Source: a virus
IMG/VR virus record: IMGVR_UViG_3300028073_000023
Span: 1-34,829 of that record
Reading direction: 5' to 3' (one strand)
Length of the DNA stretch: 34,829 nucleotides
The translations under genes were made by a program, and so were the position numbers. The notes below the pieces were generated by a model. That model saw nothing but the letters and a program-made list of their open reading frames with translations, was not told the origin of the DNA and ran no database searches. Positions 1 through 34,829 of the stretch are shown piece after piece. Every line of letters begins with the position of its first letter. Position 1 is the stretch's first letter.

Positions 1-618
1 ATCTTTTGCTTTAGCAATATCTGCTGGATTTGACTCTGGGAAGAATGCTCGTATGTAGTTTCCGATAGCGCTCATGCCTTTTTCATTTGCAGGAAGACCA
101 GCAGCTTTCCCTTGTCTCCATGCAGAAGATAAAGTCTTATCGCCAGACTTTCCAATCTGATAAGCACGTTTAACAAAGTCAGACATTGTCTCGCCAAGTA
201 TCTCACCTGCAGCCCTTACTGGAGCTGTGGCAACATTACCAGCCTTAGAAACAACGTTAGAAACAGCTCGTACTGGAGCTGATGTAGCCATAGTTGCAGC
301 AGCAGATGTGTTGAATGCACCCATCAATGGATTGACTTCTGGAGCTAACCCAGCCAGTTTGCTTTTATCATACAAATCACCAATAGTCTCCATTACTTTG
401 CTTGTTGTAGACTGTGGGTTAGCTAGATTGTATTGACGTTGAGCTTCAGCAGACTTTTGTCTTGCCATAGCCGTTGGAATCTCAGGATCAAATGGTCTCA
501 TTGTCTGTGGGTCAATATCAACAGCGTTTGTAAAGTCAAATCCAGTATCAGCAACTGGCGCTGCTTGATATACAAGACTTGCGCTGCCTGAATCAAACGT
601 TAGTTTTTTATCAGCCAT
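1..618 (-). CDS. Putative internal virion/ejection protein, N-terminal part (continues at 34829-34464)
   Basis: This leftward frame starts with ATG at 618-616 (MADKKLTFDSGSASLVYQ...) and is still open at base 1, giving 206 codons. The same frame resumes at base 34829 and ends at 34464, so the full protein would be 327 residues. The visible part has an acidic, proline-containing N-terminus, an Ala/Val-rich stretch around residues 100-140 (APVRAVSNVVSKAG) and a basic helical region. I do not recognise a family. It lies directly downstream of three other putative DNA-ejection proteins in the late operon, 8 bases after the stop of the 559-residue gene, so a virion role is inferred from position only. 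Confidence 0.8.
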   Translation of the reverse strand, partial: MADKKLTFDSGSASLVYQAAPVADTGFDFTNAVDIDPQTMRPFDPEIPTAMARQKSAEAQRQYNLANPQSTTSKVMETIGDLYDKSKLAGLAPEVNPLMGAFNTSAAATMATSAPVRAVSNVVSKAGNVATAPVRAAGEILGETMSDFVKRAYQIGKSGDKTLSSAWRQGKAAGLPANEKGMSAIGNYIRAFFPESNPADIAKAKD

Positions 619-626
619 ATATATTC

Positions 627-2306
627 CTATTCTGCAACAATTCTATATTGCTTCGGATTGCTTGGATTGACATAAGCCTTTACTCCATTCTTATCAACCT
701 TCAATACCCATCCTTTTTCATTAGGATTTGTGCTTGTTGGAGGCAAGTTTGTCTGCACAGTTGGCTGTGGAGCAACATTTGTTGATGGAGCTGGTGAAGC
801 CTCATCTGTATCTACAGGTGGAGGCAACAATGACTGAGTTCTTTGACTCAATCTCTGTCTAAATTCTTTTGATCCACGATTTGTACCAGTAATAAACTGC
901 AATTCTAGACTTTGCAACTGACCAGCCATTAGTTTTTTGTATTTATCAATAGCATCTAGCAACTGTGCTGGAGAATTTGCTGACAGAATAGATTGTTGAA
1001 CCTCTTCACGATCAGCAAGTGCGCCACCAGATCCTGTTGTAGCCTTAACAATTTCACCAGCAACAATCTTTTTAACTGCATCAAACGTAGTTGGAGCTGG
1101 GACACCAATTTCTTTTTGGATTCTATTGGATATAGCATTGAATGCACGAATATCTCCATTATTAAGTGCCTGACCAGCCTCTTCAAGAGTGAATAAGTGG
1201 TCTGTAGCAGTATTCATTGAGCGAACTGCCCGACCTTCAATGCCACCAGAGAATGATTTAAGTGTTTGTTGCTCTGCTGCACGATTTTGTTTATTACCTA
1301 CAATGCTTGCAACAATTTGATCGTCAGTCATTTTGCCTTTTTGCAACTGGAATACCATGTTATAAATGTTTGCACGAGTGAGTGCAGCATTTTTACCACT
1401 GCCAATTGGAGGCATAACACCTGTTTGTAGGTAAACCTTAGCTAAACCTAATTGTGCCTGTGGGGTAAGGTAGTCAACTACCTCTTCACCAGTACCAGAT
1501 TTGATTGCGTTAGTTGCAATAATTTTCCATGTGCCGTCAGGCTGATATTCACGAGTAACTTTTTTGCCAGCATTCTCAAATTCTTGAATATCGCCAACTC
1601 TAAAGTTTGGCTTTTCTGGAGCTAGAGTGCCTTGTACAAGGTCAATCTTTCCTGTAGCTACATCTTGCTGATATTTTTGACCACGATCAGTAGGCAATGC
1701 AAAACCTTGAGCATTCAAAGCCTCAATATCTTTTGTAGATAATAGTTTAGTGCCTAGCTTTTGCTTTTGTGATAGCGTTAAATAGTCTTTTAGGTCAATA
1801 GCACCAGATTGCAGCGCTTGTTGCATCATCACGTTAGGATCAAAGTATTGTTCTTGAGTGACTGTTGGCTCAGGCAATTTTGTTTGGAATGTAGGAGCTA
1901 CAGCACCTTCTTGTGGAGCTACTGGCTCTTGTACCATGCTTTGTGTAACTACATCACGAGTTGCATTTGGCTGACCGATATTTGCAACAAACGCATCACG
2001 TCTAGCTTGCATCTCTTTTGCACGTCTCATCTCATCTAGTTTTTGTTGCGTCATATAGTCTTGAGTTGCTTGGTCATAAACGCCTTGAGCGCCTTGCTGA
2101 CCAGCTATCAAAGTATTGCCTAGAATAGTGCCTAAACCTAAGTTACGATTCTTTGGAGTGGCAAGATATCCAACTAAGGCATTGAATAACCCAGTTGTCA
2201 TCGCTTTTCCACGCAGGTCTTCTAAACCTTGCTGACCAACTAAGCCTTCTAGATACTGTGGAGGAGTAGCGCCAAAACTTAATACGTTATCTAATAAACT
2301 TGCCAT
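627..2306 (-). CDS. Large putative internal virion (DNA-ejection) protein, 559 aa
   Basis: This protein begins MASLLDNVLSFGATPP. It has a glycine/alanine-rich, weakly hydrophobic N-terminus (about residues 30-75, with GLGTILGNTLIAGQQGAQG), a glutamine-rich helical section, and a long helical C-terminal half ending in a proline/threonine-rich tail. No enzymatic motif such as a lytic transglycosylase signature was recognised. It sits at the distal end of the virion operon after the nozzle and needle-like genes, where short-tailed phages usually encode proteins ejected with the DNA. The family is not named and function rests on context and composition. Confidence 0.85.
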   Translation of the reverse strand: MASLLDNVLSFGATPPQYLEGLVGQQGLEDLRGKAMTTGLFNALVGYLATPKNRNLGLGTILGNTLIAGQQGAQGVYDQATQDYMTQQKLDEMRRAKEMQARRDAFVANIGQPNATRDVVTQSMVQEPVAPQEGAVAPTFQTKLPEPTVTQEQYFDPNVMMQQALQSGAIDLKDYLTLSQKQKLGTKLLSTKDIEALNAQGFALPTDRGQKYQQDVATGKIDLVQGTLAPEKPNFRVGDIQEFENAGKKVTREYQPDGTWKIIATNAIKSGTGEEVVDYLTPQAQLGLAKVYLQTGVMPPIGSGKNAALTRANIYNMVFQLQKGKMTDDQIVASIVGNKQNRAAEQQTLKSFSGGIEGRAVRSMNTATDHLFTLEEAGQALNNGDIRAFNAISNRIQKEIGVPAPTTFDAVKKIVAGEIVKATTGSGGALADREEVQQSILSANSPAQLLDAIDKYKKLMAGQLQSLELQFITGTNRGSKEFRQRLSQRTQSLLPPPVDTDEASPAPSTNVAPQPTVQTNLPPTSTNPNEKGWVLKVDKNGVKAYVNPSNPKQYRIVAE

Positions 2307-2309
2307 AAC

Positions 2310-2939
2310 TTACCCCACTAATAAAGATATACGTTTACGCTCTTGTGGTCTCATCTGAGCAATTAATTCTTGAACCGATGTTCCTTGAGGAGGATTTCCA
2401 CGACTTACTCCACCTGCAGGAGCTTGAACAATAGGTCTTGCCGTGTATTGACGAGCAACATTTAGCCCACCAATAACATTACCTACATTTTGAGAACTCA
2501 TCTCTGGCAACATGGATTTTATTTCATCCCATGTATAGCCAAGCTGTTGTAACATTGGCACTGATGTTGATGCAGCAGTTAATCCACCAATTGACGGAGC
2601 TGTTGAAAGCATTGCAGGTGCAAACTCAGATGCTGTTGCAGTCATGCTTGCTGGGTTAACTAATGCGCCAGTTGACATATTAATACCAGCCTCTGGCAAA
2701 TATGCTGGCAATGTAGCGCCACCACCTTGAGCAATAAGAGATGTAGATACAGGTTTTGCCGTTTCTGCCATAAATGGAAAAGCTCCAGACATAAATGACC
2801 CACCGTCTATTAGGCTTTTTATTCCACCATATCCAGTTCCTAAAGAACCTCCAATCAATGCACCTTTAAATGGGCTATTTCCTGTTAATGCAGATCCTAA
2901 AGCACCTACACCTGCACCTATAAGTGTTGGCATTCCCAT
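2310..2939 (-). CDS. Glycine-rich putative virion/ejection protein, 209 aa
   Basis: The N-terminus (MGMPTLIGAGVGALGSAL, continuing to about residue 45) is strongly glycine-rich and hydrophobic and could insert into or cross a membrane. The middle is Ala/Ser/Thr-rich and the last 30 residues are basic and polar (RPQERKRISLLVG). Such glycine-rich amphipathic N-termini are common in phage proteins ejected into the cell envelope. It lies between two other putative ejection proteins with 1-3 base gaps, so co-translation is likely. No specific family is recognised. Confidence 0.8.
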   Translation of the reverse strand: MGMPTLIGAGVGALGSALTGNSPFKGALIGGSLGTGYGGIKSLIDGGSFMSGAFPFMAETAKPVSTSLIAQGGGATLPAYLPEAGINMSTGALVNPASMTATASEFAPAMLSTAPSIGGLTAASTSVPMLQQLGYTWDEIKSMLPEMSSQNVGNVIGGLNVARQYTARPIVQAPAGGVSRGNPPQGTSVQELIAQMRPQERKRISLLVG

Positions 2940-2940
2940 A

Positions 2941-4041
2941 TTAAGCCCCTTTCACCTTGCCTACTACATAACATATAGGCTCAAGGATGAATCGATAGAT
3001 AGCACCTAGTGCATCACGCTTGCCATGTCTTTGCTTCCAAATGTCGGCTGTACGATGACGAGCAATATGCTCAAGAGTGCTTTTAACAGCACGATTAATA
3101 GCACCTTTGCGTTTAGCGAAAGCGATTAATGGCAAGAACATAGTGTGGTAGCCTTTTTCGTATACCTTAGCATTTGGCATTGAAGCAGAGTGTGCAAGCC
3201 AAATCTTATTGCGGAAGCTACCGAACCCATACTCTTCATTCATCATTGTACAAACAATCTTGCCACCTTGACTTTGTGTCTGAGTAACTGTGCCACTTGG
3301 TGCACCATAAGCAGCACCCAAGAAGTTTTGAAGTTTTGCGTATGGAAGATTTTGCTCGAAGTTAAAGCGCTGGATATCAGCCTCAAGAGCACGTTGTTGA
3401 TAATCTTCACCTGCTTGACCAACTTGTAGAAGCTGGTTGATGTCGCTGTAATCAGCAGCAGCCATAGCTGGGGCATTAAGAGCAGCACGTTCTTGCATGG
3501 CACGCTCACCAGCATAGTTTTGATATGCCAAGTCACCATACTTGTTAGCAAGTGTATTAGCTAAAGCTGTTGCTGCACGATTTTGTTGATCAGCCATCAC
3601 GTTTGATCCATAACGACCAGCAGCAGAAGCGCCAGAAGTTGCTGTCTTGATGGCATCCATGTAGTTCTGAGTAGCAGCTTGTGAAGCGCCACGCAAAGCT
3701 GATTCAAAGTATGGATTGTTTCTTAGGTATGCACCGCTAACAACGTCTTGTTGTTGCTGTTGTGCAGTGCGCAGCAGTGGAGAGCCAGATAGCGCTCTTT
3801 GTTCTGCTAGGTTTAGCGCCTGAGTTGTTTGACTAGATGGGGATACATATGTTTGACCAGAATAGTATTGTGGCGTTGCAGACTGATAAAGTCTTTGAGC
3901 CTCACCTAAACCATATGTTATATATGGCTTAATTGCAGGATCAATGCCTTGTGTAGTAGTAGACTTGCCACCACCGCCACCACCACCCCAAAATGTGAAG
4001 AAGTTTGAAGCTAACCAAAGTGGGCTGAAAATCTTAAACAT
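2941..4041 (-). CDS. Putative internal/tail-tip virion protein with conserved C-terminal domain, 366 aa
   Basis: The N-terminus carries a run of seven glycines (WGGGGGGGKSTT) after a hydrophobic start. Residues about 30-255 are Gln/Ala-rich and predicted helical. A distinct C-terminal domain (about 260-366) contains Cys, Trp and aromatic residues (CTMMNEEYGFG, KVYEKGYHTMFLPL, ALGAIYRFILEPICY). A similar C-terminal domain recurs in virion proteins of many environmental podoviruses from memory; no search was run. The position after the GNAT-like gene and before the glycine-rich protein supports an ejection or tail-tip role. Exact function unknown. Confidence 0.8.
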   Translation of the reverse strand: MFKIFSPLWLASNFFTFWGGGGGGGKSTTTQGIDPAIKPYITYGLGEAQRLYQSATPQYYSGQTYVSPSSQTTQALNLAEQRALSGSPLLRTAQQQQQDVVSGAYLRNNPYFESALRGASQAATQNYMDAIKTATSGASAAGRYGSNVMADQQNRAATALANTLANKYGDLAYQNYAGERAMQERAALNAPAMAAADYSDINQLLQVGQAGEDYQQRALEADIQRFNFEQNLPYAKLQNFLGAAYGAPSGTVTQTQSQGGKIVCTMMNEEYGFGSFRNKIWLAHSASMPNAKVYEKGYHTMFLPLIAFAKRKGAINRAVKSTLEHIARHRTADIWKQRHGKRDALGAIYRFILEPICYVVGKVKGA

Positions 4042-4042
4042 A

Positions 4043-4438
4043 TTATTCCCCTATCTTTATTTCCCACATTGTGGGTCTAAATCCTAAATTTTTTGCACGA
4101 TGTTCCCATCCTCTCCGATTTGATGTAAACGTTAACCTTTTACAATTTCCTCTTTTAGCTATCTCTATCGCTGATTGAAGACCTTTATTTAAGTCTTCTT
4201 GATCACTAGACTTTAGCCAAGCTGCCCATAAGTGCATTGAATCACCTGTAGGCTGCAATACCATGAACCCAGATTTTTCTGTTGTTATCCAAAGCATTGC
4301 TCGCTGTTCAAAACAGTCACAGTAGATGTCTTCTGGAAGCCAGCTATCATGACCTTTTTTTCTTACTGCCTCTAAACCTTCACGAACCCAATTCCATTCG
4401 TCTCTTAGATTGCTAGGCGGTATATAAATGAATTCCAT
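4043..4438 (-). CDS. GNAT-like protein in virion operon, 131 aa
   Basis: The sequence has a GNAT-type acetyltransferase layout. A helical N-terminus (LRDEWNWVREGLEAVRKK) is followed by strands with WITTEKSGFMVLQP, a helix with LNKGLQSAIEIAKRGNCKRLTF, and a C-terminal element with SNRRGWEHRAKNLGFRP, which resembles the GNAT strand-helix end (a gene product commonly reading E..A..LGF). GNAT-like proteins are often found beside internal virion genes in T7-like and environmental podoviruses. Whether it binds acetyl-CoA cannot be told. Its start overlaps the stop of the upstream gene by one base. Confidence 0.75.
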   Translation of the reverse strand: MEFIYIPPSNLRDEWNWVREGLEAVRKKGHDSWLPEDIYCDCFEQRAMLWITTEKSGFMVLQPTGDSMHLWAAWLKSSDQEDLNKGLQSAIEIAKRGNCKRLTFTSNRRGWEHRAKNLGFRPTMWEIKIGE

Positions 4439-4758
4439 TATCCAACAATTATGTACATAAAATCACAAACATGGGCATTTGAGTCATGATTTATTACTGC
4501 TTGCCCTTGAGTCCTTGTTCCAATCCACAACTTAGCCATTTCAGACGCAGCTTTATCATTCATTGGGGTGAATATAATTGCAGAGTCAGCACCAATTCTT
4601 TCGTTATATATAGTTGTCTGTGTTGTACTTGCTGTAGTTGAAAAGTAGCCAGTATTGTTTGACTTTCCATCAACTAAATTATTCACCACTTCTGCTATTT
4701 CACGAGTAGAAGCGCCTGATTTATTTAATTTACGATACTGCTGGTTAACTACAGTCAT
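4438..4758 (-). CDS. Small conserved virion-associated protein, 106 aa
   Basis: The protein has a basic N-terminal helix (QQYRKLNKSGASTREIAEVVNNLVDGK) followed by a beta-rich part with STTQTTIYNERIGADSAIIFTP and ends HVCDFMYIIVG. The TTIYNERIG...IIFTP pattern is a familiar one in small proteins of phage tail operons, from memory. It starts at the last base of the nozzle-like gene (one-base overlap), indicating coupled expression. Molecular role is not known. Confidence 0.75.
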   Translation of the reverse strand: MTVVNQQYRKLNKSGASTREIAEVVNNLVDGKSNNTGYFSTTASTTQTTIYNERIGADSAIIFTPMNDKAASEMAKLWIGTRTQGQAVINHDSNAHVCDFMYIIVG

Positions 4759-6377
4759 TATCTAACGCCCTGTGGCATAATATCTATCTCTATAGCAAGC
4801 GCATTTGACCATGAAGCACCAGTTGGCTTGATGGATAACTTGTGATACTTGCCGTTGCTTCTCAATGGTACTCTATTTTCACTGTTTGCGCTAGTATATG
4901 CGCCAAAGTCCTTGACTTCTGATAGCAAATTAACAGATAAAATTGCAACTTGAGCAGATCCATTGTCTACAATTGGTCTTGCTAATGTAACAGTAGAGTT
5001 ATATTGGCTTCCAATATACCCAGTATCAATCCTAGCTGAAGAACTAGCACCAGTAAACGTAACAATCTTGTTGCCACGAGTTGCTGATAACAAGAATTTG
5101 CCACCTGTGTACAACTGACTGTCTAAAGATGTTGTCATTGTCTCTAGAGTGTATCCAGCAGCGCTTGCTGCAGCTAAATCAATCACCTTTCCACCAGTTC
5201 CTGAGTATGCAGTTGAGTTTTTTGTGAATCTAGCGCCTACAACAGCGGTTGCAGCGCCCATAGATGTCCAATTAACTCCAGACCCTAAATCAGTAATTGA
5301 GTATTGTTGACCAGTTACCATAGTGCTTGCATTAATCTCATAAGGTAAATCTAAACCCTCTAGAGTCTGACCAGTAGATACAATAGAAGAAACATAGTCT
5401 GTATCAGTGCTACAGTTTGTCCAGCGTTTTGTCTGCCAGTTATAGATGATAAGTTTTCTTTGAGCAAAAACGTCTTTGTAATTCCAAATTACCAGTTTTC
5501 TGAATGGATCGATAGTAGCAGACATTGTACTTAGATTAGATGGGTCAGCATTTTTGAAGAAATATCTGTCTACCTTTTCAGTCCCTATTGGGCTTACAGT
5601 ATTGCCATCACAAGCATAGAATCCATCTTCTGCTAGGAAGTATGTAACTCCACCATGCTGGGCAATAGAGTTGCCTTCTAGACATCCTAAACTGCGTGAT
5701 ATTGTGTCGAACTGGAAGAAATATGGTGAGCCAATGTAAGACATACGCACGATAGCTCTTTGTAGGAATACAAGACCAAATTCTCCACCAGATAGCCCAG
5801 TTATGTTGCCGCCATCTGGGATTGTTTGGCTATCGCTTTGGCTTGCGCCACCAGCAGTCCAATCAGTGAAGTCATTAATATCGCTCCACTGAACCGTTGA
5901 TGCATTGCTTCCGCTATCTAAGTTTGCGCATACAACAAAATCACGAACAACTGTCACATACTTTGATATTGGAGCACTTGCAGCAGCATCATTAAATGTT
6001 GATGACGACCCAATTGTAAAATATTGCAGTTTATTAATATCATTTGCTGCTAAAACTGTATTTCCAAACTGGACAAAGTTCCATCTAGATACTCCAGAGT
6101 AGTTTCCTGACTTAGAAACGTTATCCATACTGTAATCAGCGCCATCAAGTTTAAATAACTTAGTAGTTCCACCAGCAAAAATAACGTTTGTTGCGCTAAA
6201 TCTACCTGCGAATGTATTATTTAATGACTCGCTTGCTGCTTGAGAATAGTCTACAGCACTTGGGAATGGCGAATATCCATTTTCAACAGAAAATACTCCA
6301 TCAACATACGATAGATTGGTTACAACACTTGGTTGATCTGGAGTCCACTCTGTAAATTGTACAACTTTAGTTGCCAT
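4758..6377 (-). CDS. Tail nozzle / DNA-stabilisation-like protein with embedded repeat domain, 539 aa
   Basis: The repeated short beta motifs and the signatures VQWSDINDFTDW, GLVFLQRAIVRMSYIG and a C-terminal SLDSQLYTGGKFLL are those of beta-propeller tail nozzle proteins related to P22 gp10 and SU10-type nozzles, which plug the tail channel below the adaptor. A separate domain is inserted at about residues 353-402 (TGQQYSITDLGSGVNWTSMG...ARFT), of a type also found free or tandem in other phage tail proteins. It splits the usual ...LEGLD...SLDS... segment. Family assignment is from pattern memory. Confidence 0.75.
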   Translation of the reverse strand: MATKVVQFTEWTPDQPSVVTNLSYVDGVFSVENGYSPFPSAVDYSQAASESLNNTFAGRFSATNVIFAGGTTKLFKLDGADYSMDNVSKSGNYSGVSRWNFVQFGNTVLAANDINKLQYFTIGSSSTFNDAAASAPISKYVTVVRDFVVCANLDSGSNASTVQWSDINDFTDWTAGGASQSDSQTIPDGGNITGLSGGEFGLVFLQRAIVRMSYIGSPYFFQFDTISRSLGCLEGNSIAQHGGVTYFLAEDGFYACDGNTVSPIGTEKVDRYFFKNADPSNLSTMSATIDPFRKLVIWNYKDVFAQRKLIIYNWQTKRWTNCSTDTDYVSSIVSTGQTLEGLDLPYEINASTMVTGQQYSITDLGSGVNWTSMGAATAVVGARFTKNSTAYSGTGGKVIDLAAASAAGYTLETMTTSLDSQLYTGGKFLLSATRGNKIVTFTGASSSARIDTGYIGSQYNSTVTLARPIVDNGSAQVAILSVNLLSEVKDFGAYTSANSENRVPLRSNGKYHKLSIKPTGASWSNALAIEIDIMPQGVR

Positions 6378-6378
6378 A

Positions 6379-7113
6379 TTAGCCCTTCATAATAAATGCT
6401 AGTGCATAGTATGGTGGAAGATTTGCATCTGTTCCACTAGAACCTTCTGTGCTATTGCTTACTGTGATTCCTGTTGTAGCAGAATTAACGACTAAAGTAT
6501 CGTTTCTCCAGTTAGAGCCAGAGTTAGAACCATTAGATCCAGATGTTGCTCGCAAGAACTGTGTACTTGGGGTTGTGCTATGAGAGTGACCTGGATCTGT
6601 TACTGTTGCGGTATGGGTATGGCTTACAAGAATTGAATCTTTGCTACCGCCAGTTAATGTATTAGAGCCAGTAATTGTTGTGTTAGCAACACCTGCATTA
6701 TCTTGAAATGCGCCAATAACAAATTTATTTCTTAAGTCAGGAGTCCCGTTAGATCCATTACATAAATACCATCCGCTAGGTATTGTTGCAATAGAGCCTG
6801 ACCACATCATAATCATGCCAGCAACAAAAGCATTACCCCATGTTGGCGTGTTTCCTGATCCAGCAGAAACCATTACCTGACCTGAAGTGCCAGCAGCACC
6901 GTCAAGCGTTAGCCCTCCAGTTAGAGCTAAAGTTCCAGCAACAGTAAAGTCATCGCCTGATGCTCCAGATTGCATATCTTTAATCTCTGCCATCATTGTA
7001 CGCAGGGCATTATTAATTCCAGATGGCGCACAACCCTCTGCAATATCAATTCCACCGACATCAGTATTATTTGATGCTGTTGAACTCCACTCGCTTACCT
7101 TATTCTTTGCCAT
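6379..7113 (-). CDS. Tail-collar-domain protein (receptor-binding candidate), 244 aa
   Basis: The C-terminal half holds a phage tail-collar domain: IPSGWYLCNGSNGTPDLRN followed by FVIGAF, then a histidine-rich SHTHTATVTDPGHSHS and the terminal PPYYALAFIMKG. In T4-like short fibres similar histidines bind metal. The N-terminus (AKNKVSEWSSTASNNTDVGG...GINNALRTMMAEIKDMQ) is the usual fibre-attachment segment. An upstream in-frame ATG at 7134 exists, but the start at 7113 is preferred: it follows the upstream stop by two bases and has AGGAAGGG about seven bases before it. Host recognition is inferred from family knowledge. Confidence 0.85.
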   Translation of the reverse strand: MAKNKVSEWSSTASNNTDVGGIDIAEGCAPSGINNALRTMMAEIKDMQSGASGDDFTVAGTLALTGGLTLDGAAGTSGQVMVSAGSGNTPTWGNAFVAGMIMMWSGSIATIPSGWYLCNGSNGTPDLRNKFVIGAFQDNAGVANTTITGSNTLTGGSKDSILVSHTHTATVTDPGHSHSTTPSTQFLRATSGSNGSNSGSNWRNDTLVVNSATTGITVSNSTEGSSGTDANLPPYYALAFIMKG

Positions 7114-7115
7114 GA

Positions 7116-7895
7116 TTATCCCTTCCTTAGCCAATCATTATCTGTAACGCTAACATCAGTCCATGTGTTTGTGGTAACTGTAGTGTTAGACCATGTGTTA
7201 GAACCTACAGAAACTGGTGTCCATGCATTGCTACCAACAGGAGAACTTGTCCATGTATTTGTATCTGTCGGAACTGGTGTCCAGTTATGTCCTAAATTAG
7301 TACCAATTGCTATGATACTAGATGTACAACTAATATTTGATACGCCACTAAATATTCCGTCACCATTTGCATTTAAGTATGCATATCCATCTATCTGTGC
7401 ATTTGCAGAATACTCAACGCCTCCAAGACCTGTCATGTATCCATAACAGTTAATAGCTCCAGAATCTGTTCTAATTCTTGTAGCGTCAGATGTTAGGTAT
7501 CCAAATCCAGTTACAGATGCAGCAACAAAGTATGTGCGCTGTCCATTTGCGCTAAAAGATCCATTTCCTACAATCTGAGCTGCGCTAGCTCTTGCTCTAG
7601 TTGCGTCGACAGTTATTAATGCAGTTCCATTTATTGCACCAGAGTCTGTCCTAATTCTAATTGCGTTAGATGTCAGATCAGCGTATGCATATATTCCTGC
7701 TACACTATTTCTTATTACAAAGCCATTAGACTCTACAGTTGCATTTGCGGTGATAGCAGCACTATCTGTTCTTATCGCATAAGCATTAGCCGTAACCGTT
7801 CCGTCTGCTGTGATAGCAGCACTAGCAAGTAATATGTTACCTGCTGCTTGTAGCGAGCTAAATGGAACAGCAGAAAAACTAGCTATACCAAACAT
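7116..7895 (-). CDS. Two-part repeat protein of the tail operon, 259 aa
   Basis: Residues about 20-200 consist of some nine imperfect repeats of roughly 20 residues (e.g. SAAITADGTVTANAYAIRTD, SAAITANATVESNGFVIRN), rich in Ala, Thr and Ile with recurring IRTDS. Residues about 205-255 switch to a different 10-residue repeat with tryptophan at a fixed place (NTWTSSPVGS, NAWTPVSVGS, NTWSNTTVTT, NTWTDVSVTD). The first type suggests a beta-solenoid or stacked beta fold. There is no catalytic motif. Neighbours are fibre and collar proteins, so a tail/fibre decoration role is likely. Start ATG overlaps the preceding stop by one base. Confidence 0.75.
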   Translation of the reverse strand: MFGIASFSAVPFSSLQAAGNILLASAAITADGTVTANAYAIRTDSAAITANATVESNGFVIRNSVAGIYAYADLTSNAIRIRTDSGAINGTALITVDATRARASAAQIVGNGSFSANGQRTYFVAASVTGFGYLTSDATRIRTDSGAINCYGYMTGLGGVEYSANAQIDGYAYLNANGDGIFSGVSNISCTSSIIAIGTNLGHNWTPVPTDTNTWTSSPVGSNAWTPVSVGSNTWSNTTVTTNTWTDVSVTDNDWLRKG

Positions 7896-8053
7896 TATGA
7901 TTCATCCGCAGGTTCTGGTGTGTTGCCCTGTTCGCACCACCGTACGAACTCTTGGTAGTCTGTGTTAGCTTCATCAAATGGAATGCAAGCTCCGTCTAAT
8001 AATCTTTGTACTGATGTTATTTCACCAAAAGGCGGTTTAATTTCTTTATACAT
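7895..8053 (-). CDS. Small tail-fibre-associated protein, 52 aa
   Basis: This short gene fills the gap between two fibre genes. It starts with ATG at 8053 (MYKEIKPPFGEITSVQRLLD), and its TAA shares one base with the next ATG. The segment IPFDEANTDYQEFVRWCEQG followed by NTPEPAD matches a motif that recurs in small proteins, or in C-termini, next to phage tail fibres, where it is often called fibre-assembly-like. Gene-by-gene packing and this motif make it convincing despite its size. Confidence 0.75.
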   Translation of the reverse strand: MYKEIKPPFGEITSVQRLLDGACIPFDEANTDYQEFVRWCEQGNTPEPADES

Positions 8054-8054
8054 A

Positions 8055-9089
8055 TTAAAGTTCCGCAGATAAATTTAATCTTGCATTAATATTTGCAGCT
8101 TGCATATTAGTTGCATAACCAGCAGTTAAGGAAGCAGAGCCAATTGTTGCCAAGAATTGACATCCCATTACTCCTACTTGAGATATTGAAATAGCCGTAC
8201 AAGTTGTTGCTACATAAGCAGCAGTAGTAATATTCCAATCGCTATTTGCAGATACTGTTAATGTTGGCGCTGCTCTCATTTGTACTGGGAATATTAAATT
8301 TCCAGCAGCTTGTGTGGTTGAATATGCCTGAAATGAACCTACATTAGCCATTTCATTAGTTTGATTTCCGCCACGATTATAAAAATACCTCTGACACAAC
8401 TGCAACTCTGTACCATAAGGTCTATAGTCAAATGATGTAGCTGTAGAGCCTTTTTCTAGTTGGACACCTGTGATGTAAATACTATCATCTGCCCCTGCTG
8501 TACCTGATGGGACAAAGAAAAATAATGCTGTTGCTTCTAATACATTAGCCCCACAAGTTCCTGTAAGCGTATATTTTGTCCATGTTGTTGTAATTGAAAT
8601 ACTAGTGCTAATTACATTTGCCTGACCTGCCCAAGCAAAATAAGTTGAACCCCCTTGGTCTGCAGTTGTTCCAGTTATGAACTGAACGCCAATTCCACTC
8701 GATGAAAAATTAGCTCCTGCTTTAGCCCAAAAAGACAGAGTTACAGGTTGGCTAGATAAATCATAGCAATTTCTACTTTCGATAACTTGTTGAGCTCCAA
8801 TAGCAGTTGTAGATGTTGAACCTGCTGCTCTTTGAAGTCTTAGGCTAAATTGAGATACTGCTGTTGGAACATCTGATGATTGTGACATTGTTGCTGTTGC
8901 AAAAGGCAACGTAGCCCACCTGTCAGCACCATACACATATGTTCCACTAACACTTGTCCCTCTTTGCCATATACCCATCGCACCATTAATAATACGATTC
9001 CGCATGGCAAAGCCACCAGTAAACGGAGATGTATTCTGTACGCTACTGTCGTTAAATGTTATTTGTGAACCTGATACGGATATAGGCAT
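8055..9089 (-). CDS. Tail fibre / carbohydrate-binding-like receptor protein, 344 aa
   Basis: The N-terminus (MPISVSGSQITFNDSSVQNT) is a typical fibre attachment segment. It is followed by RNRIINGAMGIWQRGTS...YGADRW, the standard opening of a phage fibre family that carries a carbohydrate-binding-module-like jelly roll (about residues 30-220, ending VQLEKGSTATSFDYRPYGTE). The C-terminal part (about 225-344) is a beta-rich tip of unknown fold. Likely to bind host surface glycans by family analogy. The start overlaps the stop of the small 84-residue gene by one base. Confidence 0.8.
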   Translation of the reverse strand: MPISVSGSQITFNDSSVQNTSPFTGGFAMRNRIINGAMGIWQRGTSVSGTYVYGADRWATLPFATATMSQSSDVPTAVSQFSLRLQRAAGSTSTTAIGAQQVIESRNCYDLSSQPVTLSFWAKAGANFSSSGIGVQFITGTTADQGGSTYFAWAGQANVISTSISITTTWTKYTLTGTCGANVLEATALFFFVPSGTAGADDSIYITGVQLEKGSTATSFDYRPYGTELQLCQRYFYNRGGNQTNEMANVGSFQAYSTTQAAGNLIFPVQMRAAPTLTVSANSDWNITTAAYVATTCTAISISQVGVMGCQFLATIGSASLTAGYATNMQAANINARLNLSAEL

Positions 9090-9343
9090 TATTCAACCTT
9101 TGGGAAACGTTGTTTAATTTCAGCAACTTTATCTAGCCATTCTTGTTGAGTAGATTCACCACGTTGCCATTTAAAGAATAGTGGGTCTGATTCATTACGA
9201 TAGGCTTCTGCTCTTTGTTTTTCTGCGTTTTCTATTTTTGCAGCAACAGCATTTTTTTCATACTCAATAACTTCCTCTGAAGTAAACGGAACTTGAGTTA
9301 TCTCACCTGTTCGTGCATCAGTGATTATATGAAAGTATTCCAT
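9089..9343 (-). CDS. Small fibre-module accessory protein, 84 aa
   Basis: A short helical, charged protein. The N-terminus (MEYFHIITDARTGEITQVPF) and the segment AYRNESDPLFFKWQRGEST followed by QQEWLDKV are frequently seen next to phage tail-fibre genes, where they may help fibre folding or attachment. Start and stop each overlap a neighbour by a base, placing it tightly inside the fibre cluster. Function not established. Confidence 0.75.
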   Translation of the reverse strand: MEYFHIITDARTGEITQVPFTSEEVIEYEKNAVAAKIENAEKQRAEAYRNESDPLFFKWQRGESTQQEWLDKVAEIKQRFPKVE

Positions 9344-10533
9344 TATGAAACTCCATAAACTGTAATTGTACCTGCATCAAAAGTTCCAGTATTGGGAGAA
9401 AAAACTAATGCCGTTGCTGCTGTTGTAACTCCACAATTTCCGTTATTGGTTACTCCAGTATTAGATAAAGTTCCAGTAGAACTTGCTGTTGCGGAAGATA
9501 TTGCAGCGAAAGTCCCTATTGATAAATCAACAAAACACGCACCCCATACAGAGTTTCCGCTAGCACCTGTTCCTTGAGTAATTGCTATTGAATTCAATCT
9601 TACTTGAGCACTAGCACTCATACTTACGTTGTTTAAATAGATTACTAATGTTTTATATGTAGTTAAGTTTAATCCTGAAAGTGTTTGAGCTGATCCTGAA
9701 GTTGTAGTCAAAGTACCTAATAATGTCATACCTCTAGAATCAACCCAACTTGGAGCTGCGCCTGAACCTTGAGATGTCAGAACCTGACCTGAGCTTCCGT
9801 AGTTTGCGCCACCAATACCTAGTTGACCTGAAGGGCCAATTCGCATCGCTTCATTAAAGCCAGCTCTATAAAATATAACTGAACCTGTTGTGTTAGCCCC
9901 CCCAATGCCTAATGATAGGTCTCCTGTTGATAGCACATGAACTAAGCGAGTATTTCCAGTAGATAAATCGAAAAGAGAGCCATAAGAACCTGCATTATCG
10001 TAGAGTGCAATTTCTCCACCATTTTCATTGTATGTGAATACATGAGTTGTATTAGATGAGTTATTTGCTTTAAATGAAATGACTCCAGAGCCATCGATAC
10101 GCATGCGCTCATTAGCACCATTTGTTTCGAACTTAATTGGATATGCTGCATCAGTACGAATTGATAATGTACCAGCTTGGTCTTGGTAAATAATAGATGG
10201 GCTTGCTGCGTTCGTATTTTTTAAATCAAGCCTTGCCCAGTTTACAGCAGAAGCGTTTGAACCTATTGCAAGTCCTGCATCATAATCACCAGATGCTTTT
10301 ACAGAAAGTCGTGCGCTGGTTGTAATAGGGCTACTTGTACCAATACCTACGTTGCCACTCGCATCAATTCTCATGCGCTCTGTAGATGTCCCACTTGCTG
10401 TAGTCTTAAACGCTAATTGACCATTAGATGAGCCACTATCAATACCTACAACTTCAGCAGCAGTAGGCGTGTTAGCAGAGCCGAATACTACGGAATCTGA
10501 GCTTGTATTAGGTACGGTTACTTTGACTGTCAT
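9343..10533 (-). CDS. Tail fibre-like protein with repeated MRI-x-x-GxxGIG motifs, 396 aa
   Basis: The protein carries several copies of a motif ending in MRI: MRIDASGNVGIGTSSP (about residue 54), MRIDGSGVISFKA (about 143) and MRIGPSGQLGIGGANYGSSG (about 230). This motif is typical of phage and bacterial adhesin-like fibre shafts, where each copy is thought to start a new beta-helical or triple-stranded segment. A C-terminal beta-rich domain (about 265-396; GMTLLGTLTTTSGSAQTLSG) probably forms the tip. It is one of several candidate receptor-binding proteins encoded in tandem here. Confidence 0.8.
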   Translation of the reverse strand: MTVKVTVPNTSSDSVVFGSANTPTAAEVVGIDSGSSNGQLAFKTTASGTSTERMRIDASGNVGIGTSSPITTSARLSVKASGDYDAGLAIGSNASAVNWARLDLKNTNAASPSIIYQDQAGTLSIRTDAAYPIKFETNGANERMRIDGSGVISFKANNSSNTTHVFTYNENGGEIALYDNAGSYGSLFDLSTGNTRLVHVLSTGDLSLGIGGANTTGSVIFYRAGFNEAMRIGPSGQLGIGGANYGSSGQVLTSQGSGAAPSWVDSRGMTLLGTLTTTSGSAQTLSGLNLTTYKTLVIYLNNVSMSASAQVRLNSIAITQGTGASGNSVWGACFVDLSIGTFAAISSATASSTGTLSNTGVTNNGNCGVTTAATALVFSPNTGTFDAGTITVYGVS

Positions 10534-10808
10534 TATTCAGCTCCTTGTTGAGCCTCTATTTGAGCAATTATCTCAGCATTCCGTTCAGCAGCAGATTTAA
10601 TATTAGCTGCCATTACAATATCTTCTTTAGCGCCAATAATAGGCTCACCTGCTGCAAGTTTGCGTTGTACTTCAGTATTTACAATTTCATCTATTGCGAT
10701 TCGGCAGCGTTCATGAACGGCATTATCAATCCAATCTTGTTGAGAAAGGGCTACTACGCCTAATGCTTTATCTTCTGCGTCTGAAAGTGTGATTGTATAA
10801 GTTGCCAT
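10533..10808 (-). CDS. Small fibre-module protein, 91 aa
   Basis: A compact alpha-helical protein beginning MATYTITLSDAEDKALGVVA and rich in Ala, Glu and Ile (AANIKSAAERNAEIIAQIEA). The opening ITLSDAEDKAL and a following WI-D segment occur in small phage proteins between fibre genes. It lies between two MRI-motif fibres with one-base to three-base spacing. No function is known. Confidence 0.7.
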   Translation of the reverse strand: MATYTITLSDAEDKALGVVALSQQDWIDNAVHERCRIAIDEIVNTEVQRKLAAGEPIIGAKEDIVMAANIKSAAERNAEIIAQIEAQQGAE

Positions 10809-10811
10809 AAT

Positions 10812-11588
10812 TTACCCTATTAAATATCCCATAATGTATGAGTGGCCTTGGTAATAAGTAAGATTTGCCCCGCCGCCACGAACTGCTATTTGAATATAAT
10901 CTCCAGCAGATAAATCTAATATAGTGTTTCCAGAAAGCGTAAAGTCACCTATATTTACTGTGCCTTGATAATGAACTATTGCATCGGCTGATGGAAGTAT
11001 AATGTCAGACCCATTTTTTCTCCATACAAGTGACTTTTGGCTTGCTCCATTTGCTGTATATATATTTATGCTAAGGTAATATTTTCCAGCTACTGGTGCA
11101 GTAAATCTACTTGTACTTGTATTCCAATTAGAACCAACATTAAACATTGTTGATGTAAAATTTATTGCATTGCCAGAAGTTACTGTCGTATTGGTAGTTG
11201 ATGCTGTATATGCTAAAAATGCAGGTTGAAATGGCGTTGTTACTCTGCCACTAGAATCAATAATCATTTGGTCGGTGTAAGAGCTAGTAGTGCCTTTTCT
11301 AAAATAATAAGCACCTGTACTACCATTAGAGAAAAACACAGCATTGTTAGGGTCTTGCATATACATATAACCACTAACATGAAGTGGAGCGGCAGGACTA
11401 GTAGTCCCAATCCCAACATTACCATTACTATTTATACGCATAACCTCTGTTCCACCTTCAGCGAAGGCTATGGTATCAGCAGCAGGAAAGAACATTCCTG
11501 TATTTGCGTCATTACCTTGCACAGCAGGAGTTGATGCAGAACCGTCTACACCAGATACGCCAGTATTTCCATTTATAATTACACTCAT
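10812..11588 (-). CDS. Fibre protein with C-terminal C1q/TNF-like jelly-roll domain, 258 aa
   Basis: The N-terminal half has the fibre shaft signature GNDANTGMFFPAADTIAFAE and MRINSNGNVGIGTTSPAAPL. The C-terminal half (about residues 128-258) reads like a C1q/TNF-type trimeric jelly roll: PAFLAYTAS...FNVGSNWNTSTSRFTAPVAG, KYYLSINIYT, then LSAGDYIQIAVRGGG and a terminal hydrophobic strand. C1q-like heads are ligand-binding trimers, so surface recognition is the expected role. Assignment is from characteristic spacing, not a search. Confidence 0.8.
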   Translation of the reverse strand: MSVIINGNTGVSGVDGSASTPAVQGNDANTGMFFPAADTIAFAEGGTEVMRINSNGNVGIGTTSPAAPLHVSGYMYMQDPNNAVFFSNGSTGAYYFRKGTTSSYTDQMIIDSSGRVTTPFQPAFLAYTASTTNTTVTSGNAINFTSTMFNVGSNWNTSTSRFTAPVAGKYYLSINIYTANGASQKSLVWRKNGSDIILPSADAIVHYQGTVNIGDFTLSGNTILDLSAGDYIQIAVRGGGANLTYYQGHSYIMGYLIG

Positions 11589-12046
11589 TATAGAATCACC
11601 CAGTTAGAGCCTGAAGGCACAGTTACCGTTACACCACTTGCTACAGTTATAGGACCAGCACTCATAGCGTTAGCATCTGTTGAAATAGTGTAGTTAGTAT
11701 CAATGGTTGCTTTGTTTTCGTGGATACCAGTAGTCATCGCACTGCGTTTAGCAGGATACGTCACGAACACTTGCTTTGTACCAGCGCCAAAATTAACTAA
11801 TGAGCCTGAGTTGCTAGATGCAAGCACAGTATCACGAGATAATGATGTCGTAGAGTGCGTATATGTACCAATACCTACTTCCCAAGCATTGTTTGTCATG
11901 TCTTGGATTGTGTAGTAAGTAGTGTTACCTGTGCCAACACCTGCGTTAAAGGATTGATAGCCACTAACAGCACCAGTAAGCGTGACAGCACCAGTGCCAG
12001 TTGTGGTTGTTTCTTCCTGTACTCTGTCTGATAAGACTAAAGGCAT
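11588..12046 (-). CDS. Conserved phage structural protein, 152 aa
   Basis: The sequence begins MPLVLSDRVQEETTTTGTGA and continues with GYQSFNAGVGTGNTTYYTIQ and WEVGIGTYTHSTTSLSRDTV. This string is very familiar from tail-tip or fibre-base genes of many aquatic podo- and siphoviruses. It is beta-rich and glycine/threonine-rich, with no catalytic residues evident. Position between the collar-proximal gene and the first fibre suggests a fibre-base or tail-tip protein. Precise function unknown. Confidence 0.75.
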   Translation of the reverse strand: MPLVLSDRVQEETTTTGTGAVTLTGAVSGYQSFNAGVGTGNTTYYTIQDMTNNAWEVGIGTYTHSTTSLSRDTVLASSNSGSLVNFGAGTKQVFVTYPAKRSAMTTGIHENKATIDTNYTISTDANAMSAGPITVASGVTVTVPSGSNWVIL

Positions 12047-12049
12047 ATA

Positions 12050-12436
12050 TTAAGCCAATTGTACTGTTAAGTTTCCAGAGGCAATCTTGAAGATATCGCC
12101 TGTCTCAATAGTTTTTGCTGCATCTAGCGGTGTATGGTAAAGCAAATTGCCACCACTTAATGCATCACGAAGACCGATCCAGCCAACAGTTCCCCAGTTG
12201 CCAGTAGCTTGTGGGAATGTTACGTCAGCGTTAGAAGCGCAAAGTCCATTTGACGGTGCAGCAAACGTAACAGATTGACGTGCGTAAGAGCCACCAGAAA
12301 CCTCAGTTCCTGTGTCTGCGTCTGTTGGGTCGGAAGTATATAGCGCAACATAAACGGTAGATGGGGCTGTGTATGTAGTACCACGAACCGTTCCATTTAT
12401 CAGCGCATTCTCTAAGTAGTTACTCATTTCAGCCAT
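12050..12436 (-). CDS. Putative tail/fibre-attachment virion protein, 128 aa
   Basis: The pattern SNYLENALINGTVRGTTYTA then VYVALYTSDPTD and SYARQSVTFAAPS matches a widely distributed family of small phage virion proteins, often labelled fibre-like or neck-associated. The fold is predicted all-beta. It follows the adaptor gene, where the connection between head completion and tail module is usually encoded. The label is from sequence pattern and order only. Confidence 0.75.
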   Translation of the reverse strand: MAEMSNYLENALINGTVRGTTYTAPSTVYVALYTSDPTDADTGTEVSGGSYARQSVTFAAPSNGLCASNADVTFPQATGNWGTVGWIGLRDALSGGNLLYHTPLDAAKTIETGDIFKIASGNLTVQLA

Positions 12437-12447
12437 GATTTATTCCT

Positions 12448-13068
12448 CTATCTAAAAGCTACTGTCATTGTTAACGGAGAGCCAGAATACTCACCTTGAT
12501 CATCAGAGATTGCCAGTGCATCTTTACCACGTTGATACAATGCAGCCCATGTCTCAAGTCTTGCATCATTCATTAGGTATGGCTCTGCTTCAGCTAAAGA
12601 AGCATAGAGCAACAAATCTGGACAATTTGCTAAGAATACATTTGATGGATTAGTGTCGCTCAAGTATGGAGGCGAAGCATAGTAAAGCATCTGCAATGTA
12701 TAGTTAGTGTCTGGGATAGGAGCTAATTGGAACTCCTGTGCTAGAGTTGTATAGTTTGTTGGCTTGCCACTAATTGTAGAGAACGTATTACGATAAAAAA
12801 CGTTTGGTGCGTCATATTTCAACACAGCAATCGGATTTGTATTCAAATGCAAATCACGCATCTCTAAGAAGTCTGATGGAAGCTCAACGGTTGAATCGTT
12901 AGCTGTAGATGTAGTTGTAGACACCTTTAACATTTGTCTTATTCTTAACTCTCTGCGTAGACGATTCTCAGCTAACTGTATGAAGTCAGGAATAACGTTA
13001 GTCAAATCACTTCTTGCGAGGTAATTTGCTATCGTGGTCTTTAAGTCAGAATAAGATGTGAATGCCAT
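12448..13068 (-). CDS. Head-tail adaptor protein, SU10-type, 206 aa
   Basis: The N-terminal helices (FTSYSDLKTTIANYLARSDL, then IPDFIQLAENRLRRELRIR) and the following ELPSDFLEMRDLHLN and PYLMNDARLETWAALYQRG are the hallmarks of the SU10-type adaptor family. The adaptor forms a ring below the portal and connects it to the nozzle. Gene order (portal, scaffold, capsid, small gene, adaptor) fits. It starts at the last base of the preceding gene. Confidence 0.85.
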   Translation of the reverse strand: MAFTSYSDLKTTIANYLARSDLTNVIPDFIQLAENRLRRELRIRQMLKVSTTTSTANDSTVELPSDFLEMRDLHLNTNPIAVLKYDAPNVFYRNTFSTISGKPTNYTTLAQEFQLAPIPDTNYTLQMLYYASPPYLSDTNPSNVFLANCPDLLLYASLAEAEPYLMNDARLETWAALYQRGKDALAISDDQGEYSGSPLTMTVAFR

Positions 13069-13385
13069 TAGATTCTTCCTGCTCTAGTTCTGAACACCCG
13101 ATTGTCAGGATTATTCAGCCATTCTTTAAAACGCTTCATGTCAATGACTGTGAAGCCTCTTGTGATTCCTTGTTTTTCTAAATCAGCAAAAACTGTCAAT
13201 GGGATTCTAGCTACACGATTATTTAGGGTGTCTCCCCATCCTGTAACACTAGCATTCTCGGCATACTCAGCCTTGTTAGCCTCTATGATTCCAGTAATGT
13301 TTTGCTTTTGAGTGATGATTAATTGATCACCATCGTCTTTGAATTCTGTGGCAGTAATGCCATTGCTTATAACTTTATCAGTCAT
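13068..13385 (-). CDS. Hypothetical head-module protein, 105 aa
   Basis: A soluble, mixed alpha/beta protein (MTDKVISNGITATEFKDDGD; C-terminus WLNNPDNRVFRTRAGRI). I do not recognise a family. It lies between major capsid and adaptor genes, where accessory head or completion proteins are encoded. The bases just upstream of its ATG (reading CATCTATC) contain no clear Shine-Dalgarno sequence. Instead a 6-bp hairpin (arms GGGAGA and TCTCCC) sits in the 39-base gap, so its translation may differ from that of the capsid gene. Confidence 0.75.
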   Translation of the reverse strand: MTDKVISNGITATEFKDDGDQLIITQKQNITGIIEANKAEYAENASVTGWGDTLNNRVARIPLTVFADLEKQGITRGFTVIDMKRFKEWLNNPDNRVFRTRAGRI

Positions 13386-13390
13386 GATAG

Positions 13391-13407
13391 ATGGGAGAGG
13401 ATTTCTC
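13391..13407 (-). other. Intergenic hairpin downstream of major capsid gene
   Basis: Arms GGGAGA and TCTCCC flank a five-base loop in the 39-base gap between the capsid stop and the next ATG. On the transcribed (minus) strand it is not followed by a T-run, so it is not a classical terminator. It could stabilise the capsid message or partly attenuate downstream expression (inference). Confidence 0.5.
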
Positions 13408-13424
13408 CCCTCCCTGTCCTTTTA

Positions 13425-14366
13425 CTAGGTCAAGTCAGCGATGATGCCGTGAGCTGCTTCGTTGTTAACTTGGAGAGTGTACTCTACCAACAACTGAGTT
13501 TGCTCGGAGTCACCAACTTTAGCCAATTCGTTAGTTTGGAATGGGCGTAAGTAAGCAACAGATGCCATCTCTGTATCAACCAAGAATGCGCAGTCATCAT
13601 TGTCTGTGTTAGGAATGAAACGATCTGGAACGATTTGGATGATACCAAAGTCAGAAACGTATACATCAGCAGCAGCGATGATTTGTGCTTGTTGAGAAGC
13701 AGGTACGTCACGGAAGCGTGTAGCAACGCCAGTGAATGTAGAAGCAACAACCTTTTGTGCTGGTGTTACGAACAACATTGTTGGAGAGCCACCATTTGTG
13801 AAGCAAGATTGCATTGTTGTATTCAACAAAGTTGAAGTGAATGCACGATCTGTACCAGTTACACGAGCAGTTGTACCACCAGAACCAGCAGTACCAGTAC
13901 CGTTGTAGTTAGAGTTCAACCATGTTTGCAAGCCACCCAATGTACGAGCAGTTGTAGAACCGTTACCGTCAGCAGCAACTTGGTTAGACAACAGAATTGC
14001 TTCCATGTCACGTTTCAACTCACCAGAAGCCTTAGCTAATTGGTAAGCCTTTTCAGATCTGCGACCTGCTTTGTTAACTGTGTCCAAAGTACCAGAAATC
14101 TTGATGGTCTTTTGGGAGATTTGTGTACGATTGCCCAAGCGAACTGTTGGAGACAATGTAGCTGAAGAAGCGTCTGCACCTTCGATTGCTGCATTGCTTA
14201 CGTTAACAGCAGCCAAGCTGTCAGTTTGCCACTCGTGCAAACGAGCAGTTGCGTTTGTTTTACCTACAGAGTTCATGAATGGAGTGTCTGTAGGAGAAAT
14301 GTTGTAAATTACATCGATTAGGTCTTCACGTTGACCAACCGCTTGATAGGTTTGATATGTAGCCAT
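13425..14366 (-). CDS. Major capsid protein, SU10-type, 313 aa
   Basis: The N-terminal segment ATYQTYQAVGQREDLIDVIY, then ISPTDTPFMNSVGKTNATA, HEWQTDSLAAVN and ISQKTIKISGTLDTVNKAGR is diagnostic of the SU10-like HK97-fold major capsid family. The C-terminal half contains the usual VSDFGIIQIVPDRFIPN and the ending YTLQVNNEAAHGIIADL. Length is typical. It follows the scaffold gene by ten bases with a good ribosome site (AAAGGATAAATC before ATG). It forms the icosahedral or prolate shell. Confidence 0.92.
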   Translation of the reverse strand: MATYQTYQAVGQREDLIDVIYNISPTDTPFMNSVGKTNATARLHEWQTDSLAAVNVSNAAIEGADASSATLSPTVRLGNRTQISQKTIKISGTLDTVNKAGRRSEKAYQLAKASGELKRDMEAILLSNQVAADGNGSTTARTLGGLQTWLNSNYNGTGTAGSGGTTARVTGTDRAFTSTLLNTTMQSCFTNGGSPTMLFVTPAQKVVASTFTGVATRFRDVPASQQAQIIAAADVYVSDFGIIQIVPDRFIPNTDNDDCAFLVDTEMASVAYLRPFQTNELAKVGDSEQTQLLVEYTLQVNNEAAHGIIADLT

Positions 14367-14376
14367 GATTTATCCT

Positions 14377-15360
14377 TTATAAAAATTGCTCCCAAATCCT
14401 AGCAGCGTCTTTGACTTTGCCAGTTTGTCGGAGTTGCTGTTTAGCACGTTTAACTTTGTCTGCATCTGTGGCTTTAACGCCATTACCAGATTTTAATGTC
14501 TTTGGAGCTTCACTAACACGCTTAGTAACTTGCGGTTTAGCTTGCTGCAACTTGTCGTATTGCATTGCCTTATACAATGTCATTACTTGGCGAGCGTCTC
14601 TGACCATAGACAACTCTTCATCTGAGAATCCAACGCTCTTTGCGAATTTACGCATATCGCCACGCAGTTTCTCACCCTTCTCAGGATCAGCGTACTCTGG
14701 AAGCACTCTAGCAAGTTCTTGAGCTTGTTGAGCCATATACTGTTGCAACGCTTGAGCCTGTTCCGCTTGTTGCTCTTGAGCAATTCGGTAGCGCTCTTGT
14801 TGCACAGCATGTAGCTGCTTGTCTCTTTGCTGAAGTTCAGCAACCTTCACTGCGTAACCTACTGGGTCATTCTCTTTTAGAGTCTCTAGGTCTTCCGTTG
14901 ATTCTTGGGCAGACAGCAACTGCTCAATCATCTGCAACCTATCAGCGTAAGCATCTCGCAATTGCTTAGCTTCCTCTACAGAACGCATCTCGGCTTCTAG
15001 AGCCTTGCGTTGTTCTGCTAATTGCTGCGTTTTTTTGGTGTAGTCAGCGCCCTGCTGTGCATAACTGATTAGCTCATCTTCGGATAGTTCTAACTCTTCA
15101 CCATGCACCTTGACTTTGAACCGTTTTGGCTCGTCTTGTACAGGCTCTTCATCAGAGTCCTCTTCTGCGCCATCTTCATCATACTGCTCAGGCTCGTATT
15201 CCTCACCTTCATCTTCTTGCATCTCTACTGGTTGTTCTTCCGCTTGCCCTTCTTCGGGTGCTTCGTCACCACCTAGTAAATTAAAGAACGATGATGCTGC
15301 TTCATTTATAGTGCCTAACGGCTGTTGATTTTCACTCCCGTTTGGGTTGGTGTCTGTCAT
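14377..15360 (-). CDS. Capsid scaffolding protein, 327 aa
   Basis: The protein is very acidic at the N-terminus (EDEGEEYEPEQYDEDGAEED at about 47-66), then almost wholly helical and glutamine/glutamate-rich, with coiled-coil segments (AEQRKALEAEMRSVEEAKQL; QQERYRIAQEQQAEQAQALQ). It has a basic C-terminal helix (KVKRAKQQLRQTGKVKDAAR). That composition and its place directly upstream of the major capsid gene are the hallmarks of phage scaffolds, whose basic C-terminus binds the coat protein. No protease is encoded nearby. Confidence 0.88.
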   Translation of the reverse strand: MTDTNPNGSENQQPLGTINEAASSFFNLLGGDEAPEEGQAEEQPVEMQEDEGEEYEPEQYDEDGAEEDSDEEPVQDEPKRFKVKVHGEELELSEDELISYAQQGADYTKKTQQLAEQRKALEAEMRSVEEAKQLRDAYADRLQMIEQLLSAQESTEDLETLKENDPVGYAVKVAELQQRDKQLHAVQQERYRIAQEQQAEQAQALQQYMAQQAQELARVLPEYADPEKGEKLRGDMRKFAKSVGFSDEELSMVRDARQVMTLYKAMQYDKLQQAKPQVTKRVSEAPKTLKSGNGVKATDADKVKRAKQQLRQTGKVKDAARIWEQFL

Positions 15361-15377
15361 TTTAAATTTCCTTTTAT

Positions 15378-15419
15378 GCCAACTTCGCTTGGCTTACGTT
15401 TGGTAAGATATTTACCAAA
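15378..15419 (-). other. Tandem hairpins between portal-proximal gene and scaffold gene
   Basis: Two stem-loops lie in the gap before the scaffold gene. One has arms TTTGGTAA and TTACCAAA with a 5-base loop (15399-15419) and includes the stop codon of the upstream gene. The other has arms GCCAA and TTGGC with a 6-base loop (15378-15393). Neither is followed by a T-run on the minus strand. The scaffold ribosome site (AAAAGGAAATTTAAA then ATG) follows directly. They may protect or process the abundant scaffold-capsid message. Confidence 0.5.
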
Positions 15420-15642
15420 TCTTAAAGCGCTTCTCAACCATCTTCTTCTCAGTAGCCATAGCTTCAATTGAAGAGTAGATTTTGTTGTAAGCGTTTATCA
15501 TCAAGTAAGCAGTTTCTCTTTCTTGAATGTCGTTTGGATCTGAGTTAACAATCTTGCTTAGCTCAACATCTCTTAATTCTTTAAACACTTCCTTAAAATG
15601 CTCACTATCAAGTAAATTGATAGCCCATTCAGTCTTAGTCAT
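15412..15642 (-). CDS. Hypothetical head-module protein, 76 aa
   Basis: A small helical protein (MTKTEWAINLLDSEHFKEVF ... MATEKKMVEKRFKIW). It sits between portal and scaffold genes, and similar short helical genes occur at this place in related short-tailed phages from memory. It could be a head accessory protein. The C-terminal helix is lysine-rich. No motif supports a specific role. Its stop codon is part of a hairpin. Confidence 0.7.
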   Translation of the reverse strand: MTKTEWAINLLDSEHFKEVFKELRDVELSKIVNSDPNDIQERETAYLMINAYNKIYSSIEAMATEKKMVEKRFKIW

Positions 15643-15662
15643 ATAATTTTTACCTATTTTGA

Positions 15663-17747
15663 CTAGCCATTTATATCACTTTTTGACATATTCTGCAATG
15701 TACTTATCGCCTTCATTACAGAGTCAAGCTGTGCAGAATCGTTATTTTGTTGAGCCTTTGATGCCTCTATGTACAGCTTCAGTTCTTTAAGTGCCAACTC
15801 AGCATTATCTTTAGCTGCTTTCTGCTCAAGCTCTAACTGTTTGCGAGCATTGTCTACAGCCATCTTCTCACGCTCTAATTCATTCTTAGCTGCGTCTGCT
15901 CTTGCTTTTAGGTCTGCCTTTTCACGTTCTACCTGTGCAAGTAACTGAGCTGCTTCAGAGTTAGGATCTGGTGGAGTTTGTGCTGCTTGTTGAGCAACCA
16001 TTTGTTCAACCTCTGGTGTGATGTCATTCAAGAATGAACTTGTGTCCTTGAATCCAGCCATCTCAATCATGCGAGCCAGCGTCTTCTGATATTGACTTAA
16101 GCTGACTAACGGATTGTTTATGCCATACTGCTGAATAACTTGCTCTTGTTTAGCTAGAATCATTTGCAATGTAGCAATCTGTTCTTGGCGATTACCATTG
16201 CCCAAACCTACGTTGATTGTGACATTATATTGGTTAGACCATTCACGAGGATCAAACTGCACCCATTGTCCACGCATACGCACTGTTTGCTCTCGGTCTT
16301 GGTATTTACATAGTAAGTGTAGGATGCCCTTGAAAAGCGATTTAACGCCTGTTTCTGCAAAGATACGAGCTATCAGCTCTAGCTTTCCTGTAGATTGTTG
16401 AGTCATGGCTGCAACTGCTGTTGCTGTGGTGTTTTGCAATACGCTAGGATCTAACCCTTGCTGCATATCGCTAACGCCAGTACGTTTAGCCTGTACACCA
16501 TCTAAATACTCGAACATTGGGAAAGTTTGACCAGCAGTATTTTGCACATTCAATTGTGTAACTGCATTTGCATTCTTAGCACGAATCACACCGCCAGCAA
16601 CTGACGTTAACAAGTCATCATAATTCACCTGACCTTCGACAGCGACAACACGAGCATTGTTTGTCAGGTATAGGTTGTTGAATAATTGACGTGTCAGTGT
16701 AGTTTTCTCTAACTGGATGTCCATTGTGCGATCAGCAAGTGACTGACCAAAGAATTTATGTGGAATTGGGATAGGACATAGGCTGTGGAACGGCACATAG
16801 TCGCATTCATCCATTTCTAGGATGTATTCACCACCAAAAACAATGCGATGTAGGCTGTTAAAGCCAACACCGTTGAAGTCTGCCTTGATATAGCACTCGA
16901 AAACCTCAACCTCTTGCATTGATGGGTCATCAACTGGGATGTACTCAGGGATTTCACCATTTGAGTAACGTGCTAAGCGCTCTGGAGCGTATGTTAAACG
17001 GTCATAAGCAGGAATTGACTCCACTTTGTCCTTGTCATAGCCCATTGCAACCAAATCACCACGAGGAACGAAGCGTCTATGAGCGCAGAACTGTGCGTCA
17101 TCAATTGTTCTAGCTCTTTTATCGATAATAAACTCTTCTGGAGGCACATTTTCTACGATAATTCGGCTGTTATCCTTAGTTCTTTGGATAGTAACGTTGT
17201 ATGTGTTGACAACAGTGCCGTCATTTATCGTGATTGGCGTTACTTCTTGCTTAACAATCTCAAAATCACCGTCAGCCAACAGCATTGTTAGCTCGTCTTC
17301 AGTTAAATCTTTGTATCTTTCTTTGCTTGTGTCTTTATTTGACTGCCAGTAAGCCTTGACAACGCCAACTTTTTGCATCAATGCGTCTTTGAACCAGTTA
17401 TGAAGGATTAGGAAGCCATCATTTTGCTTGTAGAATACCCAATTAGCCAACTCACTAGCCTGTTTTGCGAACGGTTCGTCACCTTCATTCACTGGCTCAA
17501 ACTGTACAGCGTCTTCATTGCTTGTAAATACACGAATCAACTGTGGCAAAGCGCCATCTACCGCCTCTGCTACCTCGCCAGTAACAATTTGGCTTTGACC
17601 TTCTATCTCGTTTCCATATGGATTACGCAGATAAGCATTAAGAGCCTCTGCACGAGCTTCCACAGTCTCAGTTTCAAGGTAGCCGATGGCATTATCAATC
17701 TCCATCTGCAGTAATACTTTGATTTCTTCTTCGCTCATTCTTGCCAT
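15663..17747 (-). CDS. Portal protein, P22/SU10-like, 694 aa
   Basis: Portal features include the N-terminal helix with EALNAYLRNPYGNEIEGQSQ, IVTGEVAEAVDGALPQLIRV near residues 50-75, VPPEEFIIDKRARTIDDAQF in the clip/wing region, and GQSLADRTMDIQLEKTTLTR in the stem. Residues about 580-680 form a long charged coiled coil (REKADLKARADAAKNELERE, then RKQLELEQKAAK), a barrel/crown-like extension. The length fits large portals of the P22/SU10 kind, a dodecameric ring through which DNA is packaged. It follows the large terminase by 10 bases. Confidence 0.9.
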   Translation of the reverse strand: MARMSEEEIKVLLQMEIDNAIGYLETETVEARAEALNAYLRNPYGNEIEGQSQIVTGEVAEAVDGALPQLIRVFTSNEDAVQFEPVNEGDEPFAKQASELANWVFYKQNDGFLILHNWFKDALMQKVGVVKAYWQSNKDTSKERYKDLTEDELTMLLADGDFEIVKQEVTPITINDGTVVNTYNVTIQRTKDNSRIIVENVPPEEFIIDKRARTIDDAQFCAHRRFVPRGDLVAMGYDKDKVESIPAYDRLTYAPERLARYSNGEIPEYIPVDDPSMQEVEVFECYIKADFNGVGFNSLHRIVFGGEYILEMDECDYVPFHSLCPIPIPHKFFGQSLADRTMDIQLEKTTLTRQLFNNLYLTNNARVVAVEGQVNYDDLLTSVAGGVIRAKNANAVTQLNVQNTAGQTFPMFEYLDGVQAKRTGVSDMQQGLDPSVLQNTTATAVAAMTQQSTGKLELIARIFAETGVKSLFKGILHLLCKYQDREQTVRMRGQWVQFDPREWSNQYNVTINVGLGNGNRQEQIATLQMILAKQEQVIQQYGINNPLVSLSQYQKTLARMIEMAGFKDTSSFLNDITPEVEQMVAQQAAQTPPDPNSEAAQLLAQVEREKADLKARADAAKNELEREKMAVDNARKQLELEQKAAKDNAELALKELKLYIEASKAQQNNDSAQLDSVMKAISTLQNMSKSDING

Positions 17748-17757
17748 TATGCTGTCC

Positions 17758-19032
17758 TTAAACTATCCATGATGTGTTTACATTAAGTGGTTTACTCCAC
17801 GAATGGTCTACCTCAACTAAACCAACTGCTAAATATCTAAATGCGTCAGCCCCATGAGAACACCAATCGTGTAATGGTCTATCATAAAACACATTGCGCT
17901 TTTCATCATACTCCCTGCGATAGTTACGCAATGCTGACAAACCTTGTCTTGTCTTCTCTTCATCAAACCAGCAACGTGGTAGCATACGTCTAACAGACTG
18001 AATGCCATCAGCAACGCCAACCTTTGGCGCTACTGTGACATCTAATCCTGCTTCCATCAACATCTCTTTTCGAGACTTGCCAGTTCCTAATTCTCGTACT
18101 TCCACGTCATGAGGAAGTATCTGTTCTCCGCTTGAATAGCCACGATCTCGCAGCCAGCCAACATAATACTCAAGACCAACACCATGATTCTCGCAATAGT
18201 CAACAAGACGAACTTCCTTACCAACTATCTGAGCCACCCAGAGAGAAGTAGAATCACTAATACCCAAATCCCACGCAACAACAGTCCTCGCCAAGACTTC
18301 CGTAGGTATTTTAGTAATTCTGTTTTGCTCTTCTGCATCATTTAGTAGCGCCCCATAGTATGAGCCTTCAACTGGTGCGTCAAACGAGCATTCAAACTCT
18401 TGCCTGTACTTATCTTCGCCCATCTCTGCTTTTGCACTTGCAAGCTCTTCAGGGTCAAGGATACCAGTTTCGCTGGCTTTGAACTCTAGGTACTTCCAAC
18501 CATTCGTGCACTGCGCTCTGTCAGCGAATTCCTTGAAGTGGTTGTTACCCTTTGGAGTTCCAATAAATAAACACCAGCCTTTTCTATCAGCCAATGCAGG
18601 TCTAATAATCTCATTCCAAATCTTTGGGTTCTGATCACCAATCTCATCTAGAATGACTCCATCAAAATACTGTCCACGCAATGCGTCAGCATTTTCAGAT
18701 CCATACAGGCTTATGCGTTTGTCATCAAAGAAGTCAACACGCAACTCAGAAGAGTTCGGTTTAGCTCCAAGTGGTCTCGTGTACTCTTGCAAGTAATCCC
18801 ACGCAACACGCTTTGCCTGTGAGTATGTAGGTGCGATGTACGCAAACCTAGCATTCTTTTTCTTACACTGGACTGCAGCCTTAATCAATTCATTGATGGC
18901 TGATACAGTCTTCCCCATACGTCTATGCGCAACACAAACAACAAAACGATAGTTCTCTATCGCATGGTGTATCTGTTTCTGTGGCTTACGAGGCGTGTAA
19001 GGTATCTCAGTTACTACTTCCAGAGCTTCCAT
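17758..19032 (-). CDS. terL: Terminase large subunit, 424 aa
   Basis: The ATPase domain has a Walker-A-like AHRRMGKT (residues 35-42), Walker B VILDE (catalytic E130) and coupling motif FIGTPKG (157-162). The nuclease domain (RNase H-like) shows the first acidic residue in VVAWDLGISDST (D255, D260), ILPHDVE (about 305-311) and a C-terminal HGADAFRY aspartate. It packages DNA into the prohead and cuts it. The start at 19032 overlaps the small-subunit gene by 26 bases. Lack of evident fixed ends and the circular contig agree with headful packaging (inference). Confidence 0.93.
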   Translation of the reverse strand: MEALEVVTEIPYTPRKPQKQIHHAIENYRFVVCVAHRRMGKTVSAINELIKAAVQCKKKNARFAYIAPTYSQAKRVAWDYLQEYTRPLGAKPNSSELRVDFFDDKRISLYGSENADALRGQYFDGVILDEIGDQNPKIWNEIIRPALADRKGWCLFIGTPKGNNHFKEFADRAQCTNGWKYLEFKASETGILDPEELASAKAEMGEDKYRQEFECSFDAPVEGSYYGALLNDAEEQNRITKIPTEVLARTVVAWDLGISDSTSLWVAQIVGKEVRLVDYCENHGVGLEYYVGWLRDRGYSSGEQILPHDVEVRELGTGKSRKEMLMEAGLDVTVAPKVGVADGIQSVRRMLPRCWFDEEKTRQGLSALRNYRREYDEKRNVFYDRPLHDWCSHGADAFRYLAVGLVEVDHSWSKPLNVNTSWIV

Positions 19033-19261
19033 TTTCCGCCCATTTAATAATGTGAACTATTGGTGTGTTATCGTCACCTGTATGCTCAATTGACTGAAGA
19101 TCTGGGATAGATTTCTTCAGTAGTAGCTCAATAGCCTTAATGCGACTGCTAGATAATTCAATCTCGCCCATCGCATGGCTTTCCAATAATCCAATTAAAA
19201 CTGATGCTTGTATCTTAGCTCTTACTTCGTCTTGATGTTTATTTCTTAGTCTCGCTGCCAT
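19007..19261 (-). CDS. terS: Putative terminase small subunit, 84 aa
   Basis: A small helical protein (MAARLRNKHQDEVRAKIQAS, then LLESHAMGEIELSSSRIKAI and ELLLKKSIPDLQSIE). This pattern is found in short proteins immediately upstream of large terminases in many phages, where a helical DNA-binding region and a C-terminal tail act in genome recognition. Position and 26-base overlap with terL are the main support. A ribosome site AGGAG lies ten bases before the ATG. Confidence 0.7.
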   Translation of the reverse strand: MAARLRNKHQDEVRAKIQASVLIGLLESHAMGEIELSSSRIKAIELLLKKSIPDLQSIEHTGDDNTPIVHIIKWAENGSSGSSN

Positions 19262-19300
19262 AATATTGTGACTCCTATCGGTTGGTCACTCCTGTTAAAG

Positions 19301-19768
19301 TTACATTCCTCTTGAGTATTTATACGATGCTGCAGGTATATCTACCTTCTTACCTACTTTTTTATCAGCAATAGCTGCACGAACTCCAGCCATGTTTTCC
19401 TGATAATCCTTCCATGCGTCTTGCTTTTGTTGTGGTGTTTCTGCGTACAAGTAATCAATCAACTGATAAGCCTTAGCCATCTTATCAGCAGACTCTAAGT
19501 CAGCACTAGGCAAAGCTCCAAACTGATAGCCGCCACCATAATTGATTGCCGTGTCTAGTGGAGACCTGTTTAAACGAACAAGTCCCAAATCGGGACTATC
19601 TTTTGCCAGTTGCTGCTTCAATTGTTCTGGGTAGTTGCTATGACTGCTATACTGGAACGGATGAGCAATCATGAATCCACCAGCAGATAAAAGACCAGAG
19701 CCAATGGCTTTAGCCTTATCCAGTGCAGACATCTGCTCAAACATATTTTTATCTAGTAATCCAGCCAT
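19301..19768 (-). CDS. Hypothetical protein upstream of terminase, 155 aa
   Basis: The sequence starts MAGLLDKNMFEQMSALDKAK with a short hydrophobic, glycine-rich segment (AIGSGLLSAGGFMIAHPF). It continues with a tyrosine-rich polar region and a lysine-rich C-terminus (KKVGKKVDIPAASYKYSRGM). No known family recognised. It begins three bases after the stop of a 26-codon membrane-peptide gene and precedes the terminase genes, so it is probably in the same late transcript. It could be a minor virion protein, but nothing proves it. Confidence 0.7.
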   Translation of the reverse strand: MAGLLDKNMFEQMSALDKAKAIGSGLLSAGGFMIAHPFQYSSHSNYPEQLKQQLAKDSPDLGLVRLNRSPLDTAINYGGGYQFGALPSADLESADKMAKAYQLIDYLYAETPQQKQDAWKDYQENMAGVRAAIADKKVGKKVDIPAASYKYSRGM

Positions 19769-19771
19769 AAT

Positions 19772-19852
19772 CTACCAATGATGAATCGCATTAACTATCA
19801 ACACAATGTTAGCCAGTACAGCTAACGCTATAACAAACCAATGATCAGCCAT
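19772..19852 (-). CDS. 26-residue single-span membrane peptide
   Basis: An ATG frame of 26 codons fills exactly the gap between two genes, 4 bases after one stop and 3 bases before the next ATG. The product is one hydrophobic helix (FVIALAVLANIVLIV, about residues 6-20) bounded by polar, His- and Trp-containing ends (MADHW; IHHW). The precise fit into a gap otherwise unusual in this packed operon supports it as a real gene. Role unknown; a membrane-active peptide or small regulator is possible. Confidence 0.55.
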   Translation of the reverse strand: MADHWFVIALAVLANIVLIVNAIHHW

Positions 19853-19856
19853 AAAA

Positions 19857-20117
19857 CTACCACTTAATTTTATTGCTCCAGTATGCTGCACTCATCTTGC
19901 CCTTAGCAATGTTCTTAGAGTGGCGAGCCTTAAATGCTTCGTTGCGCTTGCTACCTTCTGGAGAACCTTTAACGCCTTGTTGACCAAAGCGAATAGTCTT
20001 TACTTGATCTCCTGCCTTAGCGACAACAACATGAGACTTAGTTGGATGGCTTGGTGTAGCCTTTGGCTTATTATAGCCAGAGACTCCAGCACGAGTTAGT
20101 CTAGAGTCCTTCTTCAT
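19857..20117 (-). CDS. DUF6321-like basic protein, 86 aa
   Basis: A strongly basic protein: KKDSRLTRAGVSGYNKPKAT then PSHPTKSHVVVAKAGDQVKT, IRFGQQGVKG and a C-terminus FKARHSKNIAKGKMSAAYWS followed by NKIKW. This string corresponds to the DUF6321 family of small phage proteins (recognised from memory), whose function is not established. Its ATG overlaps the stop of the preceding lysine-rich gene (ATGA). Confidence 0.8.
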   Translation of the reverse strand: MKKDSRLTRAGVSGYNKPKATPSHPTKSHVVVAKAGDQVKTIRFGQQGVKGSPEGSKRNEAFKARHSKNIAKGKMSAAYWSNKIKW

Positions 20118-20260
20118 TTTTTCTTCGCTGTCTTTGCTGCTTGCTTGAATGCTTTTGCAGTCGGAGCGCCTTTGCTTCCAACCTTACGCATCTTTTCACC
20201 AGAGCCTTTAGCAATGCGTTTACGTTTAGCGTGAATATTTGCGTACAGACCTTTAGACAT
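20114..20260 (-). CDS. Lysine-rich conserved phage protein, 48 aa
   Basis: Start ATG at 20260, stop TGA at 20116-20114. The product (MSKGLYANIHAKRKRIAKGS, then GEKMRKVGSKGAPTAKAF and a KQAAKTAKKK tail) is extremely basic. The same SKGLYANIHAKRKRIA opening recurs in small proteins of many phages and some bacteria. Its first base is shared with the preceding stop (TAATG) and its stop overlaps the next start (ATGA), so it is translated in a tight chain. It may bind nucleic acid; unproven. Confidence 0.7.
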   Translation of the reverse strand: MSKGLYANIHAKRKRIAKGSGEKMRKVGSKGAPTAKAFKQAAKTAKKK

Positions 20261-20406
20261 TATTTCTTGCCCTTGCCGTATTTAGCCATAGCTTCATTAA
20301 TCATCTTGTCTGTAGTCTCTGCTGGCTTCACTGGTTTAACCTTGTGATACTTACCACCAGACCACAGTTTGTCCATCTTCTCAGCAATCTTGTTGAAGTC
20401 ACGCAT
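20260..20406 (-). CDS. Lysine-rich hypothetical protein, 48 aa
   Basis: ATG at 20406, TAA at 20262-20260. The product starts MRDFNKIAEKMDKLWSGGKY and ends MINEAMAKYGKGKK, with a proline/lysine linker (HKVKPVKPAETT) between. It is amphipathic at the N-terminus and basic at the end. Start and stop both overlap neighbours by one base, so it belongs to the chain of three short basic genes. No family recognised. Confidence 0.65.
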   Translation of the reverse strand: MRDFNKIAEKMDKLWSGGKYHKVKPVKPAETTDKMINEAMAKYGKGKK

Positions 20407-20570
20407 TATTTCTTACCCTTCTTAGCAACTCCAGCTTCTGATAAACCGATTGCAATTGCCTGTTTACGAGAAGTTACCTTCTTGCCTGAAGAGCTTTTCA
20501 ATTTCTTGTCTTTGTATTCACCCATTACTTTAGCCATCTTGTCGGCTACTTTACCAGCGTTGCGCATCAT
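20406..20570 (-). CDS. DUF6496-like basic protein, 54 aa
   Basis: Two adjacent ATG codons (20570, 20567) are possible starts. GGAGGA in the end of the upstream gene gives a strong ribosome site about seven bases before the first. The core KVMGEYKDKKLKSSSGKKVT followed by SRKQAIAIGLSEAG matches the DUF6496 pattern known from small phage and bacterial proteins. The C-terminus is basic (KKGKK). Function not established. Confidence 0.75.
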   Translation of the reverse strand: MMRNAGKVADKMAKVMGEYKDKKLKSSSGKKVTSRKQAIAIGLSEAGVAKKGKK

Positions 20571-20573
20571 GAT

Positions 20574-20981
20574 TTAGTCCTCCATCTCGGTTTCGTATTC
20601 GCCTTCTGACTCAGGCACTTCGTAATCTTTTTCTTCCCATACAGAACATACACGGCTGTTATGGCATATAAAGTCTAGCTTATGGCAGTAGCCACGTTGA
20701 GCTTGTCCATCGTATAAGTCGTATTTGTTTAGTGGGATTGCCTCCATCGCTTCTAGCATTGATGGAGTATTTTCGTAGTATTCACAATTGCCACAGCGTC
20801 TACGCTTGGCTTCTGCTGGAGTGATGCGCCACATCTTAGCCATCTTATTCCAGTATTCAGTATTTGGGAGTGAAGGATTTGTCGCACCAAGATCAAAGTT
20901 CTTGATGGCGTTTTCTGTGTTTGCTAGGATCGTCTTGTTTGAAGGGATCGTAGTCTTAGTATCTAGTAAGCCTTTAATCAT
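20574..20981 (-). CDS. Cysteine-rich, probable metal-binding protein, 135 aa
   Basis: The protein carries RRRCGNCEYYEN in the middle and GYCHKLDFICHNSRVCSVWE later, i.e. a CxxC followed by three more spaced cysteines, suggesting a zinc- or Fe-S-binding module. The C-terminus is acidic (EGEYETEMED). Similar Cys patterns are common in small phage proteins. An ATG lies at 20987, but the second ATG at 20981 (MIKGLLDTK) has AAAGG at proper spacing and is preferred. Downstream genes follow without gaps. Confidence 0.7.
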   Translation of the reverse strand: MIKGLLDTKTTIPSNKTILANTENAIKNFDLGATNPSLPNTEYWNKMAKMWRITPAEAKRRRCGNCEYYENTPSMLEAMEAIPLNKYDLYDGQAQRGYCHKLDFICHNSRVCSVWEEKDYEVPESEGEYETEMED

Positions 20982-21240
20982 AGTCATCCTTTAGGAGATT
21001 TCTGGGAGCAAACTATCTCAGAGTTTGGGTGCATCTAGAATTCACCATAGCAAAAGGTAGCCATATCTCGCTATCTCCCATGCCCGAAGAGAGCTACTCT
21101 TCCGTCAGCATATCCAAAAAGGTACTTGGTTTCGCATGGAGCTGGCATCCATCCACCAAGCAGTAAAGCCAGCAAGCACTCGGAGAAGTGTCATGAGCTT
21201 TTACGCTCCAGCCGAATATATCACAAAGTTATTGTTCAAT
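20982..21240 (-). other. 259-base gap with only weak short reading frames
   Basis: This is one of the largest gene-free stretches in the leftward block. On the transcribed strand it holds a 29-codon frame (ATG at 21194, stop 21107-21105, starting MTLLRVLAGFTAWWMDASS, hydrophobic). An overlapping frame lacking an upstream ATG would encode ...LALLLGGWMPAPCETKYLFG then YADGRVALFGHGR, with ATG possible at the MPAP codon. There is also a 22-codon frame (MGDSEIWLPFAMVNSRC...). None has decisive support. No tRNA cloverleaf or T-run terminator was found. Confidence 0.4.
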
Positions 21241-21471
21241 CTATGATAGCTCTCGCTCTTCGTTGCGTATATTCTTAATCATGTGGTTTATGTACCAAAC
21301 AGCCTTGTTCAGATCCTGCGCACCATTCTTTTCCTTCCAGCGCCATAGGTACTTGATTGCGTTAGCTGTACACACAGCCTCAATGCCTTCTAGTCCCATT
21401 GTTGCAGTCTCTAGTGCGTCTATGCATTCAACTTTACCTCGCTTGTAATACTGTGGATTTATGGCATCCAT
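21241..21471 (-). CDS. DUF3310 protein, 76 aa
   Basis: The compact sequence INPQYYKRGKVECIDALETA, then ANAIKYLWRWKEKNGAQDLN and KAVWYINHMI is the classic DUF3310 pattern (NPxHY...G.E.ID...N..KYLWRW..K...DL.KA.WYL). The family is widespread in phages and sometimes fused to nucleotide kinases; its role is unknown. An open frame extends further upstream, but the start at 21471 is chosen because AAGGAG lies seven bases before it. The gene overlaps the HNH gene by 13 bases. Confidence 0.85.
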   Translation of the reverse strand: MDAINPQYYKRGKVECIDALETATMGLEGIEAVCTANAIKYLWRWKEKNGAQDLNKAVWYINHMIKNIRNEERELS

Positions 21472-21758
21472 ATCAATAGCTCCTTCACTTGTTCTAGTAA
21501 CGCTTCTTCTGATCCGTATCTCTTTTCCCATTCTCGCTGTCCTGCGTGCAGTGCGACTCCATATCCTCCATGTTGGTGGTGAAGAGGACACAAGGGGATA
21601 GCCTTGCTCCAGTGACTCTTCTGTCCAAGTCCTGCTCCATGTCTAATATGGTGAATATGTGGCTCGCTGTATCCATGTCCTTCATTGATACATACAATGC
21701 AGCCTAGCTCATGTAGTTTCTTGTAGTGCTGCTTCTCTTCACTTAGACTTCGTGCCAT
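21459..21758 (-). CDS. HNH/Ref-like (RecA-dependent nuclease family) protein, 99 aa
   Basis: A zinc-binding HNH arrangement is clear: C20-x2-C23, the HIHHIRHG block (H34, H36, H37) and PLCPLHHQHGGYGVALHAGQ (C57, H60, H61). That pattern and the following REWEKRYGSEEALL correspond to the Ref/DUF968 type of phage HNH nucleases. In phage P1, Ref cuts DNA at RecA filaments. An upstream ATG at 21821 would overlap the previous gene by 83 bases; the ATG at 21758 (MARSLSEEKQ) is preferred. Likely roles are recombination or DNA processing. Confidence 0.8.
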   Translation of the reverse strand: MARSLSEEKQHYKKLHELGCIVCINEGHGYSEPHIHHIRHGAGLGQKSHWSKAIPLCPLHHQHGGYGVALHAGQREWEKRYGSEEALLEQVKELLIWMP

Positions 21759-22182
21759 AAACTTGTACCAACTTAATTTGATTGACAGGAACTTTAAAAA
21801 ACATTTCGCCATTTTCAACATACTTGTTTTTCACTTCTTCGATATTAGAGAATAGAACAGTCCAATCGTCACATATGAATGCTTGACTCAAGTCAGAGTT
21901 AAATGCGACTAAACAGTTCCTTCCTTCCTTTTCAAAGAACTTACGCTTCCTGTGTGGAATGTTTAGCGTGTCAAACTTAAAATTACCTTGCCATGCCTCT
22001 CTTACCTCAACCTCAACGTTTCCATACAGTTCGCCATCTTTGTACGCTTGCAGGTCTACTCCGTACTTGTCTGGATTATCTTTAAGCTCTAGCCCCCAAC
22101 GTTTGAATAGACGCTTTGCAGCCTCCCTGCCACGCTCATCGTTTTTATCATGCAGATCAGCGCTGAACTGTTTTGTTACCAT
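21739..22182 (-). CDS. Probable PD-(D/E)XK-fold protein, 147 aa
   Basis: After a helical N-terminus (GREAAKRLFKRWGLELKDNP) comes DKYGVDLQAYKDG and a strand GNVEVEVREAW, recalling the D-(x)n-E-x-(E/K) core of the PD-(D/E)XK nuclease fold (D43, E57, E59). Here the usual lysine is replaced by glutamate, so activity is uncertain. The rest is a beta-rich domain (LVAFNSDLSQAFICDDW). It overlaps the HNH gene by 20 bases. A phage DNA-processing enzyme or an inactive relative is possible. Confidence 0.7.
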   Translation of the reverse strand: MVTKQFSADLHDKNDERGREAAKRLFKRWGLELKDNPDKYGVDLQAYKDGELYGNVEVEVREAWQGNFKFDTLNIPHRKRKFFEKEGRNCLVAFNSDLSQAFICDDWTVLFSNIEEVKNKYVENGEMFFKVPVNQIKLVQVYGTKSK

Positions 22183-22309
22183 GAATGCGTCTCCATTGAG
22201 TGCGCTTGCTATGTTTTGTCAGTGCAAGGTACATAATACCAGCACCTGTCCAGAATCCAATCACAAACGCTGCTGAGTAACACATCATGTAATCAATTAT
22301 CTTAGACAC
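22157..22309 (-). CDS. Small membrane protein, 50 aa (GTG start)
   Basis: GTG at 22309-22307 is preceded by AAGGAGAAAAATA, the strongest ribosome site here, placed inside the end of the preceding gene. The frame ends at TGA 22159-22157, inside the next gene. The product has one membrane span (about MMCYSAAFVIGFWTGAGIMY at residues 8-27) followed by a basic C-terminus (KHSKRTQWRRIHG), so the C-terminus is expected in the cytoplasm. An in-frame ATG at 22288 is an alternative start. Unknown role. Confidence 0.6.
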   Translation of the reverse strand: MSKIIDYMMCYSAAFVIGFWTGAGIMYLALTKHSKRTQWRRIHGNKTVQR

Positions 22310-22502
22310 TATTTTTCTCCTTAATCAAAGTTTCTATTGCACGAGCAAAACCCATTGAATCAAGATAATCAAGAGATATGTTGTTAATCTTCAAATCGTA
22401 TATCTCTTCATCAGTAAGATAATTCCACTCACGATTTGCAGCCAGCTTTTTACCTTCTGCTATTCCGCTCTGGAATATAGCCTTGATTATCTCTTCATTC
22501 AT
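22302..22502 (-). CDS. Hypothetical protein, 66 aa
   Basis: A soluble helical protein starting MNEEIIKAIFQSGIAEGKKL, with EWNYLTDEEIYDLKI and GFARAIETLIKEKNSV. No motif recognised. It precedes the small GTG-start membrane protein and follows a membrane peptide in a run of very short genes. The sequence upstream (GGGGCTAAAG before ATG) gives an acceptable ribosome site. Confidence 0.7.
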   Translation of the reverse strand: MNEEIIKAIFQSGIAEGKKLAANREWNYLTDEEIYDLKINNISLDYLDSMGFARAIETLIKEKNSV

Positions 22503-22520
22503 CTTTAGCCCCTAAAGAAT

Positions 22521-22637
22521 TTATAAAACTTGCATCATAAAATATATAAATAGCAATGTCATTGCAGGAATAAAAATAAACAACATTCCAGCAGCGTGTG
22601 CTGTTGCAATAAGTTTTATTTTGTCTTTAGCATTCAT
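22521..22637 (-). CDS. 38-residue membrane peptide
   Basis: ATG at 22637, TAA at 22523-22521. A basic amphipathic N-terminus (MNAKDKIKLIATAHAAG) leads into a long hydrophobic segment (MLFIFIPAMTLLFIYFMM). The start overlaps the preceding stop as ATGA, and AGGGATG lies about six bases upstream. One transmembrane span is evident, with the N-terminus likely cytoplasmic. Unknown function; possible membrane effector of host takeover. Confidence 0.6.
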   Translation of the reverse strand: MNAKDKIKLIATAHAAGMLFIFIPAMTLLFIYFMMQVL

Positions 22638-22792
22638 GGCAACATCCCTATCCTTACATGAGTCTCATTGCCTTTAGTCACCTCTATCGTGCATTCCTTA
22701 CCACGATGCAATGATGCGCTGATAACCATGCATGAGATTAACAACATCCCAAGCACACCTGAAAAGAATCCTGCTGCTATATATTTATCCAT
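22634..22792 (-). CDS. 52-residue membrane or lipoprotein-like peptide
   Basis: ATG at 22792, stop TGA at 22636-22634, ribosome site AGGAGAGTGTG before the ATG. The N-terminal half (IAAGFFSGVLGMLLISCMVI) is hydrophobic and contains LISC, which could be read as a lipobox, though the N-terminus has only one lysine. The C-terminal half is polar (HRGKECTIEVTKGNETHVRI). It could be an anchored periplasmic protein. It follows NinB by nine bases. Confidence 0.6.
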   Translation of the reverse strand: MDKYIAAGFFSGVLGMLLISCMVISASLHRGKECTIEVTKGNETHVRIGMLP

Positions 22793-22801
22793 CACACTCT
22801 C

Positions 22802-23173
22802 CTAGTTAAAACTCCATCCCAAATGAGAAGCGAATGCCTCAACTTTAGTCTGATAATCAGCCATCTCTTTTACAGATAGCTTTGTCGTGCTTTTAATTTT
22901 AGTAATCTTCTCACGATTAATTGTTTTCTCTTCAAGCAAGAACTTGTAACCCATAAGCTCATGTATCTCTTGTGCAGAGTACCCAAGATAATCACCTATG
23001 CTTGTATACAGCTCCCACAATCTAGCATTCTGATCCACGCTGCGTGAGTCTGCTCTTTCTTTGATAATAACCTGCCAGTTACCATTCGGCTCTGCGTCAA
23101 GTAAATCATGCAGCTTTGCTATTAGCACTGGCAAGTTTTGCTTGGTAATATTGAACGGCTTGTGCTTTAACAT
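22802..23173 (-). CDS. ninB: NinB / lambda Orf-like recombination protein, 123 aa
   Basis: The segments RSVDQNARLWELYTSIGDYL, GYSAQEIHELMGYKFLLEE and TTKLSVKEMADYQTKVEAFA followed by SHLGW are the conserved NinB (Orf) pattern. In lambda the dimeric Orf binds SSB-coated single-stranded DNA and replaces host RecFOR in recombination. The phage also encodes SSB and a candidate annealing protein, so it could take part in recombination-dependent replication. It overlaps the preceding gene by 68 bases. Confidence 0.85.
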   Translation of the reverse strand: MLKHKPFNITKQNLPVLIAKLHDLLDAEPNGNWQVIIKERADSRSVDQNARLWELYTSIGDYLGYSAQEIHELMGYKFLLEEKTINREKITKIKSTTKLSVKEMADYQTKVEAFASHLGWSFN

Positions 23174-23351
23174 CTTTTAGATCCTTACTCCGATATATAA
23201 ACTTAGTGTTGTTGTATGGCAATTCCCACAGTTCGTAGATAGCATTCCCACAAAGTATTGATTTGCTTATAGAAAATCCTACTGACTGTGTTGCATTAAT
23301 CTTATTGCCCAATGACTCTATGTGATACTTACTCTGCTTTGTCCAGTTCAC
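23106..23351 (-). CDS. Hypothetical protein, 81 aa (GTG start)
   Basis: The frame begins with GTG at 23351-23349 (reading as NWTKQSKYHIESLGNKINAT) and includes a beta-rich middle (SVGFSISKSILCGNAIYELW) and a helical, Ala/Gln-rich end (DVKAQAVQYYQAKLASANSK). It overlaps the RHH-like gene by 23 bases and NinB by 68 bases, unusually long for this genome. No family recognised. A GGGAG sequence lies ten bases before the start. Confidence 0.6.
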   Translation of the reverse strand: MNWTKQSKYHIESLGNKINATQSVGFSISKSILCGNAIYELWELPYNNTKFIYRSKDLKDVKAQAVQYYQAKLASANSKAA

Positions 23352-23511
23352 CTTGCGTCTTCTCCCAGATTAAGCTATCAAGCACTATATTTAACCATTG
23401 AATGCCGCCCAAGTATTTAAACATCTCTAAGCGATCTGGTCGTAACCTGATTGATGTTGTCTTACCCTTCATGTGTTGCGGTAATGCCTTACGACCTCTT
23501 TTATTCATCAT
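23329..23511 (-). CDS. Small probable DNA-binding protein, 60 aa
   Basis: A basic N-terminus (MNKRGRKALPQHMKGKTTSI) is followed by a short strand (TTSIRLRPDRLEMFKYLGG) and a helix (IQWLNIVLDSLIWEK). This resembles small ribbon-helix-helix-type phage proteins that start with a basic arm and KTxxIRL strand. Such proteins act as repressors or modulators, so it is a candidate to bind one of the palindromes near the three similar promoters (inference). Confidence 0.6.
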   Translation of the reverse strand: MMNKRGRKALPQHMKGKTTSIRLRPDRLEMFKYLGGIQWLNIVLDSLIWEKTQGELDKAE

Positions 23512-23812
23512 CTTGCTCCAGTTTAATTTTTCCTATGTAAGCATCTATATCTAATTTAATTGTTGATATATCAACTTTTGTGGTTCTAGACCCATCAGGA
23601 TAAGGTGCTTGTTTATATGCATACAAATACTGTGGCTCTTTAGCTTGTGGCTTGATGCGGTATTCCCAATGCTTTTCGTCAGTCCACTCACCATCAAATT
23701 GTTCCCAATTACTCCAAATAACCTCTTTAATGCTAGGTGAATGGCATCTTTGCTCAATATCTGCACCATCAGCCCAAGCATGAATTTCTTTTGCCCATTT
23801 ATGTGGTTTCAT
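23501..23812 (-). CDS. Conserved phage protein with WxxY-RIKP domain, 103 aa
   Basis: The pattern KPHKWAKEIHAWADGADIEQ, then WSNWEQFDGEWTDEKHWEYR and IKP is typical of short phage proteins or domains that begin with a helix and end with a YRIKP strand. Their role is unknown. The C-terminal third (LYAYKQAPYPDGSRTTKVDI) is an additional segment. It begins four bases before the stop of the signal-peptide gene, so both are coupled. Confidence 0.7.
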   Translation of the reverse strand: MKPHKWAKEIHAWADGADIEQRCHSPSIKEVIWSNWEQFDGEWTDEKHWEYRIKPQAKEPQYLYAYKQAPYPDGSRTTKVDISTIKLDIDAYIGKIKLEQDDE

Positions 23813-24078
23813 TCGTCTTCTCCGTTGGTTGCATTTGGTTGCACAATGAATGCATCGTATGCTGGCGGTATGCCTTGTATCGGTTGCAATCTTGGCGGTG
23901 CGATAAATGTTGGATCATTAATTATCAGTAATGGCTGTGGATAATATATCTGACGATTAATAATCCTTAGTGTCTCAATTAACGCATTACTATTATCACA
24001 CACAATATCATTACCTGCAACACGACAATTAGCATTTGCTGCAAAAGACACTGCTATCAATAAATATCCTAGTTTCAC
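23809..24078 (-). CDS. Small secreted protein with signal peptide, 89 aa
   Basis: The N-terminus (MKLGYLLIAVSFAANANCRV) has a lysine, a hydrophobic core and a plausible cleavage site after ANA, so the mature protein should be exported to the periplasm. It then carries two cysteines (NCRVAGNDIVCDN) that could form a disulfide, a proline/isoleucine-rich middle (YYPQPLLIINDPTFIAPPRL) and an acidic tail (NGEDE). Export is unusual for this early leftward group. A role in superinfection exclusion or envelope change is possible, without direct evidence. Confidence 0.7.
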   Translation of the reverse strand: MKLGYLLIAVSFAANANCRVAGNDIVCDNSNALIETLRIINRQIYYPQPLLIINDPTFIAPPRLQPIQGIPPAYDAFIVQPNATNGEDE

Positions 24079-24854
24079 TGCACACCTCTCTTCTTGTCAA
24101 TTTGAGCAAGTATTTCGAATCTAGATTTACCTGCTGTGTAAATACCTAGCTGGCTTGCAATCTTAAGAACTTGAGTGTCATCATTGCGCCATCCAAATGA
24201 CTCTTTAATCTTTGGCTCTTCCTTCTTGATCCAGTCAGCCTTGAATCCTACCCACCCACGCTCACAGCATTGCTTGATAGCGTCTTCAACTGATATTCCA
24301 GCAATCTCTGCTTCACGAGCTATGCCATTAAACGCTGTCTCTGTCAGATCGCCAGCCTTTTTAGCTTTGCGAACCTTTAGATAGTCGGATAGCAATTCCG
24401 CAGGAATTGGTGGTGTATATTCTTTTCTCTTCTTATCTAATCTAATCTTATCTGGGATGACTTCGTCATGACGGTGTCTAGACGCTTCTGTATCTTCTTG
24501 TTTTTGTTTAACATTTTGAATCAGAGTTCTCATCTGTGGGTTGCTAGTCGCAGAAGTCATTAATCTCTTCGCCACCTTCAAGCAAGTGATAGATCCGTTG
24601 GTGTTTTCAAATAGTCCCAACTGGATAAACTTACGCATCATCTCTTCTACCTTCTGTGGAGTAGACCCTGTGTTGCGAGCAATGATACGAGCATCGTGCT
24701 TTAGCTCAAATGTGATATTCTCTGGCGATACTCTGCTGACAATAAGCTCTATGCAGTACCAGTACAGACCATAGCCTTCAAGACCATAGTCAAGCAGCAC
24801 CTCCTGCAACTTATCATCCAAATTAGCCGTTGAATCGTGTTTAAACCAATCCAT
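24075..24854 (-). CDS. Replication-initiation-like protein (Lin1244/Lin1753 N-terminal domain), 259 aa
   Basis: The start MDWFKHDSTANLDDKLQEVL, continuing LDYGLEGYGLYWYCIELI and FELKHDARIIARNTGSTPQK, is the Lin1244/Lin1753-like (DUF4373) winged-helix domain seen in phage replication initiators of the lambda O/DnaT class. The middle is charged and linker-like. The C-terminal part (GDLTETAFNGIAREAEIAGI, then ERGWVGFKADWIKK) resembles DnaT/replisome-organiser tails. It would recruit host helicase to the phage origin. The ribosome site AGGAGAAGAAG precedes the ATG. Confidence 0.8.
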   Translation of the reverse strand: MDWFKHDSTANLDDKLQEVLLDYGLEGYGLYWYCIELIVSRVSPENITFELKHDARIIARNTGSTPQKVEEMMRKFIQLGLFENTNGSITCLKVAKRLMTSATSNPQMRTLIQNVKQKQEDTEASRHRHDEVIPDKIRLDKKRKEYTPPIPAELLSDYLKVRKAKKAGDLTETAFNGIAREAEIAGISVEDAIKQCCERGWVGFKADWIKKEEPKIKESFGWRNDDTQVLKIASQLGIYTAGKSRFEILAQIDKKRGVQ

Positions 24855-24863
24855 CTTCTTCTC

Positions 24864-25001
24864 CTAGTGAAACCTTCTGTGGATCTGGCGATGCAGTCTC
24901 CTGCGCCACCAGTAACTTACACTGTGCAGCAATAGTTCTACGACTATGAATACAAGCACAGATCTAAATACATATGACCAGAATCCATGTTTATGTCTCA
25001 T
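24864..25001 (-). CDS. 45-residue membrane protein with basic tail
   Basis: ATG at 25001 with AAGGAGATGTC upstream, stop TAG at 24866-24864. The product has a short polar N-terminus (MRHKHGFWSYVFRS), a hydrophobic span (VLVFIVVELLLHSVSYW) and a very basic C-terminus (WRRRLHRQIHRRFH). The charge distribution suggests a single span with a cytoplasmic basic tail. It is the second gene of the leftward early transcript from the 25.3-kb promoter. Function unknown. Confidence 0.6.
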   Translation of the reverse strand: MRHKHGFWSYVFRSVLVFIVVELLLHSVSYWWRRRLHRQIHRRFH

Positions 25002-25028
25002 GACATCTCCTTTTGCTTTATACGCAAA

Positions 25029-25253
25029 TTAGTAACCATATAGGCGTCTAACTTTTGTATCTTCTTGCAACTCACGATATTGCTCGTTGTAGTATTGTTG
25101 ATCGTGATTTGGTTTTGTAAACACAGGCTTTGCTGGAGCAGCTTCAACAGCACCTTCTGTATCATCTTCATCTAGATGTCTATTTCTTAGATACTCAACT
25201 AGCTTATTGAATTCTGCTTCTGCTGCGATTCTTTCTTCGTATGTCTTTTCCAT
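25029..25253 (-). CDS. Hypothetical acidic protein, 74 aa
   Basis: A charged protein (MEKTYEERIAAEAEFNKLVE, then NHDQQYYNEQYRELQEDTKV ending RRLYGY). Similar short proteins occur near replication genes in other phages, from memory. It is the first gene after the leftward promoter at 25.3 kb; AAGGAGAAAGTC before the ATG is a near-ideal ribosome site. Its leader contains the palindrome GACAGTTAATTACTGTC. Confidence 0.7.
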   Translation of the reverse strand: MEKTYEERIAAEAEFNKLVEYLRNRHLDEDDTEGAVEAAPAKPVFTKPNHDQQYYNEQYRELQEDTKVRRLYGY

Positions 25254-25272
25254 GACTTTCTCCTTAGTTAAT

Positions 25273-25289
25273 GACAGTTAATTACTGTC
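25273..25289. promoter_or_regulatory. Palindrome in leader of leftward early transcript
   Basis: The sequence GACAGTTAATTACTGTC is an inverted repeat with 6-base arms (GACAGT, ACTGTC) around TAATT. It lies just downstream of the predicted start site of the leftward promoter and before the ribosome site of the 74-residue gene. Operator for a repressor is the simplest reading; a short hairpin in the leader is the alternative. Confidence 0.55.
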
Positions 25290-25299
25290 TATGTGAAGA

Positions 25300-25338
25300 A
25301 TTATACTCTTGTAATACATAAATGCAATACTTTTATTA
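25300..25338 (-). promoter_or_regulatory. Leftward sigma70-like promoter P1
   Basis: On the minus strand the box AATAAAAGTATTGCATTTA (25337-25319) contains a -35 TTGCAT (25327-25322), 16 bases before a perfect -10 TATAAT (25305-25300). The upstream box is nearly identical to those of the two rightward promoters at 25.8 and 28.7 kb. Drives the leftward genes from 25253 down. Confidence 0.75.
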
Positions 25339-25405
25339 AAATATTTTTATTGACCATAATCAAATTAATCTATATCATCAGCATTGTACTAAGCGAGTGG
25401 TATCC

Positions 25406-25447
25406 AAAAAGCCCGTTATGACATTCCCGTGTCTTAGCGGGTTTTTT
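25406..25447. terminator. Bidirectional terminator-like hairpin
   Basis: AAAAAGCCCG pairs with CGGGTTTTTT (one G-T pair) around a 22-base loop, which itself can fold (GACA with TGTC). The A-run and T-run on the two sides make it function-capable in both directions. On the minus strand it follows the DUF1064 gene stop by six bases, separating that gene from promoter P1. Confidence 0.65.
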
Positions 25448-25452
25448 GCTTT

Positions 25453-25779
25453 CTAAGTTATTTTTATATCTATCCCATGAACTTGTTTCATGAGCCTCAT
25501 CTTGATCTTGAATATATCTGTCTGCATACCTTTTACATCCTCGCACACTGTATTATTGTTTTCTACATATACAAAGTCTGCGTAATAACTAATAGCTCTA
25601 TAGTGTTTACCATTTATACGCATAGGTTCTATTAATTGGTATGGGACTTGCAACATTAGGCTATGGATCTGTCCAGCCTTCTCCAGTAACTTTAACTCTG
25701 AATAACGCTTCGCTTCTTTGGCACTATGAAACTTAATTCCATCTAACTCTGTGATTTTATTGCGATATTTACTTCTCAT
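25453..25779 (-). CDS. DUF1064 PD-(D/E)XK nuclease-like protein, 108 aa
   Basis: The sequence matches the DUF1064 phage nuclease pattern: KYRNKITELDGIKFHSAKEA, KRYSELKLLEKAGQIHSLML, then YYADFVYVENNNTVCEDVKG and MQTDIFKIKMRLM. The presumed active-site residues are D68, D81 and K83 (DVK). Such enzymes are thought to resolve branched DNA or act in replication/recombination. Length is typical of the family. It is the first leftward gene, divergent from the early rightward block, with AGGAAAAATTT before its ATG and a terminator right after it. Confidence 0.85.
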   Translation of the reverse strand: MRSKYRNKITELDGIKFHSAKEAKRYSELKLLEKAGQIHSLMLQVPYQLIEPMRINGKHYRAISYYADFVYVENNNTVCEDVKGMQTDIFKIKMRLMKQVHGIDIKIT

Positions 25780-25789
25780 AAATTTTTCC

Positions 25790-25835
25790 TAAAAGTGTTG
25801 CAATTAAAAATATATCGTGTACAATTTCAATTGTA
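25790..25835 (+). promoter_or_regulatory. Rightward early promoter P2 with palindrome over -10
   Basis: The box TAAAAGTGTTGCAATTA (25790-25806) includes a -35 TTGCAA (25798-25803). After 16 bases comes -10 TACAAT (25820-25825). A near-perfect palindrome TACAATTTCAATTGTA (25820-25835, arms of 7 around TC) covers the -10 and probable start site, so a bound repressor there would block the promoter. It drives the 25859 gene and those following. Confidence 0.7.
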
Positions 25836-25858
25836 GTACATTTTTAAGGAGAACTGTC

Positions 25859-26017
25859 ATGGAAAATGTTATATATAAAAATGGATTAAAGGTTTGTGCA
25901 AAGTGCAATGGAAGAAGTTTTATAAATGGGTACTGTGCAAAATGTGATGGAAAACTTGCAAATAAAAGACAAGAACCATCATTGCTAGATCATGCATTTG
26001 CATCTTTAAACAAATAG
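25859..26017 (+). CDS. Small zinc-finger protein, 52 aa
   Basis: Two CxxC pairs (VCAKCNGRSF and GYCAKCDGKL) spaced about 12 residues apart form a likely treble-clef or zinc-ribbon knuckle. The remainder is short and polar. An ATG further upstream (25817) is in frame but lies within the promoter; the ATG at 25859 has AAGGAGAACTGTC ahead of it. As first gene of the rightward early operon it could be a transcription or host-takeover regulator; that is a guess from place and fold. Confidence 0.75.
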   Translation: MENVIYKNGLKVCAKCNGRSFINGYCAKCDGKLANKRQEPSLLDHAFASLNK

Positions 26018-26026
26018 GAGAATGTT

Positions 26027-26227
26027 ATGAGTTATCAAGAGTATTACGAAACCATTGAGCGAGTGCATCAGTGGATAGAAGAAAACAAGGTCAAGACAAC
26101 TTGGTTAGATGCGATGGCTATATTTGAAGATGAGTATCGTGAATATCTACACAGGCACTTATCATCAGATATTAAGTTTGAAGATTGGATGGAGTTGTCA
26201 CATCCAGAAGTACAAATAATCAACTAG
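26027..26227 (+). CDS. Hypothetical early protein, 66 aa
   Basis: An acidic, helical protein (MSYQEYYETIERVHQWIEEN, then AIFEDEYREYLHRHLSSDIK and FEDWMELSHPEV). AGGAGAATGTT precedes the ATG. It stands between the zinc-finger and annealing-protein genes of the rightward transcript. No family recognised. Confidence 0.7.
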   Translation: MSYQEYYETIERVHQWIEENKVKTTWLDAMAIFEDEYREYLHRHLSSDIKFEDWMELSHPEVQIIN

Positions 26228-26235
26228 GAGAAATC

Positions 26236-26853
26236 ATGAGCAAAGAAGGCTTTGTAAATATTCATGGCAAAGAATACAAAACAGTTGCCAAGCGTGTGCA
26301 GGAGTTTCGTGCAGCGTACCCAACATGGTCAATCATGACTGACGTTGTAAAGATTGACGATGATCAAGTTCTTATCAAAGCACAAATTATTAATGCTGAA
26401 AGCAAGATTGTAGCTACAGGTCATGGGCACGAGCTTAAGTCAAATGGTCAGATAAATCGTACATCATATGTCGAGAATGCAGAGACCTCCGCAATTGGAA
26501 GAGCGCTTGCTTGCTTGGGGCTTGGCGGTACAGAGTTTGCATCGGCAGACGAAGTAGCAAATGCTATATACCAACAAAATATGGCTAAACCTGCTGTAAA
26601 AAAGCCTGAAAGCATTACACCACTAGCTGGTGCTGGTAGCTCTTTAACGGAAGACGTTAAACAGTGGGTGATAGATGAAGCAATGGAGATTATTGCTGAC
26701 ATTGAATCTGGCAATATAGAAGCTGCGCATGATCGTGCGTCACTTATAACAGACCAAGAACAAAAGATGTTCTTATGGTCTAAACTAGGGAGCAAAGAAC
26801 GTGGTGCTATTAAAAGATATGCTGAATCACTCAAGGAGAAGCAAAATGTATGA
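26236..26853 (+). CDS. Putative single-strand annealing / recombination protein, 205 aa
   Basis: Residues 1-115 (FVNIHGKEYKTVAKRVQEFR, IDDDQVLIKAQIINAESKIV, then SYVENAETSAIGRALACLGL and GGTEFASADEV) follow the beta-hairpin plus ENAETSAIGRALA layout of Rad52/Erf-like phage annealing proteins. The C-terminal part (VKQWVIDEAMEIIADIESGN) is a helical domain of unknown role. The immediate downstream ssb gene supports the reading. The start at 26236 has TAGGAGAAATC ahead; the frame extends upstream but lacks a better start. A plain hypothetical with this core is the alternative. Confidence 0.7.
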   Translation: MSKEGFVNIHGKEYKTVAKRVQEFRAAYPTWSIMTDVVKIDDDQVLIKAQIINAESKIVATGHGHELKSNGQINRTSYVENAETSAIGRALACLGLGGTEFASADEVANAIYQQNMAKPAVKKPESITPLAGAGSSLTEDVKQWVIDEAMEIIADIESGNIEAAHDRASLITDQEQKMFLWSKLGSKERGAIKRYAESLKEKQNV

Positions 26854-27001
26854 AATAATAGTCGACTTTCGTAAGCTATCAAACCCTCCACAAAGCGAGA
26901 TTGATAAGCACGCACGAAAGGTGCAAGAAGTAATTCAACAACTTGGGCATAAATACAGACTAGCTAGACCAATGCCTAAAACACAACAAGGGAGTAAATA
27001 A
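26846..27001 (+). CDS. Hypothetical small protein, 51 aa
   Basis: Starts MYEIIVDFRKLSNPPQSEID and ends MPKTQQGSK; a short strand followed by a basic helix (KHARKVQEVIQQLGHKYR). AAGGAGAAGCAAA precedes the ATG, which overlaps the end of the annealing-protein gene by 8 bases. Its TAA shares a base with the ssb ATG (TAATG). A role beside SSB/annealing is suggested by coupling only. Confidence 0.65.
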   Translation: MYEIIVDFRKLSNPPQSEIDKHARKVQEVIQQLGHKYRLARPMPKTQQGSK

Positions 27002-27393
27002 TGAACGTTTTTAATGCAATTGGTAGAGTTGGTGGTGATGCCGAGTTGCGCTTCACACCAGAACAAACTGCAGTAGCATCATGGTCACTTGCTGTTAACT
27101 TTGGTTATGGCAAGTCACAAAACACAGTGTGGCTCAACTGCTCACTGTTTGGCAAACGTGCAGAGACATTGCAGCAGTACATCAAGAAAGGTAGTCAGCT
27201 TGGTGTTACTGGTGAGATTAATCTGCGTGAATACAAGAACAAGTCTGGAGAAGTTAAGCAGTCGCTAGATTTAGTTGTCTCTAATGTAAGTCTGATAGGT
27301 GGATCATCAGAGCCAAAAGAGGCATCGAAAGCTAATGGATATCAGAAACAGCCTGAGTCCGTTGAAGAATTAGAAGGGGACATTCCTTTCTAA
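27001..27393 (+). CDS. ssb: Single-stranded DNA-binding protein (SSB), 130 aa
   Basis: The OB-fold core MNVFNAIGRVGGDAELRFTP, VASWSLAVNFG, TVWLNCSLFGKRAETLQQYI and GSQLGVTGEINLREYKNKSG is the bacterial-type SSB pattern. The end (EGDIPF) is the acidic, proline-containing tip by which SSB recruits replication and recombination partners. It coats phage single-stranded DNA and probably works with the annealing protein and NinB. It is followed by a terminator-like hairpin. Confidence 0.92.
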   Translation: MNVFNAIGRVGGDAELRFTPEQTAVASWSLAVNFGYGKSQNTVWLNCSLFGKRAETLQQYIKKGSQLGVTGEINLREYKNKSGEVKQSLDLVVSNVSLIGGSSEPKEASKANGYQKQPESVEELEGDIPF

Positions 27394-27400
27394 CAATCGT

Positions 27401-27425
27401 GGCTACATTGTAGCTACATTTTTTT
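27401..27425 (+). terminator. Rho-independent terminator after ssb
   Basis: GGCTAC, a 3-base loop and GTAGCT form a short stem, followed three bases later by seven T residues. It begins eight bases after the ssb stop. The stem is short and one pair is G-T, so termination is probably partial. Confidence 0.5.
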
Positions 27426-27450
27426 CTAACTTTTTACACGACAGTTAGAG

Positions 27451-27503
27451 TGGGGAAATTAAGATGGATGCTCGTCACATCCATGCAACCTTAAGAGTAC
27501 CCA
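27451..27503 (+). other. Nested stem-loop element (candidate structured RNA)
   Basis: Between the ssb terminator and the next gene three helices can nest. TGGG (27451-27454) pairs with CCCA (27500-27503), TTAAG (27459-27463) with CTTAA (27490-27494), and ATGGATG (27464-27470) with CATCCAT (27478-27484) around a 7-base loop. The side bulge is GCAAC. It would form a leader for the 27523 gene. It matches no riboswitch I recall. Confidence 0.45.
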
Positions 27504-27522
27504 ATCCTTTGAGAATATACAT

Positions 27523-27972
27523 ATGAGCAGAATAGACCAACTTTATAACGCAAATAAGATCAGAGCTGAGATATTGAAGGTAGCAGACGAAAGGTTTGTT
27601 GACATTGATGAATTCCATGCTCACTTTCCAAACATGAAAAAGGCAGCTATTAGGGCTGTATGTTACGACCTTGAAAAAGGCAAGTATCTTGATGTGATTA
27701 AGTACAATAGCAAGACAACATTTAAAGCTATCAAGAAGTACAAGGCATCAGGAAAGCCGTTCAGAGAAAAAACAATTGACGAGATAACTCGTGAATACAT
27801 GGAAGCAAGATCAAACGCTCATGTAAACTATCGAGGTAAGTACGATGAACTTATTGCCAAGAATCCAAATTTGCGGATAATACGAAAGACAGACGCTCCA
27901 TTACCAGAAAACTGGTGGGGCAAACGAAAAGATGTATTCACAGGGATAGGATCTAGTTTTGACATACTCTAG
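27523..27972 (+). CDS. Hypothetical early protein, 149 aa
   Basis: A basic, largely helical protein. The N-terminal half (NANKIRAEILKVADERFVDI, then FHAHFPNMKKAAIRAVCYDL and EKGKYLDVIKYNSK) could be a winged-helix DNA-binding domain. The C-terminal half contains KTIDEITREYMEARSNAHVN and a Trp-rich ENWWGKRKDVF. No family recognised. It follows the nested hairpin element and starts a group of genes of unknown function. Shine-Dalgarno is weak (GAG nine bases ahead). Confidence 0.7.
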   Translation: MSRIDQLYNANKIRAEILKVADERFVDIDEFHAHFPNMKKAAIRAVCYDLEKGKYLDVIKYNSKTTFKAIKKYKASGKPFREKTIDEITREYMEARSNAHVNYRGKYDELIAKNPNLRIIRKTDAPLPENWWGKRKDVFTGIGSSFDIL

Positions 27973-28144
27973 AAGATTTATTGTGCATGATGGCGAAGGC
28001 GATCCAATACGCAAGTTTTACACTAAACAGGATGCTTTGGCATTCTTAGAGCTTCGCCCAGAGTGCTATTTGACTATCTTACCTAAAGAAAAGGTGGAGA
28101 AGCCGCCAAGATGGAATCCTGAGTGGGAAGAAGCGCCTTTCTGA
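27959..28144 (+). CDS. Hypothetical protein, 61 aa
   Basis: A small protein (MTYSRRFIVHDGEGDPIRKF, then YTKQDALAFLELRPECYLTI and PPRWNPEWEEAPF) with a likely beta-alpha-beta fold. It overlaps the preceding gene by 14 bases. The SRRFIVHDGEG...FYTKQDALAFL layout is common in small phage proteins that resemble DNA-mimic or inhibitor folds, but no specific match is claimed. Confidence 0.65.
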   Translation: MTYSRRFIVHDGEGDPIRKFYTKQDALAFLELRPECYLTILPKEKVEKPPRWNPEWEEAPF

Positions 28145-28268
28145 TGTTTTTAATATCATTACATAGACAGCATAAAAAAGTCTCAATATGGCACGATTGT
28201 GAAGGTCAGTTTTGACTATAGAATGGAAAAAGTTATTTTTAAGACCAATTAACTTGTGGAGCTTACCG

Positions 28269-28484
28269 ATGGGATACAACAACATAACTGGCGATTCAAT
28301 TTCGACTCGCTTTGGAAGCAAAGAACAGCAGGAAAAGTTTGATCAGGAATTTGATCGCATCTTTGGCGATAAGAAAAAGAAAACTAACGGAGGATGGACT
28401 CCACCACCATTACCCAACTTTGATGAAGATAGGATAGATGTCATCGGTCAAAATGGTAATGATGGCGATCACTACGACAAATAA
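28269..28484 (+). CDS. Hypothetical acidic protein, 71 aa
   Basis: The ATG at 28269 (MGYNNITGDSISTRFGSKEQ) has GGAG seven bases ahead and is favoured over an upstream TTG at 28212. The protein has a charged middle (EKFDQEFDRIFGDKKKKTNG), a proline-rich WTPPPLPNFDED and an acidic tail. It resembles a disordered linker protein. It is the last rightward gene before the opposite-strand pqqA cassette. Confidence 0.6.
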   Translation: MGYNNITGDSISTRFGSKEQQEKFDQEFDRIFGDKKKKTNGGWTPPPLPNFDEDRIDVIGQNGNDGDHYDK

Positions 28485-28487
28485 AAA

Positions 28488-28509
28488 ATCCCCCAAATGA
28501 ATGGGGGAT
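28488..28509 (-). terminator. Rho-independent terminator for the leftward pqqA transcript
   Basis: A perfect 7-bp stem (ATCCCCC and GGGGGAT) encloses an 8-base loop. On the minus strand it is followed by TTTTTATTT, a classical terminator; on the plus strand it is preceded by the A-run and followed by CTGTC, so it points leftward only. It begins 29 bases after the pqqA stop codon. No other leftward gene nearby would need it. Confidence 0.85.
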
Positions 28510-28538
28510 CTGTCAATAGCAGTCTGTTACCCAGTCCA

Positions 28539-28610
28539 TTATTTGTTCATAACATACATGGTAACTTCAAAGCCAAAGCGCATTTCAGTAGCAGCAGGTT
28601 TTGTCCACAT
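28539..28610 (-). CDS. pqqA: PqqA, precursor peptide of pyrroloquinoline quinone, 23 aa
   Basis: The 23-codon frame (ATG 28610-28608, TAA 28541-28539) encodes a peptide that opens [18 protein letters not shown] and ends with a Tyr19 motif. The whole pattern (W2, KPA, RxGxEVTxY) is that of PqqA. The conserved Glu15 and Tyr19 (EVTMY) are the residues joined by the radical SAM enzyme PqqE in the PqqD-bound peptide and then excised to build PQQ. Length equals the 23 residues of Klebsiella PqqA. GGAGATATACC precedes the ATG, and a leftward terminator follows. It lies opposite to its neighbours, and no pqqB/C/D/E/F is present, so host enzymes must process it. Known enzymology is family knowledge; a phage role is inference. 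Confidence 0.9.
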
Positions 28611-28641
28611 GGTATATCTCCAGTTCAAAAAGTTTTTAAAA

Positions 28642-28660
28642 TGTAAACTTTTGGTTTACA
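28642..28660. promoter_or_regulatory. Inverted repeat upstream of pqqA
   Basis: TGTAAAC and GTTTACA arms (7 bp) flank TTTTG, 32 bases before the pqqA ATG. A weak leftward -10-like TATGAT lies immediately upstream at 28671-28666. The repeat could be an operator over the pqqA start site or a leader hairpin. It is unlike the palindromes at the other promoters. Confidence 0.45.
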
Positions 28661-28729
28661 GTTTCATCATAATTTAAACTTAACTTATCATCATCACCAT
28701 ATCCATTAAAATAAATCATGTAATTATTT

Positions 28730-28767
28730 AATAAAAGTGTTGCAATTAATATAGCAATGCGTATAAT
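28730..28767 (+). promoter_or_regulatory. Rightward promoter P3
   Basis: The box AATAAAAGTGTTGCAATTA (28730-28748) contains -35 TTGCAA (28740-28745), followed after 16 bases by -10 TATAAT (28762-28767). It shares 17 consecutive bases, TAAAAGTGTTGCAATTA, with the P2 box and has the same spacer. It drives the ArdC-type gene at 28834. The intergenic region to its left holds pqqA on the other strand. Confidence 0.75.
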
Positions 28768-28774
28768 AACTTCT

Positions 28775-28804
28775 GTCGGTGATTTAACTCTACTTGCTAC
28801 CGAC
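28775..28804 (+). other. Leader hairpin of the ArdC-type gene
   Basis: GTCGGT and ACCGAC can pair around an 18-base loop. The first arm falls at the predicted +1 of P3, so it would sit at the very 5' end of the transcript, ahead of the AAAGGAG ribosome site. It could stabilise the message or mark an operator. Confidence 0.4.
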
Positions 28805-28833
28805 CAATTTTTAAACGCTAAAGGAGAAGTAAC

Positions 28834-29610
28834 ATGACAACAGAAACAATCAAGTGGGCTAACTACCTAAAAGAAGCTGTAGAACAAGAAGGGATTATTA
28901 GTTCTTGCTATAGCTTATTCCATGAATATAGCATCGGGAATCAATTGCTGGCTTACAGCCAACTTAAGTCTCGTGGATTGAATTTATCCCCAATCGCAAC
29001 ATATAAAAAATGGCAATCATTAGGTCGCAACGTAAAGCGTGGCGAAAAAGCTATCTCTTTATTGCTGCCTATCACAGTAAAACAAAAAGACAAAAATGGA
29101 GAAGAAACTGGAAAATTGTTCCGCATATACAAAGAAAAAGCCAACTGGTTTAGCTTGGATCAAACAGAAGGTGATGATTTTGTAGCTCCAGCTATTAAGG
29201 GATGGGATGCAGAAACTGCTCTTAAGAACCTAGATATTAAACAAGTAAAGTACGAGACAACGAATGGCAACTGTCAAGGATATGCAAAAGGTCGTGAGAT
29301 TGCTATAAATCCAGTTGCACAATATCCACATAAAACTCGCTTCCATGAGCTTGCTCACGTTGTATTAGGTCATACAGAAGAAGGTTTATTTGCTGATTCT
29401 GAATTGACACCAAGAGACATAAGAGAGGTTGAAGCTGAATCTGTAGCGTATATTTTGTGTAAAACTTTGAATCTTGATGGAGATAAAGAATCTCGTGGAT
29501 ATATTCAAAGCTGGTTGCGTGACAGTGAGATTAGCGACAAGTCAGCACAAAAGATATTTAGTGCAGCAGACAAAATTTTAAAAGCTGGGAAGGGATCAGA
29601 AAATGCCTAA
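28834..29610 (+). CDS. ardC: ArdC-type antirestriction protein, 258 aa
   Basis: The N-terminal half is an ssDNA-binding ArdC-N domain (YSIGNQLLAYSQLKSRGLNL, then ATYKKWQSLGRNVKRGEKAI). The C-terminal half is a zinc metallopeptidase-like domain with FHELAHVVLGHTEE (H171-E172-x2-H175) and a downstream EVEAESVAYIL (E200/E202). Plasmid ArdC protects incoming DNA from restriction; this domain pair also occurs in phages. Early expression from P3 with AAAGGAGAAGTAAC before the ATG is consistent with defence evasion soon after entry. Confidence 0.85.
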   Translation: MTTETIKWANYLKEAVEQEGIISSCYSLFHEYSIGNQLLAYSQLKSRGLNLSPIATYKKWQSLGRNVKRGEKAISLLLPITVKQKDKNGEETGKLFRIYKEKANWFSLDQTEGDDFVAPAIKGWDAETALKNLDIKQVKYETTNGNCQGYAKGREIAINPVAQYPHKTRFHELAHVVLGHTEEGLFADSELTPRDIREVEAESVAYILCKTLNLDGDKESRGYIQSWLRDSEISDKSAQKIFSAADKILKAGKGSENA

Positions 29611-29803
29611 TTATTTTGCAGTAACAGATAATCAAGTATGGGATCTTGGCTTTTTTGTAAGTAACAAAGAGGCAGAAGATTATGGAATTAATCAATTTAA
29701 TTTACATCAAGCACCAAGAGGATACTTTGTTGTGACAACTAATGAGCTAAAAGAATTAGTCAGATTAGCTAACAAAAGACTTGATGTAGAAAATATATAC
29801 TAG
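29603..29803 (+). CDS. Hypothetical protein, 66 aa
   Basis: A small alpha/beta protein (MPNYFAVTDNQVWDLGFFVS, then EAEDYGINQFNLHQAPRGYF and TNELKELVRLANKRLDVE). It overlaps the ArdC-type gene by 8 bases and is therefore co-translated. No family recognised; an accessory to the antirestriction protein is possible by position. Confidence 0.7.
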   Translation: MPNYFAVTDNQVWDLGFFVSNKEAEDYGINQFNLHQAPRGYFVVTTNELKELVRLANKRLDVENIY

Positions 29804-29811
29804 GAGAACTT

Positions 29812-29988
29812 ATGTCAGATAATTTTAATAGCTATTTTGAAAAAGCAATACAGCATGAATATAACAATTACAAACCAAGCGGAAACAAGCCAGCAGATAA
29901 AGAAATACTTAGGTTATATCTGCGTAGGCATATTCAGTTGTTGGTAAATGCAAAACTTGATAATATTGTTAAAAAATTAATACCCTAA
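29812..29988 (+). CDS. Hypothetical protein, 58 aa
   Basis: ATG at 29812 with TAGGAGAACTT ahead; stop TAA at 29986-29988. The product (MSDNFNSYFEKAIQHEYNNY, then KPADKEILRLYLRRHIQLLV) is helical and basic. Its last 12 bases overlap the end of the convergent leftward gene, so the two operons meet here without any visible terminator between them. Confidence 0.65.
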   Translation: MSDNFNSYFEKAIQHEYNNYKPSGNKPADKEILRLYLRRHIQLLVNAKLDNIVKKLIP

Positions 29989-30882
29989 ATCAACAATTAA
30001 TTTATCAATGTCTTTCATGTAATCGCCTTTAGCTTGATCTTTTGTTGGGAAATAAGCATTATCCAGTAGACCAAATTTTGGTTTGCTGGATATGTTTTTT
30101 ATTTGCTTAACCATATCAGTTGGCTTAAGAATTTTATCTGGGTCAAACACAAGCATACCGCCATCAGGAGTTGAAAATACAACACCTCCCTTTAAGTTTT
30201 TAGCTGTGTTAATAACATCATTTGGAGTTACTTTGTTATACTTAACTGCAGTTGCAGAGTCTTTTGCAATGTTAGCTGGCAATGGACTAAATCTAGCAGC
30301 TCCAACACCCCACTGGTCAAGATCACCACCCATAGACATTGCATAATCAGATAATTGTTTATTTTGTTCTATTGGTGAATATCCGAATCTTCCTACGTTT
30401 TGTGAATAAACACGATTAAATTCAGAAGCTCCAGACTCTGGATCTACCCAAGCTCCCTGTGTTTTTGCATATGGAGCATTAGCCATTTTCATTTTCTTTG
30501 ATTTAGCACCTTCTAAAGCCTGTCTAAATCTTGCGTCTGATAGAGTAAGACCAAGACTTGATTCGTTTGCTTTTTGTAACATATCAGGAGAAGTTGCCTC
30601 TATGTTTACATTTACCTTACGCATTGGCATAGTTGCTTTTGAATAGTTAACAGCTCCGCTTCTAATTGCAGCAGGAGTTGATGCAGCTCCAAGAAGACCA
30701 GTTGCAGCATTAAGTCCAGCTCCAATATAATCACCTTTTCTTAAATCGTCATATGCAGATAGACCTGCAACTGGAGTGCCAATAATCGGCATAAGACCTA
30801 ACACTGTTTTCATAGTGTCATATCCTTGCATATTTCTATTATTCCATGCATCAATCTCTTTTTGCGTTAATGCTCTATCCAT
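29977..30882 (-). CDS. Unknown protein, 301 aa (LTQK-type N-terminus)
   Basis: The N-terminus reads MDRALTQKEIDAWNNRN, then a hydrophobic, glycine-rich segment (LGLMPIIGTPVAGLSAYDDL; later GDYIGAGLNAATGLLGAAS). The remaining 230 residues are mixed, with RVYSQNVGRFGYSP and GDLDQWGVGAARFSPLPANI. It is the last gene of the leftward block. The LTQK(D/E)ID start is shared with the upstream 461-residue protein, hinting at a common targeting tag or origin. Internal virion protein or exported effector are both possible. Confidence 0.75.
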   Translation of the reverse strand: MDRALTQKEIDAWNNRNMQGYDTMKTVLGLMPIIGTPVAGLSAYDDLRKGDYIGAGLNAATGLLGAASTPAAIRSGAVNYSKATMPMRKVNVNIEATSPDMLQKANESSLGLTLSDARFRQALEGAKSKKMKMANAPYAKTQGAWVDPESGASEFNRVYSQNVGRFGYSPIEQNKQLSDYAMSMGGDLDQWGVGAARFSPLPANIAKDSATAVKYNKVTPNDVINTAKNLKGGVVFSTPDGGMLVFDPDKILKPTDMVKQIKNISSKPKFGLLDNAYFPTKDQAKGDYMKDIDKLIVDLGY

Positions 30883-30884
30883 GA

Positions 30885-32270
30885 TTATTTTCCTTCTTGA
30901 TAATTCTGATCATAAAGCAATCCAAATGGAGCTACAGAATATAATGGAGCTGTGCGTTTTACTAAACTATCTCGTACAACTTCTTCTGGAGTCTTTCCAG
31001 TTACTCTAGATGTCCGCTCAATTGCCTCGTTAACGTGCTGAATCATTGGTTTGCCTGTAGACCCTTTTAATCCTGCCCAAGTAACATCTTGGAAGTTTGC
31101 AGCAGGTATTCCACGCTGCTTTGCAAGGTCTTGCACAACACCTTCAAATACGCCATACGTTCCCTTTGGTGGAGCTAACAAGTCCCATGCGCTGCTCATC
31201 TGCTCATCCATTGTTGCCTTGTCTCTATGTCCTAAAAAGTTTGCAGAAAAGTCAAATCGTTTAGGTTGTTCTGCTGCAGATAAACCTCTTCCTTGATTGA
31301 TTACTTTATCGTACATCCCAATATTGCCACTAGCAAATCTTCCTCCAATCGGGTATGGCAAATCATATGCGTTAACAGGTAAATCTTTTCCTGCGTTTCT
31401 CACAAAGTTTCCATAATATGCCATCAATAAGTTGGATGTTGGATCAGCGCCTCCTGTTGTGGCAGCCATAGCATCAGCAAATGCCTCTTTATATAATCTG
31501 CTTCCTTCTTTTTTGCCATACTCTTTAATAAATTCATTTTCTAATTGACCAGTAGCATACCAATCTTTTGTCAATGGGAATTGAGATCCTTTTTCAAAAG
31601 CTGCATTTAATCTTGCTCTAACTTCTGGAGTGTCATATTTTTCTTTATGTTTTGCTAGTGTTTCTGCTTTTTTAGGTAGCGTGTCAACCATTGTATTACC
31701 AGTCAATGGATAGCTTGATACATCAGCATAATATCTTTGTTCTAGTGGGAAAAATGGAGTGTAATTACCCTTGTCTATTTCTTTTTGTGCAGCCTTACGA
31801 GCCTTTTCAACAGCAATAGCTTCAGGAGAATTTACTTTTTGTAAAAATTCCTTACCTGTTTTTTTATCAAAAGCTAAAACTGGTGGCATAGTATCTGGGT
31901 ATTGTTTAGCAATTTTTGCCATATCATACCCAACATCTGCAGCTTTTTTACCTTTTCCTACTGGAGTGGCTGCAAGTGCTAGTGCAGCATACTCTGGTCT
32001 AAATCCAACTTGTAAATTATTTCCATATGTCAATGGAGCATTACGACTTATAGCATCAAGACCTCTTTGTATGTCACCAAAAGCAATATCTCCAACTGGA
32101 ACTCCAGCAACAGATGCCGATGTTATTGGTTTTAATATGTCAGCCCATGTGCCAGAGACAATGCCACGCTCTGGAGCTTTTAATATATCTCCACGAACAG
32201 GAAGCACACGATCAGCAACTGACTGTCTGCCTAAAATTTTATCAATGTCTTTTTGTGTCAATTGCGCCAT
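30885..32270 (-). CDS. Large unknown protein, 461 aa
   Basis: It begins MAQLTQKDIDKILGRQSVAD. The centre holds the conserved-looking DWYATGQLENEFIKEYGKKE, AMAATTGGADPTSNLLMAYY and RFDFSANFLGHRDKATMDEQ, and the end is KRTAPLYSVAPFGLLYDQNY. These motifs recall a family of large phage proteins of unknown function (possibly DUF7178-like), from memory. An upstream ATG at 32282 exists, but the ATG at 32270 follows the metallophosphoesterase stop by one base and has GGGGA at 5 bases. Its neighbours suggest late expression. Confidence 0.75.
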   Translation of the reverse strand: MAQLTQKDIDKILGRQSVADRVLPVRGDILKAPERGIVSGTWADILKPITSASVAGVPVGDIAFGDIQRGLDAISRNAPLTYGNNLQVGFRPEYAALALAATPVGKGKKAADVGYDMAKIAKQYPDTMPPVLAFDKKTGKEFLQKVNSPEAIAVEKARKAAQKEIDKGNYTPFFPLEQRYYADVSSYPLTGNTMVDTLPKKAETLAKHKEKYDTPEVRARLNAAFEKGSQFPLTKDWYATGQLENEFIKEYGKKEGSRLYKEAFADAMAATTGGADPTSNLLMAYYGNFVRNAGKDLPVNAYDLPYPIGGRFASGNIGMYDKVINQGRGLSAAEQPKRFDFSANFLGHRDKATMDEQMSSAWDLLAPPKGTYGVFEGVVQDLAKQRGIPAANFQDVTWAGLKGSTGKPMIQHVNEAIERTSRVTGKTPEEVVRDSLVKRTAPLYSVAPFGLLYDQNYQEGK

Positions 32271-32271
32271 A

Positions 32272-33042
32272 TTAGTCCCCATACTTTTCTTTGAGATATT
32301 TAATTGTCAGTGGTAGCTCATCAAATCTGCCATCATGTACATCGTATAGCATATAGCAACCTCTAAAATGATTATTACCTTGAGCGCCAAGATAATCCTC
32401 ATTATGCTCATAACAACTGCCACATATTATGGCTGTCATTTCCCTGCCTGAAGCATCCATGCCGTAGGCTATTTGTCTTCCTTGCTGGTGAAACGCAAAG
32501 CATGACATATGCTTCTTAGTAAGTAACGCATTGGCAGTAGTAATAGGTCTGCCCATAACCCCAGAAGTAAAGTAGTGGCTAAAAGCAATCCCTTCAATAA
32601 CAACAACATCAAGGAAAGGATGAACAATCCAATCTTGATATGGCAAGTCATTAGTTGATACAAGACCTTCCAGCTTTCTATCATTATTAATCGCACGATC
32701 AATTCTATCCTCATGGTTTCCTAGAAGCATATGCATCTCAGGTTTGTACATCTTTTCTTTATTCTTTCTAGCCCTAGCATTAAATTCATACATAGGCTCT
32801 AGCAAAGCATCCATCGCTTCACGAGCAGCCCATAAGTCTTTCATGTATGAACGCCCCTCGAAGGACTTCTTACCGACATCATAAGAAGACAAAGATTCCA
32901 TATCTGCAAAATCGCCACCACACACGATGATGTCTGGCTTTTTCTTGATTATGTACCTTCCTATGCACCTCAAGAAAGTAAAATCATTGTTTGGTTTTGC
33001 TTGTACATCTGGTAGAACAAAAATCGTTTTTGATTTGGTCAT
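32272..33042 (-). CDS. Calcineurin-like metallophosphoesterase, 256 aa
   Basis: The metal-ligand motifs appear in order: FVLPDVQ (D12, with Q14 where H is usual), VCGGDFAD (D44), LLGNHEDR (N109, H110), then SHYF (H156) and a C-terminal FHQQG (H185). This is the binuclear metallophosphoesterase fold found in many phages, with substrates from phosphodiesters to nucleotides. The D-x-Q variation could alter metal choice. It stands between lysozyme and the large unknown gene, so host-takeover or virion roles are not distinguishable. Confidence 0.8.
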   Translation of the reverse strand: MTKSKTIFVLPDVQAKPNNDFTFLRCIGRYIIKKKPDIIVCGGDFADMESLSSYDVGKKSFEGRSYMKDLWAAREAMDALLEPMYEFNARARKNKEKMYKPEMHMLLGNHEDRIDRAINNDRKLEGLVSTNDLPYQDWIVHPFLDVVVIEGIAFSHYFTSGVMGRPITTANALLTKKHMSCFAFHQQGRQIAYGMDASGREMTAIICGSCYEHNEDYLGAQGNNHFRGCYMLYDVHDGRFDELPLTIKYLKEKYGD

Positions 33043-33044
33043 TG

Positions 33045-33479
33045 TTAGAATAAGCTAACTTCAGCCTCTCGTCTCCTGATTAATCCATTCAACTTAGTCA
33101 TGCCGCCATTACTATTCCTGCCATAAACCCATCTTCTAAACTGCTTTTTGGCAGCAACTAAATCACCAGCTAATACTTTTCTGCGTAACGTACTGGACTT
33201 CAACTTTCCCATACCAAGATTGTAAGCAAAATCAGCAAGGGCAACCAAAAGTCCACCTGTTGCATCAGGAAACAAAGCCTTAGTTCCTGATAGAAATCTT
33301 CTAGCATCTTTATCAAGTCTCGCATCTGCTTGCTCCTGTGTCCATCTAGTGTGTGGATATATGCCAGCGCCTGTAGCGCCCCAACCTATAGTTAGAACGC
33401 CAGCAGGACAATAATACGCTTTTAAGTGGCAGCCCTCAAACTCACGAATGAGTTTTTTGAGCAATTCTAGTTCATTCAT
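33045..33479 (-). CDS. Endolysin, GH24 lysozyme, 144 aa
   Basis: A T4/P22-type muramidase (glycoside hydrolase family 24): REFEGCHLKAYYCPAGVLTI contains the catalytic Glu15, Cys24 in the position of T4 Asp20, and Thr30, in the E-8-C-5-T spacing, then GWGATGAG. Later come LVALADFAYNLGMGKLKSS and the C-terminal NGLIRRREAEVSLF. It cleaves peptidoglycan to release progeny. There is no signal peptide or signal anchor, so it needs the holin. It overlaps the holin candidate by four bases. Confidence 0.9.
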   Translation of the reverse strand: MNELELLKKLIREFEGCHLKAYYCPAGVLTIGWGATGAGIYPHTRWTQEQADARLDKDARRFLSGTKALFPDATGGLLVALADFAYNLGMGKLKSSTLRRKVLAGDLVAAKKQFRRWVYGRNSNGGMTKLNGLIRRREAEVSLF

Positions 33480-33940
33480 TTACGACTCATGAATACTCTG
33501 TGTGCAAAATAGAAACCAAGAATCACACCAACAAGCTCACGATCCCACTCTGATAGCATAAATTCTTGAGTAACCAAACAGAACCACCACAATAGCAAAG
33601 CCGTTGTAGCAGCAGCAGGGCGGATAGATCCGTTCCATGCATCAATAAACCAATTGCCTGTTTTTACATTGATTGTTTGCATAGCTGCAATGAATGCGTC
33701 AGCATCTTTTGACTCTATCTCTGCATTAGTCTTAACTTCTAATTCTTTTATACCAAGCTCGCTTGCAACACGCAATCTTTCAAGCTCTTGAACAGCACGC
33801 TGCGCCTCTAGCTCTGACTGCATCTTTAATGACTCTAGCTCGTGTTTGTGGTCTTGGTGTTTATTCCAAGCCTCAGACAACTCACCCCAAATCATTCTGA
33901 AAACTGAACCGCCTAAAAAACTAAATAATGCACTAAACAT
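33476..33940 (-). CDS. Putative holin, GTA_holin_3TM-like, 154 aa
   Basis: A short N-terminal hydrophobic helix (MFSALFSFLGGSVFRMIW) is followed by a long charged coiled coil (about residues 30-85; HKHELESLKMQSELEAQRAV, EIESKDADAFIAAMQ). The C-terminal region WFIDAWNGSIRPAAATTALL and a membrane span (LWWFCLVTQEF, GVILGFYFAHRVF) follow. This layout is that of the 3TM holin family known from gene transfer agents and phages. Adjacency and ATGA overlap with the lysozyme support a lysis role. Confidence 0.75.
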   Translation of the reverse strand: MFSALFSFLGGSVFRMIWGELSEAWNKHQDHKHELESLKMQSELEAQRAVQELERLRVASELGIKELEVKTNAEIESKDADAFIAAMQTINVKTGNWFIDAWNGSIRPAAATTALLLWWFCLVTQEFMLSEWDRELVGVILGFYFAHRVFMSRK

Positions 33941-34128
33941 TAGTGTAACTCCTGTTCTGGGAACTCAATTGCTATTCCTAAGTCTTCACTTGAAAATAAA
34001 AATACTTCGCTTCCGTCATCTAATACAATTACAAACTCTTCGTCTTCTACACCGCAACCAACAATCGTCTTACCTGTCATGTGGTCTAGATAGTCTTGCA
34101 ATGTGCCTCTAAGTTTGTGTACTGTCAT
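33940..34128 (-). CDS. Hypothetical protein, 62 aa
   Basis: Small protein (MTVHKLRGTLQDYLDHMTGK, then IVGCGVEDEEFVIVLDDGSE and a terminal ELH). The IVGCGVEDEEFVIVLDDG segment forms strands like a small beta barrel. It begins with a 20-base overlap into the previous gene and ends in TAATG with the holin start, so the lysis region is one coupled string. No family recognised. Confidence 0.65.
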   Translation of the reverse strand: MTVHKLRGTLQDYLDHMTGKTIVGCGVEDEEFVIVLDDGSEVFLFSSEDLGIAIEFPEQELH

Positions 34129-34288
34129 AGTTGATCCCCACTAAAACGCCATCATCAATTAATTTATGAGTCAGCTCTTTTGCAGCGATGCAACTATCAC
34201 AAACCGATTCATCACCTTCTAAGTACATTGTGAACGCAGATCCGCATTCTTCACAAAGCACTATCTTATTAATCATTGAGTTTTTCAT
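34109..34288 (-). CDS. Small zinc-finger-like protein, 59 aa
   Basis: The start at 34288 (MKNSMINKIVLCEECGSAFT) overlaps the preceding stop as ATGA; an earlier in-frame ATG at 34321 lies inside the preceding gene. Two CxxC pairs (LCEECGSAF and SVCDSCIAAK) about 15 residues apart suggest a zinc knuckle. The rest is acidic (YLEGDESVCD). Unknown role. Confidence 0.7.
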   Translation of the reverse strand: MKNSMINKIVLCEECGSAFTMYLEGDESVCDSCIAAKELTHKLIDDGVLVGINYDSTQT

Positions 34289-34464
34289 ATCTTTATTGTC
34301 CACCCATGAGCTGCAGCCCATAGATAGAATATGACTGCTAGTGTCATTGCTCCAAGACCTTTAAGAGTAATCTTGCCAACTGCTGTAAACTGCTTGTCTA
34401 GCCACTCTTGAATTGCTTCCTTGATGGCTTCTTTATGTAGTTCCTTTTGCTCTTCTGGTGTCAT
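34285..34464 (-). CDS. Small membrane protein, second holin candidate, 59 aa
   Basis: ATG at 34464 overlaps the stop of the 327-residue gene. The product has a charged amphipathic N-terminal helix (PEEQKELHKEAIKEAIQEWL) and one clear membrane span (LGAMTLAVIFYLWAAAHGW, about residues 37-55), short C-terminus. Position just upstream of the lysis genes makes it a candidate holin/antiholin or tail-associated membrane protein. An alternative is a small regulator. Confidence 0.6.
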   Translation of the reverse strand: MTPEEQKELHKEAIKEAIQEWLDKQFTAVGKITLKGLGAMTLAVIFYLWAAAHGWTIKI

Positions 34465-34829
34465 TATTCACTCCAATTGATTCTTGGTGCTAATAAACTT
34501 AGGTTATACAGGTCTTCATTGGTAGCTTGTGGAAGCATTCCATAGTAACGCTGTGCAGCTCCTGTTCCATATCCTATATTTGCTTGAATTCGTGGAGATA
34601 CTATAGAAGGTATTGTTCTTGGATTCTTCAATACATCCACAAAAGTTTTTCCGCTTGGAAGCCATGACGCTTCTTGCCCAGCTCTAAATGCATTTGCCCA
34701 TCCTAAGTCTTGTTGTGCAGCTTGAAGCTCTTGAGGCAATACTAAACTAGCATCTTTAGGTAAAGACCAGTTCATTCTTGGGTCAATCTTAGCAATCCTT
34801 GCCTCAGCCTCTTGAGCCTTTTTCATAAC
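34464..34829 (-). CDS. Putative internal virion/ejection protein, C-terminal part (continues from 618-1)
   Basis: The leftward frame is open at base 34829 and ends at 34464 (TAA). Its first visible codon is GTT, then MKKAQEAEARIAKIDPRMNW. Nothing here marks a gene start, and the frame continues directly from the 206 codons at bases 618-1, so the internal ATG at 34826 need not be a true start. This 121-codon part includes LPKDASLVLPQELQAAQQDL, FRAGQEASWLPSGKTFVDVL and a final NLSLLAPRINWSE. Family not recognised. Confidence 0.75.
   Translation of the reverse strand, partial: VMKKAQEAEARIAKIDPRMNWSLPKDASLVLPQELQAAQQDLGWANAFRAGQEASWLPSGKTFVDVLKNPRTIPSIVSPRIQANIGYGTGAAQRYYGMLPQATNEDLYNLSLLAPRINWSE

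Follow-up and report, generated by a model that had tools for sequence, protein, structure and literature searches.

The closest described counterpart of the gene reported here is the PqqA of the Methylophilaceae (PF08042 / TIGR02107), the precursor peptide of PQQ. PqqD binds the leader of PqqA and PqqE acts on its Glu and Tyr (PMC10906245); the cross-linking of the two is stated in PMC9851590, which also describes a methylotroph whose five pqqA copies include three stand-alone ones, with expression of the stand-alone copies. Viruses have been associated with this peptide as well. Population VP_266 from Lake Baikal is a T4-like virus with PqqA, a methanol dehydrogenase and assigned Methylophilaceae hosts (PMC7678222; 2020), and viral pqqA, pqqE and pqqD are listed for reservoir sediments, where they are read as genes for phosphate solubilisation, the consulted passages of that report holding no gene-level analysis of viral pqqA (PMC13188868).

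Here we analyse a 34,829-base IMG/VR virus record (IMGVR_UViG_3300028073_000023), the whole of which we call the window, that carries a single copy of PqqA. Its 23-residue peptide matches, residue for residue, the PqqA encoded in numerous genomes of Methylotenera, Methylophilus and Candidatus Methylopumilus, and host copies can also stand alone; the window gene differs from them in being phage-borne and single, with its own terminator and with no pqqBCDE in the record. With VP_266 it shares a phage-encoded PqqA and Methylophilaceae hosts, but the window virus is related to the Methylophilales phage Venkman and has the peptide gene alone, whereas VP_266 is T4-like and adds the dehydrogenase. 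The sediment viruses likewise count pqqA among their auxiliary genes, although the pqqE and pqqD named in the part of that report consulted were found in none of the at least 381 viral loci listed here. The bare fact of a viral PqqA is already known from Lake Baikal; what is new is its near-universality in methylophages. Our literature search, the coverage of which was incomplete so that an earlier report elsewhere is possible, returned no statement that cultured methylophages carry pqqA. We consider it likely that the window gene is a functional gene of host origin, kept as a separate transcription unit and supplying PqqA to the enzymes of the host.

Table 1. Coordinates of pqqA and of surrounding features in the window
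Feature	Position	Strand	Remarks
Single-strand DNA-binding protein	27001..27393	(+)	belongs to the same rightward early region
Flanking ORF, no assigned function	28212..28484	(+)	relatives of its downstream portion, 28269-28484, occur in P19250A and Manatee phages
Intrinsic terminator downstream of pqqA	28486..28511	(-)	10-pair stem, loop of 6, T-rich tail
pqqA	28539..28610	(-)	23 codons and stop; translation, PF08042, TIGR02107, same peptide in Methylophilaceae genomes
Ribosome-binding region GGAGATATACC	28611..28621	(-)	abuts ATG; GGAG at 28618-28621; from sequence
Inverted repeat TGTAAAC-ttttg-GTTTACA	28642..28660		separates the ArdC-like gene from pqqA, some 30 bases ahead of the start of the latter
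Flanking ORF, ArdC-like antirestriction protein	28834..29610	(+)	PF08401, phrog_7245

The reverse complement of the pqqA interval runs from ATG to TAA and translates into the 23-residue peptide, which the initial annotation, made from the letters alone, had taken for a full-length PqqA that a profile search without a match would speak against. Both profile searches matched above their curated cut-offs: PF08042 with an E value of 6.4e-11 and 42.4 bits (cut-off 21.1) over all 19 profile positions, and TIGR02107, an NCBIfam equivalog, with 1.8e-10 and 40.4 bits (cut-off 20). The comparison with Methylophilaceae genomes that had been suggested at the same time returned the identity described above. 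The C-terminal half of the peptide holds the ExxxY spacing, with Glu15 and Tyr19 within EVTMY, and the proposal that these are the reactive residues agrees with Glu16 and Tyr20 in the numbering of PMC10906245, the spacing being equal. Since the profile scores are high and the peptide is conserved across unrelated phages, a chance ORF can be ruled out. At the DNA level the gene has at least seven synonymous differences from the nearest host gene among those compared, and the identity of the peptide to host PqqA makes it a likely substrate for PqqD binding and for cross-linking by PqqE.

The gene lies in a gap between rightward genes, as had been noted, and its ribosome site, previously called strong, places GGAG 7 bases ahead of the ATG. 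The stretch GGAGATATACCATG at window positions 28608-28621 is the same as the sequence around the ribosome site in widely used T7 expression vectors; a vector origin was rejected and the match regarded as a coincidence, given that the flanking bases differ and that a similar leader precedes the gene in a viral relative (L288). The terminator has a fold z-score of -2.98, no shuffled sequence being equally stable, and the inverted repeat upstream is possibly an operator or an element of the promoter region; a promoter search ahead of pqqA gave no convincing candidate. Because a terminator on its own strand follows the gene and the inverted repeat precedes it, pqqA appears to be transcribed independently.

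That the window is a genuine viral genome harbouring a host-type metabolic gene is indicated by portal, terminase, endolysin and SSB genes found in profile searches; the same gene is present in cultured phages, and host contamination was considered and rejected for both. The late genes match Venkman and MW202481, the uncultured Manatee Spring phage, with identities to the two of 65-66% for the terminase (66% to Venkman), 54-61% for the portal (54% to Venkman) and 50-73% for several structural proteins. Venkman infects OM43 strain H5P1 (PMC8163748). A metallophosphoesterase at window 32272-33042 is 60% identical to that of MEP402, and the genome is by these comparisons mosaic, an MEP402-like phosphoesterase standing beside Venkman-like late genes, with no close DNA relative of window 10000-34829 in a megablast search of phage records. 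The genes at window 1-618 and 34464-34829 are cut off at the two ends and share a strand; a single gene spanning a circular junction could account for both, and neither end part had relatives among phage records. From the Venkman and Manatee matches, together with a peptide identical to Methylophilaceae PqqA, a host in this family is well supported, the support applying to the family and not to an exact genus.

The host genomes fit the PQQ-making methylotroph that the initial annotation had foreseen. All ten Methylophilaceae genomes inspected have pqqA, in 1-12 copies each, and a PQQ-dependent alcohol dehydrogenase, and nine have PqqE over the cut-off; the tenth, that of an uncultured OM43 member, amounts to about 0.9 Mb spread over many contigs and is probably partial. 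In the complete genome of LSUCC0665 the nearest pqqA is about 109 kb from pqqE. The absence of other pqq genes from the phage, also asserted beforehand, was borne out: PqqB, PqqC, PqqD, PqqE and XoxF were found neither in the window nor in six relatives searched whole, and pqqB, C, D and E do not adjoin pqqA in the window as they would in a pqqABCDE operon, an arrangement that, host copies also standing alone, is no requirement for belonging to the PqqA family. Positive controls on host DNA worked in the corresponding search of the at least 381 viral loci listed, none of which has PqqB or PqqC either, and none of 44 whole viral records, up to 356 kb, has a PqqE over the cut-off. A single locus among the matches listed has both pqqA and a methanol dehydrogenase (L416; IMGVR_UViG_3300044568_004338, record G044), the latter of XoxF type and truncated at the contig start; it resembles the gene pair described for VP_266.

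A tblastn search of 50,697 phage records with the peptide matched only Venkman, P19250A, MEP301, MEP401, MEP402 and four Melnitz strains, the Manatee phage as an environmental relative, and two contigs named Acinetobacter phage MD-2021a; two other PqqA types used as queries added no phage records. The larger MD-2021a contig (L248, CAKLQF020000010.1) was discarded as a bacterial chromosome, since it contains pqqABCDE, ppk and a dipeptidase gene. PqqA is thus present in all Methylophilales phages found among these records, including lineages with few shared genes. In the six phage genomes subjected to profile search there is one PqqA each, always over the cut-off and always with Glu15 and Tyr19. 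The cultured pairs are Venkman and Melnitz on H5P1, MEP401 and MEP402 on FZCC0133, and P19250A on IMCC19250. Relatives of the Venkman gene gp26 occur in 102 Vibrio, Flavobacterium and other phages, all without pqqA, and the presence of the gene in cultured phages therefore follows the host. It is missing from the annotation of four of the six records inspected, and in those of Melnitz and Manatee the wrong strand is annotated with a hypothetical ORF that covers it (L246 3961-4056, L247 2067-2195). A text search for 'pqq' found nothing in the papers on Venkman, MEP301 and MEP401/402, and the Melnitz paper names PQQ solely as a medium component.

To find further viral genes, IMG/VR was searched by four degenerate DNA pattern scans, which gave at least 381 loci, a PqqA ORF being present in at least about 375; among the matches listed, nearly all of these ORFs are preceded by a Shine-Dalgarno-like site. 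As the patterns fix some residues, conservation at those residues was judged solely on a set of contigs chosen by gp26 and not by the PqqA motif. Of 77 such contigs with enough sequence, 52 carry PqqA, none of the genes is degraded and every one retains both Glu15 and Tyr19; the other 25 have no pqqA nearby. A second neighbour set, built on MEP402 gp69, consists mostly of relatives without pqqA at that place. In the gp26-selected contigs pqqA has a lower pN/pS, 0.11, than gp26, 0.295; for pqqA in the pattern set the ratio is 0.21 among the matches listed, with a pS of 0.675. The exact peptide of the window occurs, again among the matches listed, in 28 viral genes comprising 26 different DNA sequences. 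Low pN/pS and so many DNA versions of one peptide show that it is the peptide on which selection acts.

We regard pqqA as most likely an auxiliary metabolic gene for a substrate consumed by the host PqqBCDE, and probably as a standard means by which Methylophilales phages sustain methanol oxidation during infection. Phage PqqA would be supplied in the infected cell, PqqE, with PqqD, would cross-link Glu15 and Tyr19, and later enzymes would trim and oxidise the cross-linked peptide to PQQ. One peptide is spent per PQQ, whereas PqqB to PqqE can be used again and are present in the cell beforehand; because the peptide is consumed and the enzymes are not, a phage relying on continued methanol oxidation would need to bring only PqqA. 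If a phage silences host messages or requires newly made dehydrogenase, the consumed peptide would be the first component to become scarce, and pqqA alone would then be the cheapest remedy. Cyanophage psbA is similar in that the phage brings just the fast-consumed part of an energy pathway of its host, but PsbA, a protein subunit, is replaced after damage, whereas PqqA is a peptide substrate that is turned into a cofactor. According to a passage of PMC9851590 that cites earlier work, a cell-free extract of Gluconobacter formed PQQ from added PqqA (70-80%).

Expression, use by host enzymes, a gain in PQQ and a better phage yield are all steps that we infer in this proposal, and several points speak against it. 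The hosts already hold several pqqA copies, and PqqB and PqqC may be limiting, as suggested by PMC9851590; that PqqA is rate-limiting in infection, as the initial annotation had it, is a conjecture, and so is the conversion of the phage peptide to PQQ. PQQ remains in existing dehydrogenase, so that a short infection may need no new cofactor unless more enzyme is made, and about a third of the gp26-selected contigs (25/77) do without a nearby pqqA.

An improbable alternative is that the phages raise PQQ for another purpose, e.g. redox protection or occupation of the PQQ importer PqqU. According to PMC12124388, PqqU is a high-affinity TonB-dependent importer, and viral PqqA types other than that of the Methylophilales hint at hosts that employ PQQ in other ways; every cultured case, however, is a phage of methylotrophs, and PQQ-dependent alcohol dehydrogenases are encoded in methylotroph host genomes. 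Slightly less credible still is a decoy or brake, with phage peptide competing for PqqD and PqqE and thereby lowering or re-timing host PQQ synthesis. The peptide is made without the enzymes, and it could be abundant, as a strong ribosome site precedes the gene and a dedicated terminator follows it. A decoy would nonetheless be expected to lose Glu15 or Tyr19, both of which are kept in all 52 gp26-selected genes and in the six phage genomes, and the peptide is identical to the host substrate; the notion that a change at residue 4 (K to T or S) is phage-specific was dropped, since it is found in hosts too. We give very little weight to the view that pqqA is a passenger, picked up from the host by recombination and of no benefit to the phage. 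Capture would be easy with several stand-alone pqqA copies in the host, but purifying selection is strong, a passenger of 72 bases would soon decay in compact genomes, and the gene is carried by unrelated phage lineages of one host group while being nearly absent elsewhere. Least probable of all is a transcript as the active product, e.g. an RNA antisense to neighbouring phage genes, for although pqqA is antisense to the genes on either side in Venkman, MEP301, the Manatee phage and the window, the peptide is kept despite many synonymous differences, and 163 of 291 viral loci among the matches listed are co-directional with both neighbours (54 are antisense to both). The decoy, the passenger and the RNA fit the selection data less well than does supply of the peptide to host enzymes.

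Among the matches listed, a terminator follows pqqA in 60 of the 291 viral loci (21%) as compared with 120 of 2,923 other gene ends (4%). We lean, by a little, towards the wider view that a lone pqqA is near-universal and repeatedly acquired in lytic phages of PQQ-dependent bacteria, from viruses of 35 kb to records of more than 300 kb, and that it has been missed because gene callers skip 23-codon genes. Its breadth is what would surprise a specialist, and the case illustrates that auxiliary genes of this small size can escape routine gene calling. In the sea and in fresh water, Methylophilales are important methanol consumers. Should the PQQ precursor be carried by all phages of this group, the supply of the cofactor would be a candidate point of control over infection and methanol turnover, and a lone pqqA would be an inexpensive means of recognising phages whose hosts make PQQ; if the wider view holds, the supply of a consumed precursor would generally limit phage growth in methylotrophs, comparable to psbA and photosystem repair in cyanobacteria. 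As cultured phage-host pairs exist, the idea of supply is directly testable.

Viral PqqA types vary, with endings such as RLGFEITMYFKTR or RLGMEITAYVMNR, and since they differ, hosts beyond the Methylophilales are likely among the IMG/VR carriers. A large group is of the type RLGFE[VI]TMYF (L003, L008, L476-L584), for which we found no cultured phage representative and which includes some records of 221-340 kb. Two relatives of the early region of the window (26185-26853), L286 and L288, have the clearly divergent PqqA peptides WTKPVATEHRIGFEVTCYAMCR and WTKPQATEIRLGMEITAYVCNR, encoded on the same strand and at a similar place as in the window, and the leader of the window gene is resembled in one of the two (L288); it is as if the PqqA of these relatives had been exchanged to suit the host.
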